64,000 bases of DNA from Sphingomicrobium clamense (GTDB taxonomy: Bacteria > Pseudomonadota > Alphaproteobacteria > Sphingomonadales > Sphingomonadaceae): positions 1,968,001 to 2,032,000 of the forward strand of contig NZ_JAHVAH010000001.1 in NCBI RefSeq assembly GCF_019264355.1. Direction: 5' to 3'. The number at the start of each line of letters is the position of its first letter. The stretch's first letter is position 1. Under the pieces are notes generated by a model that worked only from the letters and a program-made list of their open reading frames with translations, was not told the DNA's origin and ran no database searches. Position numbers and translations under genes: made by a program. Positions 1-64,000 of this stretch are shown one piece after another.

Positions 1-1
1 G

Positions 2-943
2 GACCCGCACCTGCGCGAGGCGTTCAGCTTCCACACGCTGCTGGTCGGCGGCAACCCGTTCACCTGTTCGTCCATCTACGCGCTGATCCACAAATTGGAG
101 CGTGACGGCGGTGTCTGGTTCGCGAAGGGAGGCACCAACCGGCTAGTCGCGGGCATGGTCGCGTTGTTCGAGCGGTTGGGCGGTACGGTTCGGCTCGGCG
201 ATCCCGTCACCTTCATCGGCACCAAGGGCGACCGCGTAACCGGTGTCGAAACGCGCAGCGGCTGGCATGGAGAGGCCGACATGGTCGCAAGCAACGGCGA
301 CGTGGTCTCGACCTATCGACTGCTCAAACATCCGCGCGGGCAGAAAGAGACGAAGCGGCTCGCGGGCAAGCGGATGAGCCCGTCTTTGTTCGTGCTCCAT
401 TTCGGGCTGGAAGGGACATTCCCCGACATTCCGCATCACATGATCCTGTTTTCGGAGCGCTACAAAGGCCTGCTCGGGGATATCTACAATGCGGGCCGAC
501 TCGCGCCCGATCCGGCGCTCTATCTCCATCATCCGACCAAAACCGATCCGGCGATGGCACCCAATGGATGCTCGACCTTTTACGCGTTGGCCCCTGTCCC
601 ACACCTCGGGAAGGCGCCGGTCGACTGGGACAATGAGCGCGAAGCTTATGAGGAGATTATCCTCGACACGCTCGAAAAACGGCTGATTCCCGACATTCGC
701 TCGCGCATCCGGACGCGCTTTTCCTACGCGCCGACCGACTTCCAAGGTGATCTGTTCGCGCATCTGGGCAGCGCATTCAGTCTCGAACCCGTGTTAACAC
801 AATCGGCATGGTTTCGAGTCCACAATCGCGACGATGTCTTACAGAACCTCTTCTTCGTGGGAGCGGGAACCCATCCTGGCGCGGGTATCCCGGGCGTGGT
901 CGGCTCTGCCGAAGCCACGGCCCGCCTCATGCTCGATGACTAG
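2..943 (+). CDS. crtI: Phytoene desaturase CrtI, C-terminal part (5' end outside window)
   Basis: This FAD-dependent desaturase turns phytoene into lycopene or neurosporene in carotenoid synthesis at the inner membrane. The frame is open from the first bases, so about 313 residues are visible against roughly 490-510 for the family; the N-terminal FAD-binding motif lies outside. Visible family features are the LREAFSFHTLLVGGNPF stretch, GGVWFAKGGTNRLVAGM and the C-terminal FVGAGTHPGAGIPGVVGSAE motif that closes the FAD site. The stop codon overlaps the start of crtB by 8 bp, so the two are probably translationally coupled. Confidence 0.95.
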   Translation, partial: DPHLREAFSFHTLLVGGNPFTCSSIYALIHKLERDGGVWFAKGGTNRLVAGMVALFERLGGTVRLGDPVTFIGTKGDRVTGVETRSGWHGEADMVASNGDVVSTYRLLKHPRGQKETKRLAGKRMSPSLFVLHFGLEGTFPDIPHHMILFSERYKGLLGDIYNAGRLAPDPALYLHHPTKTDPAMAPNGCSTFYALAPVPHLGKAPVDWDNEREAYEEIILDTLEKRLIPDIRSRIRTRFSYAPTDFQGDLFAHLGSAFSLEPVLTQSAWFRVHNRDDVLQNLFFVGAGTHPGAGIPGVVGSAEATARLMLDD

Positions 944-1859
944 CCCGCGCGACCAACTCGTCGCCGATGCGCAGGCAACCATCGCCGAAGGATCGAAGAG
1001 CTTCCGCTTCGCCAGCCAGTTGTTCGACGCCCAAACGCGCGAGCATAGCTGGCTGCTCTACAGCTGGTGCCGCGCCTGCGACGACATCACCGACGGTCAG
1101 ACGCTAGGCCACGATGCCGAAGTGACCGAGGACCCGCTCGACCGGATCGCATTCCTCGAAGAGAAAACCAATGCCGCCTTGCTAGGCGAGGAAACCGGGC
1201 TTGCCGCGTTCGACGCATTGGGTGTGGTCGTGGCCGAATGCGGCATCGACCCAACCCTGACCGACGATCATCTTGCCGGTTTTTCACGCGATGCGGTCGG
1301 CTGGCAGCCCCGGACCGAAGACGACCTGCTTTCCTATTGCTATCAAGTCGCAGGCGCCGTCGGCGTCATGATGGCGCAGGTGATGGGGGTCGATCCCGAC
1401 GATCGCGACACGCTCGACCGCGCCGCCGATCTTGGCATTGCTTTCCAGCTCGCCAACATCGCGCGTGACGTGATCGAGGATGCCAATGTCGGGCGCTGCT
1501 ACTTGCCGATGCAGTGGCTCAAGGCGGTCGGGCTCGCCGGTGAGGATATCACCCACCCGATCCATCGCTCCTCGCTCGCACGGCTCAACAAGCGCCTTGC
1601 CGACCTCGCCGACCAGTATCGCGCCTCGGCGCGTGTCGGTGCCGCCCGCCTGCCCTTCCGCAGCCGCTGGGCGATCAACAGCGCGTCGCGTATTTACGGT
1701 CGGGTCGCAGAGAAGGCGCGCAAGCTCGGCGAACATGCCTGGGACCAGCGCATCGTCGTGCCCAAGCACGAGAAGGCGCGGCTCGTCGCGCTGGCACTAC
1801 TCGATTCGCTCAAATCGCCTCCGCAGGTCAGCCGCGAAGGGCTTTGGACGCGGCCCTAG
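936..1859 (+). CDS. crtB: Phytoene synthase CrtB
   Basis: The enzyme condenses two geranylgeranyl diphosphates into phytoene, the first committed carotenoid step. The protein has 307 residues, a normal length. Two Asp-rich substrate-Mg sites are visible: RACDDITDG near residue 50 and NIARDVIEDANVGRCYLP near residue 175. The ATG at 936 is chosen because the frame upstream only re-reads crtI and the protein then begins MTSPRDQLV like relatives. It overlaps the crtI stop by 8 bp and converges on the next gene with a 4 bp overlap. Confidence 0.95.
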   Translation: MTSPRDQLVADAQATIAEGSKSFRFASQLFDAQTREHSWLLYSWCRACDDITDGQTLGHDAEVTEDPLDRIAFLEEKTNAALLGEETGLAAFDALGVVVAECGIDPTLTDDHLAGFSRDAVGWQPRTEDDLLSYCYQVAGAVGVMMAQVMGVDPDDRDTLDRAADLGIAFQLANIARDVIEDANVGRCYLPMQWLKAVGLAGEDITHPIHRSSLARLNKRLADLADQYRASARVGAARLPFRSRWAINSASRIYGRVAEKARKLGEHAWDQRIVVPKHEKARLVALALLDSLKSPPQVSREGLWTRP

Positions 1860-2167
1860 TCGGGGCGGCTGTCAGCGAGAAAACTCATCAGCTGTGCCAG
1901 CGTGGATTCCATCTGGTCCTGCATCTGGCTGATCAGCTCGTTCTCGCGCATGCCTTCATGGTCGAGCGGCTTGGAATAGCTTTCCGAAAAGGCCTGCAAA
2001 TCTTCCTGGTCGAACACGCCCCGCGCCACCAGCCGGGCAAGAATGACCAACAGGCCATTGGTGTTGGCAATGTTGCCGGCCACCAGCGCCTCGTCCACCA
2101 TGGTCAGTCGCTGGCTTTCCTCTTCGGTTTTTTCGGTGCCTTCGAGCGTGTCGGATTCTTCGGTCAT
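1856..2167 (-). CDS. Small hypothetical acidic protein (103 aa)
   Basis: No family recognised. The protein has an acidic N-terminus rich in Glu and Thr, followed by a predicted helical body (roughly residues 22-100) with no signal peptide or membrane segment. It overlaps the 3' end of crtB by 4 bp in convergent orientation and is divergent from the glycosyltransferase gene at 2253. GC-rich codon use matches its neighbours, which supports it as a real gene. A helical cytosolic adaptor is possible but this is a guess. Confidence 0.6.
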   Translation of the reverse strand: MTEESDTLEGTEKTEEESQRLTMVDEALVAGNIANTNGLLVILARLVARGVFDQEDLQAFSESYSKPLDHEGMRENELISQMQDQMESTLAQLMSFLADSRPD

Positions 2168-2252
2168 GCCGCCAGCTTAAGCGCTTCGTCGGCAAGCGCC
2201 ACCCCCGAATGATCTTGCAGCGCAACAAGCCGCTCGTCTAAGCCTTGCGCCC

Positions 2253-3404
2253 ATGGATCCAACGGCCATGCGTGTTGCCCTGTTCGCCGGCAACTACAAC
2301 TATGTTCGCGACGGCGCGACGCAGACGCTCAACCGGCTGGTCGAGTATTTGCTGCGCAAAGGAGTCGCGGTCCGGATCTACTCTCCGGTCGTCAAGGCTC
2401 CGGCCTTCGAGCCGCAAGGTGAGATGGTACATGTCCCCGCGCTGCGCATCCCCGGACGGTGGGAATATCGCTACCCGATGGGACTGCCGCGCCGCGTGCG
2501 CAAGGACCTGGAAAAATTCGATCCCAATGTCGTGCACATCGCCAGTCCCGACATCACCGCGCACCGTGCTGTGACATGGGCGCGCAAGCGCGACATCGCG
2601 CGCGTCGCCTCGGTCCACACACGCTTCGAAACCTATTTCCAATATTATCATCTGGGCTGGGCCGAGCCGTGGGCGCGCGCGGGCCTGCGTCGCCTCTACC
2701 AGCGCTGCGACGCGCTGGTTGCCCCTGCCCAATCGACGGTCGATGTCCTCTACGCCCAGCGCATGAACGACGACATCTCGATCTGGTCACGCGGGATCGA
2801 TCGTGAACAATTCAATCCCGAGCGGCGCGACATGGGCTGGCGCCGCGACCTCGGGATCGGCGACGATGAGATGGTCATCAGCTTCCTCGGACGCATCGTC
2901 ATGGAAAAGGGGCTCGACGTTTTCGCCGACACGATCCGGGCGCTGAAGGACAGAGACGTCCCGCATCGCGTGCTCGTCATCGGCGACGGCCCGCATCGCG
3001 ACTGGTTCGAAGACGCATTGCCCGACAGCGCAGTGTTCGTGGGTCACCAGGAAGGCCCCGACCTCGCGCGCGCCCTCGCCTCGAGCGATGTGTTCTTCAA
3101 TCCCTCGATCACCGAAACATTCGGAAACGTCACCTTGGAGGCGATGGCCTGCGCGCTGCCGGTGGTCGCCATCTCGGCGACAGGAAGCTCGAGCCTGGTG
3201 CAGGACGGCGTCAACGGGCAGCTCGCACGGCCGGGCAATGTCGATACCATGGCGGATGCGATCGCGGCCTATCAGGAGTCCCCTGAATTGCGCCAACGCC
3301 ACGGTCGCAAGGGGCTCGAGATGGCGCGCGACCGCGATTGGGACACGATCAACAATGCGGTGCTCGACGTCTATGCGCGCTGCATCGCCAAGCACCGCGA
3401 CTGA
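2253..3404 (+). CDS. GT4-family glycosyltransferase (GDP-mannose-type)
   Basis: A GT-B fold retaining glycosyltransferase, probably moving a hexose from a nucleotide sugar to a lipid or glycan acceptor at the cytosolic membrane face. The N-terminal domain opens with RVALFAGNYNYVRDGATQ. The C-terminal donor domain shows FLGRIVMEKGLDVF, VIGDGPHRDWF and the family signature PSITETFGNVTLEAMACALP (Glu-x7-Glu). Length 383 aa is typical. A second ATG at 2268 begins the conserved sequence directly and is an alternative start. Next to carotenoid genes it could glycosylate a carotenoid or lipid, but the acceptor cannot be read from sequence. Confidence 0.85.
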   Translation: MDPTAMRVALFAGNYNYVRDGATQTLNRLVEYLLRKGVAVRIYSPVVKAPAFEPQGEMVHVPALRIPGRWEYRYPMGLPRRVRKDLEKFDPNVVHIASPDITAHRAVTWARKRDIARVASVHTRFETYFQYYHLGWAEPWARAGLRRLYQRCDALVAPAQSTVDVLYAQRMNDDISIWSRGIDREQFNPERRDMGWRRDLGIGDDEMVISFLGRIVMEKGLDVFADTIRALKDRDVPHRVLVIGDGPHRDWFEDALPDSAVFVGHQEGPDLARALASSDVFFNPSITETFGNVTLEAMACALPVVAISATGSSSLVQDGVNGQLARPGNVDTMADAIAAYQESPELRQRHGRKGLEMARDRDWDTINNAVLDVYARCIAKHRD

Positions 3405-3407
3405 GCG

Positions 3408-4043
3408 TTAGATCTTCTCGATCTTCTTGGCCGCCTTGTTGACGATGGCGGCAATCTTCTCGAGCGTTTCTTCGTCGCCATTGGTCTCGGCCATCTTCAT
3501 CCAGAACGCCTTCATCAACCGCTTGACCGCGGGCTTGATCGGCTTGGTGTCCGAGTGGGCCTTGTGCTGGCGCTCGCCATGGCCTTCGAGCCGCTCGAGC
3601 AGCGCCTCGACCTCCTCGGCGCGATCCTTGAGATATTTCTTCCCGTCCTTGGTCGCCGCAAACAGTCGTTTCTTGCCGTCGGGCTCGCGCTCTTCGATCA
3701 GCCCCATGTCCTCGAGCAGTGTCAGCGTCGGATAGACGGTGCCGGGCGAGGGCGCATAGGCACCTCCGGTCATCTCCTCGAGCGCGCGAATGACGTCGTA
3801 GCCGTGCCGCGCTTCCTCGGCGAGCAGGTGCAGGATGACGAGCCGCAACTCGCCGCTATCGAACATGCGCGCGCGGCGCGCGCGAGAGCGATGGCGGTGA
3901 CGATGGCGGTGCCGGTCGCCTCCCAGATGGAAGGTAAAGCCGCCAGGACCGAAGTCCATGTCGAACCCCTTGCCGCCCTTCATGGCCGCGAACTGCCGGA
4001 AAAACTCTTCGTCGAATACGAAGGATTTGCGCCTGCCTCTCAT
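3408..4043 (-). CDS. PadR-family transcriptional regulator
   Basis: Winged-helix repressor of the PadR family. The DNA-binding domain starts near residue 60 (MFDSGELRLVILHLLAEEAR, then HGYDVIRALEEMTGGAYAPS and GTVYPTLTLLEDMGLI), followed by a helical dimerisation tail. The N-terminus carries about 60 extra residues, including a phenylalanine/glycine-rich piece and an alternating His-Arg tract (RHRHRHRHRSRARRAR) that could bind metal or nucleic acid. A clear AAAGGAGA ribosome site precedes the ATG. The promoter region holds ATATC-rich repeats that are probably its own operators. It converges on the glycosyltransferase gene. Confidence 0.88.
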   Translation of the reverse strand: MRGRRKSFVFDEEFFRQFAAMKGGKGFDMDFGPGGFTFHLGGDRHRHRHRHRSRARRARMFDSGELRLVILHLLAEEARHGYDVIRALEEMTGGAYAPSPGTVYPTLTLLEDMGLIEEREPDGKKRLFAATKDGKKYLKDRAEEVEALLERLEGHGERQHKAHSDTKPIKPAVKRLMKAFWMKMAETNGDEETLEKIAAIVNKAAKKIEKI

Positions 4044-4060
4044 GATCTCGTCTCCTTTGG

Positions 4061-4104
4061 GATATCGCGAGTCCCGCGATATATCTTTGCTTAGATATAT
4101 CTTT
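4061..4104. promoter_or_regulatory. Probable PadR autoregulatory operators
   Basis: An inverted repeat ATATCGCG-agtcc-CGCGATAT (4062-4082) overlaps the first of two direct copies of GATATATCTTT (4078-4088 and 4094-4104). The copies are 16 bp apart and GATATATC is itself palindromic. The block sits just upstream of the PadR ribosome site, where autorepressors of this family usually bind. Confidence 0.55.
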
Positions 4105-4174
4105 TTGTGTGTTAGTCAAGTAGTGCAGCTAAGCACGGGTGGAACATTGGTGCGGGAGCGGGCATAGGCAGGCC

Positions 4175-5503
4175 ATGGCCGACCTCTTCGGATCAGACCC
4201 CGCAACACCGCCCGACACGCCCGCCGAGGGCGCGCCGCTTGCCGATCGGCTTCGCCCCCGGTCGCTCGACGAGGTCATCGGCCAGGACCACCTCACCGGT
4301 CCTGAGGGCGCCATCGGCAGAATGGTCGCGGCGGGCAAGCTGTCCTCGATCGTGCTTTGGGGGCCGCCCGGCACCGGCAAGACCTCGATCGCGCGGCTGC
4401 TCGCCGATGCGGTCGGGATGCGTTTCGCGTCGCTATCCGCGGTCTTTTCGGGCGTCGCGGACCTCAAAAAGGCCTTCGCCGAAGCCAAGAAGATGGCGGG
4501 TGCGGGACAGCGCACTTTGCTGTTCGTGGACGAAATCCACCGCTTCAATCGCGCGCAACAAGACGGCTTCCTGCCTTATGTCGAGGACGGCACCATCGTG
4601 CTCGTCGGCGCGACCACCGAAAATCCCAGCTTCGAGCTCAATGCGGCGCTCTTGAGCCGCGCGCAGGTGCTCATCCTGCATCGCCTCGACGAGACCGCAC
4701 TGGGAACCCTCCTCGACCGTGCGGAGGAGGAGATAGGCACCGCCCTGCCCCTCACCGACGACGCGCGCGCTGCGCTGATCGCCAGCGCCGACGGCGACGG
4801 GCGCTTCCTGCTCAACCAAGCCGAGACGCTGCTCGATCTGGGGCTCGAGGAAAGGCTCGATCCGGCGAGCCTCGCCAAGCTGCTCCAGCGCCGTGTTGCG
4901 GTCTATGACAAGGATCGCGAGGGGCACTACAACCTCATCAGCGCTCTCCATAAGAGCTTGCGTGGTTCCGACCCACAGGCTGCGCTCTACTATCTCGCGC
5001 GGATGCTGGTCGCGGGCGAAGAGCCGCTCTACGTGCTCCGCCGCCTCGTCCGCTTCGCCAGCGAGGATATCGGCCTCGCCGACCCGCAGGCGCTCGTCCA
5101 GTGCCTGGCGGCAAAGGACGCTTACGACTTTCTCGGCAGTCCGGAAGGCGAACTCGCCATCGTGCAGGCCTGCCTCTACTGCGCCACTGCCCCCAAATCG
5201 AACGCCGCCTACAAGGCGCAAAAAGCGGCCTTCCGGAGCGCGAAGGAGACTGGCAGCCTGATGCCGCCGCAGTCCATTCTCAACGCCCCGACCAAGCTGA
5301 TGAAGGAGATCGGCTACGGCAAGGGCTATGCCTATGACCATGATGCCGAAGACGGGTTTTCGGGCGCGGATTACTGGCCCGAGGAGATGGAGTCCCAGGA
5401 CTATTACATGCCCTCCCCGCGCGGGTTCGAGGCGAAGGTCGCCGAACGGCTGAAATATTGGGAAAAACGCCGCCGCGAAATCAGGGGCGACACGGCGCCC
5501 TAA
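4175..5503 (+). CDS. rarA: Replication-associated recombination ATPase RarA (MgsA)
   Basis: AAA+ ATPase of the RarA/MgsA/WRNIP1 family that acts at stalled replication forks. Visible are the typical N-terminus DRLRPRSLDEVIGQDHL, Walker A GPPGTGKTS, Walker B LLFVDEIHRFN, sensor 1 GATTENPSFELNAALLSRA and the C-terminal tetramerisation region with YNLISALHKSLRGSD. Length 442 aa is normal. The ATG at 4175 is preferred over upstream in-frame starts because the extra residues are not family-like. The stop abuts the next gene, suggesting co-transcription. Confidence 0.93.
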   Translation: MADLFGSDPATPPDTPAEGAPLADRLRPRSLDEVIGQDHLTGPEGAIGRMVAAGKLSSIVLWGPPGTGKTSIARLLADAVGMRFASLSAVFSGVADLKKAFAEAKKMAGAGQRTLLFVDEIHRFNRAQQDGFLPYVEDGTIVLVGATTENPSFELNAALLSRAQVLILHRLDETALGTLLDRAEEEIGTALPLTDDARAALIASADGDGRFLLNQAETLLDLGLEERLDPASLAKLLQRRVAVYDKDREGHYNLISALHKSLRGSDPQAALYYLARMLVAGEEPLYVLRRLVRFASEDIGLADPQALVQCLAAKDAYDFLGSPEGELAIVQACLYCATAPKSNAAYKAQKAAFRSAKETGSLMPPQSILNAPTKLMKEIGYGKGYAYDHDAEDGFSGADYWPEEMESQDYYMPSPRGFEAKVAERLKYWEKRRREIRGDTAP

Positions 5504-5545
5504 ATGTCGTTATCATGCCCCCGTTCAACAACAGGGGGTTGTTCC

Positions 5546-6850
5546 ATGTACCGTTCCGACACTCCGGCCGCCTATTGGCGCGACCAACTGGTCGAATGGG
5601 GACCCAAGGTCCTCATCGCCATCCTCATCCTCGTGCTTACCCATTTCGTCGCCAAGGCGGTGCAATGGGGGGTCAAGCGGGTCGTAGAGAAGCTGCCCAT
5701 CCTCAAGCGAGACCCCGGCGTCGGGGGCGACAGTGTCGGCACCGAACTCGGCCGCCTTGCCTATTGGCTGGTGTGGCTGGTCGGGCTCATCATGGCGCTC
5801 AACTCGCTGGGATTGAGCGAATCGCTCCAGCCGCTCGAACGGCTCGCCAACGAAGTCTTCGCGTTCCTGCCCAATCTTCTGGGTGCGGGCGTTATCTTCT
5901 TTGTCGGCCTGATCCTTGCGCGAATCGTCCGCCACGTAATCGAAGCCGCGCTCGGCGCGCTCAACATCGAACGGCTCGCGGGACGCGCGGGCCTTAATAT
6001 CGGCGATGCGCCGGTGGCAGTCGACAGCGAAGGGAGTGCGACCGAAGGCGCTGCTCCCGCCCGCAGCTCGATCGCCAAGGCAGTCGGGATGACGGTCGGT
6101 GCGCTAATCATCATCTTCGCGTCAATTGCAGCGCTCCAGGCGCTCGAAATCACCGCCATCTCCGATCCCGCCACGCGGATGCTCGAAGCCATCGCGCTGG
6201 CGATTCCCAACGTGATTGCTGCCGCGATCTGGCTCGCCATCGCGTTCGTGATCGGCAAATGGGTCAAGACGCTGATCGAGACGGTGCTGCCCAGCATCGG
6301 CTTCGACGACAGCGTGCGCGCGATCGGCGTGCTTCCGGCGGCTAGCCAGCCGAGCCGCATCGTCGGCGTGATCGCGATGACCGCCATCCTGCTCTTCGCC
6401 GCCATCGAAGCGGCGCGCCAGATTGGCGGGGACAGCGTGGCGATCCTGCTGTTCCAGATCACCGAATTGGGCGGAAAGGTCATCTTCGGCACGGTCATCA
6501 TCGTGGTCGGCCTGTTCCTCGCGCGCATCCTTGCCAACATCGTCGGCGCGGGCACGGGCGAAGGAAGCTATGCCGAAACGATCGTCAAATATGCGATCAT
6601 CGCGCTCTTCACCGCGATCGGCCTTACCTTCATGGGTCTGGCCAACGAGATCGTGATCCTCGCCTTCGGGCTCATCCTGGGTTCGGCCGCCATCGCCACC
6701 GCGCTGGCCTTCGGGCTCGGCGGGCGCGACTTCGCGGCGAAGAAGCTGGAGCAGTGGGACGACGGCTCGGCCCCGCCCGCGGCGCATGCGCCGCCCAAAC
6801 GCATCCGCAAGGCACCGCCCGAGGATGACAGCCAACCGCCTCTGGTGTGA
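5546..6850 (+). CDS. Mechanosensitive-channel-like membrane protein (conserved TM-helix repeats)
   Basis: An inner-membrane protein with at least seven hydrophobic segments and repeated 'conserved TM helix' units, for example FLPNLLGAGVIFFVGLILAR and IPNVIAAAIWLAIAFVIGKW. This class is related to small-conductance mechanosensitive channels; a role in osmotic adaptation is inferred from the family. Residue 1 is placed at 5546 because an ACAGGGGG ribosome site lies just upstream; an ATG at 5504, directly after the rarA stop, is possible. The C-terminus is polar and proline-rich. It overlaps the next gene by 4 bp (GTGA). Confidence 0.8.
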   Translation: MYRSDTPAAYWRDQLVEWGPKVLIAILILVLTHFVAKAVQWGVKRVVEKLPILKRDPGVGGDSVGTELGRLAYWLVWLVGLIMALNSLGLSESLQPLERLANEVFAFLPNLLGAGVIFFVGLILARIVRHVIEAALGALNIERLAGRAGLNIGDAPVAVDSEGSATEGAAPARSSIAKAVGMTVGALIIIFASIAALQALEITAISDPATRMLEAIALAIPNVIAAAIWLAIAFVIGKWVKTLIETVLPSIGFDDSVRAIGVLPAASQPSRIVGVIAMTAILLFAAIEAARQIGGDSVAILLFQITELGGKVIFGTVIIVVGLFLARILANIVGAGTGEGSYAETIVKYAIIALFTAIGLTFMGLANEIVILAFGLILGSAAIATALAFGLGGRDFAAKKLEQWDDGSAPPAAHAPPKRIRKAPPEDDSQPPLV

Positions 6851-7695
6851 GGCACCGCTTCGAGGCGACGGTCGCGATCGACTGGTCAGGCGCAAAAGGC
6901 CGTCGCCACAAGGGAATTGAGATTGCAGAGGCGCGGGGGAGCGATCCTCCGCGCCTCGTGCGTCCGGGCCATGTCTGGTCACGAAGCGAAGTGCTCGACT
7001 GGCTGCTCGACCGTGCAGCCAAAGAACCGACGCTATTCGGCTTCGACTTCTCCTTCGCGCCGCCCTTCGTCGAGCGCGGTAGCTACTTGCCGGGCGATGA
7101 CGTGCCGGTCGAAGCAAAACCATTCTGGGCCTATATCGATGCCAATAGCGCCGATGAGGATCTGGGCGCTGCCAGCTTTCTCGAGCAGCTCCACCGTCGC
7201 CACTTCTATTTCGGCAAGGCCGACGGGACCAAGGCCGACTATATGCATTTCCGGCGATGCGAGATGCGCTTCAATGCGAGCGGCGGCGGCAAGGCGGCGA
7301 CGGTCTACGACGCGATCGGCGCGGCGCAGGTTGCCAAGGCGAGTTTTGCGGGAATGCGATTACTGAATCGGTTTGCTGGAAGGGTGCCGGTCTGGCCGTT
7401 CGATCCGGTGCCGGCACAGGGGAGCCTGGTCGTCGAGATTTACGGACGGCTGTACATCCGGATGGCTGGCTTGCGTGGGCTCAAGCTGCGTGATCGCAGG
7501 AGCCTGAACCAGGCGCTGGACGCGTTGGGCAGTCCGCCGTGGCGGCAGCGAACCCGCCTCACCGACCATGCCAGCGACGCGCTGGTCACCGCGGCGGGAA
7601 TGCGTGCGATGCTCGAAAAGCCAGACGCGTTCTCGCCCGAAGGTCTGACGCCCCTTATCGCGCGAACAGAAGGCTGGACCTTCGGCGTGACTTGA
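6847..7695 (+). CDS. Conserved hypothetical protein, RNase H-like fold suspected
   Basis: A 282-residue cytosolic protein starting with GTG inside the stop codon of the preceding gene (GTGA overlap). The motifs AIDWSGAKG at the N-terminus, LFGFDFSFAPPF near residue 62 and a late DHASDALVTAAGMRA place acidic residues as in RNase H-like or DUF429-type proteins. That assignment is by pattern only. No membrane segment or signal peptide is seen. It ends 21 bp before tRNA-Thr. Confidence 0.65.
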   Translation: MRHRFEATVAIDWSGAKGRRHKGIEIAEARGSDPPRLVRPGHVWSRSEVLDWLLDRAAKEPTLFGFDFSFAPPFVERGSYLPGDDVPVEAKPFWAYIDANSADEDLGAASFLEQLHRRHFYFGKADGTKADYMHFRRCEMRFNASGGGKAATVYDAIGAAQVAKASFAGMRLLNRFAGRVPVWPFDPVPAQGSLVVEIYGRLYIRMAGLRGLKLRDRRSLNQALDALGSPPWRQRTRLTDHASDALVTAAGMRAMLEKPDAFSPEGLTPLIARTEGWTFGVT

Positions 7696-7716
7696 GCCAA
7701 TAGCGCCGACGCGGTC

Positions 7717-7789
7717 GCCGGCTTAGCTCAGCTGGTAGAGCAGCGGTTTTGTAAACCGAAGGTCGCGGGTTCGACTCCTGCAGCCGGCA
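7717..7789 (+). tRNA. tRNA-Thr (anticodon UGU)
   Basis: A full cloverleaf can be drawn: acceptor GCCGGCT pairs with AGCCGGC, D arm GCTC/GAGC, anticodon loop TTTGTAA with anticodon TGT, and a T arm around GGTTCGACTCC. The 3' CCA is not fully encoded (CCG follows the discriminator A). ACA codons are read. Confidence 0.95.
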
Positions 7790-7871
7790 CCGCCCTCACG
7801 AAATCTCGGAACCTTTCGGGCGCCCGCCCGTTGGGTGTGTGTAATTCAATTCGACAGATGCGAATTATGGG

Positions 7872-7899
7872 AAGGTCGCCAACTCACGTTGGCGACCTT
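7872..7899. terminator. Bidirectional hairpin terminator
   Basis: A perfect 12 bp inverted repeat AAGGTCGCCAAC-tcac-GTTGGCGACCTT sits between the tRNA and the convergent TonB-receptor gene. Short T runs can form on either strand, so it may end transcription from both sides. Confidence 0.7.
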
Positions 7900-7923
7900 T
7901 ACCGTTTCCGGCTCCCGAGATTC

Positions 7924-10059
7924 CTAAAAGCTGAAGCGCGTGCTCAGCTTAATGTTGCGACCCGCGAGCGGCACGAAGTCCTTCGTGTAGCTGGCGTGGC
8001 GGCGGGCATCGACGTCGAAGATATTGTCCGCCGACAGCAGGATCAGGCTTTCATTGTCGCGGCCGCGGAAGCGCCAGCCGATCGACGCACCGACGAGGAG
8101 ATGATCGTCGGTCGGATTTTCGAATTCGGCAACGCGGTCCTGCTCGGCAGCATATTCCGCCTCGATGCGCAGGTTGAAATCGCCAACCTCGGCACCCAGG
8201 CCGCCGTTGACGCTGAACGGCGGGATGCGCGGGACGGGATTGCTGTCATCGAGCGTCGCACGGACATAGTCGACGACCGCATCGGCCTTGAGAGCAAAAC
8301 CGTCGCGCTCGACCAGCGTGGCGCCGGCCTCGAACTCGATTCCCCACCAGTCGGCATCCTGCTGGTCGTAAAGGAAGACCGGCAGCTCATCCTCTTCGAC
8401 GCCCGTGTCGAAATTGTAGATGAAGCCGTCAAATTTGTTGCACCACAACGTGAGCGAGGCTGCCGCGCGCGGCCCCTCGTAGCGCGCATAGAGTTCCCCG
8501 CCCCAGGCCTTCTCATTTTCGAGCGTCGGATCGCCGATCTCGAACGCTTGCGTCGCGATATGCGGGCCGTCCGACAGCAATTCCTCGCCCGAGGGAGCGC
8601 GCGACGTGCGCGACATGTTGGCGCCGATCCGGAAATCGGGCGTGACCTTGTAGTGCGCGCCCACCGCGCCGCTGAGCGCGGTGAAGTCACGCGAGAAATT
8701 GAGCGGATCGCTGGTCACTTCGGTGCCCTCGACGCGGATCGCGCCTTCAACGCCGAATGCGCCGGGCTCATATTCCTGACGCGTGAACAGGCCCCATTGG
8801 CTGGTCTTGTGCGGCGGTACGAACGCCTCCGCGCCGATCGCTTCGAGGTCGCGCTCATAATATTGCGCGCCGCTCACGCCACCCCAGCCGTCACGATCGG
8901 CCTGGTGGAATTCGATACGACCTTCGAGCCCGTCGGATAGGAACACCGTGCCGACCTCGGCACCTTCGAACTCGGTATGCTCGTAATCGGCATAGGCGAA
9001 GCGGGCATCGATGCGGTCGAGAAACCCGTCGAGATAGACCCGGCCGCGGAAGTCGAGACGTTTCTGGAGCATGTCGATCGAAACGGGGGCCTCGCCCTCC
9101 TCTTCGCCATGCTCGTCTTCGTCATGATCCTCGTCACCGTGATCTTCTTCTTCCTCGCCATGGTGGTGCTCGGCACCCGGACGGCCCGGCACGCCATAAC
9201 GCGTGTCGAACAGGCTGGCCGAGGCGCCGAATTCGAAGCGGTCGCCAAGATAGGAGAAGCCGGCACCGGCGCTGCTCTGGCGCGTCTTGCTGTTGGGCAG
9301 GACGTCGCGCAGATTGGCGGCTTCGAGCGCCTCTTCGGCTTCTTCGAGTTCGCCCTCGTCGAGGGCTTCTTCATAAAGCTCGAACAGTTCGGCGCGGAGC
9401 GGTTCGCTCACGACGTAGCCGCCCACTTCGAGGTCGTCGCTGGTCGAATGGCTGCCATCGATATGGAAGACGAAGTCGTCGCCCAGCGCGAGATCGAGTG
9501 CGCCGCCAACGCCGACACCTTCGTCGGCCGAGCTGTAGCGGCCGATATAGTCGAGGTGGATGCCGCCGTCGGGACGCGAGCGCGGGATGCGATGGTCGAT
9601 CACGTTGACCGCGCCGCCGATCGCTTCCGAGCCGAACAGGAGGACCGCGGGTCCGCGCAGCACTTCGATGCGCTCGGCGGTCAGCGGATCGATCGTCACC
9701 GCATGGTCGGCCGAGGTGTTGCTGACGTCGATCGACCCGAGACCGTCATTAAGCACGCGAATACGCGTACCCTGGTAGCCGCGCAGCACGGGGCGCGAGG
9801 CACCGGGCGAGAAGCTGGTTGCCGATACGCCCGGCAGCTTGACCAACGTTTCGCCGATCTGGGTCGACATTTCGCGCTGCAGCTCCGCGCCTTCAATCGC
9901 CGACGTCCCCGCGAGCAGGTCGAGACCTTCGATATAATGGCCGGTGATGACGATCTCTTCGCGCTCAGGCGGCGGTGGCGGCGCATCGGCCTCCTGCGCA
10001 GCGGCAACCGATACATTCTGGAATGCCAGCACCGAGGCGGACAGCAACAACGTCTTCAT
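7924..10059 (-). CDS. TonB-dependent outer-membrane receptor, ZnuD-like (zinc)
   Basis: A 711-residue outer-membrane receptor with a signal peptide (first ~22 residues), a plug domain (EEIVITGHYIEGLDLLAGTS, then VLRGPAVLLFGSEAIGGAVN) and a 22-strand barrel ending in the aromatic C-terminus TRFSF. An extracellular loop at about residues 293-316 is packed with His, Asp and Glu (HHHGEEEEDHGDEDHDEDEH), typical of ZnuD-type zinc receptors. Zinc uptake powered by TonB is inferred from this loop. Upstream (about 10095-10120) a loose AATGTTA-type motif may be a Zur site but is too imperfect to call. Confidence 0.85.
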   Translation of the reverse strand: MKTLLLSASVLAFQNVSVAAAQEADAPPPPPEREEIVITGHYIEGLDLLAGTSAIEGAELQREMSTQIGETLVKLPGVSATSFSPGASRPVLRGYQGTRIRVLNDGLGSIDVSNTSADHAVTIDPLTAERIEVLRGPAVLLFGSEAIGGAVNVIDHRIPRSRPDGGIHLDYIGRYSSADEGVGVGGALDLALGDDFVFHIDGSHSTSDDLEVGGYVVSEPLRAELFELYEEALDEGELEEAEEALEAANLRDVLPNSKTRQSSAGAGFSYLGDRFEFGASASLFDTRYGVPGRPGAEHHHGEEEEDHGDEDHDEDEHGEEEGEAPVSIDMLQKRLDFRGRVYLDGFLDRIDARFAYADYEHTEFEGAEVGTVFLSDGLEGRIEFHQADRDGWGGVSGAQYYERDLEAIGAEAFVPPHKTSQWGLFTRQEYEPGAFGVEGAIRVEGTEVTSDPLNFSRDFTALSGAVGAHYKVTPDFRIGANMSRTSRAPSGEELLSDGPHIATQAFEIGDPTLENEKAWGGELYARYEGPRAAASLTLWCNKFDGFIYNFDTGVEEDELPVFLYDQQDADWWGIEFEAGATLVERDGFALKADAVVDYVRATLDDSNPVPRIPPFSVNGGLGAEVGDFNLRIEAEYAAEQDRVAEFENPTDDHLLVGASIGWRFRGRDNESLILLSADNIFDVDARRHASYTKDFVPLAGRNIKLSTRFSF

Positions 10060-10182
10060 TAACGATACTCCGAATTCAGGAAATCCCGTTCAGTGTGATG
10101 AGATAACGTAACATTGCTGTTCGCCTAGGGTAGCTTCGACGAAATGCCGGATTTGGCCGACGAAGCGTTGCGATTTGCGACG

Positions 10183-10205
10183 AAAAACGCGCCCCGGCAT
10201 GGGGG
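10183..10205 (-). terminator. Terminator of the psp-like operon
   Basis: On the minus strand a CCCCC-atgcc-GGGGC hairpin followed by GCG and TTTTT lies about 70 bp beyond the last psp-operon gene. It would end transcription before the zinc-receptor promoter. Confidence 0.5.
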
Positions 10206-10271
10206 CCGGGCCGCCTCGTGGACGGACGGGAGCGGGAAGGGGATGCGCCCGTCCGGGGTGGGACTGGTGAT

Positions 10272-10505
10272 CTAGAGGTCGATGCCTTCGGCAATCGCCT
10301 CCAGCTTGCGCACGCGCTCGCGAAGGTCGGCGAGTTCGATGCGTCCGCCGGCGGGCGGCAATTCAGGGTCGAGCACGCGGCTGTCGAGCTCCATGCGCTT
10401 GAAATCGATCCAGCTCTGCCACCCCTTGAGGCCCATATGGGCGGCAAGCCCGATGCCTGCCAGCGTGGTCGCGCCGATGATGGTGGTGGTGACGGGGTCG
10501 ATCAT
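10272..10505 (-). CDS. Small membrane protein of the psp-like operon (77 aa)
   Basis: The N-terminus has one hydrophobic segment (TTTIIGATTLAGIGLAAHMG) and the C-terminus a short charged helix (IELADLRERVRKLEAIAEG). That layout resembles PspB, which partners PspC, although sequence similarity is not obvious. It overlaps pspC by 4 bp (ATGA) and is the last gene of the operon. A role in the membrane-stress complex is inferred from position and topology. Confidence 0.65.
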   Translation of the reverse strand: MIDPVTTTIIGATTLAGIGLAAHMGLKGWQSWIDFKRMELDSRVLDPELPPAGGRIELADLRERVRKLEAIAEGIDL

Positions 10506-10924
10506 GATTTCTTCTCCCGCAGTTTCTCGATTTCGCGCGCCAGCTCGTCACTGTCGGCGCTGTGAAGATGCTGGTCGATCGCCATCATGCGGCGGTCGCT
10601 CTTGTCCAGCGTGTTGAGCATGTCGTGGGTCGAGCCTTTCTTGCGGCGCCCCTCGAGCAGCTTTCCGATCTTCTCGAACTCGCTGAGGCCTTCGCCGCGG
10701 TCTTCGTTGGCCTGGCCGGCTTTCCACTTCATCACGGTGAAGAGGATGCCCATGGCAAGGTAGCTGAAGAAAGCGAATGATGGCGAAATGAGGAAGATCG
10801 AGGCGATCCAGCCGATGCGGAAGAAGACCGGGTCGACCCCCGTCATCTGGCCTGCGGTCGCAGCGACGCCGGCAATCTTTCTTTCACTGGGCGCGAGCGA
10901 ATATTTGTAACGTTTCTTGGCCAT
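10502..10924 (-). CDS. pspC: PspC-domain envelope stress protein
   Basis: Inner-membrane protein with an N-terminal PspC domain: a basic start (MAKKRYKYSLAPSERKIAGV) and two hydrophobic segments around residues 30-65 (FFRIGWIASIFLI, FFSYLAMGILFTVM). A charged cytosolic tail of about 75 residues is rich in Glu, Lys and Asp. The ATG at 10924 with the GGAAAAGGGG ribosome site is preferred over a GTG six codons upstream. In enterobacteria PspC relays envelope stress to PspA; here it is likely the membrane partner of the PspA homologue 18 bp upstream. Confidence 0.85.
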   Translation of the reverse strand: MAKKRYKYSLAPSERKIAGVAATAGQMTGVDPVFFRIGWIASIFLISPSFAFFSYLAMGILFTVMKWKAGQANEDRGEGLSEFEKIGKLLEGRRKKGSTHDMLNTLDKSDRRMMAIDQHLHSADSDELAREIEKLREKKS

Positions 10925-10942
10925 GGTCCCCTTTTCCTTCAC

Positions 10943-11725
10943 CTAATTCTTCTTCGCGGCCAGCGAAGCCTTGAGCGCCTTGAGGTCGGCTTCGACCCGC
11001 TCGTCGCTCTTCAATTGCTCGAACTCGTCGTCGAGCGTATTGCCCATGCCCAGCGCATCGGCGCGGGCCTCGGCCATATCTGCTTCGCGCTCAAGATCGT
11101 CGAGGCGCGAGAGCGCGCTTTCGGTACGCGAGCCGTAAATCGCCTCGTTGGCGCGGGCGCGGGTCATCGCGCTCTCGAACCGCTGGGCGATCGCCGCCTG
11201 GCGACGACGGGCGTCGCGCAGCTTGGCTTCGAGCTTGGCGATATCGCGCTCGTAATTCTTGAGCACGGTTTCGATCTGGCCGACCTCGCCCTCAAGATCC
11301 GCGATCAGGTCGCTCGCCTTGCTGCGCTCGACCAGTGCCTGGCGGGCGAGGTCCTCGCGGTCCTTGGCAAGCGCCAGTTCGGCGCGGTCGGTCCACAGCG
11401 ACTGCTGCCGGATGAGCCGGTCGGTCGCGCTGCGCAATTCCTTGATATCGGCGATCGAACGGGCGGCGGAGGCGCGCAATTCGACCAGCACTTCCTCCAT
11501 CTCGGCGATGATACGGCGGATGGTGACCGCCTGGTCGTCGCTGCGATCGAGCAAATCGTTCATGTTGGCGGCGATGATGTCGCGCGCCCTCGAGAAGATC
11601 GGACCCGACAGGATCGCCAGCCGCGGCGTCTTCGCGGGCTCGGCGTCGGACCGGATCGGTCCGACGGTCTCGAGCTTCGCGACGCGCACGGTGGGAACTG
11701 CCTTGATGGGCTCCAGGTCAGGCAT
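10943..11725 (-). CDS. pspA: PspA/IM30-family membrane-protecting coiled-coil protein with N-terminal extension
   Basis: ESCRT-III-like coiled-coil protein that coats and stabilises the inner membrane under stress. Family features are FSRARDIIAANMNDLLDRS, IRRIIAEMEEVLVELRA and long heptad helices to the end (residues 45-255). Canonical PspA starts directly with the amphipathic helix; here about 40 polar, proline-containing residues precede it. The ATG at 11725 lies 8 bp inside the preceding small gene, with GGAG ten bases upstream. A start further upstream would only lengthen the extension. Operon order is small gene-pspA-pspC-small gene; no pspF is visible. Confidence 0.85.
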   Translation of the reverse strand: MPDLEPIKAVPTVRVAKLETVGPIRSDAEPAKTPRLAILSGPIFSRARDIIAANMNDLLDRSDDQAVTIRRIIAEMEEVLVELRASAARSIADIKELRSATDRLIRQQSLWTDRAELALAKDREDLARQALVERSKASDLIADLEGEVGQIETVLKNYERDIAKLEAKLRDARRRQAAIAQRFESAMTRARANEAIYGSRTESALSRLDDLEREADMAEARADALGMGNTLDDEFEQLKSDERVEADLKALKASLAAKKN

Positions 11726-11858
11726 AGATCGACTTCTCCACCTGATCACCGCCCATGATGGCGTCGGTCGGCAGCACGGTCGAACCGACGAACAGCGCGC
11801 TCATCAGGATCGAGGCGATGCCTGCGAATATCTGACGCTGAAAGTTCGGACCCAACAT
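11718..11858 (-). CDS. 46-aa membrane/exported microprotein leading the psp operon
   Basis: The reading frame encodes 46 residues beginning MLGPNFQRQIFAGIASILMS, with one hydrophobic helix (about residues 10-33) that could be an anchor or signal peptide. The tail VLPTDAIMGGDQVEKSIYA is polar. It overlaps the pspA start by 8 bp, which suggests translational coupling, and is preceded by an AGAAAGAAAA purine tract. Similar short hydrophobic leaders are often found near envelope genes in sphingomonads, but no function is known. Confidence 0.7.
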   Translation of the reverse strand: MLGPNFQRQIFAGIASILMSALFVGSTVLPTDAIMGGDQVEKSIYA

Positions 11859-11979
11859 TTTCTTTCTCCCTTTTCTTGCGCCGAGTGCTCGATGCATCGG
11901 TCACACCCTCACTATGCAGAGGCCGTGCCAATTGCGCTCAGGCGCAGAAAAGTGCGGATTTTGAAGCGCGCGAAAATTT

Positions 11980-12021
11980 TCCCAACCCGTGTTTGGTGAG
12001 ATTTCCCACCAAGCGTTGGGA
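11980..12021. promoter_or_regulatory. Nested inverted repeat in the psp divergent intergenic region
   Basis: Outer arms TCCCAAC (11980-11986) and GTTGGGA (12015-12021) enclose inner arms TTGGTG (11993-11998) and CACCAA (12007-12012). It lies between the minus-strand psp operon and the plus-strand gene at 12110, so it could be a shared operator or a leader hairpin. Confidence 0.45.
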
Positions 12022-12109
12022 TTTTGCGCCGACCCGTCGCGCAGCACGGAACGTCAACGCGCTTGAAGCGCTGGTTAAGTGAAACACGCATTTTCGAAAG
12101 GACCTCAAT

Positions 12110-12352
12110 ATGGTCAGGAATCTGATTACCGCCATCGCCGGCAAGAAGGTCGCCCAGAAGCTGGGCGGCGGGACGCTCGGCATGGCTGCCGCCACCGCCC
12201 TCCCCTTCATCGCCAAACGCGGTCTCGGGCCGCTCGGCCTTGCGCTGGGTGCAGGCTGGGCCGCCAAGAAGCTGTACGACAAGCGCCAGGCCTCGAAGGT
12301 GCGCGAATATCCGCGCGATGCCGTCCCGGCGACGGGTGTGGTCGTCAAATAA
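12110..12352 (+). CDS. Small Gly/Ala-rich hypothetical protein (80 aa)
   Basis: The 80-residue basic protein has a central Gly/Ala-rich hydrophobic stretch (GGGTLGMAAATALPFIAKRG then LGPLGLALGAGWAAKKLYD) that may insert in or associate with the membrane. It is divergent from the psp-like operon and followed by a strong terminator, so it forms its own transcription unit. A GAAAGGACC ribosome site precedes the ATG. No known function. Confidence 0.7.
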   Translation: MVRNLITAIAGKKVAQKLGGGTLGMAAATALPFIAKRGLGPLGLALGAGWAAKKLYDKRQASKVREYPRDAVPATGVVVK

Positions 12353-12380
12353 CCGCTCCAAACAGCGGAAAAATGTTCTT

Positions 12381-12409
12381 TAAGGCGGGGTTGCGCAAAC
12401 CCCGCCTTA
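12381..12409 (+). terminator. Hairpin terminator after the 80-aa gene
   Basis: A perfect 12 bp stem, TAAGGCGGGGTT paired with AACCCCGCCTTA around a 5 nt loop, lies 28 bp downstream of the stop. Confidence 0.7.
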
Positions 12410-12435
12410 ACCATTTTCGGGCATGACCCGGGCCT

Positions 12436-14040
12436 ATGTCCGAGGAAATGTTTCCCGACCCCGGCAAATTGGCCTCCTCGCCGCTCTCCGGCCTGCTCCG
12501 GCGCGCGGGCGAAGCACATGAGGAATTGCTCGATTTTCGCGTTCGCGGGATGATGGCGGTGGTCTGGTATTGCTGGGCCTGCAGCGCGACCTTCTTCGCG
12601 ATTGCGTTCCTCATCCCTACCTACATGCCCAATGCGGCGATCGCACTGTCGGCGGCGACGAGCGCAATCGCTCACCTCGCCGCAGCCAGCCGACGCTATA
12701 GCGTGTTCACCTTCGCGCCGATTGCGCTGATGGCGACGCTGCAGCCTGCCATCCTGCTTTATATGCTTCAGGGCCAGGGATGGCAGAGCGAGGCGCATCT
12801 CTTCTTCTTCCTCGGTCTCGCCGCGACGACGTTGATGTGCGACTGGCGGCCGGTCCTGCTGGGGGCGATCGGGATCGCCATCCACCATCTGGCGATTGGG
12901 GAGACGATCCCCGTCTGGCTCTATCCGGACGGCGAAGCGCTGTCGCGCACACCGGTGCACATCGCCGCGCTGGTGGTCGTGGCGCTGCTACTCGGCCGTA
13001 TGGCGGCGATGTTCACCGAACATCTTAACGATCAGGGCGAGGCGCGCGCGATCAGTTTCGGCGCCGCCGAGCAGGCCGACCAGGCGCGGCGCGACATGCT
13101 CGAAGCGCTCGAGGCGCAGCGGCGGGCGGAGGCGGATACCGAGCTGGAACGCGAGGCGCGCCTCAAGGCAGAGGCCGACGCGCGCAACGCCCGCGAACAT
13201 GCCATCGCAGAGCTCGCCGAGGGCTTCGAAGCGTCGGTGGCGCAGGTCATCACCGGCGTTGGCAGCGCTGCCGCCCAGCTCGAACAGAGCGCGCGCGACA
13301 TGGCCGACTTCTCGCGCAGCACCGGCAGTCAGGCGAAGGAGGCTATGGACCAGGCGCAGCTCGCGGCGAGCAGCGCCGAGCAGGTGACCAAGGGGATCGT
13401 CTCGCTGACCCAGTCGATCGGGTCGGTCGCCGACACCAGCCGCGAACAGCGTGCGCTTTCCGAGGCGGCGCGCCAGTCGACCGATGCGGGCGAACGCTCG
13501 GTGCGTGCGCTGGCGGACCGGACCGCCAACATCCAGCAGTTCGTCGAGATGATCCGCGGGATCGCCAACCAGACCAACCTCCTCGCGCTCAACGCGACCA
13601 TCGAAGCCGCGCGCGCGGGCGAAGCAGGCAAGGGATTTGCGGTGGTGGCAGGCGAAGTGAAGGGGCTGGCAGGCCAGGCGGGCGATGCCACCGACGAAGT
13701 GGCTGCGCTGCTTGCGTCGATCAGCGAGGGCGCGGATGGCGCAGACAACGCATTCGCCGATGTCGCGGCAAAGATGGCGAGCCTGCTCGACCATGCCGAA
13801 AGCCTCGAAGCCGAACTCGATCGCCAGCGCGATACGTCACAGATGATCGAGCAGACGGCCGAGGAAAGCGCGCTTTCGGTCGACGGGATGAGCCGTCATT
13901 GTACGGGGGTCGCGGAAGCTGCGGACCGCGCCTCGACCTTGTCGGAAGAAGTCAGCGAGGCAGCCAGTCGCCTTGCGGAGAGCGCCGCGGCGCTCGAAAA
14001 GGCGACAGCGGATTTCGTAACCCGCCTGCGCGGGGCTTAA
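12436..14040 (+). CDS. Methyl-accepting chemotaxis protein with multi-helix membrane sensor
   Basis: The N-terminal 200 residues hold about six hydrophobic helices with almost no periplasmic loop, so the sensor is probably within or close to the membrane. A coiled-coil linker (residues ~200-250) replaces a recognisable HAMP domain. The signalling domain follows with the hairpin tip [20 protein letters not shown] at about residues 376-395, which binds CheA/CheW. No chemotaxis genes are adjacent, so it must work with components encoded elsewhere. A convergent DUF3297 gene follows at 4 bp. Confidence 0.9.
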
Positions 14041-14043
14041 CGC

Positions 14044-14331
14044 CTACTTTTCCTCGTCGGAATACCAGAAGGGTTCGACCTTGCCTTTGAGCTTGACGGT
14101 CATCGGGTTGCCGTGACGATCGCGGCTCTTGCCCGCGGCGATGCGGATCCAGCCTTCGGACAGGCAATATTCCTCGACATTGACCTTTTCGACCCCGTTG
14201 AACCGGATGCCGACACCCTTCTCCAGCGTTTCCGCGTTGAAGTAGGGGCTCCGCGGATCCATGCACAGGCGGTCCGGAAAGTCGGTATTGGGGATCGCTT
14301 GGGCGCCCTTGTCGTCTTTGTCTTCGCTCAT
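14044..14331 (-). CDS. DUF3297 family protein
   Basis: A 95-residue cytosolic protein matching the DUF3297 pattern: PDRLCMDPRSPYFNAETLEK, GVGIRFNGVEKVNVEEYCLS, EGWIRIAAGKSRDRHGNPMT and VKLKGKVEPFW. The family has no known function and is almost restricted to proteobacteria. The ATG at 14331 fits the family length; the frame runs further upstream but without conservation. GGGAGCGG precedes it as a ribosome site. Confidence 0.85.
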   Translation of the reverse strand: MSEDKDDKGAQAIPNTDFPDRLCMDPRSPYFNAETLEKGVGIRFNGVEKVNVEEYCLSEGWIRIAAGKSRDRHGNPMTVKLKGKVEPFWYSDEEK

Positions 14332-14448
14332 GCCCGCTCCCTTGCCTGTGCCCGCGCGCGTCGTCAATCGTCCGCTCGTCGAAGCCCGCGTTGCCAAGCC
14401 TTAGAGACCATCCCATAACGCGCCAAACCAAATCACGGGGGACTATCC

Positions 14449-17400
14449 ATGAAACGCATCCTGCTTCTTAGCGCAGCCACCTTTGCGCTCGCCACGCCCG
14501 CCTACGCCCAGCACGAGCATGACGAGGGTCCCGGACCCTCGCCCGCGCTCGACGCCGCGATGGAAGAGGACGAGGCGGAAGAGGAAAAGTGGGACGTCTC
14601 CACCCCCCGCGGCCCGGGCGAGAATGTGGCCATCGACACGACTAGCGGCACGTGGATCAGCCTCGACGTATCGCCCAACGGGCAGGAAATCGTCTTCGAC
14701 CTGCTCGGCGATATCTACCTGCTCCCGATCACCGGCGGGGACGCCGTGCCGATCGCGAGCGGTCACCAGTGGGACATGCAGCCCGTCTTTTCCCCCGACG
14801 GCAGCCAGATCGCCTTCACCTCCGACCGGTCGGGCGGCGATAACCTCTGGGTCATGAACCGCGACGGCAGCGACCCGGTGCAGGTGTCGGATGAAAGCTT
14901 CCGCCTCCTCAACCAGCCCGAATGGACCCCCGACGGTGAATATGTGGTGGGCCGCAAGCACTTCACCTCGGCGCGATCGCTGGGGGCCGGCGAAATGTGG
15001 CTCTATCACAAGTCCGGCGGCTCGGGCGGGGTGCAGATGACCAAGCGCCGCACCGACCAAAAGGATACGGGCGAACCCGCTTTCTCGCCCGACGGCCGCT
15101 ACATGTATTTCTCCGACGACGCGACGCCGGGCGACACGTTCGAATATTCGAAAGACGTCAACGGCCAGATCTACGTGATCCGCCGCCTCGATCGCGAGAC
15201 GGGCGAGATCGAGACCATCGTTTCGGGCGCGGGCGGCGCGATCCGCCCCACCCCTTCGCCCGACGGGACCAAGCTCGCCTTCGTCCGTCGCATCCGCGCC
15301 CAGTCGATGCTCATGGTGATGGACCTCGACAGCGGCCGCATCACGCCCGTGACCGATATCCTCGACCGCGACATGCAGGAAACCTGGGCAGTGCACGGCG
15401 TCTATCCGCACATGGCGTGGACTCCCGACGGCCAGGACATCGTCTTCTGGGCCAAGGGCGGCATCCACCGCGTCAACGTCGCCAGCCGACAAGTCAGCGA
15501 AATCCCGTTCCGCGTCACCGGCTCGCGCTGGGTCGGCGATGTCGTACGCTTCCAGCAAGACGCCGCGCCCGACAGTTTCCAGACCAAGGCGCTCCGCTTC
15601 GTCACTGTCCGTCCGGACGGCAACAGCGTCGTGTTCGAAGCGCTCGGCAAGCTGCATGTGCGCGATCTCACCACCGGAAGCACGCGCGCGCTGACCCGCG
15701 ATACCGACCGCATGCAGTCCTACCCCACCTTCTCTCGCGACGGCAGCCAGCTGGCGTGGGTCGAATGGGATGACCAGGACCTGTCGCGCATCATGGTCGC
15801 GCGCGGCGACGGCAGCCGCGCTCGCGCGCTCAACCTGCCGCCGGGCCATTATGTCGAACCCGCCTTCTCGCCCGACGGCAATCATCTCGCCTATCGCCGC
15901 ACCGGCGGAGGCTACATCACCTCCCCGCTCTACAGCCGCGACACCGGCCTTTACGTAAAGCGCCTGTCGGGCGGCGAGCCCATGCGTGTCAGCCGCTCGG
16001 GCGCCGACCCGCAATGGGGCCGCGATTCAAACCGCCTCTTTTTCGTCACCGGCGAGGACGATGCGACCGTGCTCAAGTCGGTCGACCTCGAAACGCGCGA
16101 GATGCAGACGCATTTCTCGAGCGAATATGCCGGCGACTATCGCCTCTCGCCCGATGAGAACTGGGTCGCCTTCACCGAGCGCTTCCAGACCTATGTCCTG
16201 CCTTTCGCCCGTTCGGGGCGGACCCAGACGCTCAACCCCAAGGACAAGTCGCTGCCGCAGGCGCAGGTGACCGCCGACGTCGGCGACTGGGTGCATTGGG
16301 CCGCCGACAGCGACACGCTCTATTTCGCCGAGGGCCCTGCGCTCTATCGCCGCGAGGTGGTCGATCCCGCCAGCCTCGGCGATGGCGAAACCGAAAAACT
16401 GGCCGACCTCGCCATCACGGCGACGATGGCCAAGCCGAGCGGCATGCTCGCCCTCACAGGCGCGCGCATCATCACCATGAATGGCGACGAAGTGATCGAG
16501 AACGGCACCATCTTGATCGATGGCGACACAATCAGCGCGGTCGGGCCGACGGCGGCGATGACCTATCCCGCGGGCACGCCGAGCATCGACGTCACGGGCA
16601 AGACGATCATCCCGGGCCTGATCGACGCGCACTGGCACGGCCCGATGGGATCGGGTCTCGTCATTCCGCAACAGAATTGGAGCCACGCCGCCAGCCTCGC
16701 TTATGGGGTGACCACCGTGCAGGATCCCTCCAACAACAGCTACACCGTCTTTGCCGCCTCGGAGTATCAGAAGGCGGGCAAGATCCTCGCGCCGCGCATC
16801 TTCTCGACCGGCACGATCCTCTATGGCGCGACCACGCCCTTCACCGCGCAGATCGACAGCCTCGACGATGCGCGTTCGCACCTGCGGCGCCTCAAGTCGA
16901 TGGGCGCATGGAGCGTGAAGAGCTACAACCAGCCCCGCCGCGACCAGCGCCAGATGGTGATCGAGGCCGCGCGCGAGCTGGAAATGGAAGTGATGCCCGA
17001 AGGCGGCAGCCTGTTCATGCACAACATGACCATGGTCGCCGACGGTCACACCACCATCGAGCACGCGCTTCCGGTCGCCGACATTTACGAGGACGTGACC
17101 GATTTCTGGGGCGGCAAGGAAGGTGACGACGTCACCGCCTACACCCCCACGCTCAACGTCGCCTATGGCGGTCCGTGGGGCGAGATGTACTGGTACATGA
17201 CCACGCCGGTTTGGGCCGAACCCATCCTCGGGCGCTGGGTCCCGCGCGGCAATATCGACGCCGCCAGCCGCCGAGGCACCTTCTTCCCGGTCGAGGAGAA
17301 TAACCTCAAGAGCGTCGCCGAAGCGGCCAAGCAGCTCAACGACGTCGGGGTGCTCACCAATATCGGTGCCCACGGGCAGCGCGAGGGGCTCGGCGCGCAC

Positions 17401-17733
17401 TGGGAAATCTGGGCCTTTGAACTGGGCGGCATGGACCCGATCGCCGCGATCCGCTCGGCAACGCTCAACCCGGCCGTGACGCTCGGCCTCGACCACCAGC
17501 TGGGCAGCATCACTGCCGGCAAGCTGGCCGATCTGGTCGTGCTCGACGCCAATCCGCTCGACGACATCAAGAATACGCGGACCGTCAACATGGTGATGCA
17601 GGGCGGACGCCTGTTCGACCAGAACCTCACCACCATCGCGGGCGGCAGCGGCCAGCTCGAGCCCTTCTGGTTCCAGACCAACGCCGGCGCGGCCTATAGC
17701 GGCGGCGAGAGCGAAACCGACCAGCAGGACTAG
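14449..17733 (+). CDS. Secreted TolB-like beta-propeller / amidohydrolase fusion
   Basis: A 1094-residue exported protein with a signal peptide (cleavage near AYAQ, residue ~21). Residues ~50-640 are a TolB/PD40-type beta-propeller with repeated 'SPDG' blades (VFSPDGSQIAFTSDRSGGDN, FSPDGRYMYFSDDA). Residues ~660-1080 are an amidohydrolase of the imidazolonepropionase type: TGARIITMNGDEVIENGTIL, then the metal-binding HxH in IDAHWHGPM (about His728/His730) and the closing GKLADLVVLDANPLDDI. It probably hydrolyses a cyclic amide or peptide substrate in the periplasm; the substrate is unknown. Such fusions recur in proteobacteria. Confidence 0.88.
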   Translation: MKRILLLSAATFALATPAYAQHEHDEGPGPSPALDAAMEEDEAEEEKWDVSTPRGPGENVAIDTTSGTWISLDVSPNGQEIVFDLLGDIYLLPITGGDAVPIASGHQWDMQPVFSPDGSQIAFTSDRSGGDNLWVMNRDGSDPVQVSDESFRLLNQPEWTPDGEYVVGRKHFTSARSLGAGEMWLYHKSGGSGGVQMTKRRTDQKDTGEPAFSPDGRYMYFSDDATPGDTFEYSKDVNGQIYVIRRLDRETGEIETIVSGAGGAIRPTPSPDGTKLAFVRRIRAQSMLMVMDLDSGRITPVTDILDRDMQETWAVHGVYPHMAWTPDGQDIVFWAKGGIHRVNVASRQVSEIPFRVTGSRWVGDVVRFQQDAAPDSFQTKALRFVTVRPDGNSVVFEALGKLHVRDLTTGSTRALTRDTDRMQSYPTFSRDGSQLAWVEWDDQDLSRIMVARGDGSRARALNLPPGHYVEPAFSPDGNHLAYRRTGGGYITSPLYSRDTGLYVKRLSGGEPMRVSRSGADPQWGRDSNRLFFVTGEDDATVLKSVDLETREMQTHFSSEYAGDYRLSPDENWVAFTERFQTYVLPFARSGRTQTLNPKDKSLPQAQVTADVGDWVHWAADSDTLYFAEGPALYRREVVDPASLGDGETEKLADLAITATMAKPSGMLALTGARIITMNGDEVIENGTILIDGDTISAVGPTAAMTYPAGTPSIDVTGKTIIPGLIDAHWHGPMGSGLVIPQQNWSHAASLAYGVTTVQDPSNNSYTVFAASEYQKAGKILAPRIFSTGTILYGATTPFTAQIDSLDDARSHLRRLKSMGAWSVKSYNQPRRDQRQMVIEAARELEMEVMPEGGSLFMHNMTMVADGHTTIEHALPVADIYEDVTDFWGGKEGDDVTAYTPTLNVAYGGPWGEMYWYMTTPVWAEPILGRWVPRGNIDAASRRGTFFPVEENNLKSVAEAAKQLNDVGVLTNIGAHGQREGLGAHWEIWAFELGGMDPIAAIRSATLNPAVTLGLDHQLGSITAGKLADLVVLDANPLDDIKNTRTVNMVMQGGRLFDQNLTTIAGGSGQLEPFWFQTNAGAAYSGGESETDQQD

Positions 17734-17739
17734 CCCAAC

Positions 17740-17780
17740 TTGACATTGCGACAACGCTTCTTCATGTAACATTGTTACAT
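17740..17780 (+). promoter_or_regulatory. Candidate promoter with perfect palindromic operator
   Basis: A TTGACA hexamer (17740-17745) is followed by a perfect palindrome ATGTAAC-att-GTTACAT (17764-17780) where a -10 element would fall. The start codon of the beta-propeller lipoprotein is at 17796. A repressor binding this site would block the promoter; its identity is unknown. Confidence 0.5.
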
Positions 17781-17795
17781 TGAAGGAGCCTGTCC

Positions 17796-19694
17796 ATGTC
17801 GCGTTCGCTTCTCGTCACCCTGCTTCCGCTCACCGCGCTGGGATGCGCGTCGCAGGCGGACAGTCCTCCACCAACGCCCCAGGCCGGCCTCGCTTCCTTC
17901 GAGAGCGAAGAGGAATTTCTCGCCTTCTATCGCAAGCATGCGCAACAGCTCCAGCGGCGCGAGAATAACGTCCAATATGAAATGGCGGACGGCGCGATCC
18001 CCGCTCCGCCCCCGCCCGCTGCGACCGCGCCCGAGGCGATGGTGGTCACCGGATCGAGGGTCTCGGACGATGCGATCACCAACACGCAGGTCGCGGGCGT
18101 CGATGAAGGCGGGATCGTCAAGAAGCGCGGCGACATCCTCGTCGTGCTGCGCCGTGGTCGCCTCTTCACCATGTCGATCGCCGACGGCTCGCTCGCCAAG
18201 ATCGACCAGGTCGATGCCTATCCGCCCGGCACGTCGGGCCAGGGCAGCTGGTATGACGAGATGCTGCTCAAGGACGATATGGTCGTCGTCATCGGCTACA
18301 GCTATGCGCGTGGCGGGACCGAGGTCATCCGCTTCAATCTCGATGCGGACGGCGAGCTCACCTACCGCGACGCGACCCATTTGCGCTCGAACGACTATTA
18401 CAGCTCGCGCAATTACGCCTCGCGCCTGATCGGCGACCGGCTGGTCTACTACACCCCGCTCTATCTGGGCTGGGGCGACGATCCTTACCAGTTCTTCCCT
18501 GCCTGGCGCCGCTGGCGCGGCCAAGTTGACGAGGAATTCACGCCGCTCCTCGGCCCGACCGAGCTATACTACGTGCCCACGCTTCGCGGCGAAGAAGGCG
18601 CGGATTTCTCCGCACTCCACAGCGTCATCGAATGCGACCTGACCGCTCGCGAGGTCGATTGCGACGCGCGCGCGGTGCTGGGGCCCTCGTCGCGCACTTT
18701 CTTCGTCTCGCAGGACGCCGTCTATCTCTGGATGAGCAACGCCTATCGCTGGGACGCCGACAGGAAACGCTCCTTCCTCTACCGTCTCCCCTTCTCCGAC
18801 GACGAGACACCCAGCGCGATCGCGACCTTCGGGCAGCCGGTCGACCAGTTCAGCTTCCGCGAAGACACGGCAGGCGGCATCCTCGACGTGCTCGTGCGCA
18901 ACGAAGGTGGCGGCGACTGGATGTGGAATCCCGAGGTGACCGGCGGCGACGTCGCCTTGCTGTCGCTGCCCTTGTCGGAACTTGGCGACGGGTCGGGCCG
19001 CGCCGACGCCCGCTTCTACCGCGACCTTCCTGCCGTCGAGGGCTACAACTTCCAGAACCGGTTCGTGGGCCGCCACATCCTCTACGGCGCGGGCAATTTT
19101 GCCGCCCGCAAGCCCGCCATCCTCGTCGCCGCCGATACGCGCGGCGGCCCGATCACGCCGCTTGCCGTGCCGCACGCCATCGAGCGGCTCGACCTGATGG
19201 GCAGCGACGGCATCGTGATCGGCTCGGGCGCGAAAGGGCTGACCTTTACATCGGTCCTGCTCGACGGCACCGCGCGGCTCGGCTCCGACTTCACCTTCCC
19301 CAAGGCGAGCCAAGGCGAAAATCGTAGCCACGCCTATTTCTTCCGGCCCGACAATCGCGACGGCACGGATGGCATCCTCGGCCTCCCTGTCGCCAAGCGG
19401 CTCGAACCGAGCGCGCGGCGTTTTCTCGGCAATGGCAGCGCCATCCTGTTCCTCGAGCGCGACGACCGTGCGCTGTCGATGGCGGGTGAGCTGGTCGCCA
19501 ATGCGGCAGGCGCACGCGACGATGCCTGCGTCGCCAGCTGCGTCGACTGGTACGGCAATGCACGCCCGATCTTCGTCGGCGACCGCGTCTTCGCGTTGAT
19601 GGGATACGAGCTGGTCGAAGGGCGATTCGACGGGTCGGAGATCCGCGAGATCGCGCGCCTCGACTATGCGCCCGCCCCTCGCCCGCGACGCTAG
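17796..19694 (+). CDS. Lipoprotein with C-terminal beta-propeller domain
   Basis: A 632-residue lipoprotein: signal MSRSLLVTLLPLTALGC ends in a good lipobox (TALG-C, Cys17). The body matches the secreted 'beta-propeller distantly related to WD-40' family, with NTQVAGVDEGGIVKKRGDIL and VVLRRGRLFTMSIADGSL early on. Two Cys pairs late in the sequence (DDACVASCVDWYG) may be disulphide-linked. No enzymatic motif is seen; a scaffold or binding role at the envelope is plausible. It has its own promoter with a palindrome upstream and ends about 100 bp before the bkd operon. Confidence 0.8.
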   Translation: MSRSLLVTLLPLTALGCASQADSPPPTPQAGLASFESEEEFLAFYRKHAQQLQRRENNVQYEMADGAIPAPPPPAATAPEAMVVTGSRVSDDAITNTQVAGVDEGGIVKKRGDILVVLRRGRLFTMSIADGSLAKIDQVDAYPPGTSGQGSWYDEMLLKDDMVVVIGYSYARGGTEVIRFNLDADGELTYRDATHLRSNDYYSSRNYASRLIGDRLVYYTPLYLGWGDDPYQFFPAWRRWRGQVDEEFTPLLGPTELYYVPTLRGEEGADFSALHSVIECDLTAREVDCDARAVLGPSSRTFFVSQDAVYLWMSNAYRWDADRKRSFLYRLPFSDDETPSAIATFGQPVDQFSFREDTAGGILDVLVRNEGGGDWMWNPEVTGGDVALLSLPLSELGDGSGRADARFYRDLPAVEGYNFQNRFVGRHILYGAGNFAARKPAILVAADTRGGPITPLAVPHAIERLDLMGSDGIVIGSGAKGLTFTSVLLDGTARLGSDFTFPKASQGENRSHAYFFRPDNRDGTDGILGLPVAKRLEPSARRFLGNGSAILFLERDDRALSMAGELVANAAGARDDACVASCVDWYGNARPIFVGDRVFALMGYELVEGRFDGSEIREIARLDYAPAPRPRR

Positions 19695-19794
19695 GGAACG
19701 CACACGCTCTTCCATCCTGCGCGTCTCTCCGTTAGGGGAGCGCCAACAGGATCGCCGCACGCCATTCGTGCGTTCGCGGCAGGAGAGGTTGAGA

Positions 19795-21054
19795 ATGGCA
19801 CGATCTGACAAGCGCAGTAATCGCCCTGCGCTTTTCCTTCACGTTCCCGAGCCGCCCGCGCGGCCGGGCGAGACTCCCGACTACAGCTTCCTCGAGATTC
19901 CGGCTGCGGGCGAGGCACCGCGCCCCGACGCGCATTGCGAGGCGGAGGAAACGCATCCGCTGACCACGCACCTCGTGCGCGTGCTCGACGACAGTGCCGA
20001 CGCGGTGGGGCCGTGGGACCCCAAGCTCGACCCCAGCGTGCTGCTTAAGATCTATCGCGACATGGTCACGGTCCGCGTGTTCGACGATCGCATGTATCGG
20101 GCCCAGCGCCAGGGCAAGACCAGCTTCTACATGAAGTGCACCGGCGAAGAGGCGATCGCGACCGCCGCCGCCGCCGCCGTCCATGACGAGGATATCCACT
20201 TCCCGACCTACCGCCAGCAGGGGCTGCTCGTCAGCAGAGGCTATCCGCTGGTGAAGATGATGTGCCAGATCTACTCGAACGCGGGCGACCACATGAAGGG
20301 TCGCCAGCTGCCGATCATGTATTCGGACAAGGAAAATGGCTTCTTCTCCATCTCGGGCAACCTCGCGACGCAGTTCCCGCAGGCGGTCGGCTGGGCGATG
20401 GCTTCGGCGATCAAGGGCGACAGCCGCATCGCGATGGGCTGGATCGGCGACGGTGCGACCGCGGAAGGCGACTTCCACGCCGCGATGACCTTCGCCAGCG
20501 TCTACCAGGCCCCTGTCATCCTCGCGACTACCAACAATCAGTGGGCGATTTCGAGCTTTTCGGGCATCGCCGGCGGCGAACGCGCGACCTTTGCGCAGCG
20601 CGCCATCGGCTACGGCATGGCCGGGCTTCGCGTCGACGGCAACGACGCGCTTGCCGTCTATGCTGCGGTCAACTGGGCTGCCGAGCGTGCGCGCGCCAAC
20701 AAGGGCCCGACGCTGATCGAATTCTTCACCTACCGCGCCGAGGGGCACAGCACGTCGGACGATCCGACCGGCTACCGCCCCAAGGGCGAGGAAACGGCCT
20801 GGCCACTGGGCGATCCCGTCGAGCGGCTGCGCGCCCACCTCGTCAAGCTGGGCGAGTGGGACGACGACAAGGAATCCGAACTGCTCGAGGAAACGTCCAA
20901 GACGGTTCGCGCCGCGCAGAAGGAAGCCGAGAAGCTCGGCGTCCTTTCCGACCAGGGCGACGAGGGCAAGGAAACCATGTTCGAGGATGTCTATGCCGAC
21001 ATGCCGTGGCACATCGCCGAACAGCGCGATGCGGCGCTGAAGGAGGGCGAATAA
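19795..21054 (+). CDS. bkdA1: Branched-chain 2-oxoacid dehydrogenase E1 alpha
   Basis: TPP-dependent E1 alpha subunit that decarboxylates the 2-oxoacids of Val, Leu and Ile. The TPP-binding motif is visible as GWIGDGATAEGDFHAAMTFA ... NNQWAIS near residues 218-250, with SFYMKCTGEEAIATAAAAAV and the phosphorylation-loop-like FFTYRAEGHSTSDD. An AGGAGAGG ribosome site supports the ATG at 19795 (419 aa, normal length). The stop overlaps the E1 beta start (TAATG), so the subunits are translationally coupled. Confidence 0.93.
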   Translation: MARSDKRSNRPALFLHVPEPPARPGETPDYSFLEIPAAGEAPRPDAHCEAEETHPLTTHLVRVLDDSADAVGPWDPKLDPSVLLKIYRDMVTVRVFDDRMYRAQRQGKTSFYMKCTGEEAIATAAAAAVHDEDIHFPTYRQQGLLVSRGYPLVKMMCQIYSNAGDHMKGRQLPIMYSDKENGFFSISGNLATQFPQAVGWAMASAIKGDSRIAMGWIGDGATAEGDFHAAMTFASVYQAPVILATTNNQWAISSFSGIAGGERATFAQRAIGYGMAGLRVDGNDALAVYAAVNWAAERARANKGPTLIEFFTYRAEGHSTSDDPTGYRPKGEETAWPLGDPVERLRAHLVKLGEWDDDKESELLEETSKTVRAAQKEAEKLGVLSDQGDEGKETMFEDVYADMPWHIAEQRDAALKEGE

Positions 21055-22067
21055 TGGCGGTCATGAACATGATCCAGGCCATCAACTCGGCCCACAAGGT
21101 GCTCATGCGCGAGGACGAGGACACCGTCGTTTTCGGAGAGGACGTCGGCTATTTCGGCGGCGTGTTCCGCGCGACCGAGGGCCTGCAGAAGGAATTCGGC
21201 AAGGAGCGCTGCTTCGACGCCCCCATCTCGGAGAACGGGATCGCCGCAGTCGCGGTCGGGATGGCGGCCTATGGCCTCAAGCCGCTCATCGAGATCCAGT
21301 TCGCCGACTATATCTACCCCGCCTACGACCAGATCGTCTCCGAAGTCGCCAAGATGCGCTATCGAACCGCGGCGGAGTGGACGATGCCGATGGTCATCCG
21401 CTCGCCTTATGGTGGCGGCATCTATGGTGGCCAGACGCACTCGCAATCGCCCGAAAGCCTGTTCACCCACATCGCGGGGCTCAAGGTCGTCATTCCGTCG
21501 ACGCCGTACGACGCCAAGGGGCTGCTGATCGCGGCGACGGAAGATCCGGATCCGGTGATCTTCTTCGAACCCAAGCGTATCTATAACGGCCCGTTCGACG
21601 GGCATCACGACCGCCCGGTCTCGCCCTGGTCGAAGCACCCGGCCGCCGAAGTTCCCGAGGGCCACTTTACGGTGCCGCTGGGCAAGGCCAACGTCGTCCG
21701 CGAAGGCGAAGCGCTGACTGTGCTCGCCTATGGCACGATGGTGCATGTCGCGCTCGCCGCGATGGAGGAAGCGGACATCGACGCCGAGGTCATCGACCTG
21801 CGCACGCTCGTGCCCCTCGACATCGAGGCGATCGAGGAGAGCGTGAAGAAGACGGGTCGCTGCCTCATCGTCCACGAAGCCCCGCGCACGTCGGGTTTCG
21901 GCGCCGAGCTCAGCGCGCTCGTGACCGAACGCTGCTTCTACCATCTCGAAGCGCCGGTGGAGCGCGTGACCGGCTGGGACACGCCCTACCCGCACAGCTA
22001 CGAATGGACATATTTCCCGGGCCCCGCCCGCATCAAAACCGCTCTTGAGAAAGTGATGGCCGACTAA
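21054..22067 (+). CDS. bkdA2: Branched-chain 2-oxoacid dehydrogenase E1 beta
   Basis: Pairs with E1 alpha to form the alpha2beta2 decarboxylase. The 337-residue protein shows AINSAHKVLMREDEDTVVFG, EDVGYFGGVFRATEGLQKEF, the ISENGIAAVAVGMAAYGLKP segment and the transketolase C-domain with IDLRTLVPLDIEAIEESVKK. Its ATG overlaps the upstream stop by 1 base and its own stop overlaps the E2 start the same way, giving fixed stoichiometry through coupled translation. Confidence 0.94.
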   Translation: MAVMNMIQAINSAHKVLMREDEDTVVFGEDVGYFGGVFRATEGLQKEFGKERCFDAPISENGIAAVAVGMAAYGLKPLIEIQFADYIYPAYDQIVSEVAKMRYRTAAEWTMPMVIRSPYGGGIYGGQTHSQSPESLFTHIAGLKVVIPSTPYDAKGLLIAATEDPDPVIFFEPKRIYNGPFDGHHDRPVSPWSKHPAAEVPEGHFTVPLGKANVVREGEALTVLAYGTMVHVALAAMEEADIDAEVIDLRTLVPLDIEAIEESVKKTGRCLIVHEAPRTSGFGAELSALVTERCFYHLEAPVERVTGWDTPYPHSYEWTYFPGPARIKTALEKVMAD

Positions 22068-23335
22068 TGGGTACCTACAACTTCAAGCTGCCGGACATCG
22101 GCGAAGGCATCGCGGAAGCCGAGATTGTCGAATGGCACGTCAAGGTCGGCGATGTCATCGAGGAAGACGCGCATCTCGCCGACATGATGACCGACAAGGC
22201 GACCGTGGAAATGGAAAGCCCGGTCGCGGGCAAGGTCGTAAAGCTCGCCGGTGAAGTCGGCGACCAGATCGCGATCGGCTCGGTGCTGGTCGAGATTGAG
22301 ACCGAGGGCGATGCCCCTGCCCCCGAGACGGAAGAGGAAATGGTCATTGCCGACGGCGCCGAAGAACCGACCGAGGAACAGGAAGAAGAGCTTCCCGCCG
22401 TCATGGATGACGAAGCGGAGGAGGAGCCGACACCTGCGCCCGAGCCTGAAGCAGCCCCCGAGCCCGCCGGAGAAGCCAAGGGCGAGAAGGTTCTCGCCTC
22501 GCCCACCGTGCGCCAGCGTGCGCGCGACCTCGGCATTGATTTGTCCAAGGTGAAAACCACGAGCGACCGCGTCCGCCATTCGGACCTCGACGCCTACCTC
22601 ATGTATAATGGCGGCAGCGTCAGCCATGGCGGTTCGGCAACCCGCGCCGACGAGACCATCAAGGTCGTCGGCATGCGCCGCAAGATCGCCGAGAACATGC
22701 AGGCGGCCAAGCGCAAGATCCCGCACTTCACGCTGGTCGAGGAATTCGACGTCACCGCGCTCGAGGATACGCGCGCGATGATGAACAAGGATCGCGGCGA
22801 CAATCCCAAGCTCACCGTGCTGCCCTTTCTCATCACCGCGATGGCCAAGGCACTGCCCGCCTGGCCGATGCTCAACGCGACCTATGACGACGACAAGAAT
22901 GTCGTGACGCGTCACGGGTCGATGAATCTCGGCATGGCCGCGCAGACCGACAGCGGGCTGATGGTTCCGGTGATCAAGAATGCGCATTCGATGAGCGTCT
23001 GGCAGCTCGCACGCGAAATCGGCCGCCTTGCCGACGAAGCGCGCAGCGGCAAGATCGCCCGCGACGACCTGCAGGGCGCGACCATCTCCCTGTCGAGCCT
23101 CGGCCCGATGGGCGGCGTCACCTCGACCCCGGTCATTGCGCCGCCGCAGGTGGCGATCATCGCAGTCAACAAGATGCAGGAGCTTCCTGTCATCGAAAAT
23201 GGCGAGCTGGTCGCGAAGAAGAAGATGAACCTCTCGCTTTCGTGCGATCACCGCGTCGTCGACGGCTGGGACGCGGCAAGCTTCCTTCAGGAAATGAAGA
23301 AGTTCGTCGAAAATCCGATCCGGCTTCTGAGCTAG
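22067..23335 (+). CDS. bkdB: Branched-chain 2-oxoacid dehydrogenase E2 (dihydrolipoyl acyltransferase)
   Basis: Core acyltransferase of the complex. Residues 1-80 are one lipoyl domain with the lipoylated Lys44 in MMTDKATVEME. An acidic Pro/Glu/Ala linker follows (80-140), then the subunit-binding domain (VLASPTVRQRARDLGIDLSK) and the catalytic domain ending with the active-site motif DHRVVDGWDAASF near residue 392. E3 (lipoamide dehydrogenase) is not encoded here and is presumably shared with other 2-oxoacid dehydrogenases. Confidence 0.94.
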   Translation: MGTYNFKLPDIGEGIAEAEIVEWHVKVGDVIEEDAHLADMMTDKATVEMESPVAGKVVKLAGEVGDQIAIGSVLVEIETEGDAPAPETEEEMVIADGAEEPTEEQEEELPAVMDDEAEEEPTPAPEPEAAPEPAGEAKGEKVLASPTVRQRARDLGIDLSKVKTTSDRVRHSDLDAYLMYNGGSVSHGGSATRADETIKVVGMRRKIAENMQAAKRKIPHFTLVEEFDVTALEDTRAMMNKDRGDNPKLTVLPFLITAMAKALPAWPMLNATYDDDKNVVTRHGSMNLGMAAQTDSGLMVPVIKNAHSMSVWQLAREIGRLADEARSGKIARDDLQGATISLSSLGPMGGVTSTPVIAPPQVAIIAVNKMQELPVIENGELVAKKKMNLSLSCDHRVVDGWDAASFLQEMKKFVENPIRLLS

Positions 23336-23348
23336 AGGCCCGGCCCGC

Positions 23349-24506
23349 TTGGATACTTCGGTCAGCCTGTACACGCTGATGCTCGGTCTGATCGGCGGGC
23401 TGGCCGTGCTGGCACTCGTCGTTCGCATGGGAACGCAGCGTCATGCCGCGCTCGGATGGCTGGTGGCCGCGCTAGCGGTAGGGGCGGCCAATACTTGGCT
23501 ATTTGCCAACGGAGGGGCGGGATCCACCACACGTAGCCTGCTCTACATCGGCGATCCACTGGCGCTGTTTTGCGTCGCCCAGTCCATCCGCCTCGCGCTC
23601 GGAGTGGGCCGCGCGCCTTTGCTCGTTCCGTTGGCCATGACAGGATTGTCGGGGCTTTCACTGGCACTGCTGCTGGTCGAGGCGCCGATCGCTGTCGAAG
23701 CGATCCCCGCAATGAGCGCAGGCCTGATCGCCTACGCCGATGCGTTGCGCGCGATCTGGCGCGCCGGACGAGGCTTCATCCGCGACGGATTGCTCGTGTC
23801 CATGTCGGTCATGGTCATCACCGATATCGTGCGCTTTCCTTTCTTCCCGACGCTGCTCGACGGCGGGCGGGCCTATCCCGGACTGGGGCCGACCTGGCTG
23901 CCCGAATTCCTGCTGATCACGACCAGCTTCGCGGTTCCGGCGGTAGTTCTCTTCATCATCGCAGCTATCGTCACGCGCGTCATCGGAACCTACCGCGACC
24001 GCTCCGAGCGCGACGTGCTGACCGATCTCTACAACCGCCGTGCCTTCACCGACGCGGTGCGCAACGTCCGCCCGTCGGTCGGCGTCCTGGTCGTGGCGGA
24101 CATCGATCATTTCAAGTCGATCAATGACACATTCGGACATGGCGTGGGTGACGAGGTCATCAGCCGCTTCGCCGCCATGATGCGCGAATATTCTCCGCTG
24201 GCCGCGCGGCTCGGCGGCGAAGAATTCGCCATCGCGCTTCCCGGCGCCTCCTTGAGCGAGGGCGAAGCGATCGCCGAACGCATGCGGTCGAGCTTCGCGG
24301 CGTTCAGCCATCCCGCCATCGACGACGAGCGACCGCTGAGCGCGAGCTTCGGCATCGCGCCCTATTCCGCCCGGCAGTCGCTCGCCGAAAGCCTCGATCG
24401 CGCCGACCGGGCCCTCTACCGCGCCAAGCGACAGGGTCGAAATTGCGTTGCCATTTTCGGCACCGACCAGCGCGAGCGCGGCGACGGCACGCTCGTCCAC
24501 GGCTGA
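23349..24506 (+). CDS. Membrane-bound diguanylate cyclase (GGDEF)
   Basis: An inner-membrane c-di-GMP synthase. About seven hydrophobic helices occupy residues 5-215, followed by a GGDEF domain with DVLTDLYNRRAF, DIDHFKSINDTFGHGVGDEV and the active-site loop RLGGEEFAIALPG (GGEEF form, active in known enzymes). The RxxD inhibitory site expected upstream of GGEEF is absent, so product inhibition there is unlikely. A TTG start 13 bp after bkdB is used; no ATG lies early in the frame. It may be co-transcribed with the bkd genes but has no obvious link to them. Confidence 0.85.
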   Translation: MDTSVSLYTLMLGLIGGLAVLALVVRMGTQRHAALGWLVAALAVGAANTWLFANGGAGSTTRSLLYIGDPLALFCVAQSIRLALGVGRAPLLVPLAMTGLSGLSLALLLVEAPIAVEAIPAMSAGLIAYADALRAIWRAGRGFIRDGLLVSMSVMVITDIVRFPFFPTLLDGGRAYPGLGPTWLPEFLLITTSFAVPAVVLFIIAAIVTRVIGTYRDRSERDVLTDLYNRRAFTDAVRNVRPSVGVLVVADIDHFKSINDTFGHGVGDEVISRFAAMMREYSPLAARLGGEEFAIALPGASLSEGEAIAERMRSSFAAFSHPAIDDERPLSASFGIAPYSARQSLAESLDRADRALYRAKRQGRNCVAIFGTDQRERGDGTLVHG

Positions 24507-24589
24507 CCTTGCAAAGTCATCGTCGCAAGCGCACACTCACCGGGTGAGTTGCGTGGCGTCGGTGACATCCAGCAGGGGGACGCAACACC

Positions 24590-25228
24590 ATGAAAACCAT
24601 ATTATCCCGCCGCCGCATGCTCGCGGGCGGCATCGGCATTACCGTCGGCGCACCGCTGATCGCGCAGGATACGGTGATCGACCGCATGATGAAGGCGACA
24701 CCGCCACAGCAGCTTGGACCGTTTTATCCGGTGGCACGACCGCTCGACCAGGACGCGGACCTCACCCAACTCGATGGGCATGACGAACGCGCCGAAGGGC
24801 CGCTGCTCGACGTCTATGGCGTCGTGCGCGATTTCGACGGCACGCCGGTACCGGGCGCGAAGCTCGATCTTTGGCAAGCCAACGTTCACGGCCGCTACAT
24901 GCACGGAGGCGACGATCGCGAGGACCTCCCGCTCGATCCCCATTTCCAGGGCTCCGCCATCGTCATGACGGACGACGACGGCCGCTATCGCTTCCGCACG
25001 ATCAAGCCGGGCATCTATGGCGTCGGCACGCTCGTGCGGCCGCGCCACATCCACTTCACCATTGATGGCAAGCAATCGCGGCTGACGACGCAGATGTATT
25101 TCCCGGGCGAGAAAGAGAATGCCAACGAGGACATCAAGGACGACTCGCTCCTCGTCGCCAATCGCTCCGATCCGCTCGACGGCACGGTCGAAGCGCTTCG
25201 CTGGGACGTGGTGCTTCCGTTCGGCTAG
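24590..25228 (+). CDS. Exported intradiol ring-cleavage dioxygenase-like protein
   Basis: The 212-residue protein resembles the catalytic core of protocatechuate 3,4-dioxygenase: LGPFYPVARP, DVYGVVRDFDGTPVPGAKLD, LWQANVHGRYMH, FRTIKPGIYG and PRHIHFTI. The two Tyr and the HxH His are the expected Fe(III) ligands. An N-terminal RRRMLAGGIGITVGAP segment resembles a twin-arginine signal, so the folded iron enzyme may be exported. No other ring-cleavage pathway gene is adjacent. It overlaps azoR convergently by 4 bp. Confidence 0.85.
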   Translation: MKTILSRRRMLAGGIGITVGAPLIAQDTVIDRMMKATPPQQLGPFYPVARPLDQDADLTQLDGHDERAEGPLLDVYGVVRDFDGTPVPGAKLDLWQANVHGRYMHGGDDREDLPLDPHFQGSAIVMTDDDGRYRFRTIKPGIYGVGTLVRPRHIHFTIDGKQSRLTTQMYFPGEKENANEDIKDDSLLVANRSDPLDGTVEALRWDVVLPFG

Positions 25229-25749
25229 GCCGCGAGCCGCTCGATCTGACTGCCGGCCTTTCCGAGCGCCTCGGTTCGAGCGTCGGGCGAGATGGCGACG
25301 CCCAACGCCTCGACGAATTCGGGCTCGATGCCAAGGAAGTTGAAGAAGGCCTTGAGGTAGCTCTTGTTGTGCTCGAACGGGTTGTCGTCGGCATAGACGC
25401 CGCCCGAAGCGAGCGCGACGATGACGCGCTTGTCGCCGACCAGACCCTTGGGGCCTTCGGGCAAATAGGCAAAAGTCGTGCCCGCAACCGCGAGCCGGTC
25501 GAGCCACGCCTTCAATTGGCTGGGCACGGTAAAATTGTACATCGGTGCGCCCACGACGATCGTATCGGCCGCCATGAACTCCGCGAGCACGTCGGGATTC
25601 TGGCCGCGTTCGGTGAGGTGGGTAAGCGGATTGGCGACGAGGTCGCGGTGGACGACTTCTCCGCCTAGCTGGTCGGCGATGTCGGCCGTGAGATGGCGCG
25701 AAACGCTGTCGGCCCCCGAAATGCTGCTGTCGATACGAAGGATGGTCAT
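25225..25749 (-). CDS. azoR: FMN-dependent NADH-azoreductase
   Basis: Flavodoxin-like oxidoreductase that reduces quinones and azo compounds by two electrons. Family motifs are ILRIDSSISGADSVSRHLTA (phosphate-binding loop for FMN), GAPMYNFTVPSQLKAWLDRL and TFAYLPEGPKGLVGDKRVIV with ALASGGVYAD. At 174 aa it is about 20-30 residues shorter than typical AzoR, missing part of the C-terminal helix. The ATG at 25749 starts at the conserved strand. It is divergent from an HxlR regulator across 93 bp. Confidence 0.88.
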   Translation of the reverse strand: MTILRIDSSISGADSVSRHLTADIADQLGGEVVHRDLVANPLTHLTERGQNPDVLAEFMAADTIVVGAPMYNFTVPSQLKAWLDRLAVAGTTFAYLPEGPKGLVGDKRVIVALASGGVYADDNPFEHNKSYLKAFFNFLGIEPEFVEALGVAISPDARTEALGKAGSQIERLAA

Positions 25750-25842
25750 GGCACTGGCTTTCTTGGTTACGGTTTGATACCAAGGCCCATATCGTGACCG
25801 TCGAAAATCCCGCAAGACGGCACATTTTTGGGAGCGAGGCAC

Positions 25843-26241
25843 ATGAATGTAACCACCAATCCGCGCGTCGAGCTGGCCGGAGTCCATACGGCGGGCTGCA
25901 AGAACGTGACCCCCGTTCTCAATCGCGTGGGCGACAAGTGGTCAATGCTGATCGTGATGGCGCTGTCGGGTGGTTCGATGCGCTTCAACGAACTCAAGCG
26001 CGCGATCGACGGTATCTCGCAGCGGATGCTGACGCGTTCCCTGCGCGGTCTCGAGCGCGACGGGCTCGTCAGCCGCACGGTCACGCCCTCCATTCCGCCG
26101 CGGGTCGACTATGAACTGACCGAATTGGGCGAAAGCCTGCGCCAGCCGGTCAAGGCGCTGGGCGACTGGGCGATCGAGCACATCGAATGCATCCGCGCCG
26201 CGCAGGAACGCTACGACGCGGCGGAGGCCGACGCGCAATAG
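25843..26241 (+). CDS. HxlR-family redox-sensing regulator
   Basis: Winged-helix regulator of the HxlR/YodB family: CKNVTPVLNRVGDKWSMLIV, MRFNELKRAIDGISQRMLTR and SLRGLERDGLVSRTVTPSIP. The single N-terminal Cys (in HTAGCKN) matches the position that senses quinones or diamide in YodB-type regulators. Divergent placement next to azoR across 93 bp is the classic regulator-target arrangement, so it probably represses azoR and itself until electrophiles modify the Cys. The ATG at 25843 is preferred; an upstream in-frame start adds only a few residues. Confidence 0.88.
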   Translation: MNVTTNPRVELAGVHTAGCKNVTPVLNRVGDKWSMLIVMALSGGSMRFNELKRAIDGISQRMLTRSLRGLERDGLVSRTVTPSIPPRVDYELTELGESLRQPVKALGDWAIEHIECIRAAQERYDAAEADAQ

Positions 26242-26277
26242 CTGGCGCTCGGCGTCGCCCCGCGCTAGGCGAGCGTC

Positions 26278-27234
26278 ATGAGCATGTGGCTTGCGATCCT
26301 GCTGGGGCTCGTCCTTCTCGGTCTCGGCGGGGAATTCCTCGTTCGCGGCACGGTCGGGATCGCGCGGCGCGCGGGCGTCTCGCCACTGCTAGCCGGCCTC
26401 GTCATCGTCGGCTTCGGTACTTCCGCGCCCGAACTGGTCACCAGCCTTTCCGCAGCCTTTGCCGGCGCCCCCGACATCGCACTCGGCAATGTCGTCGGAT
26501 CCAATATTGCCAACGTGCTGCTGATCCTCGGCATCTCGGCCATTCTCATCGACATTCCGATCGCCCGCCGCGCCTTCTATCGCGACGGTTTCTTCATGAT
26601 GGTCGGGGCGATCGCGGTGATGTCGGGCGTGCTGCTCGGCGGGTTCGACCGCCTGTCGGGAATCCTGCTGTTCATCCTGCTGATCGTCTACATGATCGGT
26701 GCCTGGTATACCGATACGCGCAGCCCGGACGAGGAAGCCGAGCGCCATCTGGCAGCGGAAACGCAGAAACCCGATGCCAAGCGCCCGCTCCTCTTCCTGA
26801 TCGTCGAGACGGTCGGCGGCATCGCTGCGGTCATTTTCGGTGCGGATCTCCTTGTGGGCGGGGCGATTGAGGCGGCGCGCGGCTGGGGCGTGTCGGAGGC
26901 CGTGATCGGCCTGACCATCGTCGCGGCGGGCACCAGCCTGCCCGAACTGGTCGCCTGCGCGGCGGCGGCTTGGAAGAAGCAGCCCGACGTCGCGCTCGGC
27001 AACGTCGTGGGCAGCTGCATCTACAACATTTTCGGCATTCTCGGCCTGACCGCCGCGATCCACCCGCTCGGCGTGGCCCCGCAGATCGCGGGCTTCGATG
27101 TCTGGGTGCTCGTCGGCACCACCGGTTTCCTGATGCTGTTCCTGCGCACCGGCTGGACCATCAAGCGCTGGGAAGGCGGCGTTCTCCTCGCCGGCTATGT
27201 CGCTTACATCGCGTGGCTGGCGGCCAGCGCCTGA
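26278..27234 (+). CDS. Calcium/sodium antiporter (CaCA family, YrbG-like)
   Basis: A 318-residue inner-membrane exchanger with about ten hydrophobic helices and the two inverted alpha repeats that form the ion site: GFGTSAPELVTSLSAAF with NVVGSNIANVLLILG in the first half and AAGTSLPELVACAAAAW with NVVGSCIYNIFGILG in the second. It exchanges Ca2+ for Na+ or H+. It is followed at 19 bp by the AceE-like gene. Confidence 0.92.
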   Translation: MSMWLAILLGLVLLGLGGEFLVRGTVGIARRAGVSPLLAGLVIVGFGTSAPELVTSLSAAFAGAPDIALGNVVGSNIANVLLILGISAILIDIPIARRAFYRDGFFMMVGAIAVMSGVLLGGFDRLSGILLFILLIVYMIGAWYTDTRSPDEEAERHLAAETQKPDAKRPLLFLIVETVGGIAAVIFGADLLVGGAIEAARGWGVSEAVIGLTIVAAGTSLPELVACAAAAWKKQPDVALGNVVGSCIYNIFGILGLTAAIHPLGVAPQIAGFDVWVLVGTTGFLMLFLRTGWTIKRWEGGVLLAGYVAYIAWLAASA

Positions 27235-27253
27235 CCACGCTAGGGCAGCTGCC

Positions 27254-29569
27254 ATGAGCAAGCCCGACCTCGCCGCGCTAAGCGCCCTCGACGATCGCCT
27301 CCGCTTCCTGTCGAGCTGGACCATCCACCACGCCAATCACGTCCGACCGAAGGCGGACGGCGTGAAGGTCGGCGGGCACCAAGCCAGCTGCGCATCGATG
27401 ACCGCGATCATGAGCGCACTTTACTTCCATGCGCTCGGCCCCAACGACCGCGTCGCGGTCAAGCCGCACGCCGGCCCGGTGCTCCACGCGATCCACTATT
27501 TGCTCGGCAGCCAGACGCAGGAGCAGCTCGAAAATCTGCGCGGGTTCGGCGGCGCGCAGTCCTATCCCAGCCGCACCAAGGACATGATTCCCGTCGACTT
27601 CTCGACCGGCAGCGTCGGGCTAGGCGTCGCGATCACCCTCTTTTCCTCGCTGATCCAAGATTACCTGACCGCGCACGGCCATATGGACGAGGACGAGCGA
27701 GGGCGCTTCGTCGCGCTGATCGGCGATGCCGAGCTCGACGAGGGCAATATCTATGAAGCGATCATCGAGGGCTACAAGCACGACGTCCGCAACCTGTGGT
27801 GGATCGTCGACTATAACCGCCAGAGCCTCGACGCGACCTCGGCCGACCGCATGTTCGAGCGTTTCGACGAGATTTTCGCCAGCTGCGGCTGGCGCACGGT
27901 CGAGCTGCGCTACGGCAAGAAGCTGCAGAAGGCGTTCAAGGCAAAGGGCGGCAAGCCCATCAAGGACTGGCTCGACAATCTGCCCAATGCCGACTTTTCC
28001 GCGCTGCACTATCAGGGCGGCGCGGCATGGCGCGCGCGGCTCGAGGCCGACCTCGGCAAGAAAGTGGCCGACTTCCTGAAAGGCCATGACGACGAGGCGC
28101 TCGGGCATCTCATGACCGACCTCGGCGGCCATTGCATGGAAACGCTGGTCGAGGTGTTCGAGGAGGCGAAGAAGGACGACACGCCGACCTTCTTCATCGC
28201 GTGGACGGTCAAAGGCTTCGGCCTGCCGTTCGCGGGGCATAAGGACAACCATGCCGGGCTGATGAACCCCACCCAGGCCGCCGCGCTGCGCGACAGCATG
28301 GGGATTGCGGAGGGGGACGAGTTCGAACCGCTCGCGGGGCTCACCGACAATATCCGTGGCCAGGTCGACGGCGTGCTCGAAGCCACCCGCATCATGCGCG
28401 AGAAACGCCCGCGCCATTTTGGCGAAATGACCATCCCTTCCATCCCCGCCCCGCGAGGCGAGGAACAGTCGACCCAGGCCGCGTTCGGGCGCATCCTGAT
28501 GGACCTCTCGAAAAAAGGCGGCGATCTCGCCGATCGCGTGCTCACCACATCGCCCGACGTCACCGTTTCGACCAATCTGGGCGCCTGGGTGAACAGCCGC
28601 GGACTCTTCAGCAGAGAGCAGAGAGGCGACGTTTTCGCCGAAGCAAAGATTCCGTCTGCGCAAAAGTGGGGCGCGCACAACAATGGCCAGCATATCGAGC
28701 TGGGCATTGCCGAAAGCAATCTTTTCCTGATGCTCGCGGCTGCGGGGCTTGCGGGAGACCATTTCGGTCGCCGCCTCGTACCCATCGGCACGCTCTACGA
28801 TCCCTTCATCGCCCGCGGCCTCGATAGCCTCAACTATGGCTGTTACCAGGACGCGCGTTTCCTGCTCGTCGCGACCCCGTCGGGCATCACGCTCGGCCCC
28901 GAAGGCGGCGCGCACCAGTCGATCAATCCGCCGCTCATCTCGATGGGCCAGCCGAACTTGCGCCATTACGAGCCGGCTTACGCCGATGAACTTGCGGTGC
29001 TGATGGAAGAAGCGTTCCGCCTGATCGACGATCCTGACGGCGAAAGCACCTATCTGCGCCTCTCGACCCGTCCGCTCCAGCAAGTGGACCGCGACGGCGA
29101 CGACTGGCAGGCCGACTGCATCAAGGGCGCCTACTGGCTGCGCGAACCGTCGCAGGGTTCGGAGGCCGCGATCGTTGCGATGGGCGCGATCATGCCCGAG
29201 GCACTCGCGGCGCACGAGGAGCTTTCTTCCGACATTCCCGGTCTCGGCCTCCTGTCCGTCACCTCGCCCGACCTGCTCCACCGCGACTGGACCGCCGCGC
29301 AGGCGAAGCGCTGGAAGGGCGATCACAGCCCGAGCCACATCGAAACGCTCCTGTCCCGCCTGTCGGGCGATGCCGGCCTCGTCACCCTGTGCGACGCGGC
29401 GCCCGCCTCGCTCAGCTGGATGGGCGGCGTGCTCGGCCAGCGGGTCGCGCCGCTCGGTGTCGAGACCTTCGGCCAAACGGGCAGCCTGTCCGAACTTTAC
29501 GCCGCCTACCGCCTCGATCCCGAGGCGATTACCGAGGCGATGGCGGAAGTGTTGCTCACGGCATCTTAA
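27254..29569 (+). CDS. TPP-dependent AceE/transketolase-like enzyme
   Basis: A 771-residue homodimer-type TPP enzyme combining an N-terminal TPP domain (GGHQASCASMTAIMSALYFH, and the TPP/Mg motif GDAELDEGNIYEAIIEG ... DYNRQSLD) with a central pyrimidine domain and a transketolase C-terminal domain. It resembles the pyruvate dehydrogenase E1 AceE more than classical transketolase in the DYNRQSLDATSADRMFERFD region, but it is about 100 residues shorter and no E2/E3 genes are adjacent. The true substrate cannot be decided here. Confidence 0.75.
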   Translation: MSKPDLAALSALDDRLRFLSSWTIHHANHVRPKADGVKVGGHQASCASMTAIMSALYFHALGPNDRVAVKPHAGPVLHAIHYLLGSQTQEQLENLRGFGGAQSYPSRTKDMIPVDFSTGSVGLGVAITLFSSLIQDYLTAHGHMDEDERGRFVALIGDAELDEGNIYEAIIEGYKHDVRNLWWIVDYNRQSLDATSADRMFERFDEIFASCGWRTVELRYGKKLQKAFKAKGGKPIKDWLDNLPNADFSALHYQGGAAWRARLEADLGKKVADFLKGHDDEALGHLMTDLGGHCMETLVEVFEEAKKDDTPTFFIAWTVKGFGLPFAGHKDNHAGLMNPTQAAALRDSMGIAEGDEFEPLAGLTDNIRGQVDGVLEATRIMREKRPRHFGEMTIPSIPAPRGEEQSTQAAFGRILMDLSKKGGDLADRVLTTSPDVTVSTNLGAWVNSRGLFSREQRGDVFAEAKIPSAQKWGAHNNGQHIELGIAESNLFLMLAAAGLAGDHFGRRLVPIGTLYDPFIARGLDSLNYGCYQDARFLLVATPSGITLGPEGGAHQSINPPLISMGQPNLRHYEPAYADELAVLMEEAFRLIDDPDGESTYLRLSTRPLQQVDRDGDDWQADCIKGAYWLREPSQGSEAAIVAMGAIMPEALAAHEELSSDIPGLGLLSVTSPDLLHRDWTAAQAKRWKGDHSPSHIETLLSRLSGDAGLVTLCDAAPASLSWMGGVLGQRVAPLGVETFGQTGSLSELYAAYRLDPEAITEAMAEVLLTAS

Positions 29570-29593
29570 CCCTTTCAAGCTAGCCCCGGATGG

Positions 29594-29881
29594 ATGACAC
29601 GCGAAGTTACCCCGCTCGACGAGCGCCTCGCTCACGAACTCGACCGTGCCCGCCTCCTGCTGGAGGAAATGGGCGACGAGCTGGCGACCGATATCGAGGT
29701 CGTGAACAGCCATTATGTCGCGCTTCAGACGGTCGATATCGTCATGCAGATCGTCGGGCACATCGCCAATGTCGTGCGCGCCGAGGACCAGGTGGATGCG
29801 GTCGACAATATCGGCATGCACGAGCTCAAGATGAAGCTGAAGGCCGTGCTGGGCGAGGAAGCTTGTGAGAAGGCCGCCTAG
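29594..29881 (+). CDS. Hypothetical helical protein (95 aa)
   Basis: An acidic, probably all-helical cytosolic protein with an N-terminal amphipathic stretch ([20 protein letters not shown]) and a Val/Ile-rich middle ([20 protein letters not shown]). No known family is recognised. It sits 24 bp after the AceE-like gene and 17 bp before the MaoC gene on the same strand, so it may belong to the same operon. Confidence 0.65.
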
Positions 29882-29898
29882 CCCGTAAGGCTCAGCGC

Positions 29899-30351
29899 AT
29901 GGCTGGACGTTATTTCGACGAATGGCAGGTGGGGGATACGATCACCCACGCCATCACCCGCACCGTGACCGAGACCGACAATCTCCTGATGTCGACGCTC
30001 ACCCACAATCCCCAACCGCTGCACCTGGATCACGAGGCTGCCAAGGATACCGAGTTCGGCAAGCCGCTGGTCAACAGCTGCTTCACCTTCTCGCTGATCG
30101 TCGGCGTCTCGGTAGGCGACACGACGCTCGGGACGCTGATCGCCAATCTCGGCTATGACGAGGTCAAGTTTCCGGCGCCCGTTTTCGTCGGCGACACGCT
30201 GACCTGCGAGACCGAGGTTCTCAATGTTCGCGAGAGCAAGTCGCGCCCGACCGCCGGGATCGTGACGTGGGAGCATCGCGCCAAGAACCAGGACGGCAAG
30301 ACCGTGTGCACCTTCAAGCGCTCGGCGCTGCTGAAGAAGTTCGACGCATGA
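29899..30351 (+). CDS. MaoC-like hot-dog dehydratase
   Basis: A 150-residue hot-dog-fold hydratase of the MaoC family, acting on CoA thioesters. The catalytic Asp-His hydratase motif is recognisable in the [21 protein letters not shown] region, followed by [20 protein letters not shown]. It overlaps the CitE-like gene by 3 bp (ATGA), the arrangement seen for mesaconyl-/itaconyl-type hydratases paired with CoA-ester lyases. The exact substrate is not determined. Confidence 0.87.
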
Positions 30352-31190
30352 CCCTTCCCCCGCCCCGCAGCTGGCTGTTCGTGCCCGCCGACAGCGAGAA
30401 GAAGATTGGCAAGGCGGTTCAAGGCGATGCCGACGCGATTATCTTCGACCTCGAGGACAGCGTCGCCCCCGACCGCAAGGCCGAGGCGCGCGCGATCCTG
30501 AAGGAACTGTCTCGCGAAAGCGGACCGCGCTGGTGGATCCGCGTCAATCCGATCGATTCGGAATATCACCGTGACGACCTCAAGCTATTCGCGAAGTCGG
30601 ACTTCGAGGGCGTCGTGCTGCCCAAGGCCGAAAGTGGCGAGGACATCCGCCACCTCGGCTATTCCACAGGCGGCATCCCCGTACACGCCATCGTCACCGA
30701 GACCCCCGCCAGCCTGTTCGGACTGATGAGCTATGCCGACGACAGCTTCCCGCTCGTCGCGATGAGCTGGGGCGCCGAAGACCTGTCCGCAGCGCTAGGC
30801 GCCTCGTCCAAGAGCGACGAGAATGGCGAGCTGAGCTTCACCTACAAGATGGCGCGCTCGTTTTGCCTCGCCGGCGCGGTCCATGCCGGGGCGCAGCCGG
30901 TCGATGGCGTCTTCACCGACGTGAAGGATCATGACGGACTTGCCGCCGAGGCTCGCGCCGCCGCGCGCGAAGGCTTCACTGGAAAGCTTGCCATCCACCC
31001 TGCGCAAGTTGCGATCATCAACGACGCCTTCACGCCCTCCGACGAAGAGGTCGCGCAAGCCCAGGCCATCGTCGACGCCTTCGCCGCCGAGGCGGGCGCC
31101 GGCGTGTTGATGGTCGATGGCAAGATGGTCGACCTTCCGCACCTCAAGCAGGCCGAGCGATTGCTCGTGCGCGCCAACCGCGAGGCTTGA
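30348..31190 (+). CDS. CitE-like CoA-ester lyase
   Basis: A TIM-barrel lyase of the HpcH/HpaI-CitE family (280 aa) that cleaves or forms 3-hydroxy-acyl-CoA such as malyl- or citramalyl-CoA. Visible features are [20 protein letters not shown], the Mg-binding [30 protein letters not shown] and [12 protein letters not shown]. No citrate lyase alpha or gamma subunits are present, so this is a stand-alone CitE-like enzyme. It is coupled to the MaoC gene and followed by a dicarboxylate-type transporter, which suggests C4/C5-dicarboxylate CoA metabolism. Confidence 0.9.
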
Positions 31191-31220
31191 CCTAGAGCGA
31201 ATATTCGCGACCATGCTCCC

Positions 31221-32669
31221 ATGAGTGGGGGGATGAGCGACGCGCCGCTGCAGCGACGGTGGTTGAGGCTGGTTCCGAGCATCGTGCTCGGCGCCGTCAT
31301 CTGGTTCTCGCCCGTCCCCGACGGCGTCCAGCCCGAAGGCTGGCATACGCTCGCCGTCTTCGCCGCGGTCATCCTCGGCCTGCTGCTCCGGCCTTTCGCG
31401 ATGTCGACGATCGTCATTGGCGGCATCCTCGTGCTGGTCGTCACCAACACGCTCGGTTCCAAGTCCAAGGACGCGCTGCAGGTCGCCCTGTCGGGCTTCG
31501 CCAACACCACCGTCTGGCTGGTCGTCGCGGCGTTCCTGCTCGCGGGTGCGGTCATCAGGACCGGCCTTGGTCGTCGCATTGCGCTCACGCTGGTTCGCAA
31601 GTTGGGACGGAGCGAGGTCGGGCTTGCCTACGGTATCGGCGCGGCCGAACTGACGCTGGCACCCGTCATTCCGTCGAACACCGCACGTGGCGGGGGCATC
31701 CTCGCACCCATCGTCGACAGCGTCTGCCGCTCGGTCGGCGATGAAGGTAGCGAAGAGCGCGCCCGCGTCTCGCGCTATCTCGTCGCCTGCGGGGCGCATT
31801 TCAACCTCATCACCGCCGCGATGTTCCTGACCGCCATGGCCGCCAATCCTTTGGTGTCGGAGGCCGCCGATACGATCGCCGGGATCCAGTTCACCTGGAG
31901 CCTGTGGGCGCTGGGCGCGAGCGTGCCGGGCCTGATCGGACTCGCGCTTCTTCCTCAGCTGATGCGCTGGCTGGTCAAGCCGCCCACCATGGATGTCGCC
32001 GCCGCCCGAAACACTGCCAGCGACGAGCTGGCCGCGATGGGTCCGATGGCGCGCGAGGAGAAAATCCTCGGACTGACGCTCGCCACGCTACTCCTCCTCT
32101 GGGCCACCGCACCGCTGCACGGGCTGCATACCACCGTCGTCGCCTTTGTCGGGATCGCCATCCTGCTCTTCACCGGCGCCCAGCGCTGGAAGGACATGGC
32201 GGGCACCTGGGGTGCGTGGGATGCGCTGATCTGGCTTGGCGGGCTGGTCATGATGGCGGACTATATGCGCACGACGGGCGTGATCGACTGGTTCGCCAAC
32301 GGCGCGGGCAGCTATGCCGAAGGACTTGCCCCGCTGACCGCCGCGCTGATCCTGGCGCTCGTCTATTTCTATTCGATGTACGGATTCTCGATGCTGACCG
32401 GGCACATCACCGCCATGGCCGGCGCATTCATCGCCGTTGCGATCGCCGCGGGTGCGCCGCCGCTGCTCACCATCGCGCTGATCGCCTACTTCTCCAACCT
32501 GTGCGGTTGCCTTACCCATTATTCGACCGGGCCCGTCGTCATCTATTTCGGGCTCGGCTATTTTACCGTGCCCGACTGGTTCCGCGTCGGCCTCATCGTC
32601 TCTTTATTCCACATGGCCGTCTGGCTCGGTGTCGGCCTCATGTGGTGGAAATGGCTAGGTTGGTGGTGA
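31221..32669 (+). CDS. DASS-family sodium/dicarboxylate transporter
   Basis: A 482-residue inner-membrane transporter of the divalent anion:Na+ symporter (SLC13/CitT) family with about 12 helices. The family repeats are seen as APVIPSNTARGGGILAPIVD (with the SNT signature) and NLCGCLTHYSTGPVVIYFG. It likely moves malate, 2-oxoglutarate, tartrate or a related dicarboxylate, in keeping with the MaoC-CitE pair just upstream. A second ATG at 31233 is an alternative start. It overlaps the next gene by 19 bp. Confidence 0.88.
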   Translation: MSGGMSDAPLQRRWLRLVPSIVLGAVIWFSPVPDGVQPEGWHTLAVFAAVILGLLLRPFAMSTIVIGGILVLVVTNTLGSKSKDALQVALSGFANTTVWLVVAAFLLAGAVIRTGLGRRIALTLVRKLGRSEVGLAYGIGAAELTLAPVIPSNTARGGGILAPIVDSVCRSVGDEGSEERARVSRYLVACGAHFNLITAAMFLTAMAANPLVSEAADTIAGIQFTWSLWALGASVPGLIGLALLPQLMRWLVKPPTMDVAAARNTASDELAAMGPMAREEKILGLTLATLLLLWATAPLHGLHTTVVAFVGIAILLFTGAQRWKDMAGTWGAWDALIWLGGLVMMADYMRTTGVIDWFANGAGSYAEGLAPLTAALILALVYFYSMYGFSMLTGHITAMAGAFIAVAIAAGAPPLLTIALIAYFSNLCGCLTHYSTGPVVIYFGLGYFTVPDWFRVGLIVSLFHMAVWLGVGLMWWKWLGWW

Positions 32670-33196
32670 GACTCGACTACCTGATCCTGATCGGCCTCGC
32701 GCCGCCCTTGCTCTACTTGGGCGCGCGCACCTTCTCGCCTGCGATCCTGCCGCCGGTGCCGATCCCCTCGCCCGCCTCCTCGACACCCTTCGATCCGATC
32801 GACTTTTTCGAAGGCAACACGCAAGGGTCGGGCACGCTCTACGAGCTCGATGGCGATAGCCGCGATCTCAATGTCGCCAGCGTCGGGCGCCGCCTGCCCG
32901 ACGGCGGGCTTGAAATCACACAGACCATCGCGCTCGAGGGCAGCCCCGAACGCACGCGCACCTGGACCATCCAGCCCGAGCAGGGCGCACGCTACTCGGG
33001 CACGCTGACCGATGCGAAATCGGGCGTGGTCGCCATGACCGGCGGTCGGCGCATGGTCATCGCCTACGAGAGCGATGGGCATAACGTCCGCCAGACGCTG
33101 ACCCAGATCGACCCCAACACGGTGCGCAACCGGCTCGACGTCTATAAGTGGGGGATCAACGTGGCGCGGCTGGACGAAACCATCACGCGCAGTTAA
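32651..33196 (+). CDS. DUF3833-like envelope protein
   Basis: A 181-residue protein with an N-terminal hydrophobic segment (LDYLILIGLAPPLLYLGA) and a beta-rich body: PFDPIDFFEGNTQGSGTLYE, a repeated thread of Arg/Trp/Thr strands (TRTWTIQPEQGARYSGTLTD) and GRRMVIAYESDGHNVRQTLT. This is the layout of DUF3833 lipoproteins, although a lipobox is not clear. The ATG at 32651 lies inside the transporter gene; a GTG at 32663 is possible. Function unknown; likely periplasmic. Confidence 0.65.
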   Translation: MARLVVRLDYLILIGLAPPLLYLGARTFSPAILPPVPIPSPASSTPFDPIDFFEGNTQGSGTLYELDGDSRDLNVASVGRRLPDGGLEITQTIALEGSPERTRTWTIQPEQGARYSGTLTDAKSGVVAMTGGRRMVIAYESDGHNVRQTLTQIDPNTVRNRLDVYKWGINVARLDETITRS

Positions 33197-33257
33197 CGCA
33201 TGATATAAGCCCGGTGGCGTTGGTCGGCCTATTCGTTTTCTTGCGAGGAGAAGAATC

Positions 33258-34316
33258 ATGCCCAGCAAGGCCGTCGGTTGGGGCGTCGAGAATGCCAGCG
33301 ACACCCCCCACCAACTGAATTTCGAACGCCGCGATCTTCGCGACAATGACGTGGCGATCAAGATCAGCCATTGCGGCATCTGCCACTCAGACCTCCACTT
33401 CGCACACGACGACTGGGGCATGAGCCATTACCCGATGATCCCCGGGCATGAGATCGTCGGCACCGTCACCGATGTCGGCCCCGACGTGACCCGATATTCG
33501 GTCGGCGACCGCGTCGCGATCGGCTGCCTCGTCGACAGCTGCCAGAAATGCGAATTCTGTAAGGGCAACCAGGAGCAATTCTGCGTCGAAGGCTCGACCT
33601 TCACCTACGGCGTCCCGGACCGCTACGGCGAGCTGACACAGGGCGGATATTCCGATCATATCGTCTGCCGCGAGGAATTCGTCTGCAAGGTGCCAGACGG
33701 CATGGACATGGCGCACGCGGCCCCGCTGCTTTGCGCCGGGATCACGACTTACTCGCCGCTCAGGCGCTGGGGCGTGAAGGAAGGCGATCGAGTCGCGGTC
33801 GCGGGGCTCGGCGGACTCGGGCACATGGCGGTCAAGCTGGCGGTCGCGATGGGCGCAGAAGTCACCGTGCTGACCACTTCGCCCGAAAAGGCCGAGGCCG
33901 CCACGGCGGTTGGCGCGAGCGACGTGCTCATTTCGACCGACGAGGCCGCGATGGAGGCCGCCATGGGACGCTTCCACTTCATCATCGACACGATCCCCGT
34001 CGCGCACGAAATCGACCCCTATGCGGCGCTGCTGAGGCCCAACGGATCGATGGTCATCGTCGGCGCGCTCGAGCCGCTCCCGGGCTTCTCGGGCTTCAAC
34101 CTGATCTTCGGCAACCGCGCCATTGCGGGCTCTGCGATCGGCGGGCTCGCGGAAACGCAGGAGATGCTCGATTTCTGCGCCGAGCATAACATCTTGCCCG
34201 AGATTGAGATCATTACCGGTGAGCAGATTCCGGAGGCGTGGGACACGCTGGCGAAGGGCGACATGCCGCATCGCTACGTCATCGACGTCGCGGGCAGCGA
34301 GGCGGTTGCGCAATAG
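33258..34316 (+). CDS. Zinc-dependent NAD(P) alcohol dehydrogenase (YahK/CAD type)
   Basis: A 352-residue medium-chain dehydrogenase. The catalytic zinc ligands are Cys and His in HCGICHSDLH and GHEIVG; the structural zinc is held by four Cys in CQKCEFCKGNQEQFC. The coenzyme site is AGLGGLGHMAVKLAVAMGAE, with Thr/Ser following the strand as in NADPH-using cinnamyl-alcohol-type enzymes. A GCGAGGAGAA ribosome site precedes the ATG. It probably reduces a range of aldehydes in the cytosol. Confidence 0.92.
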   Translation: MPSKAVGWGVENASDTPHQLNFERRDLRDNDVAIKISHCGICHSDLHFAHDDWGMSHYPMIPGHEIVGTVTDVGPDVTRYSVGDRVAIGCLVDSCQKCEFCKGNQEQFCVEGSTFTYGVPDRYGELTQGGYSDHIVCREEFVCKVPDGMDMAHAAPLLCAGITTYSPLRRWGVKEGDRVAVAGLGGLGHMAVKLAVAMGAEVTVLTTSPEKAEAATAVGASDVLISTDEAAMEAAMGRFHFIIDTIPVAHEIDPYAALLRPNGSMVIVGALEPLPGFSGFNLIFGNRAIAGSAIGGLAETQEMLDFCAEHNILPEIEIITGEQIPEAWDTLAKGDMPHRYVIDVAGSEAVAQ

Positions 34317-34370
34317 CGCCAACCCGCTAAACCTCTCCGCCAATATCTTTTTCCTGGGGAGGGGAAATCA

Positions 34371-35972
34371 ATGAGCGATACGGCCAAACCCTGGTCGATG
34401 GCCAAGGTCGTCACCGCGTCGAGCGCGGGCACTGCCTTCGAATGGTACGACTTTTTTATTTTCGGCGCGCTGGCGTCGACCATCGGGCAGGTGTTTTTCG
34501 CCGGCCTTGGTGAAACCGCCGGTGTGCTTGCCGCGCTCGGCCTGTTCGCGGCGGGCTTCGCCTTCCGCCCGCTGGGTGCGATCATCTTCGGCGCGATGGG
34601 CGACCGGGTGGGCCGCAAGGCCACTTTCCTAACCACCGTCAGCCTCATGGGCGGCGCGACCTTCGCGATCGGCCTGCTGCCGAGCTATGCGACGGCGGGC
34701 ATCATCGCTCCCATCCTCCTCATCATCCTGCGCATCTGCCAGGGCGCGGCGCTGGGCGGCGAATATGGCGGCGCGGCGATCTACGTCGCCGAACATGCCG
34801 ATGACGACAAGCGCGGCGCGGCGACCGGCTGGATCCAGTCGTCTGCCGCCTTCGGCCTGATCGCGGCACTGCTCGTCATCTACTTCACCCGCACCACGGT
34901 TGGCGAAGAAGCCTTCCTCGAATGGGGCTGGCGCGTGCCCTTCCTCGTCTCGGTGCTGCTGCTTCTCATCTCGGTGTGGATGCGCCTCAAGCTTTCCGAG
35001 AGCCCCGCCTTCCAGAAGCTGCAGGCCGAGGGCGAAGTCACCAAGACCCCGCTTCGCGAAGCCTTTGCCGAGAAGGAAAGCCTCAAGAAGGTACTGACCG
35101 CCTTCTTTGCCTTCATGGCCGCTCAGGGAGCGCTTTGGTATTGCGCCTTCTTCTACGTGCAGGTCTTCCTCGAACGAAATCTCGGCGTGCCGGGCGCGGA
35201 GGTGAATTGGATCATCCTCATCGTCACGGTCATCTCGGCCCCGCTCTACGTCTTCTTCGGCTGGCTGTCGGACAAGGTGGGCAGGAAGCCGGTCATGCTC
35301 GGTGGCATGATCCTCGGCCTCGTCTCCTTCTGGCCGGGTTTCCACGCCATCGCCGACGCCGTGAACCCGCAGCTTGCACGCGCCAGCGCCGAAAACCCGG
35401 TAGTGGTCGAGACCGATCTTGCGACCTGCACCTCGCAGTTCAATCCGACCGGCACCGCCGAATTCACCAGCGCCTGCGACCTCGTGTCGAAGGCGGTGAT
35501 CGACGCCGGCGTGGGATATGAACGTGTCGCGTCCGAGGACGGAATGACCCGCGTCAGCGTCGGCGACTATGTCATCACGCCCGCGAGCGATGGCGCGATT
35601 GCCGCCAACGAGCTCGATGCGGCTCTGACGGCGGCGGGCTATCCCGAGGCGGCCAATCCGGACGAAATGGATCATGCCACGCTCTATTTCTGGCTGATCG
35701 TCTTCACGGTGGCCGCCACGTCGCTCTACGGCCCGCAGGCCGCAGCACTGGTCGAGATGTTCCCGACCCGCACGCGCTACACCGCGATGAGCCTGCCCTA
35801 CCACATCGGCACGGGCTGGGTCGGCGGCTTCCTGCCGGTTACCGCCTTCGCGATCGTCGCGGCGACGGGCAATATCTACGCCGGTCTCTGGTATCCGATT
35901 TTCTTCGTCGGTCTATCGGTGGTCTGCGCGCTGATCTTCTGGCGCGAAAAGCACGGACAGCCGCTTCACTAG
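34371..35972 (+). CDS. MHS-family metabolite:H+ symporter with ~100-aa insert
   Basis: A 533-residue major facilitator transporter of the metabolite:H+ symporter subfamily (ProP/ShiA/KgtP group): SSAGTAFEWYDFFIFGALAS, GAMGDRVGRKATFLTT, LGGEYGGAAIYVAEHA and FGWLSDKVGRKPVM. Between the eighth and ninth helices there is a polar insertion of about 100 residues (around residues 325-425, with two Cys and many acidic residues). Typical members are about 430 aa, so the insert explains the extra length. Substrate unknown. Confidence 0.88.
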   Translation: MSDTAKPWSMAKVVTASSAGTAFEWYDFFIFGALASTIGQVFFAGLGETAGVLAALGLFAAGFAFRPLGAIIFGAMGDRVGRKATFLTTVSLMGGATFAIGLLPSYATAGIIAPILLIILRICQGAALGGEYGGAAIYVAEHADDDKRGAATGWIQSSAAFGLIAALLVIYFTRTTVGEEAFLEWGWRVPFLVSVLLLLISVWMRLKLSESPAFQKLQAEGEVTKTPLREAFAEKESLKKVLTAFFAFMAAQGALWYCAFFYVQVFLERNLGVPGAEVNWIILIVTVISAPLYVFFGWLSDKVGRKPVMLGGMILGLVSFWPGFHAIADAVNPQLARASAENPVVVETDLATCTSQFNPTGTAEFTSACDLVSKAVIDAGVGYERVASEDGMTRVSVGDYVITPASDGAIAANELDAALTAAGYPEAANPDEMDHATLYFWLIVFTVAATSLYGPQAAALVEMFPTRTRYTAMSLPYHIGTGWVGGFLPVTAFAIVAATGNIYAGLWYPIFFVGLSVVCALIFWREKHGQPLH

Positions 35973-35984
35973 GAGTTGCGATCC

Positions 35985-36605
35985 TCAGGCTTTCATGGCG
36001 GCGGCTGCGCGAGCGGTCGCCGCCACTTTTTTGAGGTCCGCATCGCCCTTTGGCAGGATCCAGCTGCCACCGACGCACAGCACATTGGGATGGTCGAGCC
36101 ACTCCTGCGCCGTGTCTTCCCTGATGCCGCCCGTCGGGCAAAACTTGATCCCGCCGAACGGCCCGGCGAGCGATTTGAGCGCTGGCAGGCCGCCATTGGC
36201 CTCGGCGGGGAAGAACTTGAAATGATCGAGCCCCATGTCGCGCCCGCGCATGATGTCGGTAGCGGTGGCGACACCCGGCAGCAACGGCACGCGCTTGTCT
36301 TCGGCGGCGCGGGCAACCCCTTCGGTCAGCCCCGGCGAGACGATGAACTCGGCGCCATAATCCATGGCTTCGTAGAGCATGACCGCGTCGAGCACGGTGC
36401 CCGCCCCCACGACCGCGCCCTCGACGCTCGCCATCTTCTCCATGTCCTTGAGCGCGTTCTCGGTGCGTAGCGTGACTTCGAGCACGCGAAGCCCCGCGCC
36501 CACCAGCGTTTCGGCCAACTCGACAGGGTCGAAGCTGCCGTCGAGAACCAGCACGGGGATGACGGGCGAGAGGCGCATGACCTCCCCGATCTTGCGGCGG
36601 CTCAT
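35985..36605 (-). CDS. eda: 2-dehydro-3-deoxy-6-phosphogluconate aldolase (KDPG aldolase)
   Basis: Cleaves KDPG to pyruvate and glyceraldehyde-3-phosphate, the last Entner-Doudoroff step. The 206-residue class I aldolase shows PVIPVLVLDGSFDPVELAET, catalytic Glu in LRVLEVTLRTENAL, DHFKFFPAEANGG and the Schiff-base Lys in IKFCPTGGI. The ATG at 36605 overlaps the edd stop by 4 bp (ATGA), so it is the last gene of zwf-pgl-edd-eda. It converges on the MHS transporter gene. Confidence 0.95.
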   Translation of the reverse strand: MSRRKIGEVMRLSPVIPVLVLDGSFDPVELAETLVGAGLRVLEVTLRTENALKDMEKMASVEGAVVGAGTVLDAVMLYEAMDYGAEFIVSPGLTEGVARAAEDKRVPLLPGVATATDIMRGRDMGLDHFKFFPAEANGGLPALKSLAGPFGGIKFCPTGGIREDTAQEWLDHPNVLCVGGSWILPKGDADLKKVAATARAAAAMKA

Positions 36606-38413
36606 AGGGATTCCTCCATGGCGTGAAGCATCGCCGACCCGCCCTTTTCGGCATCGTCGGCATGATGGCGGAACAGCGCGAACAATTCGCGCCCGGTCCC
36701 CACCGGCTGCGGCGGCGCCTCGGCAGGCTCGCGTGAGTCGAGATCGGCAATGGTCGACAGGCTCCCGGTCGTCGCACACAGCTTGACCACATCGCCATCG
36801 CGCAGCCGCGACAGCGGTCCATCGCCGAGCGCCTCGGGACAGCAGTGGATCGCCGCAGGCACCTTGCCCGACGCCCCGCTCATGCGCCCATCGGTGATCA
36901 ACGCCACGCGATGCCCGCGATCCTGAAGCACGCCGAGCGGCGGGGTCAGCTTGTGGAGTTCGGGCATGCCGTTGGCGCGCGGGCCCTGGAAACGCACGAC
37001 GACCACGACATCCTTGTCGAGCTCGCCCGCCTCGAAGGCGGTTACCACGTCCTTCTGATCCTCGAACACGCGGCACGGCGCCTCGATGGTCCAGCGCTCT
37101 TCGTCGACCGCGCTGGTCTTGAAGCAGGCGCGCCCGAGATTACCGGTGACCAGCCGCATCCCGCCATCAGGCTGGAAGGCGTCGGCGACGCCGCGCAGGA
37201 TGGTCTCGTCGCCGCTCTTTTCGACCGTCCTCCAGACGATATCGTCGCCATCCTCTTCGGGCGTCGTCATTGCGCCCTCGAAGCTGTCGCTGCCCGCCGA
37301 CAAGATGTCGCCGTGCAGCAAGCCGTTCTCGATCAGCTCGCGCGCCACGAAGGCGAGCCCGCCGGCATGGTGGAAGTCGTTCACGTCTCCCGATCCGTTG
37401 GGATAGACGCGCGCCAGGAGCGGCACGGCTGCGCTCAAATCCGCGAAGTCCTGCCAATCGACGAAGATGCCCGCCGCGCGGGCGATGGCGGGAATATGCA
37501 GCGCATGGTTGGTCGATCCGCCCGTTGCGAGCAGCCCGATGATCGCATTGACGATCGCGCGTTCGTCGACACAGTGGCCGAGCATGCGCTTTTCCTCGCC
37601 GCTAATCTCGACAAGGCGATGGACGGCAGCCCGGGTCAGTCCGGGCCGCAGGCGGCTGCCCGGGTTGGCGAACGCCGCACCCGGGACGTGAAGCCCCATC
37701 AGCTCCATCATCATCTGGTTGGAGTTGGCAGTGCCGTAGAAGGTGCAGGTGCCCTGCCCGTGATAGCTCGCGCTCTCGGCCGCCAGCAGTTCGTCCTTGG
37801 TCGCCTTGCCCTCGGCGAAGAGCTGTCGGACCCGCTGCTTTTCCTTGTTCGCGAGCCCTGAAGGCATCGGACCGGCGGGCACGAAAATCGCGGGCAGATG
37901 ACCGAAGCGCAGCGCACCGATGAGCAGCCCCGGCACGATCTTGTCGCAAATGCCGAGCATCGCGACTCCGTCGAACATGCCGTGGCTCAATGCGATGGCC
38001 GTGCCGCCCGCAATGTTGTCGCGGCTGAAAAGCGACAGGTCCATGCCGGGCTGGCCCTGCGTCACTCCGTCACACATGGCGGGTACGCCGCCCGCGACCT
38101 GCGCGGTGGCCCCGACTTCGCGCGCGAACAGCTTCATCTGCTCGGGGTAGCGATAATAAGGCGCATGAGCGCTCAGCATGTCGTTATAGGCGGTGACGAT
38201 CCCGAGGTTGGGCCCTTGGAACGTCCGGATCGCCGTCTTGTCGTCGCCAGCCGCTGCGAAGCCGTGCGCGAAGTTGCCGCAACTCAGTGCCTTGCGGTCG
38301 ATCCCCCGCGCTGCCTCGTCCGTGACATGGTCGAGATAGCGTTTACGCCCCGGCTTCGACCGCTCGATGACGCGGTCGGTGACGGCGGCGATGCGGGGAT
38401 CGAGCCTCGGCAT
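36602..38413 (-). CDS. edd: 6-phosphogluconate dehydratase
   Basis: [4Fe-4S] dehydratase of the IlvD/Edd family making KDPG from 6-phosphogluconate. The 603-residue protein has the cluster Cys residues in MCDGVTQGQPGMDLSLFSRD, LGICDKIVPG and the CTFYGTANSN segment, and the C-terminal LITDGRMSGASGKVPAAIH. It follows pgl at 3 bp and overlaps eda by 4 bp. Confidence 0.96.
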   Translation of the reverse strand: MPRLDPRIAAVTDRVIERSKPGRKRYLDHVTDEAARGIDRKALSCGNFAHGFAAAGDDKTAIRTFQGPNLGIVTAYNDMLSAHAPYYRYPEQMKLFAREVGATAQVAGGVPAMCDGVTQGQPGMDLSLFSRDNIAGGTAIALSHGMFDGVAMLGICDKIVPGLLIGALRFGHLPAIFVPAGPMPSGLANKEKQRVRQLFAEGKATKDELLAAESASYHGQGTCTFYGTANSNQMMMELMGLHVPGAAFANPGSRLRPGLTRAAVHRLVEISGEEKRMLGHCVDERAIVNAIIGLLATGGSTNHALHIPAIARAAGIFVDWQDFADLSAAVPLLARVYPNGSGDVNDFHHAGGLAFVARELIENGLLHGDILSAGSDSFEGAMTTPEEDGDDIVWRTVEKSGDETILRGVADAFQPDGGMRLVTGNLGRACFKTSAVDEERWTIEAPCRVFEDQKDVVTAFEAGELDKDVVVVVRFQGPRANGMPELHKLTPPLGVLQDRGHRVALITDGRMSGASGKVPAAIHCCPEALGDGPLSRLRDGDVVKLCATTGSLSTIADLDSREPAEAPPQPVGTGRELFALFRHHADDAEKGGSAMLHAMEESL

Positions 38414-38416
38414 GGG

Positions 38417-39121
38417 TCAGGGCGCCCAGTGCACGTCGATGGGGAATTCGGTCTCGGCCAGCACGCGCCCGATCGGCAGCTTGGACGACTGGCCATCCTC
38501 GATCGCGCCTTCCAGGATCTCGCGCTTCTCCTGCCCCGTGATGGTGATGATGATGGTGCGTGCCTGGAGGATCGCCGAACGGGTCAGCGACAGGCGCTCG
38601 ACTGCTGCCCCTTCGGGCATCGGGTCGGGCTTGATGCCCATCACCAGCTTGCCCTTGGGCGCGTCCATCGCATCGTCCAGATCGGGGCCGGGGAAGAGCG
38701 AGGCAGTGTGCCCGTCCGTGCCCATGCCCAGCCAGACGAGATCGGGCGGCCACTTGAGGCTCTTGAGCCGGGCATCGGCGGCGTGACCCGCCATGACATA
38801 GTCCTCTGCGCCCTCGGCATAGATCGGATAGACGCGCGCGCCGAGCGGGAGGAAAGTCTGCGCGATCCCCTTGATGTTCGATCGCTCGTCATCGACCGGC
38901 ACCAGCCGCTCGTCGCCCGGGATGATCGTCACGCGCTTCCACGGCAGCTTCTTCTCGGCGAGCTTCTCGTAGACCGGCTTGGGGGTCGAGCCGCCGGGGA
39001 AGGCCAGCAGGCACTCGCCCCGCGCGTCGATCGCGCTTTCGATGATGAAGGCGATATCGCCCGCGACGGCATCGGCCATCTCGTCGACATCGTCATAGTC
39101 CCAGAATTCGACTTCAATCAT
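38417..39121 (-). CDS. pgl: 6-phosphogluconolactonase
   Basis: Hydrolyses 6-phosphogluconolactone between Zwf and Edd. The 234-residue NagB-fold protein shows CLLAFPGGSTPKPVYEKLAE, KRVTIIPGDERLVPVDDERS and the catalytic-region LGMGTDGHTASLFPG. The ATG at 39121 gives the family length and overlaps the zwf stop by 8 bp; a longer upstream frame only re-reads zwf. Confidence 0.94.
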   Translation of the reverse strand: MIEVEFWDYDDVDEMADAVAGDIAFIIESAIDARGECLLAFPGGSTPKPVYEKLAEKKLPWKRVTIIPGDERLVPVDDERSNIKGIAQTFLPLGARVYPIYAEGAEDYVMAGHAADARLKSLKWPPDLVWLGMGTDGHTASLFPGPDLDDAMDAPKGKLVMGIKPDPMPEGAAVERLSLTRSAILQARTIIITITGQEKREILEGAIEDGQSSKLPIGRVLAETEFPIDVHWAP

Positions 39122-40541
39122 TCCATTCCCTTCTATCGCGCGCGACGAGGCCGATCGCGCTGTCCGGCCCTCGGCTGCCCGCGTCATATGTCTCGGGTGT
39201 CATACCGGCCTGTTCCCAAGCCGCCCTGAGCCCGTCAATCCATTCCCACTGCGCCTCGACCTCGTCGCGGCGAACGAACAGCGTGGGATCGCCCTCGACC
39301 AGGTCGAGGATCAATCGTTCGTAGGCGATGCGCCGACGATAGTCGGCGAACGCACCCTCCATCGTCACGTCCATCGCCACCTCGCGCAGGCGGATGCCTT
39401 TGCGGTCGAGCCCCGGACGCTTGGCCATCATCTTGAGCCGGATATTCTCTTCCGGCTGGATCGAGATCAGCAGCTCGTTCGGATGGGTCGTCGCGCCCGT
39501 GCCGGCAAAGATCGAATGCGGCACGCATTTGAACTGGATATGGACCTCGGTCTTGCGGCGCGCCAGCTTCTTGCCGTGACGCAGGTAGAAGGGCACACCC
39601 GCCCAGCGCCAATTGTCGACATGCGCCTTGAGCGCCACGAACGTCTCGGTGTCGGACTTTTCGCCCAGCTCTTTCAGGTAACCGTCATACTGACCGAGCA
39701 CGAATTCGTCCTTCGCCAGTTTCTCGGTCATCGGGCGCAGCGCTTTGAGCGCCTTCACCTTTTCTTCGCGCACCGAGGTCGGGTCGTAATTCGCCGGCGG
39801 CTCCATCGCGATCAGCGCCAGAAGCTGCAGCATGTGGTTCTGCAGCATGTCGCGCACCGCACCCGCGCCGTCATAATAGCCCGCGCGATCCTCGAGCCCG
39901 ACTTCCTCGGCCACCGTAATCTGCACATGGTCGATATGCGACGCGTTCCACAGCGGCTCGAACAACGAATTGGCAAAGCGCAGCGCGAGCAGGTTCTGGA
40001 CCGTCTCCTTTCCCAGATAATGGTCGATGCGGAAGGTGCGCTCCTCCGGAAAGGCCGTCGCCACCGCATCGTTGATGACCTTGCTCGATTCCAGGTCGGT
40101 CCCGAGCGGTTTTTCCAGTGCCAGTCGAACCTTGGGACCTGCGAGTCCCGATGCCTTCAAGTTCTCGATCGTCGGCTTGAACAACGACGGCGCGACCGAG
40201 AGGAAGATCGAAAGTCCCTTGTCGAGGTCGATCCGGCTTGCGAGCTCCTGATAGCCGTCGATGGTCGTCGCATCGATCGCCTGGTAGCTCAGCCGCTCGA
40301 CGAAGCCGTCGGCCGTGTCCTTCGCGTAGAAATCTTCGGGCAGATGCTCGCGCAGCGCTTCATGCGCCTGCTCGCGAAATTGCTCATCGTCCAGCTGGCT
40401 GCGCGCGGTGCCGATGATCGTGACGTCTTCGGGCAGCAAGCCGTCGGCATAGAGGCCATAGAGCGAGGGAAGCAGCATGCGGCGCGACAGGTCGCCGGTC
40501 GCCCCGAACAGCAGCAGCGTCGAAAAGCGCTCCTTGGTCAT
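39114..40541 (-). CDS. zwf: Glucose-6-phosphate 1-dehydrogenase
   Basis: First enzyme of the operon: oxidises glucose-6-phosphate with NADP+ (or NAD+) to the lactone. The 475-residue protein has the coenzyme fingerprint LLFGATGDLSRRMLLPSLYG, the active-site signature FRIDHYLGKETVQNLLALRF and substrate-site VRLALEKPLGTDLESSK. It leads zwf-pgl-edd-eda; overlapping or 3 bp junctions indicate one transcript. The promoter must lie in 40542-40633. Confidence 0.96.
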   Translation of the reverse strand: MTKERFSTLLLFGATGDLSRRMLLPSLYGLYADGLLPEDVTIIGTARSQLDDEQFREQAHEALREHLPEDFYAKDTADGFVERLSYQAIDATTIDGYQELASRIDLDKGLSIFLSVAPSLFKPTIENLKASGLAGPKVRLALEKPLGTDLESSKVINDAVATAFPEERTFRIDHYLGKETVQNLLALRFANSLFEPLWNASHIDHVQITVAEEVGLEDRAGYYDGAGAVRDMLQNHMLQLLALIAMEPPANYDPTSVREEKVKALKALRPMTEKLAKDEFVLGQYDGYLKELGEKSDTETFVALKAHVDNWRWAGVPFYLRHGKKLARRKTEVHIQFKCVPHSIFAGTGATTHPNELLISIQPEENIRLKMMAKRPGLDRKGIRLREVAMDVTMEGAFADYRRRIAYERLILDLVEGDPTLFVRRDEVEAQWEWIDGLRAAWEQAGMTPETYDAGSRGPDSAIGLVARDRREWND

Positions 40542-40633
40542 GCATTCCCCATTTTGCGTCGCGTGTTGCGCCTTTCATGGCGAAACGTCACGCCCTTGTG
40601 AACCTTCACCGCGCCTCGCCGGCCGGTGAATTG

Positions 40634-41362
40634 TTAGAATATCGCGTATTGGACGTAGCCATACCAAGCGACGTAGGGCCGCCCCTGCGCGTCACGAGCC
40701 GGATTGAAGCGCACTTTCTGTTCGACCAGGCGGCAGACCCACGCGTCGATATTGGGATTGATCCCGCGATTGACCTTGCAGTCGGTAGCGCGACCGTCGA
40801 CCTGGACACGAATGGCGACATAGACCGCCCCGTTCGACGGCCAGGCGCGCCGAATTTCCTTGGGGAAGTCGCGTTGCGTCAGCGTCGTCGACCGGATGAC
40901 CGAGGGACGCGTGCCGCCGCCTCCACCCTTGCCGTCACCGCCAGCGCCCGCGCCGGTTCCGTCACCCTGTCCGCCGGCGCCCGTGCCTTCGCCTTCCTCG
41001 TCCGACGCGCCCTGCGTGGCATCATTGCCTTCATTGGGCGTCGGCGACGCGACGATGGGATTGGGCGTGGGCGTAACGACCACCGGATCGGGTGCGACGA
41101 CAGGCGTGGCGTCGCTCTCGATATTCTTTTCCGATGCAGCGCCCTCTTCGCGCGGGGCAGCCTGTTCGATCTCGGGGATTTCCTCGATGATCGGCGGCGG
41201 CGGCTCGATCGCGACGTCGAACACTTCGATGCTGGCGCGGTCGGGCGGCCCCGTGACCACGGTCTTCGCAGTCATCGCCAATGCGGCCACGGCGACGTGC
41301 AGGCCGACGACGATCGCCACCGTGCCTGCCCGCTCTTTCCAGTCGATCTGCTCGCGATACAT
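40634..41362 (-). CDS. TonB-like energy transducer
   Basis: A 242-residue inner-membrane protein with one N-terminal helix (GTVAIVVGLHVAVAALAMTA), a Pro/Glu-rich and then Gly-rich periplasmic linker (residues 50-155) and a C-terminal TonB domain with RDFPKEIRRAWPSNGAVYVA, RVQVDGRATDCKVNRGINPN and VEQKVRFNPARDAQGRPY. It would pass proton-motive force to TonB receptors. Two Cys in the C-domain may form a disulphide. ExbB/ExbD are not adjacent, so it uses partners encoded elsewhere. Confidence 0.87.
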   Translation of the reverse strand: MYREQIDWKERAGTVAIVVGLHVAVAALAMTAKTVVTGPPDRASIEVFDVAIEPPPPIIEEIPEIEQAAPREEGAASEKNIESDATPVVAPDPVVVTPTPNPIVASPTPNEGNDATQGASDEEGEGTGAGGQGDGTGAGAGGDGKGGGGGTRPSVIRSTTLTQRDFPKEIRRAWPSNGAVYVAIRVQVDGRATDCKVNRGINPNIDAWVCRLVEQKVRFNPARDAQGRPYVAWYGYVQYAIF

Positions 41363-41397
41363 GAGCGACCAACGCCCGCGGGCGCCGGGGTTTCCTT

Positions 41398-43341
41398 TTA
41401 GTCTCTCGCGCGGATCCGAGCCGCAATCTGCTCGACGATGGACTTAGCCGCGTCTTCAGCGCTCATCGCGACCGTATCGACCCGGATTTCGGGGTTTTCC
41501 GGGGCTTCGTACGGGCTGTCGATCCCGGTGAAGTTGGGCAGTTTGCCCGCGCGTGCCTTGGCGTAGAGGCCCTTCACGTCCCGTTCTTCGGCCACTTCGA
41601 GCGGCGTATCGACATAGACTTCGACGAATTCGCCGTCGCCCAGCATCCGTCGCACCATCTCGCGCTCCGCACGGAAGGGCGAGATGAAGGCGGTCAGGAC
41701 AATCAGCCCGGCATCGGTCATCAGCTTGGCGACCTCGCCGATGCGGCGGATATTCTCCACGCGGTCGGCGTCGGTGAAGCCAAGATCCTTGTTGAGCCCG
41801 TGGCGCACATTGTCACCGTCGAGTAGGAAGGTGTGACGCCCGCGCGCCGCCAACTCCTTTTCGACTAGGTTGGCGATGGTCGACTTGCCCGAGCCCGACA
41901 GGCCCGTGAACCACAACACGAGCGGCTTCTGACCCTTCAATTCGGCATGCGTGTCGCGACCGACATCCAGTTCCTGGTGGTGGATATTGAGCGAACGGCG
42001 CAGCGCGAAATGGATCATCCCCGCGGCTACCGTGCGGTTGGTCATCTTGTCGATCAGGATGAAACCGCCAAGCGAGCGGTTGGGCGGCCCGCCCTCTTCG
42101 TCCTTGTAGGGCTCGAACGGGATATCGCGGTTGGTCGCGATCTCGACCACGCCGATCTCGTTGAGCTCGAGCGTCTTGGCGGCCAGCTCGTCGAGCGTGT
42201 TGACGTCGACGCGATATTTGGGCGGCTGGACGCGCGCGGTGACCGTCTCGGTCCCCGTCTTGAGCCAATAGCCACGCCCCGGCAGCATCGCTTCTTCGTC
42301 CATCCACACCAGGCTGGCCTCGAACTGGTCGGCGGCCTGCGGCGGGTCCTTGGCGTCCGCGATCACGTCGCCACGCGAGCAATCGACCTCATCCTCCAGC
42401 GTCAGCGTCACCGACTGGCCCGCAATTGCTTCGTCGAGATCGCCGTCCATGGTGACGATCCGCTCGATCCGGCTGGTCTTGCCCGACGGCACGATGCGGA
42501 CCTCGTCGCCCGGGCGCACGCGGCCACCGGCAATCTGCCCGGCAAAGCCGCGAAAGTCCTGGTTGGGGCGATTGACCCACTGGACCGGCATGCGGAAGGC
42601 GCCGCTGGCGGCCTCGTCGCTGTCCGCTTCCAGTTCGACCGTCTCGAGAATTTCGAGCAAATGCGGACCGTCATACCAGTCCATCGCTGCGCTATTTTCG
42701 GCGATATTGTCGCCCTTGAGCGCCGACATCGGGATCGCGGTCCAGTCCTCGATGCCGAGGCTGTCTGCGAAATCGCGATAGTCCGCGACGATCTTGAGGA
42801 AGGTGTCGCGATCGTCATCGACCGCATCCATCTTGTTGACCGCCACCACCAGCTTGCGAATGCCGACCAGGTTGGTGAGGTAGCTGTGACGCTTGGTCTG
42901 CGTGCTCAACCCCTTGCGCGCATCGACCAGCAGCACCGCCAGTTCGGCGGTCGAGGCGCCGGTCACCATGTTGCGCGTATACTGCTCGTGCCCCGGCGTA
43001 TCCGCGACGATGAACTTGCGCTTCGGCGTCGAGAAATAGCGATAGGCGACGTCGATCGTGATGCCCTGCTCGCGTTCGGCCGACAGGCCGTCGACCAGCA
43101 GCGCATAATCGATCTCTTCGCCCTGCGTGCCGACTGCCTTGCTGTCGGACGCCAGGTCGTCGAGCTGGTCGGCATGGATCTGCTTCGTGTCATGGAGCAG
43201 GCGGCCGATAAGGGTCGACTTGCCATCGTCCACGCTGCCGCAGGTGATGAAACGCAACAGCGACTTGTCGCGCTGCTTGGCGAGATAAGCATCGATGTCC
43301 TGCTCGACCAGCAGCCGCTCTTCGTCGATCGGGCGCGCCAT
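41398..43341 (-). CDS. cysNC: Bifunctional sulfate adenylyltransferase subunit 1 / APS kinase CysNC
   Basis: A fusion for sulfate activation. The N-terminal GTPase half (residues ~1-450) shows [19 protein letters not shown] (G1), [17 protein letters not shown] (G3) and NKMDAV (G4); it drives ATP sulfurylase. The C-terminal half (from ~residue 450) is APS kinase with the P-loop [20 protein letters not shown], making PAPS. Length 647 aa is standard for CysNC. Start ATG at 43341 overlaps the cysD stop by one base (TAATG). Confidence 0.95.
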
Positions 43342-44243
43342 TAGAAGTAGCCCTCCTGCTTCTTCTTCTCCATCGAACCGGCACCCGCATCGCGATCGAT
43401 CACGCGCCCCTGCCGTTCGCTGGTCGAGGTCAGCAGCATTTCCTGGACGACCTTCTCGATGGTGTCGGCCTCGCTCTCGACCGCACCGGACAGCGGGTAG
43501 CAGCCGAGCGTCCTGAAGCGGATCGAGCGCATCTCCGGCTCCTCGCCCTCTTCGAGACGAAAGCGTTCGTCGTCGACCATCAGGAGCAGCCCGTCGCGCT
43601 CGACCGTCGGGCGCTGCTGCGCGGTATAGAGCGGCACGATTTCGATGCCTTCCGCCAGGATGTACTGCCAGATGTCGAGCTCGGTCCAGTTGGACAGCGG
43701 GAAGACGCGCATGCTCTCGCCCGGCGCTTTCTTCACATTGTAATGCGACCAGAGTTCGGGGCGCTGGGCCTTGGGCTCCCAGCGATGATTTTTGGTGCGG
43801 AAGGAGAAGACGCGCTCCTTCGCCCGGCTCTTTTCCTCGTCGCGCCGCGCCCCGCCAAAGGCCGCGTCGAAGCCATATTTGTCGAGTGCCTGCTTGAGCC
43901 CTTCGGTCTTCCACATGTCGGTGTGCAAGGGGCCGTGATCGAAGGGGTTGATCTTCTTCTCGACCGCCTCGGGATTGCGGTAAACGAGCAATTCGATCCC
44001 GTCCTCGTTGCCGACCTTTTCGCGCAGCGCGTACATGTCCTGGAATTTCCAGGTCGTGTCGACGTGCAGCAGCGGAAAGGGCAACGGGCCGGGATAGAAG
44101 GCCTTGCGCGCCACGTGCAGCAGGACCGCGCTATCCTTTCCGATCGAGTAGAGCATCACCGGCTTTTCAGCCTCGGCGACGGTCTCGCGGAAAATCTGGA
44201 TGGCTTCGGCCTCAAGCCGTTGAAGGTGCGACAAATTACTCAT
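43341..44243 (-). CDS. cysD: Sulfate adenylyltransferase subunit 2 CysD
   Basis: ATP sulfurylase catalytic subunit, a PP-loop enzyme that adenylates sulfate. The 300-residue protein has the PP motif [36 protein letters not shown] and [20 protein letters not shown], ending with the [20 protein letters not shown] tail. It is first in the cysD-cysNC operon. PAPS reductase and sulfite reductase genes are not nearby. Confidence 0.96.
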
Positions 44244-44293
44244 GATGGCGGGCTAGTAATGGGACTGGACTTGCGATCAACCCCAAAAACGAA

Positions 44294-44317
44294 AAGGGCC
44301 CGCCGTAGCGAGCCCTT
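44294..44317 (-). terminator. Terminator of the autotransporter-barrel gene
   Basis: On the minus strand AAGGGCTCGC-tacg-GCGGGCCCTT forms a stem of nine pairs with one mismatch, followed by TTCGTTTTT. It lies 24 bp beyond the stop of the minus-strand barrel gene and before the cysD promoter. Confidence 0.65.
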
Positions 44318-44340
44318 CCCCTGTTGAACCCCGTCCAGCC

Positions 44341-45480
44341 CTAGCCACCCAGCGGGAGGCGAAGACGAAGACCGAACCCGTGGGTCGTTTCATGGCCGTT
44401 GAAAATCGCGTCGTAATAAGCGCGGAAATCGAGCTTGCCTGCCTTGCCGCCGAAGCTCACGCCCGCCAGCGCGCTGTCCGGGTTGGCTTCGGCCGAGACG
44501 ATGTCCATGCGGCGATTGGTGCCGAGGAAATAGGTGTCGATGTCGCTGCGACGCCAGCCGATCATGCGACGCCAGCCGAGATTGGCCGAGGCCACTAGCC
44601 CGCCAATGTCGGTATTGAAACGCATGCCGAGCGTCGTGAAGAGACGATCGTCGACCGCATCATCGATGCGCAGCGCGGCGCTGCCGCCAGCCTCATCGAA
44701 GCCGTCCCATTCGTTGCGGACATAATCGATGTTGGCATAGGGAAGCATGGTCGCAACCCCGACCGCGAAGCGGACACCGGCGTGGGCACCTAGCGTGATC
44801 TGTTCGACGTCGATGTCGGCGGTCAGGTCTTGGTCGATCATGCCGAACTCGACCTCGCGGGACGCATCGATATTGTAGCGACCGTAGCTGCCGGTGACCT
44901 GGAAATAGGTGTAGCCGTTGTCGAGCGTGCCGTAGCCGCCGATCCGCCAACCGTCATAGTCGGTGTCGAGACCCGCACCGCCCTCCGAACGACCGATGAG
45001 ATAAGTCAGCGCACCGCCTACGACACCGCTGTCTCCGATCGAGACGTCGGCACCGACCGAACCGCTATATTGCGACGTGTCGATGCGATCTGACTGCATA
45101 CCGCCGTCATTCTCGTAGCGCGCGCCATCGACCCCTGCGTAGAGACGCAACCCTTCGGCGCAGGCGACTTCATAGCCGTCGAGGTAAGGTACTTCGCACT
45201 CGCCGGCGAGGCCGAGCACATCGGGCGCACGCATGCCGATGGGCGTGAAGCTGTAGAAGAGCTGCGCATAGTCCGATCCCGATGCATCGTTGATCGCGTC
45301 GGGTTCGGCATCGGTCCCGTCGAGGGCTAGCAGCTGCGCGGCGATGTCGGCAGGCGCGACGGACAGCGCGTCCATGACCTCGCCCTCATTGTCCTGCGCG
45401 AGCGCCGCCTGCGGGACGAGACCCGCAAGAGCCGTTGCCGAAAGGCACAGCGCAGCCTTTCTGGAAAGCGAATAAGCCAT
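44341..45480 (-). CDS. Autotransporter-type outer-membrane beta-barrel protein without passenger
   Basis: A 379-residue exported protein: signal peptide to about residue 28 (AALAQ), a short polar N-terminal part (residues 29-110, with three Cys around GECEVPYLDGYEVACAEGLR) and an autotransporter-type barrel (residues ~110-379) with alternating aromatic strands such as DYDGWRIGGYGTLDNGYTYF and HAGVRFAVGVATMLPYANID. It ends in hydrophobic strand LRLRLPLGG rather than the usual terminal Phe. No large passenger is present, so it may serve as a structural barrel. Confidence 0.75.
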   Translation of the reverse strand: MAYSLSRKAALCLSATALAGLVPQAALAQDNEGEVMDALSVAPADIAAQLLALDGTDAEPDAINDASGSDYAQLFYSFTPIGMRAPDVLGLAGECEVPYLDGYEVACAEGLRLYAGVDGARYENDGGMQSDRIDTSQYSGSVGADVSIGDSGVVGGALTYLIGRSEGGAGLDTDYDGWRIGGYGTLDNGYTYFQVTGSYGRYNIDASREVEFGMIDQDLTADIDVEQITLGAHAGVRFAVGVATMLPYANIDYVRNEWDGFDEAGGSAALRIDDAVDDRLFTTLGMRFNTDIGGLVASANLGWRRMIGWRRSDIDTYFLGTNRRMDIVSAEANPDSALAGVSFGGKAGKLDFRAYYDAIFNGHETTHGFGLRLRLPLGG

Positions 45481-45672
45481 TAAAACCGTCCCCCTTTTAG
45501 CCGGTTCCGCGAGGGGCTGCGGAGCGGCGACTCACCCAAGGATCGTTTAATAATCCTTAACCCGAATAGGCTGTCGAGGTGCATTGATCAATGTTTCCGG
45601 CGCAATTGCACAATACAACTCCGCATTTTCACGCGGCTGGTTCTTCGGCAAAGTGGAAGGGAAAAGCTACCG

Positions 45673-45704
45673 GTCTGCAGGTCTGCAGATCTGCAGTTCT
45701 GCAG
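45673..45704. repeat. Four tandem 8-bp TCTGCAG repeats
   Basis: Four tandem 8-bp units of the form NTCTGCAG follow one another (GTCTGCAG, GTCTGCAG, ATCTGCAG, TTCTGCAG). Only the first base of each unit varies. Confidence 0.8.
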
Positions 45705-45760
45705 GATCGCTCGGCATGCGGCGAGCGTAGACGATGGCAGGCCCCGCGCAAGAGCAACGA

Positions 45761-45790
45761 AAAAGGCCGCCCCGGTCGGAGCGGCCTTTT
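45761..45790. terminator. Perfect bidirectional terminator-type hairpin
   Basis: Arms AAAAGGCCGC and GCGGCCTTTT form a perfect 10 bp stem around a 10 nt loop, with T runs usable on both strands. No annotated gene ends here on the plus strand, so it may end an unannotated plus-strand RNA or read-through from the flanking wHTH gene. Confidence 0.65.
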
Positions 45791-45870
45791 CAAATGGCGG
45801 TGCTATCAGAATAAATCGCACTTTCCTACGTTCCTCTACAGTTCGGGCTGTGAGACCGGGAATTAGCCCA

Positions 45871-45901
45871 TTGGCTGGTGCCACTAGGTGCGGGCAGCCA
45901 A
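45871..45901 (-). terminator. Possible terminator of the wHTH gene at 45928
   Basis: Arms TTGGCTG (45871-45877) and CAGCCAA (45895-45901) lie 26 bp past the minus-strand gene's stop. The stem has no T run, so this is weak. Confidence 0.35.
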
Positions 45902-45927
45902 GCGGCGCTGTTTGTTAATAGTGCGAT

Positions 45928-46392
45928 CTAACAAAGCCGGGGACGCAATTGTGTAACCACACGCGAATTAGCCTCTGTCGCGTCTATTTGGTGTCCAAAC
46001 CGCTCAAAGTAGTCGTCAATGCAATCTTTCATTCTCCGAAGCGTCGATGGGTTCAACGCGACGCAATGTCGGTCGCAGTTGTCGACAGTGATTGTAACCA
46101 TATTGCGCCGAGATAGGGACTTGATAATTCGCGATATTGTATGACCAGAAAGACGCAACCGAGTTCCAATTCCATGAATCTTTTCGTTCTGGCCCGACAG
46201 GAATGTCGCGAAGATCTCCAGAAGAATAATTGTTTCCAGAACCTCCTCCCCGCACTCACGCGAAGCCCACTGAAGCTGCAAAAGGTTCTGAATTTGTGAA
46301 ACGTAGCCGCGACGACTTGAGAGCCTGCTTCTGACTTCGTTCTGACAAGATAGATAGTCACGAACTATTGGATTCTGCACAGCATGCTCCAC
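45928..46392 (-). CDS. Small MarR-like winged-helix regulator (island copy 1)
   Basis: A 154-residue protein whose middle section reads as a winged helix: ETIILLEIFATFLSGQNEKI, then GIGTRLRLSGHTISRIIKSL, SRRNMVTITVDNCDRHCVAL and a C-terminal helix. The match to MarR-like domains is by pattern. Start is a GTG at 46392; a nearby GTG at 46380 is also possible. It is the first of three small winged-helix proteins in the AT-rich region (others at 49605 and 60010). Confidence 0.65.
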   Translation of the reverse strand: MEHAVQNPIVRDYLSCQNEVRSRLSSRRGYVSQIQNLLQLQWASRECGEEVLETIILLEIFATFLSGQNEKIHGIGTRLRLSGHTISRIIKSLSRRNMVTITVDNCDRHCVALNPSTLRRMKDCIDDYFERFGHQIDATEANSRVVTQLRPRLC

Positions 46393-46454
46393 TGAAGATT
46401 AGAATTCCTCTACCTGCTAACCACAGCGCGAGCCGATGCTACTCGACCCGAACC

Positions 46455-46488
46455 GGCAGGCCGGGTAAATTAGGTGACCCGGCCTGCC
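46455..46488 (-). terminator. Perfect 12-bp inverted repeat beyond the secreted-peptide gene
   Basis: Arms GGCAGGCCGGGT (46455-46466) and ACCCGGCCTGCC (46477-46488) enclose a 10 nt loop, 17 bp after the minus-strand stop at 46505. No T run follows; a factor-assisted terminator or mRNA-stabilising hairpin is likely. Confidence 0.5.
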
Positions 46489-46504
46489 TCGAAGAAATTA
46501 GAAA

Positions 46505-46717
46505 TTAGAAACGGTCGCATTTCCCGGTCGGGTTCTGGTTTGGATGCGCCCGCCCGTTTGGAAGCAATCGGAGAATAAAGTCTACTTCAGAGTCCGGACA
46601 GGTTGCGCGATACGGTCCCGTTTCGGGGGGGCCCTTGTTTTCAGAGTAGGGAGAAGGGGCGGCCATGGCGGTTGTAGGAATCAAGACCGCCGCAATGGTA
46701 GCAATAAACTTTTTCAT
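46505..46717 (-). CDS. Small secreted hypothetical protein (70 aa)
   Basis: A clear Sec signal peptide (MKKFIATIAAVLIPTTAMA, cleaved after AMA) is followed by a mature peptide of about 50 residues rich in Pro, Asn and Gly with two Cys (ATCPDSE, GKCDRF) that could form a disulphide. A GGAGA ribosome site sits six bases before the ATG. It lies just downstream of the histidine kinase gene on the same strand, but 220 bp separate them. No family recognised. Confidence 0.65.
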   Translation of the reverse strand: MKKFIATIAAVLIPTTAMAAPSPYSENKGPPETGPYRATCPDSEVDFILRLLPNGRAHPNQNPTGKCDRF

Positions 46718-46940
46718 TGATTGTCTCCTGCATGGGCGAGCAGGATAAATATGGTAGAATTTATCAACTGTTGCTGTAACAACCGCAATGGATACTATTG
46801 TAGTTAACTCGCTAATTCTGCAGGATTAAATGCATGGCAGTGGGCATGAATGCTAGACTTGGAAGCCTGTTTTGCAATGGCGCTATGGCGAGCCATTAAT
46901 CGACGATAAAGAGTTCGAAAACAGGTTCCAAATCCTGCAA

Positions 46941-48983
46941 TTAGGAGGCCTTGCGTCGAACTAACTCATCCTGAACCGCGCTCGCATCAAACGTAACACA
47001 GATTGTGGCTCCAGTGCGCTCGGATTCTTCGATCCAAATATCGCCACCAAGTGCCTCGACCACAGTCTTCGTTAGCGCCATTCCAACGCCAAGCCCGCCC
47101 TCTTTGGACGAGGTGAACAGCTCAAATGGATCGGTTTCACTGCTGAAACCCTTACCATTGTCGCACAACGTCAATTTGACCATGCCTCCAGCAACGGATT
47201 GCGCCATAACTTCAATCTGACTCCGCCGCCCATCCGGCGTGGCTTCAATACTGTTCTTAAAAAGATTGAAGAAAATCTGCTTCGCTTGCGACAGCGTTCC
47301 TCGCGCGAATCTTGCATCGTTGTCGGCGTGGAATATGATCTCGAATTGGCGATCTTCGTAGAAGTTTTTCAGAAGCTCTTCAGTCGCACGCACTGCTTCG
47401 GTGATTTCGAAGTATTGGTCCGCCCCGCCCCAACTTTGAAGCTCGCGCCGAGCGTTCAGGATTATATCCGAAACAAAGCGCATCTGTTCGTGCGAGCGCT
47501 CGATAAGCTCATCCGCCTTCGCCAGATCGTTCTGCGACAAGGCTCTTTTTGAAGCCGTGATTAAGCTCTTGGCCGCGCTAAGCGGCTGACTAATTTCGTG
47601 TGCTATCGTTGCTGCGAGAGCGCTCATTGCATCGAGCCTGGACATTATTGCCAGTCGTGCGCGCAAGGCGCCTATGCGCTTGTCCCTCGAAATGTCCCTG
47701 TCGAGCGCGTGTAAACCAATTAGTTCGCCATCGGATGAAAGTATTGGGCCAATTGTAATCTCTCGATAAACATTCTGGCCTGCATCCTCAAAATTGACTT
47801 CGACGCATCGAGGATCTCGAAAAACCTGAACATCGTTCATCGTGAAATGCAAATCGCGCGTGCATCGTTCTCCGAGCTTCTCGGCGAAATCTTTTATAGT
47901 GAAGTTCGCACGGGTAGGAAAACCGTATACGTCTCGTAACACCTCGGAAACTTCGAATGTCTTGTTCTCAATGTCGTAATCCCAATCTCCGATCCCGCCC
48001 ATGATCTGCGATGCTCGCAATCGTGTGATATTCCGTTCCAGCAATCTGAGTTGCGCATGCTGCTTTCGGAAGCTGCGAAGAACGGCTAACGTCGCAATGC
48101 CAACAATGCTGGCAGCAAGCGTTAACATCAGCCAAAGAAACCTGGCGCGATCGGAAGCGGCTATTTTCACGCGATCAATCGTGAGACCGCTCGTCGCAAA
48201 AACTCCATAATCTGCAATGCGGCGATGGGAGAAGACTGAAAGATCGCCGGTCAGTGCGTTGGGACCTGAGTAGGTCACATTGGGGTCCGCAAGCTGACGC
48301 TCCATAACGAGTTTGCCGCTTAAATCCTCCCCACTACTGATCCGATCTCCTGTTTTACGAGCGCGAGTGATACCATCAAGGCCGATTAATGAGATGAGAT
48401 CGCCGTCAGCAAAGTTGATCTGATCGGCGAAGCTCAGGAAGAAACTTGGAGCAACAAGAATGTAAGTGGTCTTGCCGCTGATTGCGGCTCCATTGCCCCT
48501 TCCAAAAACTAAGACTTGCTGACCATTTGCGGCTTCAAATGGTGGTGAGAGAAATCCGTTACCATTTTGCTCGCGAATATAGGCTGAAACATTTTCCGCC
48601 GTCGCTGAGTCGAAATCTAAAGTCGAAAAGACTACGCGCGACGATCGGTCCGTCACCAAAAAGCCCCAGATTCCCTCGTCAGCGAACTTGTTTAATTGCG
48701 ACATTCCGTCGTCGATTTCGGAGCCGGTGCTAAAATCATCTGTTGTGCGCTCGAGATAATCTAAGCTCCGCGAAACGAACGAAGCAAAAACAGTCACACG
48801 ATCTTGATTACTCAATATAGCCGATTGTAGCTCTGCCTCCCGAGATTCCTCGACACGCGACATCACGATTAAGACAAGGAGAGCCACCGCCGAAATCGCG
48901 GCAACAACCGTGAGGATCTGCGGCCATTTTGATAGATTTTTCGCCGGCAATAGATACAGTGAGAATGGCTTCTCGGTCGACAT
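46941..48983 (-). CDS. Membrane PAS sensor histidine kinase (FixL/DctB-type kinase core)
   Basis: A 680-residue kinase. TM1 at ~20-42, a ~240-residue periplasmic sensor resembling a CACHE/CHASE fold, TM2 at ~285-308, a PAS domain (~320-440) and a kinase core. The phosphorylatable His is ~462 in TIAHEISQPLSAAKSLI, the variant used by FixL/DctB-like kinases. The ATPase part shows IFFNLFKNSIEATPDG (N box), CDNGKGFSSE and GGLGVGMALTKTVVEALGG. Kinases of this class partner FixJ-type regulators; one is encoded at 50000-50635. The ligand is unknown. Confidence 0.88.
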   Translation of the reverse strand: MSTEKPFSLYLLPAKNLSKWPQILTVVAAISAVALLVLIVMSRVEESREAELQSAILSNQDRVTVFASFVSRSLDYLERTTDDFSTGSEIDDGMSQLNKFADEGIWGFLVTDRSSRVVFSTLDFDSATAENVSAYIREQNGNGFLSPPFEAANGQQVLVFGRGNGAAISGKTTYILVAPSFFLSFADQINFADGDLISLIGLDGITRARKTGDRISSGEDLSGKLVMERQLADPNVTYSGPNALTGDLSVFSHRRIADYGVFATSGLTIDRVKIAASDRARFLWLMLTLAASIVGIATLAVLRSFRKQHAQLRLLERNITRLRASQIMGGIGDWDYDIENKTFEVSEVLRDVYGFPTRANFTIKDFAEKLGERCTRDLHFTMNDVQVFRDPRCVEVNFEDAGQNVYREITIGPILSSDGELIGLHALDRDISRDKRIGALRARLAIMSRLDAMSALAATIAHEISQPLSAAKSLITASKRALSQNDLAKADELIERSHEQMRFVSDIILNARRELQSWGGADQYFEITEAVRATEELLKNFYEDRQFEIIFHADNDARFARGTLSQAKQIFFNLFKNSIEATPDGRRSQIEVMAQSVAGGMVKLTLCDNGKGFSSETDPFELFTSSKEGGLGVGMALTKTVVEALGGDIWIEESERTGATICVTFDASAVQDELVRRKAS

Positions 48984-49604
48984 ACGTGGAACTCACTCAT
49001 TCCGTCCGACGCTAAACCCTTCCTCTCCAATCGACACAAAATTTCAGACGGAAGGAGGCTTATCTCACCGATCGGACAATTGTAACCGAGCGACGCGATA
49101 ATGCACAAATTGGTGTCTCACGTCCAGTGCTCGCCAAGATGTAACTGATTCTAGACCATCTCTGCGACAGCCAAGATCAAAAATGCGACGCCAGAAAAGG
49201 CTTTAACCATCGACTTCTGGCAAGTTCTCATCAAAGCTCTGCGTGACAAGCGACTGAGACATACGCACAACGTTGCCACATGCTCTCTACACTCGATTGA
49301 CATCGTTTTATGGCGCCGAAAACTCCATGGCGAACTGGATCGGAAGAAAATACGAAAGTGACGATTGCGCCCGCATCGCCATCCTTAGCCGATACGACCG
49401 AATCGATGGTATCCACAATTTGCAGAAACAGTTCGTCATCAGGAACGGCTGAAAACTCTTAAACAAAATTAACCAAACCGCTTCAAATCACGCTCGCTAA
49501 GCCTATTCGTTCGAGAAATTACCGTAAATATACGGTAGCAAAATAGCGGAATGTCCAAAGTGTTCAAATCCAATCATCTTTTCTCCTGAACCCAGGAGAC
49601 GATC
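48984..49604. other. Intergenic region with divergent promoters and an operator palindrome
   Basis: No supported gene. The region must contain the promoter of the minus-strand kinase and that of the plus-strand wHTH gene. One minus-strand open frame (about 49231-49430) has a weak start and no recognisable family. A perfect palindrome lies at 49520-49537. Confidence 0.55.
49520..49537. promoter_or_regulatory. Perfect palindromic operator upstream of the wHTH gene
   Basis: TACCGTA-aata-TACGGTA forms 7 bp arms around a 4 nt spacer, 68 bp before the start at 49605. This is the size of a dimeric regulator site, either autoregulatory for the wHTH protein or a target of the neighbouring FixJ-type regulator. 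Confidence 0.55.
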
Positions 49605-50003
49605 ATGAACGCCTATTCCCAATGTTTTCCCGCGACGTCGGAGCTGCGGCCGCAGAACGACGCCCTTCTTTTGCCGAACGAGTTCGATCTCGTCCAAGAG
49701 ATCGAGGCCCGCCGTCGGCGTAGCAAATTCTTACCAAGCAAGCTTTTCTCCGAACCCAGCTGGGACATGTTGCTCTATCTTGCGCTACGGACCGTTCAGC
49801 AGCGTCGCGTTACAACAAGCGAGTTGGTGAATGCTTCGGGAGCGCCCTACACTACCGGACTGCGTCACTTGCAGAGCCTGAGCGACGAAGGGATTGTTGA
49901 GATTCGGTGCGACCATTTAGATCGCCGTCGCAAATTTATCTCGATGTCACGCGAGACCTTGGGCCGCATTTCCCTTGCCATTGGATGTGCGCAAGCAGCC
50001 TAA
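49605..50003 (+). CDS. Small winged-helix regulator (island copy 2)
   Basis: A 132-residue protein. The C-terminal two thirds read as a winged helix: WDMLLYLALRTVQQRRVTTS, ELVNASGAPYTTGLRHLQSL, SDEGIVEIRCDHLDRRRKFI, then a short helix. The N-terminal 40 residues are polar. A CAGGAGACGATC ribosome site precedes the ATG. It overlaps the convergent FixJ-type regulator gene by 4 bp and lies between that gene and its likely partner kinase. Confidence 0.68.
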   Translation: MNAYSQCFPATSELRPQNDALLLPNEFDLVQEIEARRRRSKFLPSKLFSEPSWDMLLYLALRTVQQRRVTTSELVNASGAPYTTGLRHLQSLSDEGIVEIRCDHLDRRRKFISMSRETLGRISLAIGCAQAA

Positions 50004-50635
50004 CCAGGCATCTTATCGGCCAATACGGTCAATTGGACCAGTTCGGCGAAAGAGTTTACGCCTAAGCGCTCCATTCCACGCTTCCGGTACATTTCGACAG
50101 TGCGTACGCTCAAGCCGAGATCGAATGCTATTTGCTTGTTGGCCTGACCATCTGCCAAACGATCGACGACCTGGCGCTCCCTTCTTGAAAGAGATGCCAA
50201 GGCTCTGTGAGCGTTTATTCTTCTTTGCTCGAAGCTTGTCGTGTCACAAACCGCCTTCATCTCGCGCCGGATGATGTCAATAAGTTCGACTTCATCGAAT
50301 GGCTTTTCGACAAAGTCCGCGGCCCCGTTCCTTAAAGCCTTTATCGCCGCTTCAAGCTCACCATCGCCGGTTACCATGACCGCCCGGATATCTGGTCGTC
50401 TATTAGCGATTTTCGCAAGTACGTCATGTCCATCTCTACCGGGCAGATGGAGATCCACGACGGCCACCCCACGCGGGCACGTACTTAAGTCATGAAGGAA
50501 TTCTTCGGCCGAGGCGAAGGATCGATAATCCAACTTTTCCGATTCAAGCAACGCACCGATGGCAAGCCGCATGTCTGGGCTATCATCTACGATGTAGACA
50601 ACAGCACTATCTGTATCGGCGGTTTCAGAGGTCAT
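50000..50635 (-). CDS. FixJ/NarL-type response regulator
   Basis: A 211-residue two-domain regulator. The receiver has VVYIVDDSPDM (acidic pocket), phospho-acceptor Asp in VAVVDLHLPGRDG, Thr in MVTGDGE and Lys in FVEKPFDEVELI. The LuxR-type HTH follows with LSRRERQVVDRLADGQANKQ, IAFDLGLSVRTVEMYRKRGM. FixJ-type regulators work with kinases like the one at 46941-48983, so the pair probably forms one two-component system. Target genes are unknown; the palindrome at 49520 is a candidate site. Confidence 0.9.
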   Translation of the reverse strand: MTSETADTDSAVVYIVDDSPDMRLAIGALLESEKLDYRSFASAEEFLHDLSTCPRGVAVVDLHLPGRDGHDVLAKIANRRPDIRAVMVTGDGELEAAIKALRNGAADFVEKPFDEVELIDIIRREMKAVCDTTSFEQRRINAHRALASLSRRERQVVDRLADGQANKQIAFDLGLSVRTVEMYRKRGMERLGVNSFAELVQLTVLADKMPG

Positions 50636-50825
50636 TTAAAGATAAACGCTCCAACTCTAGCGGCATTGATGACAGTCAATCATCCATCCTCACGAAGCCG
50701 AGCACGTCGAATTCTACCGGCAATCTACAAAGAAACAAGTGTGTTGCAAAATTCCCCAACGTTGTTGACGCCATTTTGGACACGTTCGTGACCTTTCATA
50801 CACAGAGAGAACCCATTCTCAAAGA

Positions 50826-51050
50826 ATGTTAAAGGTGATCATCTGGCTAGGCATATTTCAGCCATCTGGCATAGCGACACAGGCACAGGATGCATCCGGG
50901 CCTGGATCAGGATCTGCGTCTGTACAAATCATGAAAGCGGCTAGGATTAATGCTGAGACATTTCATAGTGCCTCTCGAGAGCAGCGAACACATTCGGTCG
51001 GCTTAGAGGACGGCAGACTGGTTGAATACCGCCTCATCGAATTTGAATAG
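50826..51050 (+). CDS. Small possible exported protein (74 aa)
   Basis: The frame starts with a hydrophobic segment and an AQA-like cleavage context (MLKVIIWLGIFQPSGIATQA), followed by a polar tail. This could be an exported peptide. The ribosome site is poor and codon use is not distinctive, so it may be a chance frame. It lies in the AT-rich region between two regulatory genes. Confidence 0.3.
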   Translation: MLKVIIWLGIFQPSGIATQAQDASGPGSGSASVQIMKAARINAETFHSASREQRTHSVGLEDGRLVEYRLIEFE

Positions 51051-51534
51051 CGGCGAGTTCATCCCGTCCGTGCTGGCGAGCGCCAATAAGGACATCAAAT
51101 TTTACATCGATCAATCCACGCCCGCCAGTCCTGAGATTTGGAGTTCGACGTTTTCAGCACCCTACAAACGACGATCGCACCGCTTTGCAGAGGGCAAATC
51201 ACAATCTGGAGGGTTCCCGTATCGCAGATCCGAGACTTAGCGGTGAAGAAGTCAAATCGCCGCGAATCTCTTGGCGCTGAGCGACACGCCCCCCCTGCTC
51301 CTTATTCAATAAAACATTCGAGCACGCTAGGTTTCACGTCCATTCGATAAGATTGTAAAGTCGATTTGCCTGTCCACTTCCAGATCGGACAAAATCTTGA
51401 CTTTTCTCTTAGGCATCGATGGTAAAAAGGGTCTCGGATTCAAACCCAACATCTCGTCGAAAGTTCGCGCACACGGAACTACGATTTGCGAGCTCAAATT
51501 AGCAGACCGCCCAATTCTTACGTATGGAAACATC
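51051..51534. other. Intergenic region without a supported gene
   Basis: Short open frames on both strands overlap each other and show no conservation. The stretch presumably carries the promoter of the BLUF gene; no clear repeats were seen. Confidence 0.5.
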
Positions 51535-51939
51535 ATGATCCAATTAGTGTATGTAAGCAGGGCGGCCTTTCCGAAGGACGAGGAGGACCTTGTCCTGAAC
51601 GCGATCGTGGATACGTCTCGAGTTCGCAATGCAAATGGTAAGGTGACCGGCGGTCTCGTTTACTGTGATGGCTTCTTCGCCGAGCTGTTGGAGGGGGAAA
51701 CAGGCGCGCTCGAAGAATTGATGAGTTCAATCTCAAAAGATTCCCGACACTGCGATCTGACCGTGCTCGGGTCTGTAGAAAGCCAAGACAGGAAAACGCA
51801 AGATTGGCGACTGGCATATTGGGGCAATGCCACGTTTATCAATAAGAAAATCAAGACGCTCGTAGGGTGTACAGATAAAGAATCGCGAACCAGTGGCTTT
51901 CATGTCCTGAAGCACTTAATTTCCGATTTGGTGGCGTAG
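51535..51939 (+). CDS. Short BLUF-domain protein with altered switch residues
   Basis: A single-domain protein of 134 residues with the BLUF (blue-light using FAD) pattern: MIQLVYVSRAAF (flavin-facing Tyr6), VDTSRVRNANGKVTGGLVY (Asn32), DGFFAELLEGETGALEELMS and ISKDSRHCDLTVLG (conserved Arg71). The Gln that switches hydrogen bonds in known BLUF photoreceptors falls at residue 50 and is Glu here. The Met of the usual W-x-M motif aligns with Asn98 (YWGNA). The ATG at 51535 fits the normal short-BLUF length; the frame extends upstream but not like the family. A GGDEF-EAL gene, a common BLUF partner type, lies 1 kb away. Confidence 0.85.
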   Translation: MIQLVYVSRAAFPKDEEDLVLNAIVDTSRVRNANGKVTGGLVYCDGFFAELLEGETGALEELMSSISKDSRHCDLTVLGSVESQDRKTQDWRLAYWGNATFINKKIKTLVGCTDKESRTSGFHVLKHLISDLVA

Positions 51940-51973
51940 CTCGAGATCTACTTCTAGCGGCCCGCTTTGAAAA

Positions 51974-52114
51974 CTAGATGGTCTGACGTGCGACATCTCC
52001 TCGCGTCCGGATGAAAAGGGCGAGCTCCAGCCATGCCTCTCTCGCTGCAGCGCTCCGCGCTGCTTCCGCTTTCGCCAGTGCAAACTCGAATTCCTTCTTC
52101 TCGCACGCAATCAC
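51974..52114 (-). CDS. Small helical protein, AKAEAA family copy 1 (46 aa)
   Basis: The frame encodes 46 residues, starting with GTG after a GGAG box 7 bases upstream. From residue 9 it reads FEFALAKAEAARSAAAREAW and continues as a single amphipathic helix to RQTI. The protein at 61534-61689 matches it at about 19 of 37 positions (LAKAEAA, then S..A..E..L.LA, then RQT). Two copies in one region with preserved frame strongly suggest a real gene family, although nothing is known of its role. Confidence 0.65.
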   Translation of the reverse strand: MIACEKKEFEFALAKAEAARSAAAREAWLELALFIRTRGDVARQTI

Positions 52115-52444
52115 TCTAAAGCTCCGAATTGCTATTCATTCACGAAGAAATACGATCTCAGGCATCATGCACCATATCGTATTTCTACTTACAAGCTTTA
52201 TGCTGACGTGGCACGACGGCCCTACTTCTCAGACGCTCCTATCAGTCACAAACTAAGAAAGGAGCACTGGCACAAACGTGTCCACCTAAGAAGATATAGG
52301 GTCTGCCACCAACGGAGTAGGCCAGCTCACCGATTAACACATTGCGTTCATTGGCCCGGAAATTAACTCCGTTTCGGATGCTTTTCTAACGATGACATAG
52401 CCGATCCATGAGAGACTTCATGCTGTTTTCAATAGGAGTTACAC
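52115..52444. other. Intergenic region without a supported gene
   Basis: One plus-strand frame (52011-52256) lies antisense to the 46-aa gene and lacks features of a protein. The stretch upstream of 52445 presumably carries the promoter of the receiver gene; I see no strong signal. Confidence 0.45.
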
Positions 52445-52828
52445 TTGGCTCGGATTATTATTGCCGACGATGATGAACTTCATATCGGGTTGGTGAGAGC
52501 TGCACTCGAACCAGACGGTCACCTATTGGGCGCACTACCCGACGGATCTCAGGTCGTTGACGTCCTCCAAAAGAAGGACCCCGACTTGCTTATCATTGAT
52601 TGCGCCATGCCTAAGAAATCAGGGATTGTGGCACTCAGAGAGATCCGATCGATCATCGGCAAATCGCTCCCCGTCCTAGTACTCACTGCTCGTAAAAGCG
52701 TATCGGACGAGCGCCTGGCATTTTCTGCTGGAGCAGACGATTATCTCCGCAAGCCATTCCATCCAGAAGAGTTGGCCTTCAGGGTCAATGAACTTCTTAA
52801 AGCGGCCAAGCATCGCAAATCAGCGTGA
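52445..52828 (+). CDS. Stand-alone receiver-domain response regulator
   Basis: A 127-residue CheY-like protein: IIIADDDELHIGLVRAALEP (acidic pocket), phospho-acceptor Asp in LLIIDCAMPKKSG, Thr in LVLTARKS and Lys in YLRKPFHPEELAF. There is no output domain, so it acts by protein-protein contact or as a phosphate relay. Its TTG start has a good ribosome site (GGAG, 6 bases upstream). It lies between the BLUF gene and the GGDEF-EAL gene. Confidence 0.85.
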   Translation: MARIIIADDDELHIGLVRAALEPDGHLLGALPDGSQVVDVLQKKDPDLLIIDCAMPKKSGIVALREIRSIIGKSLPVLVLTARKSVSDERLAFSAGADDYLRKPFHPEELAFRVNELLKAAKHRKSA

Positions 52829-52903
52829 TGACGTGCGGGCGCATATCGATTTAAAATCAGGGGCCCCACGTCTTATCTTAAGTATGAAACGAAGCGCCTC
52901 AGG

Positions 52904-54817
52904 TTAGCGCGAATCCATTTCTAATTCGACATCGAACGGTCGATCTTGCATGACTTTATCTATGTAGAATCCTTGGATGCCATCACATGCGGCCGCCACG
53001 GCGATCTCATATTGGCTTTCGGTCTCAATGCATTCAGCTACGCATTGCATTGCCATCGAATGAGTGAGAGCGACAACCCCGTGAAGCAACTCACGGTCGT
53101 GTGACGAATTTGTAACATTGGTCACAAATGATCCGTCGAGTTTCACAGTGTCGAATTGAATTTCCCGGAGGTAATTCAGCGATGAATTCCCGGCTCCGAA
53201 ATCGTCCAAAGCAAGTCGGCACCCTACCTCTTTCAGACGCGCCAAATGATCCCTTGCTACATCGAAATTTTTCAAAAATGCTGTCTCGGTAACCTCGACT
53301 TGAACCCTTTCAGGCGAAAGGCCACCCCGGTCTAATTGAGCAATAAGCCATTGCGACATCCGAGGATCGCACAACTGCCGGGCGCTAATGTTCAGAGATA
53401 GTATTTGATCATTCGGCCAGAGAATTGCTGTCCTACATGCTCTCCGCAGGATCTCTTCGGTCAAGAAATCGATTGTGCCTAACTGCTCAGCGAGAGGAAT
53501 AAACTCGGACGGCTGCACTTCGCCTAGTTGACTATCGTTCCACCTCGCCAGCGCCTCAAATCCGCTAATACGCTGCGTCCGACAGCACCAAATGGGCTGA
53601 AAGTGAACGTCGAGATCGCCCCTGATGTCAGCACTTGAAAGCTTGTGTTCGATTAGCGTTCGGCGAACCTCGCATTCCATCAGTGCTTCATCGAAGAAGC
53701 AGGACACTTGCAATGGGTCCGATTTCGCTCGGTAGAGGGCGATATCAGCACGCCGAAGCAACTCTTTGGATGTCAAATGGCGGTCATCCAAGAGAACGGT
53801 TCCGCTACACGCTTCAATCTTGAGAGCTCGCCCTTTCCAATTCAGTTGGACTCCGAGTGCCTTTTCAATGGCTCCTGAGAGATTTTCCATGACGACACTT
53901 TGGTCGGATAATATAGCGAACTCATCGCCTCCCATACGCGCGACGAAACCATTAGGAAACTGCGCAGTAAGTTGGTTGGCCGCTAGTCGTAGCATTTCGT
54001 CGCCCGCCTCATGTCCGAAAACATCGTTAATGGGCTTAAAACCGTCCAGATCAACCAACGTCAAAGCAGCATATTGGGTTCTTTTTTCGTCTGATAAACT
54101 GAGTTCCAGTTCTTCGATTAAGGCGCGGCGATTTGCGACCTTCGTCAAGAAGTCTGTTTTCGCAAGCTTGGTCGCTTTTCGTTCAGCAGCTCGGGCTCTA
54201 CGACGCTCATTGCGCTCGGAAAGACGAACTCGCATGTGACGGTGCAGGTGTAAGTATTGCTCGAAAAGCATGCGAGCGACGGCGGCCAGGACGATTGTTA
54301 AGCTCAAGCCAGCCCATTGGAGCATCTTGTCAGCTGAAAGAATGAGGTTAAGGGCTATCGGTAGACCGAGTATTGACAGGGGCATCAGAGCTGCCACGGG
54401 CATACAGTGCAATCCGTAGGCGCACCCAATCGCTGCTAGAGTTCCGAAAAGGATCACAAACTCTCGGGCATCCTGAACCGTTAGGAAAAGATACTGGCCC
54501 CATATTGAGAATAAGAACGAGATAACTGTCGCTAGGTAGCACGTTTTCTTTAGTTCCTGCCTCATTATCGCGGTTGTGACATCCGATTGCGCAAACATGG
54601 CCCAATGAACGCCGCGCCAGACGATTAGAACGAAGAGCAAATGAGCGGGGCTCGGGCGAAGGAGATCGCCACCCGAAGCTGTCGCATGCATCCCAACGAG
54701 GTTCACTGCAGCAATAAGATACAGGAACGGAAGCTGCCGCTTGAGGCTGTGGTATGTGTCACGCACCAGGCTATGGTCATGCTCGCCCACGTCGGAGAAA
54801 GGGAAGGGTATGGGCAA
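52904..54817 (-). CDS. Membrane GGDEF-EAL c-di-GMP enzyme
   Basis: A 637-residue protein with about six N-terminal helices (residues 25-200), then GGDEF and EAL domains. GGDEF is intact (DLDGFKPINDVFGHEAGDEM, RMGGDEFAIL) but no RxxD inhibitory site is seen. EAL is complete: GFEALARW, LSLNISARQL, VTETAFL, LALDDFGAGNSSLNYL, VKLDGSF, ECIETES and IQGFYI, so phosphodiesterase activity is likely. Start is TTG at 54817. With two PilZ proteins in the same region it probably forms part of a local c-di-GMP circuit. Confidence 0.88.
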   Translation of the reverse strand: MPIPFPFSDVGEHDHSLVRDTYHSLKRQLPFLYLIAAVNLVGMHATASGGDLLRPSPAHLLFVLIVWRGVHWAMFAQSDVTTAIMRQELKKTCYLATVISFLFSIWGQYLFLTVQDAREFVILFGTLAAIGCAYGLHCMPVAALMPLSILGLPIALNLILSADKMLQWAGLSLTIVLAAVARMLFEQYLHLHRHMRVRLSERNERRRARAAERKATKLAKTDFLTKVANRRALIEELELSLSDEKRTQYAALTLVDLDGFKPINDVFGHEAGDEMLRLAANQLTAQFPNGFVARMGGDEFAILSDQSVVMENLSGAIEKALGVQLNWKGRALKIEACSGTVLLDDRHLTSKELLRRADIALYRAKSDPLQVSCFFDEALMECEVRRTLIEHKLSSADIRGDLDVHFQPIWCCRTQRISGFEALARWNDSQLGEVQPSEFIPLAEQLGTIDFLTEEILRRACRTAILWPNDQILSLNISARQLCDPRMSQWLIAQLDRGGLSPERVQVEVTETAFLKNFDVARDHLARLKEVGCRLALDDFGAGNSSLNYLREIQFDTVKLDGSFVTNVTNSSHDRELLHGVVALTHSMAMQCVAECIETESQYEIAVAAACDGIQGFYIDKVMQDRPFDVELEMDSR

Positions 54818-55050
54818 CGGTTACTTATCCTTCGACTTCGTTGGAAAACAGCGGCGGAAGAATTTTGCAGCAGGACTAAACGATCTGGGCGAATAAACGG
54901 TTAATGAGTCGAACGAGGCGGTTTCGAGAGGCTGGCATCCTAGAGAGTTATCCGTCTTGGGTCCTCGACAAGTATTGAATGCTTGATAACGGAGCCGGTT
55001 AATTCTCAAGGTCCTTTTTCCGCTCCCGACTTTCAATAATCCTCGCACAG

Positions 55051-55071
55051 CCTGATCAGCACCCGATCAGG
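55051..55071. repeat. Inverted repeat CCTGATC/GATCAGG
   Basis: Perfect 7 bp arms CCTGATC and GATCAGG separated by 7 nt, in the gap between the hybrid-kinase and GGDEF-EAL genes. It could be a hairpin or operator. Confidence 0.4.
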
Positions 55072-55090
55072 AAATTGGCCGTGAACGAAG

Positions 55091-55108
55091 GACATAACAG
55101 GTTATGTC
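55091..55108. promoter_or_regulatory. Perfect palindrome GACATAAC-ag-GTTATGTC
   Basis: An 18 bp palindrome with 8 bp arms and a 2 nt centre, about 270 bp upstream of the GGDEF-EAL start and 73 bp beyond the kinase stop. The form fits a dimeric regulator site. Confidence 0.45.
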
Positions 55109-55180
55109 AAACGGGTCGGGTCTGTCGGTTTTTTACAAGGCTGCGGGGATTCGTTTCTTCATGCAAGTTCACTGCATGGC

Positions 55181-58100
55181 TTATGCCGCTTTCAAAATTG
55201 CGGGCACCGCTGCCTTGATGACCGCCAAGCGTTGGCCAGGATTTTCAACGCGCAAGCGCTCTTCCAATTCCATTGCGAGATTGCCAGCGGCTGCTTTTCC
55301 GAAGTTCGCCGCGGTTCCAGCATAGTCATGCAGTTTCCGACACAGTGTTTCGTATCTGATGTTCGAGATCTCATCGATCTCCATGGTTTCCTTCAACAAC
55401 TCACATAGTGCGTTTTGATGCTGCTCAAAAAGATTCACGAGGTCGTCAGTGAGGAAGTCGTAGACTGGCTTCTCGTCAATCTGACTGCACCAAGTTGCAA
55501 CGATGTCTTCCATAGTATCGAGAGAAAGCGGCTTTGAGTAATGGGCTTGCATGCCTGCTGCCAGGCACGCGGCGCGATCGTCCGCGAACGCATTGGCAGT
55601 CAAAGCGACAATCGGAAGGGTGCCTTCTTCAATGCCAGCGGAGCGTATTCGCCTTGCAGCATCAAGCCCGTCAACGACTGGCATTCTCATATCCATAAGG
55701 ATCAAGTCATAAGGGCTATCTTTTTCTGCAGCCGCTAACGCCATTTCGACAGCCTCAAGCCCATTGCGGGCAATTTCAGCTTCAAAGCCGCAACGCTCTG
55801 ACAATGCGAGCATAAGGTTCTGATTGAGCTCGTGATCTTCCGCCACAAGTATCCGTACCTGCTTGCGGTTTCCATCCGATCGAGCCGTTTTTCCTGATTT
55901 TGGCGTTGCAAGCTCGTTTTTAGAGGTAGCCTTTAGCGGCAAGACCAGTCGAAAAGTCGATCCTTGTCCATACTCGCTTTCAACACTCAAGTCCCCACCC
56001 ATAAGGCGCGCTAGCTGAGCGCTAATCGCTAAGCCAAGGCCCGACCCTCCGTAAAGATGCGCAGTATCGTCAGAGGCTTGAGTGAACTGCGTGAAGATCT
56101 CTTCAAGCATTTCTGTTTTAATCCCAATGCCGGTGTCGGAGACACCAATCTCGATAAACCTTTCTCCGGATAGCTCAACTAAGCTTGTAGAGACGCTGAT
56201 CTTTCCTTGTTCGGTGAACTTTATCGCGTTGCCCAGGAGATTCAGTACGATCTGGCGGAGCCTAAGTGCGTCCAACGTCACCAAGGCAGGAAGTCTATCG
56301 TCATGGACAAAATCAACCCGTAGGCGATTTTGACTAGCAACCGGCTCCAGCATGGTCACTGTGTTCCTTAAGCAATCGAGCAAATCAACCGACTCTTCAT
56401 TAATCGTTATTCGGCCAGCTTCGATTTTAGAATTATCGAGAATGTCGTTGAGAAGCGCCATCATGGCTGTTCCCGACTCACTAATGCTATCGACGTATTT
56501 TTTCTGTTCCGGGTTCAATCCGCTGTCTGACAATAGTTCTGTGAATCCCAACACGCCGTTCATGGGCGTTCGGATCTCGTGACTCATATTGGCAAGAAAA
56601 TTTGATTTCGCTTCTGCGACGATAGCGGTCCTGTCCCTCTCCGTGGCCAACTCGTTTTCCAACCGCTTATGATGCGTGATATCGATCAAAACACCGATGA
56701 AACCGATATGCTTGCCGTCTTCGTCAAGCTCAGGGGTGCTTGTGGCATGAACCCAGCGAACATCTCCATCGCGATGAACCCAACGAAATTCCCAAGAGAA
56801 GTCGGCCCGCTTCTCAACTGTGGCGCGCCAGGCCAAGGCGACGTCATCAACATCGGCCGGGTGAACCGACCTTGCCCACCCATCTCCCGTTGCCTCATCT
56901 TTCGTTAATCCGCTCATCTGTTCCCAAGCAGCGTTAACGTACGTGCATTCTCCCAGCACATTTGTCTGAAAGATTCCGGCAGGTGCTAGATTTGCCAGGG
57001 TCTGGAAACGACGTTCACTTTCTTTGAGTGCGCGTTCGGCTCGACGTTGTTTGGTGACATCGCGAATATATCCCGTCGTGCCAAGAAACTTTCCACGTTC
57101 GTCAGTGAGTCGACTGACATTGACCTCAATAAATCGTTCTTCACCTCGAGCATCTCGGTACCGCTGATTCATGATAGTGCGATCGACTTCACCAGAAGCA
57201 ATTTTGGGATACAGGGCGGCCGCGTGTGCACGATCTTCCGCGTGGAGAAGCCGTGTAGTAGACCAACCAAGACTTTCAGCTACCGAAAACCCTGTCAGGC
57301 GTTGCCACGCCGGGTTCAAGTATGTCCACCTACCACTCGCATCGGTACGAAATACAATATCGTGAACGTTGTCTAAAATCGTATTCCGAAAGTCCGTTTT
57401 CTCGGCCAGGTCTTCTTTGGCGCGATCGCTCTGCCTCAGCTTGATTGCAACCGGCAGTCCCATGAAAAGATTAGCCGCGAGAAAAAGCTGAAGCGCGATG
57501 ACCTTGTCACGAAAATTCCCTTCGCCAAGCATGATCGGGCCGTTGCCGGATGCCGTAGCTATCGATGCGACCGCCGATATGATGACCACTGCCAATGCCG
57601 TTCCAACGGTCCGCGCTTGAAAGGCAGCAAAAATTACAATCGGACTTATAAGAAAAAGAAAGGGATAGTTGGATTGCAAAAAGACTAGAGATGTGGCTGT
57701 GGCAACAAAGATGCCCAAGAAAACGTGACGGCTGGTTACTGCCCGGTCCCTTTGAGCTTTCCAATTATCCACAAAAGTAAGCACGCAAGGCGTGAAGATC
57801 AAAAGTCCGAGAGCGTCGGATGATGCCCATGACCACCAAATCGCTAAGAAATCACCCTGTGCTGACAGAATAATTGCCGCGAACGTCCCCGAAATGGATG
57901 CTGCGAGGATTGCCGAGACGAAGAATGTTGCCAGGTGGCGAATGGAGCTTGGCTTCCATCGCACACCGGAAATTTTACCCAAAAGGACCGCCATTATCAG
58001 AACTTCCGCCGAGTTTGCGGAGGCCAAGAGCATGGACTTTGAAAGACTGTCTCCGACGAAAAGATTAGCCGAGACATTTGCTAGGAAACATGCCGGAAAA

Positions 58101-58309
58101 AGTGCTGCCTTCGTCCGATGATCTTGGATCCGTAACAGCGCACTCAAAAGAATTGCATTCGGCAACCAAAAAGCGGCTATCCGCCCACCATCACGCGTGA
58201 AGGTAATCGAAAGCCAAGCCACCACGCCGAATAGGGTCGCGACGATTAGTACCCGCAAAATCGCTATCCGCGTGAAGCGGTAGTTCTTTGCGGCCTGGTG
58301 CATGAACAT
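55181..58309 (-). CDS. MASE1 hybrid sensor kinase with receiver and degenerate Hpt
   Basis: A 1042-residue phosphorelay kinase. Residues ~10-300 are a MASE1-type membrane sensor (8-9 helices, FWLPNAILLSALLR and IWWSWASSDALGLLIFTPCV). Two PAS domains follow (~315-440 and ~440-560), then the kinase with His577 in MSHEIRTPMNGVLGF, the ATPase motifs (LNLLGNAIKFT, DTGIGI, GSGLGLAIS), a receiver with Asp873 (LILMDMRMP) and a C-terminal Hpt-like helical bundle with His994 in RKLHDYAGTAANFG. The Hpt Lys-Gly after the His is Ala-Gly here. A separate receiver is nearby at 52445. Confidence 0.88.
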   Translation of the reverse strand: MFMHQAAKNYRFTRIAILRVLIVATLFGVVAWLSITFTRDGGRIAAFWLPNAILLSALLRIQDHRTKAALFPACFLANVSANLFVGDSLSKSMLLASANSAEVLIMAVLLGKISGVRWKPSSIRHLATFFVSAILAASISGTFAAIILSAQGDFLAIWWSWASSDALGLLIFTPCVLTFVDNWKAQRDRAVTSRHVFLGIFVATATSLVFLQSNYPFLFLISPIVIFAAFQARTVGTALAVVIISAVASIATASGNGPIMLGEGNFRDKVIALQLFLAANLFMGLPVAIKLRQSDRAKEDLAEKTDFRNTILDNVHDIVFRTDASGRWTYLNPAWQRLTGFSVAESLGWSTTRLLHAEDRAHAAALYPKIASGEVDRTIMNQRYRDARGEERFIEVNVSRLTDERGKFLGTTGYIRDVTKQRRAERALKESERRFQTLANLAPAGIFQTNVLGECTYVNAAWEQMSGLTKDEATGDGWARSVHPADVDDVALAWRATVEKRADFSWEFRWVHRDGDVRWVHATSTPELDEDGKHIGFIGVLIDITHHKRLENELATERDRTAIVAEAKSNFLANMSHEIRTPMNGVLGFTELLSDSGLNPEQKKYVDSISESGTAMMALLNDILDNSKIEAGRITINEESVDLLDCLRNTVTMLEPVASQNRLRVDFVHDDRLPALVTLDALRLRQIVLNLLGNAIKFTEQGKISVSTSLVELSGERFIEIGVSDTGIGIKTEMLEEIFTQFTQASDDTAHLYGGSGLGLAISAQLARLMGGDLSVESEYGQGSTFRLVLPLKATSKNELATPKSGKTARSDGNRKQVRILVAEDHELNQNLMLALSERCGFEAEIARNGLEAVEMALAAAEKDSPYDLILMDMRMPVVDGLDAARRIRSAGIEEGTLPIVALTANAFADDRAACLAAGMQAHYSKPLSLDTMEDIVATWCSQIDEKPVYDFLTDDLVNLFEQHQNALCELLKETMEIDEISNIRYETLCRKLHDYAGTAANFGKAAAGNLAMELEERLRVENPGQRLAVIKAAVPAILKAA

Positions 58310-58354
58310 CGATCCCTTAGTGTTAGTAGCCTGGAATCGTTGTATGTGTTAGCG

Positions 58355-58368
58355 GTTAGTTAACTAAC
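58355..58368. promoter_or_regulatory. Perfect palindrome upstream of the hybrid kinase
   Basis: GTTAGTTAACTAAC is a perfect 14 bp palindrome, 46 bp before the kinase start at 58309. Related GTTAG units occur just beside it (at about 58322 and 58348). It is a candidate operator in the kinase promoter. Confidence 0.5.
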
Positions 58369-58473
58369 AATTTTGGATCCGATATGGAGCGTTTCTATCG
58401 ACTAAAAGGGATGAAGATCAATACGATCGCCGGATCTTGTCTATGGTCCGAGCAATAAATATCGACAGCCGGT

Positions 58474-58707
58474 TTAGTCATGAAAATCGGCTAGAACCAT
58501 CGCTCCCGCCACATAAAAAATCAGTCCGGCCAACCATCCCAAAACTAAATGAAGTGGAGGTTTTCCGTTCCAACCGACTAGGCGGTGGTAGAGAAAGAGG
58601 CAAATCGTGCAAAATATAACGATTGCGAAGCCGCCCGCCGAGACCAACAGGATAAACTTGACCGGCTCGGATATGCTTCCAACGTCTACGATTAGCTGAC
58701 CCTGCAA
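58474..58707 (-). CDS. Small two-helix membrane protein (77 aa)
   Basis: Two clear hydrophobic helices are visible: FILLVSAGGFAIVIFCTICL (residues ~18-40) and LVLGWLAGLIFYVAGAMVLA (~53-73), joined by a basic loop (YHRLVGWNGKP). The only start in frame is a TTG at 58707 with a poor ribosome site, so the N-terminus is uncertain. No family is recognised. A membrane partner for the adjacent hybrid kinase is conceivable. Confidence 0.5.
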   Translation of the reverse strand: MQGQLIVDVGSISEPVKFILLVSAGGFAIVIFCTICLFLYHRLVGWNGKPPLHLVLGWLAGLIFYVAGAMVLADFHD

Positions 58708-58776
58708 ATTGGAAGTTCAACGATCGAAGGTTAGTCGTTTTCCGACTCATGAACAATAAGCCGTACCCTGTTCGAG

Positions 58777-58808
58777 AAAAAAGCCCCCGTTCGCAATACG
58801 ATGGAGGC
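58777..58808 (-). terminator. Terminator of the PilZ gene at 58936
   Basis: On the minus strand a GCCTCC...GGGGGC stem (with one G-T pair) is followed by TTTTTT. It lies about 130 bp after the PilZ stop. Its loop contains the same CGTATTGCG type core seen in other hairpins of this region. Confidence 0.6.
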
Positions 58809-58935
58809 CTCTAAATTTTTTCTGACTAGCGCTAAGTAGTTATGATGCCGACAAGGACTCATGACAGGCTACGCCATTAGTTGCCTTGTAACGCCTTGGA
58901 TAACTTAGCCAATCAAGTCGGATTGGTTTGAAATA

Positions 58936-59232
58936 CTAGGCAGCAGCTGTTCGATCTACTGTAAATGAGCAACCGGCGAAGTTACCTTTGACCCATTCAA
59001 CCACGAGTTTTTGGCGCTCTGTTCTCGTGACTAGAGTAAAGGTGTCGCCAGAACACAGGACTTCCTCACACTGTATCAAGACCCCTGTGCTCGAAACGTT
59101 CTCAACAATAATCGGTACGTGAACGCCAGTAGAATCGACGAGATTAGCAAGATGACTCCATTCCACCCGGGGCCCCCGTGCTCCACGTCGTCTGCGTTCG
59201 GATTCCAAGCTTTTTTGCCAAGTGTCCACCAC
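58936..59232 (-). CDS. Single-domain PilZ protein (copy 1)
   Basis: A 98-residue c-di-GMP receptor candidate. The two PilZ signatures are present: an Arg-rich N-terminus (ERRRRGARGPRVEW, giving RxxxR) and the second-strand motif VENVSSTGVLIQC (NxSxxG), followed by GDTFTLVTRTERQKLVVEWV. A strong AGGAGG ribosome site lies before two adjacent GTG codons; the second (59229) is optimally spaced. Single PilZ proteins act by binding partners when c-di-GMP rises. A second PilZ gene is 416 bp away on the same strand. Confidence 0.78.
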   Translation of the reverse strand: MVDTWQKSLESERRRRGARGPRVEWSHLANLVDSTGVHVPIIVENVSSTGVLIQCEEVLCSGDTFTLVTRTERQKLVVEWVKGNFAGCSFTVDRTAAA

Positions 59233-59439
59233 AAGCCTCCTGTTGAATCCTTACGACGATGACATGAAGGTCTACCATTTAGATCAACAATACAGTCATT
59301 TTGAACCAATCCGTCCCTGCTTAAGATCAAGAATGTTGAATGTTTGGTTGAACTACAGGCACCATCGGCGCGATAAAGTTTACTAGCACAAACACACTCT
59401 TAATCAGTTGCGGCTCAAGAGATTTATTGAGAAAATTAG

Positions 59440-59615
59440 ATTCAGCTCCGCTATTCCGTGCTGGTCCGGCGTGCACACACCTCCCCGACGGTGCTGTGAG
59501 ACTAAAACGAACTTTCTGCTTTTTTCGAAGCGAAGGCTTTGACCTCAAAATAATGTCGCCGAGCATGCTTCAGTAAGGGAAGTCTCGTCACGATGTGGCG
59601 AGGCTTTTCGTTTCT
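59440..59615 (+). ncRNA. Candidate plus-strand small RNA with C-rich hairpin loop
   Basis: In a gap without genes, the plus strand has CACC-tccccgac-GGTG (59478-59493), a small hairpin with a CUCCCC-type loop that could pair with ribosome-binding sites. A strong terminator follows: AGTCTCGTCAC-gat-GTGGCGAGGCT (59581-59605, two G-T pairs) and then TTTCGTTTCTT. No plus-strand gene ends at that terminator, so an independent RNA is likely. Its 5' end and promoter are not identified. Confidence 0.4.
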
Positions 59616-59648
59616 TGTGCGCAGTGAGTGTTCCGGCCGTGATCTCTC

Positions 59649-59936
59649 CTAGCGAAACTGAGACATGACGTGGCTCAAAACCGCGGGATATATCGGCTTC
59701 TCGAATTCCAGACCGGCTTCGAAATTTTCGCACCAGCAAACATAGGCCGGAATAGCTTCTAACCCCGGGAACCTAATGAACACACGGGTGTCTAACTTGA
59801 CCCGGCTGACCAATGAGACCCGACAGCCGAGCGGGCTGACGTCTAATACCTTTAATTTCTGAGGATGCGCCCCTGGCTCACGAACTTCAACAGTCGCAAC
59901 AAACGGTCGGCGTGGGGCTCGGCGTTCGGTCGTCAT
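59649..59936 (-). CDS. Single-domain PilZ protein (copy 2)
   Basis: A 95-residue PilZ protein: MTTERRAPRRPFVATVEVRE (RxxxR) and KVLDVSPLGCRVSL (DxSxxG), then FIRFPGLEAIPAYVCWCENF. Both c-di-GMP-binding motifs are complete. No output domain is present. It has a clear ATG. With the copy at 58936 and the GGDEF-EAL protein it suggests local c-di-GMP signalling. Confidence 0.83.
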   Translation of the reverse strand: MTTERRAPRRPFVATVEVREPGAHPQKLKVLDVSPLGCRVSLVSRVKLDTRVFIRFPGLEAIPAYVCWCENFEAGLEFEKPIYPAVLSHVMSQFR

Positions 59937-60009
59937 AGATCGGCTAACGCATTAATCAATGACAGATACCTTCAGAGAAATGGGAAATGGCCAACGCGAG
60001 ATGTTCTGG

Positions 60010-60375
60010 CTAGTTAATCATTGAGAACCGAAATACTCTGGACCTGTCGCCAGATACCGACGTCTGCATCATTTCTAACTTTGCAAGGCGTTTGTCGAAG
60101 TGCCGGTCGAACTCCGCCTCCGCCGCAGCGGTTACGACAACAGAATGACTACCATCGTGCGTAGTCCGATATTCGATTACACCAAGACGACGAAGGGTTT
60201 CCGTAAAAATGGCGGCCTTTCGATGCGAAGAGCCGAAGTGCCTGATGAGGTCCTGAACTTTCGTTTGGTGCCCAAATGCTTGGGCCTGATAGATGCTTAT
60301 CAGGGCAACGATCGGCCCAATCTCCGTACCGTCCTGGCGTTCGTGGTGATAAAGCTCTTCGAGCAATTTCCCCAC
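60010..60375 (-). CDS. Small winged-helix regulator (island copy 3)
   Basis: A 121-residue protein with MarR-like layout: GPIVALISIYQAQAFGHQTK, VQDLIRHFGSSHRKAAIFTE, TLRRLGVIEYRTTHDGSHSV, then a helical C-terminus (FDRHFDKRLAKLEMMQTSVS). Start is GTG at 60375. It resembles the proteins at 45928 and 49605 in size and domain layout rather than in close sequence. Confidence 0.62.
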   Translation of the reverse strand: MGKLLEELYHHERQDGTEIGPIVALISIYQAQAFGHQTKVQDLIRHFGSSHRKAAIFTETLRRLGVIEYRTTHDGSHSVVVTAAAEAEFDRHFDKRLAKLEMMQTSVSGDRSRVFRFSMIN

Positions 60376-60809
60376 GAACGCTTTTCACCGTGCAATCCGC
60401 TCACCGTGCGGCACGCCAGAGGTTTTAATTCTTGTGAGCGAGTTAAGAACGGACGGCCCCCAAACAAAATTTGGTGGTACCGAGCAAGCCTCACCCTAGC
60501 GCCATACGAGCGCAAGACAAGCGACAAATGAAACTACAACCTATTCGACCTTTCGTTTCGATATGATCACTTCGGCCGGACCGAATGCAAAAAGAGGTAC
60601 CGGTCAAGCCAAGCCCCTCCAAAAACTTGACCAGGGTTAAAGACCATTGTCTTAGCAATCTGCCGAATCTATGGGGAAAGTTCCGTGTTTCGATCGATTT
60701 GGCTCGCGCTCTGTTTGCCGATTGCCTTGGGGGAGGCCTTGCTATTTGCCCTCCCCGTACATCCTGGCGGCCTTAACAAAGTCATCGACTGTTACGACGA
60801 CGGTTGCGA
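60376..60809. other. Intergenic region without a supported gene
   Basis: Several short frames exist on both strands (for example one starting at 60585) but none has a convincing ribosome site or recognisable domain. The region presumably holds the promoter of the minus-strand regulator. Confidence 0.45.
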
Positions 60810-61264
60810 ATGAAACAAGATCAATTCGGGGCGCTATCCATAGGCTGCAATGTTGTGGAGATTGGCCCCCAAGCCTTAAATCTCGATGCTATCACCAATA
60901 TCCCTATCGAGACAGAGACTGTCCGCAAAGGGAACGCTTTGCTGGTTACGCGACTGTTTGCTCTGGTCGGTGGGCTGGTCTTCCTAACTTCACCGTCATG
61001 GCTGGAATCAGTTATCGTTGGCGCCATAGGCATCGTGGCCTATCAGGCTTGGCTGGAGAGCTCCGCGCCAATTATCATCTTATCCTTGAGACAGGGTCGG
61101 CGCGGGTCCGGGTTTACAGTTCGAGGTCGAAAGAGCAGGTGTTAGGTTTTCGCGATGCCGTTGAGGAAGCGCGCGGTGCGCCTCTTGAGGCGGAGCTTTG
61201 TGTTGACCATACCTTGCCTGCGCAGGTCGTCGCGGCAGGATCGGCATTCCAGTGCACTCAATGA
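60810..61264 (+). pseudogene. Frameshifted DUF6232-like membrane protein gene
   Basis: The first part, from ATG 60810, reads VVEIGPQALNLDAITNIPIE and a hydrophobic pair (LFALVGGLVFLTSPSWLESV, IVGAIGIVAYQAWLESSAP). Near 61068-61080 the sense continues in another frame as NYHLILETGSARVRVYSS and KEQVLGFRDAVEEARG up to 61264, which completes the DUF6232-like pattern (strand plus short helices after the membrane part). One base must be lost or gained there. The original frame ends at 61145. It may be a genuine pseudogene, a programmed shift or a sequencing error. Confidence 0.55.
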
Positions 61265-61293
61265 GAATGCAAGGTACGAACCGAGACGAAATG

Positions 61294-61420
61294 AAAGGGA
61301 CTCTCGTCGCATAGCGACGAGAGTCCCTAGGCTTTTCAGGACCAGTGAAAAGCAAGTCGAGCATCGGGGGGAGAGTTGATGCCCTTCGTGACCAACCCTC
61401 ATTAAATCCAGACGGCTTAA
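61294..61420 (-). ncRNA. Candidate small RNA, copy 1 of a tandem pair
   Basis: Read on the minus strand: ATGAGGGTTGGTCACGAAG near the 5' end; hairpin GCATC-aactctcccccc-GATGC with a C-rich loop that could bind ribosome sites; hairpin CTTTTCA-ctggtcc-TGAAAAG; then a perfect 14 bp stem, GGGACTCTCGTCGC-tat-GCGACGAGAGTCCC (61297-61327), followed by TTTCATTTC. This is a compact sRNA with Rho-independent end. The copy at 61795 has the same order of elements. No protein frame fits. Confidence 0.65.
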
Positions 61421-61438
61421 GCAAAGACCTATAATCTA

Positions 61439-61459
61439 TTCGTTCTGGCGGGACATTGG
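61439..61459 (-). promoter_or_regulatory. Conserved upstream block of sRNA copy 1
   Basis: On the minus strand CCAATGTCCCGCC followed by AGAACGAA is identical at 19 of 21 positions to the block 61936-61956. Both blocks lie exactly 52 bp upstream of the shared GGTCACG element of the RNAs, while the sequence between them differs, as expected for a promoter or regulator site. Confidence 0.6.
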
Positions 61460-61533
61460 AGCGTGAAGCGGATGCTTCATAAGGGAAGTCGTATCTACGT
61501 CGTCGGCTCTTGCGAGAAAACAACAATCGGATT

Positions 61534-61689
61534 TCATTTCATGTTCGTCACGGCTGACTGTGTCTGTCGCAGCCAGTTTTCCTGACGCCGCATTTCGAAC
61601 GCTAGCGCTAGATAGGATTCTTTAGTCGCAACGCTCGTCGCCGCTTCAGCCTTCGCCAAGACTTTCTCAAAATCGTTGTCCATGTACAT
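61534..61689 (-). CDS. Small helical protein, AKAEAA family copy 2 (51 aa)
   Basis: The frame encodes 51 residues, MYMDNDFEKVLAKAEAATSV and onward to a final VTNMK, predicted as one amphipathic helix with a Trp near residue 39. It shares about half its positions with the 46-aa protein at 51974-52114, including LAKAEAA and RQT. It lies between the two tandem sRNA candidates on the same strand. An alternative ATG is two codons in. No known family is recognised. Confidence 0.65.
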   Translation of the reverse strand: MYMDNDFEKVLAKAEAATSVATKESYLALAFEMRRQENWLRQTQSAVTNMK

Positions 61690-61794
61690 TTTCAAGACCC
61701 ATATTCATCAACAACATTGTGTTGTGTGAACGCTCATATTTTACGGCGCACAACTTGCGCTATCTCGTAAAACTACGACAATGACCGAAATACG

Positions 61795-61915
61795 AAAGGG
61801 CCCCCGCTGCGATGCAACGAGGGCCCTTTCGCCTTTTCAGGACCGGTGAAAAGTTTGTCAGACATCCGTGGGGTGATGTCGTTCGTGACCAACTCTCATA
61901 TAAAAAGAAGGTGTT
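61795..61915 (-). ncRNA. Candidate small RNA, copy 2 of a tandem pair
   Basis: Minus strand: ATGAGAGTTGGTCACGAAC; hairpin GACATC-accccacg-GATGTC; hairpin CTTTTCA-ccggtcc-TGAAAAG; then a terminator stem GGGCCCTCGTTGC-atc-GCAGCGGGGGCCC with two G-T pairs (61798-61826) and TTTCGTATTTC. It is the paralogue of the RNA at 61294: the first and middle elements are almost identical, whereas the first hairpin arms and the terminator have changed on both sides while keeping pairing. Confidence 0.65.
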
Positions 61916-61935
61916 TCGCGAAAATCAACAATCGG

Positions 61936-61956
61936 TTCGTTCTGGTGGAACATTGG
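61936..61956 (-). promoter_or_regulatory. Conserved upstream block of sRNA copy 2
   Basis: On the minus strand CCAATGTTCCACC followed by AGAACGAA matches the block upstream of copy 1 (61439-61459) at 19 of 21 positions and equal distance from the RNA. A TTTTTATATG segment between block and RNA could serve as the -10. Confidence 0.6.
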
Positions 61957-62070
61957 GGAAGAATTGGCCTGACGAGGCATCTCGGTGCCAAGTAAACTCA
62001 AGTCGTAAGCCAATATGTGCGTCACGCTAAAGCGGGGGGCGCTTCCATCCGACTACCCAAGACCTGGACT

Positions 62071-62149
62071 AGGACATCTTTTGTCCTGAGAAAACGCCGT
62101 TCAATTGCGCTATAAGGGGAGGCCAAGCAACAATGCGAAGGCCTCCCCT
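62071..62149. repeat. Two stable hairpins in the terminal intergenic region
   Basis: AGGACA-tcttt-TGTCCT (62071-62087) is followed by AGGGGAGGCC (62115-62124) pairing perfectly with GGCCTCCCCT (62140-62149) across a 15 nt loop. Neither has a T run. They could be processing or structural elements of an RNA; no gene frame fits well. Confidence 0.4.
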
Positions 62150-62201
62150 CCTCGCGTCGCAAATCACTAATAAACCAGAAAACCAAATGAAGGAAAGGGG
62201 G

Positions 62202-62290
62202 CTGACCGCTGGTCCGCTTCCACTCGGCAACCGACCAAGCGGCCATCAACCCATTAACGGTCATTCACGACAAAAGCGGACCGGTGTCAG
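62202..62290. repeat. 89-bp element bounded by inverted repeats
   Basis: Arms CTGAC (62202-62206) and GGTCCGCTT (62211-62219) are matched by AAGCGGACC (62274-62282) and GTCAG (62286-62290). The interior has no coding signal. Size and structure recall small non-autonomous inverted-repeat elements; no target duplication was seen. Confidence 0.45.
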
Positions 62291-62345
62291 CGTTCCCGGC
62301 TTCCAATGTTGAAAGCGTGCGGTCAGGGACGGGCCCGAACATTAG

Positions 62346-62382
62346 AAAAGTGAGACTCTCGCTGCATGGCAACGAGAGCCTC
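62346..62382 (-). terminator. Terminator of the repetitive secreted-protein gene
   Basis: On the minus strand GAGGCTCTCGTTGC-cat-GCAGCGAGAGTCTC forms a 14 bp stem (one G-T and one C-A position) followed by ACTTTTCT. It lies about 80 bp after the stop at 62461. Confidence 0.65.
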
Positions 62383-62460
62383 TTAGACTATCTATGACCA
62401 GCCAGAAGCGACTCTATCGAAACGACTCCAAAATCGAGCCGCTCCCGCACATACAAAGGC

Positions 62461-63189
62461 TTATTCGTTATTCGTTTGAGCGTCGCTCGACGCGTGTGCC
62501 GAACCGCTGACGAGCACCGATCCGTTGACCGGAACCTTATTATTGCGAGCATCCGCCAATACCTGCGCGCCCTGTCGCGACGTCGCGGCAGCGCTCTGAC
62601 GCGAACGGACGGCAACCTGCTGCGTGATCTGCGTAGCGGCACTGCGGGCCGAATTTGCGCGACTGGCTGCACTAGCGGTCGCTTCGCTGGTAGCCGATTG
62701 CCCGCTAACGATCACGCCCGTGACGTCGCTGGTCCCGAGCGTGTCAACGCCGAATGAGGCATACTCATTAGCCGACGCGCTCCCCGAGGCGCCGCCCTGA
62801 CCCCCGAAGCCAGCGGTCGAAGTCGCCCCGTTCGCAACCGCGTCGACGGTGCCCGCGAGGCCAGCATCTCCGCGCACCGAGCCGTCATTCGTGTTGACGC
62901 TTCCGATGGCATTGCCGGATCCACTGCCCGTCACGGCGCCCGACACGCTGTTGGAAATGCTATCGGCAACGCCGAGCGAACCGGAACCCGTTAGGCGGTT
63001 TGTCAGCGAACTCTGACCTTGAAGCGTGTTGCCGGCAACCGAGTTGATCGCGCCATCGACGGATCCGCCGAGGGTCTGGTTGATGGTGCCGCCGATGTTG
63101 CCTAGCACCTGAGCGGATGCCGGTGTCGCAACGAACATTGCCGGACTGGTGATGGCGAACGCGAAAATCATTCTCTTCATGTTCTTCAT
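62461..63189 (-). CDS. Secreted Gly/Ser/Ala-rich repetitive protein
   Basis: A 242-residue exported protein: signal peptide MKNMKRMIFAFAITSPAMFV ending at ASAQ (about residue 27). The mature part is low-complexity: Gly/Asn/Ser-rich (LGNIGGTINQTLGGSVDGAI) and later Ala/Ser/Arg-rich (SEATASAASRANSARSAATQ), with VNGSVLVSGSAHAS near the end. No Cys is present in the mature part. Similar low-complexity secreted proteins occur in sphingomonads with unknown function. It is transcribed after, and in the same direction as, the protease gene, 94 bp away. Confidence 0.7.
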   Translation of the reverse strand: MKNMKRMIFAFAITSPAMFVATPASAQVLGNIGGTINQTLGGSVDGAINSVAGNTLQGQSSLTNRLTGSGSLGVADSISNSVSGAVTGSGSGNAIGSVNTNDGSVRGDAGLAGTVDAVANGATSTAGFGGQGGASGSASANEYASFGVDTLGTSDVTGVIVSGQSATSEATASAASRANSARSAATQITQQVAVRSRQSAAATSRQGAQVLADARNNKVPVNGSVLVSGSAHASSDAQTNNE

Positions 63190-63283
63190 GGATCGTCTCC
63201 TCTTGTCAGCTAGGGGTAAATTCACCCCCGATCCGTGATGAAAACGACACCACTCAGTTACTTCATCCCAGTTTTTTGCGAAA

Positions 63284-64000
63284 TTATTTCGCGCCTACGG
63301 TTTTCGGCGAAATTGCACAGGTGCTGCAGACGATTCCGCGCCCAACCTTGCCCTTGCCGTCAACCGCTTCGCGTGACAGATTTTCGATTGACCCGATAGC
63401 GGCAAGCCGCGCGGCTGCCAGTGGTGCGGCAAAACTCGTGCCCCGCACCTCGGCATAGCCGCCCGCAGGAAGCGCCGCAGCCATGTCGGCACCAGGCGCG
63501 GCGAAATCGAGATGCTTCGCACGTCCCGCTTCGCGAAGTGCGCGGCCTTGGGCGTCGACACCCGTCACCGCTACGACACCATCGTAAGAGGCCGGATATT
63601 GTGGAGGAGCGGCGGGCCCGTCATTTCCCACTGCAGCAACAACTCTGATTTTACGCGTCTGAAGTTGCGCAATTGCCTTCTCAAGCAGCTTGTTGGGCGG
63701 CCCCACCAAGCTGATATTCACGACTTGAGCATTGTTTTCCTCTGCCCAGCCTAGCGCCCGAACGATTGCGGTCGCCGACCCCGCAGCGGGATTGCCACCA
63801 TAGACGTCTGCCACCAACAGCCGCGCTCCGATCGCCGCGCCCTTAAAACGCCCCGCGTCGCCGACAAGTAATGAGGCGACTGCCGTACCATGGCCAGTCG
63901 GGACGACCTTTCCGACAAAGCCGCGCTGACGAATCGCCGCGCCTTTCAGCGACTCGTGTGCAGCGACGCCGCCGTCGATCATTGCGATCAAGCTTCCTTT
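63284..64000 (-). CDS. Subtilisin-like S8 serine protease, C-terminal part (5' end outside window)
   Basis: The visible 238 or so residues hold the entire catalytic triad region: Asp in IAMIDGGVAAH, His in PTGHGTAVASLLVGD and Ser in VRGTSFAAPLAAARLA, with the oxyanion Asn region in VVAAVGNDGPAAPP. The frame is open to the window edge, so the signal or propeptide lies outside. A short C-terminal tail with two Cys (GRGIVCSTCAIS) follows. It is probably an exported protease; the neighbouring low-complexity protein may be a substrate or partner, which is speculative. Confidence 0.9.
   Translation of the reverse strand, partial: KGSLIAMIDGGVAAHESLKGAAIRQRGFVGKVVPTGHGTAVASLLVGDAGRFKGAAIGARLLVADVYGGNPAAGSATAIVRALGWAEENNAQVVNISLVGPPNKLLEKAIAQLQTRKIRVVAAVGNDGPAAPPQYPASYDGVVAVTGVDAQGRALREAGRAKHLDFAAPGADMAAALPAGGYAEVRGTSFAAPLAAARLAAIGSIENLSREAVDGKGKVGRGIVCSTCAISPKTVGAK

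Follow-up and report, generated by a model that had tools for sequence, protein, structure and literature searches.

Do the two similar minus-strand units at 61296-61459 (unit 1) and 61795-61956 (unit 2) of the window, by which we mean the whole 64,000-nt stretch of DNA analysed, represent sibling genes for small regulatory RNAs, and what might such RNAs do? The two units present the same elements in the same order, namely a 21-bp block, 45 bp of spacer and the motif GGTCACGAA, followed by two hairpins, of which the first has a C-rich loop, and by a terminator stem. The arrangement recurs at an offset of 497 bp, the motif starting at 61393 in unit 1 and at 61890 in unit 2. The individual elements are listed here from 5' to 3' on the minus strand, together with their identity to a further copy of the same genome (unit 3).

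61936-61956, minus strand: unit 2 upstream block CCAATGTTCCACCAGAACGAA, a putative promoter element or site for a regulator, 19/21 identical to unit 1 and 18/21 to unit 3
61891-61935, minus strand: unit 2 spacer, 45 bp, 25/45 identical to unit 1, with TTATAT as a possible -10 box near its end, picked by eye
61861-61890, minus strand: unit 2 GGTCACGAA and hairpin 1, arms GACATC/GATGTC, loop ACCCCACG
61833-61853, minus strand: unit 2 hairpin 2 CTTTTCACCGGTCCTGAAAAG, arms identical to those of unit 1
61795-61829, minus strand: unit 2 terminator stem with a short T tract after it; arms unlike those of unit 1, yet pairing
61439-61459, minus strand: unit 1 upstream block CCAATGTCCCGCCAGAACGAA, 20/21 identical to unit 3
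61394-61438, minus strand: unit 1 spacer, 45 bp, 38/45 identical to unit 3, with TTTAAT as a possible -10 box near its end, picked by eye
61359-61393, minus strand: unit 1 GGTCACGAA and hairpin 1, arms GGGCATC/GATGCTC, loop AACTCTCCCCCC; not the minimum free energy (MFE) fold
61331-61353, minus strand: unit 1 hairpin 2 GCTTTTCACTGGTCCTGAAAAGC, from folding and comparison with unit 2
61296-61328, minus strand: unit 1 terminator stem, 15 bp, listed by the terminator scan

Aligned by blastn, unit 1 matches unit 2 with an E value of 2.4e-12 and 73% identity over query positions 4-131; hairpin 2 of both follows the pattern CTTTTCA-(C[TC]GGTCC)-TGAAAAG, and the terminator stem is at least 15 bp long in each. 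The motif GGTCACGAA alone is just modestly above chance, since 24 sites with no more than one mismatch occur in the window against 15.8 expected and one of 100 shuffles reached 24, and the significance rests with the whole arrangement. With a gap of 4 nt and an insertion of 1 nt separating their aligned RNAs, the two units have no reading frame, and hence no protein, in common. The earlier note had described two minus-strand units about 500 bp apart in the same order, headed by an upstream block with 19 of 21 identical positions, and both statements hold; even if the 25/45 identity of the neighbouring spacer is taken as background, such a block match has a binomial P of 0.0007. The same note had placed exactly 52 bp between block and motif: the spacing is indeed equal in units 1, 2 and 3, while the figure is 45 bp here and depends on where the boundaries of the block are drawn.

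The similarity between units 1 and 2 begins at this block, CCAATGTNNCNCCAGAACGAA, because 19/21 positions are identical within it compared with 11/40 in the 40 bp upstream of it. In the genome as a whole, exact matches to the block pattern are restricted to the three units, with four other sites at three mismatches. The promoter scan returned no consensus promoter at the units, including no sigma-70 consensus match in the unit 2 spacer, and readings of the block as a sigma-54, ECF or LexA site were set aside by eye, a GTTC/GAAC dyad being present in unit 2 only. The common block suggests that one regulator or sigma factor turns the units on.

Unit 3 is located at C1:117052-117224. Measured along the contig it is 1.91 Mb from the window units, a distance that would shrink to 0.29 Mb on a circular contig. 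It is 87% identical to unit 1 by blastn and has kept both the block and the spacing. Units 1 and 3 each belong to a larger duplication:

60089-61499, no strand assigned: duplicated segment with a copy at C1:115662-118682 (L003), 81.5% identical over 1430 columns

The segment comprises a winged-helix-like gene, a small membrane protein gene and unit 1 or unit 3. The small membrane protein gene (60804-61264 of the window, plus strand) differs from its L003 paralogue in frame near the end, probably through a frameshift. The winged-helix-like protein gene (60010-60375, minus strand) has two copies in this genome, of which the paralogue weakly matches MprA, and a PilZ-domain protein gene (59649-59936, minus strand) also lies near the RNA units.

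Such a setting raises the question whether the units are decaying repeat copies, i.e., remnants of a duplicated accessory segment that resemble each other through recent duplication and have no regulatory role. Unit 3 does lie within a 1.4-kb duplication whose winged-helix-like gene was found in none of the 70 other genus genomes searched, and the scan of the species-genome collection found no relative of this gene; moreover, the membrane gene has an altered frame near its end in the window copy, and its first part is more similar between the copies (311/343, 90.7%) than the RNA (99/114, 86.8%), so that conservation within the segment does not peak at the RNA. However, conservation falls sharply beside the RNA of units 1 and 3, with boundaries on both sides: 21 of 24 positions are identical in the block stretch, compared with 15/26 immediately past the terminator and, upstream of the block, 29/39 followed by 17/74. 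Decay without function is also at odds with the paired changes in the stem arms and with a distant relative that has the same order of elements in a different gene context, both described below, and we regard it as improbable.

The relative was recovered with a covariance model built from the three copies of this genome (R2) and applied to 71 genus genomes, among them the own genome (G000). Outside the own genome the best match, in a second species (G077), scored 55.5 bits (E 1.1e-14), and the next foreign match 29.7 bits. This first G077 unit shows the same element order in a different gene context and is identical to unit 1 at 42 of 70 positions before the terminator, where the maximum of 100,000 shuffles was 34. 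In a rough, sequence-only comparison with a model made from just two copies, with no base pairs and with the upstream region included (R1), it scored 27.4 bits instead of 55.5. A paralogue 17.7 kb away in G077 scores 22.1 bits with R2, matches the first unit by blastn with an E value of 2.3e-19 and has no 5' part. The two G077 units share an upstream block of their own, GCTCTCAAAATGAAAGCGA-CGAGAC, unlike the block of the window, and together with the three copies of the own genome they bring the family to five units in two species. As a separate observation, about 1.2 kb from the first G077 unit a SAM-I/IV riboswitch (RF01725) was found at L071 2818-2922 (plus strand), with 51.4 bits above a gathering score of 41.1.

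A model of all five sequences (R3) gave matches at E <= 0.02 in 17 of the 71 genus genomes, convincing only in G000 and G077. Its 37 rows include the five units; 13 further loci were rejected by eye as protein genes with terminators or unrelated coding sequence, as was an own-genome row at C1:889512, a short ORF resembling a small lipoprotein plus terminator, and the remaining 18, among them antisense and terminator matches of the own genome, were not inspected singly, some of them also occurring in the R2 search. For R2 in the genus, eight loci were inspected and the alignments of the best nine matches viewed. Beyond the genus, a run of R2 over 396 genomes from the order and one of R3 over 397 from the family, the latter sample without G077, yielded no further convincing member, with nine first-look candidates scored per genome, so that remote members may be missed. 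The order search matched 30 of the 396 genomes at E <= 0.001, where 18 loci were inspected and at least 10 further rows lay outside the inspection, and the family search gave weak matches in two other genomes of the 397, both rejected by eye. Within the window, R2 gave 25.4 bits to a candidate fourth unit, 62344-62452, which was discarded because it matches mainly through the terminator that follows the gene at 62461-63225; the stem of this terminator (62352-62382, minus strand) resembles that of unit 3 (33 bp, 91%).

The exact hairpin 2 pattern had no match in the species-genome collection, from which the record of the window itself may be absent, the unit pattern had none in viral contigs, and blastn with the units had none in phages or plasmids. 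At gathering scores, Rfam 15 assigned no family to the units and only a tRNA (7717-7789) to the window; with E values up to 5 admitted, a single match to a unit appeared, in which sar RNA aligned with the first G077 unit (23.9 bits, E 0.44), well short of its gathering score of 43. A full-text literature search, with most subscription papers outside its coverage, led to no published description recognised as this RNA, and no term for an sRNA was found in PMC4741004. We regard the units, as judged by these searches, as a narrowly distributed putative sRNA family that is new to Rfam. The covariance search suggested at the outset found homologues and conserved pairing, the homologues being present in 1 of the 70 other genus genomes, and the original proposal of paralogous small RNA genes with a common upstream element is well supported by the third copy and the second species.

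At the level of RNA structure, none of 200 dinucleotide shuffles folds as well as unit 1 (z -5.4) or unit 2 (z -5.7), and the first G077 unit has a z of -5.2. Folding is weaker in unit 3 (z -3.1, one of 200 shuffles as good) and in the second unit of G077 (z -2.6, three of 200). In the five-sequence alignment, 90.7% of the cells pair, compared with 43-50% when the partners are slid. Eleven pairs change on both sides, against a shuffle mean of 5.2 and one to three in the slid structures, and one of 500 shuffles reaches 11; the number of pair types is not above that of shuffles (363 of 500 reach it). Eight of these 11 pairs are in the terminator, two in hairpin 1 and one in hairpin 2, and because any working terminator keeps its pairing, the case for the remaining fold is moderate. 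According to the earlier note, the arms of hairpin 1 and of the terminator differ between copies and still pair, as a mark of selection on RNA structure. Most of the compensatory change is in the terminator. In hairpin 1, a comparison of units 1 and 2 shows a single double-sided change, from G-C to A-U, and one pair that is G-U in one unit and G-C in the other, while unit 2 has its outermost pair disrupted; selection on structure is supported in the main by the terminator.

The C-rich loop in the 5' hairpin is seen in the alignment of units 1-3, hairpin 1 not being part of the MFE fold of unit 1: the three-hairpin fold has -46.2 kcal/mol compared with -47.8 kcal/mol for the MFE, which places hairpin 1 at 1.6 kcal/mol above it. 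Hairpin 2 of unit 2 is present when a shorter piece is folded and lost in a longer one. T tails are short in the units, and the unit 2 terminator is missing from the consensus scan, in which unit 1 is listed, because its T tail is too short. In addition, hairpin 1 can be closed by a helix between GACU and the GGUC within the conserved nonamer. A bulge of 5 nt then remains, with the sequence ACGAA in the window genome and AAGAC in the first unit of G077. In G077, GACU is replaced by GACC, turning a G-U pair of this closing helix into G-C, and the core three pairs are invariant in the four sequences that have them, the region being absent from the second G077 unit; this invariance is consistent with a closing helix, short of proof. 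Given such GGUC/GACY pairing around hairpin 1, the nonamer would be partly structural.

The conservation of GGTCACGAA and hairpin 2, which exceeds that of the loop, together with loops that differ among the three own copies, could also be explained if the RNAs mainly bind protein, the bulge and hairpin 2 acting in the manner of sponge RNAs to capture an RNA-binding protein, with a secondary part for the C-rich loop. We hold this to be unlikely, as no known protein-binding motif was identified in the units and the loop has stayed C-rich in units 1-3 as well as in the first G077 unit. Even less probable is a role as cis elements, with unit 2 as leader or attenuator of a 49-residue ORF (61534-61683, minus strand) between the units and unit 1 as the terminator region of its neighbours. 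The ORF, which has no NCBIfam match, begins about 110 bp below the unit 2 terminator on the same strand, and the unit 1 stem could also terminate the convergent membrane gene; but at the loci inspected no such ORF follows units 1 and 3 or the two relatives, and the gene contexts vary between copies.

How do the units, read as trans-acting sRNA genes, compare with described sRNAs? GsrN is a small RNA that combines a 3' terminator with a C-rich 5' loop, an arrangement predicted for the units as well. In Caulobacter, according to the parts of the report consulted, the exposed C-rich loop near the 5' end of GsrN pairs with G-rich mRNA leaders such as katG (PMC5869019). GsrN-type genes have an EcfG promoter and are usually found at the phyR/ecfG locus, whereas the five units have neither: in the EcfG test (GGAAC-N-CRT), GGAAC occurs within 150 bp upstream of 0/5 units compared with 11/11 phyR-linked RNAs of other genera, and the best PhyR match of the own genome, at C1:775526, is distant from the positions of the units, C1:117 kb and 2,029 kb. 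Orthology to GsrN was rejected on these two grounds, the absent EcfG promoter and the distance from phyR; by analogy, the units may at most work like GsrN and are not classed as such. The 3.8 kb around the own phyR contain no GGAAC-N15-19-CRTT match and no close match to a GsrN-like loop, and hold a few short C runs, some of them intergenic. When a GsrN-like RNA was compared with the 71 genus genomes by blastn, there were only two matches, both apparently in coding sequence. For Erythrobacter litoralis, a figure legend of PMC5869019 notes no apparent gsrN-like gene.

Elsewhere in the family, weak R2 matches turned out to be a different RNA. Eleven of 18 inspected loci, from three genera (g24, g28, g53), contain CCCCCCTCCCGTCCAAGCGGCTGGTGAT, ten exactly and one with a single difference, and each has GGGAAC upstream. 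At these loci (L112, L114, L116, L119, L121, L122 and L125-L129, near position 1500), the near-invariant RNA has the loop CCCCCCTCCCGTCC, an EcfG-like promoter and a terminator, and the neighbouring protein is PhyR in all three loci tested. We read the RNA with CCCCCCTCCCGTCCAAGCGGCTGGTGAT as GsrN-like and as part of the locus for the general stress response in three genera.

CcsR RNAs (CCUCCUCCC-motif, RF02791) have C-rich loops and several copies, and resemble the units in both features. No unit matched RF02791, the only listed match reaching 17.3 bits against a gathering score of 65.3 and lying off the unit in L093. The SisA-D or alpha-R8 (MmgR) RNAs, as presented in the parts consulted of PMC12559287, share with the units several sibling copies per genome and a pyrimidine-rich pairing site; they have one fixed core, UUUCCUCCCU, in a single-stranded stretch, whereas the units have differing loops within a hairpin and no Rfam match. 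Among sphingomonads, the SuhB sRNA of Sphingopyxis granuli is described in the consulted part of PMC6563040 as trans-encoded, binding the 5' UTR of its target mRNA, 61 nt long and highly conserved in its genus; the units, with their proposed trans action, were compared with this 61-nt RNA by description only.

Taken together, we favour, with a probability of roughly 0.6, the reading that the window carries two complete, separately transcribed sibling genes for trans-acting sRNAs of about 100-115 nt, belonging to a small family with a third copy. As in intrinsically terminated trans-acting sRNAs, the units are intergenic and have a conserved structure and a 3' terminator, with unit 2 failing the T-tail rule of the scan. 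Transcription would start near the TTTAAT or TTATAT box, or give an RNA of about 140 nt should the block be the -35 element, and one regulator or sigma factor acting at the shared upstream block would activate the siblings. The 5' part of the RNA is predicted to form a bulged hairpin, consisting of the GGUC/GACU closing helix, the ACGAA bulge and an inner stem, that would present the C-rich loop, followed by the second conserved hairpin and the intrinsic terminator. The loops AACUCUCCCCCC, ACCCCACG and AUCUCUCCACUG may act as seeds that recognise mRNAs by their G-rich leaders or their Shine-Dalgarno regions, where pairing would change translation or stability of the message; pairing with ribosome-binding sites, already proposed in the earlier note, is plausible. 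Loops that differ between siblings could widen the set of targets, while hairpin 2 and the bulge may be retained for stability or for a protein partner.

A more far-reaching and rather doubtful extension of this reading is a young, fast-diversifying sibling family in which the RNA chassis (bulged hairpin, hairpin 2 and terminator) is kept and the pairing loop and promoter block are replaced between species, swapping regulatory inputs and outputs, possibly as a stand-in for GsrN where none is recognised at phyR. The narrow distribution limits the general importance of the family, and few sRNAs have been described from these bacteria, judging by the literature found. With siblings at different stages of divergence, and varied loops and promoter blocks on one scaffold, the units would offer a compact system for studying how sRNAs duplicate and acquire new targets and new regulators.
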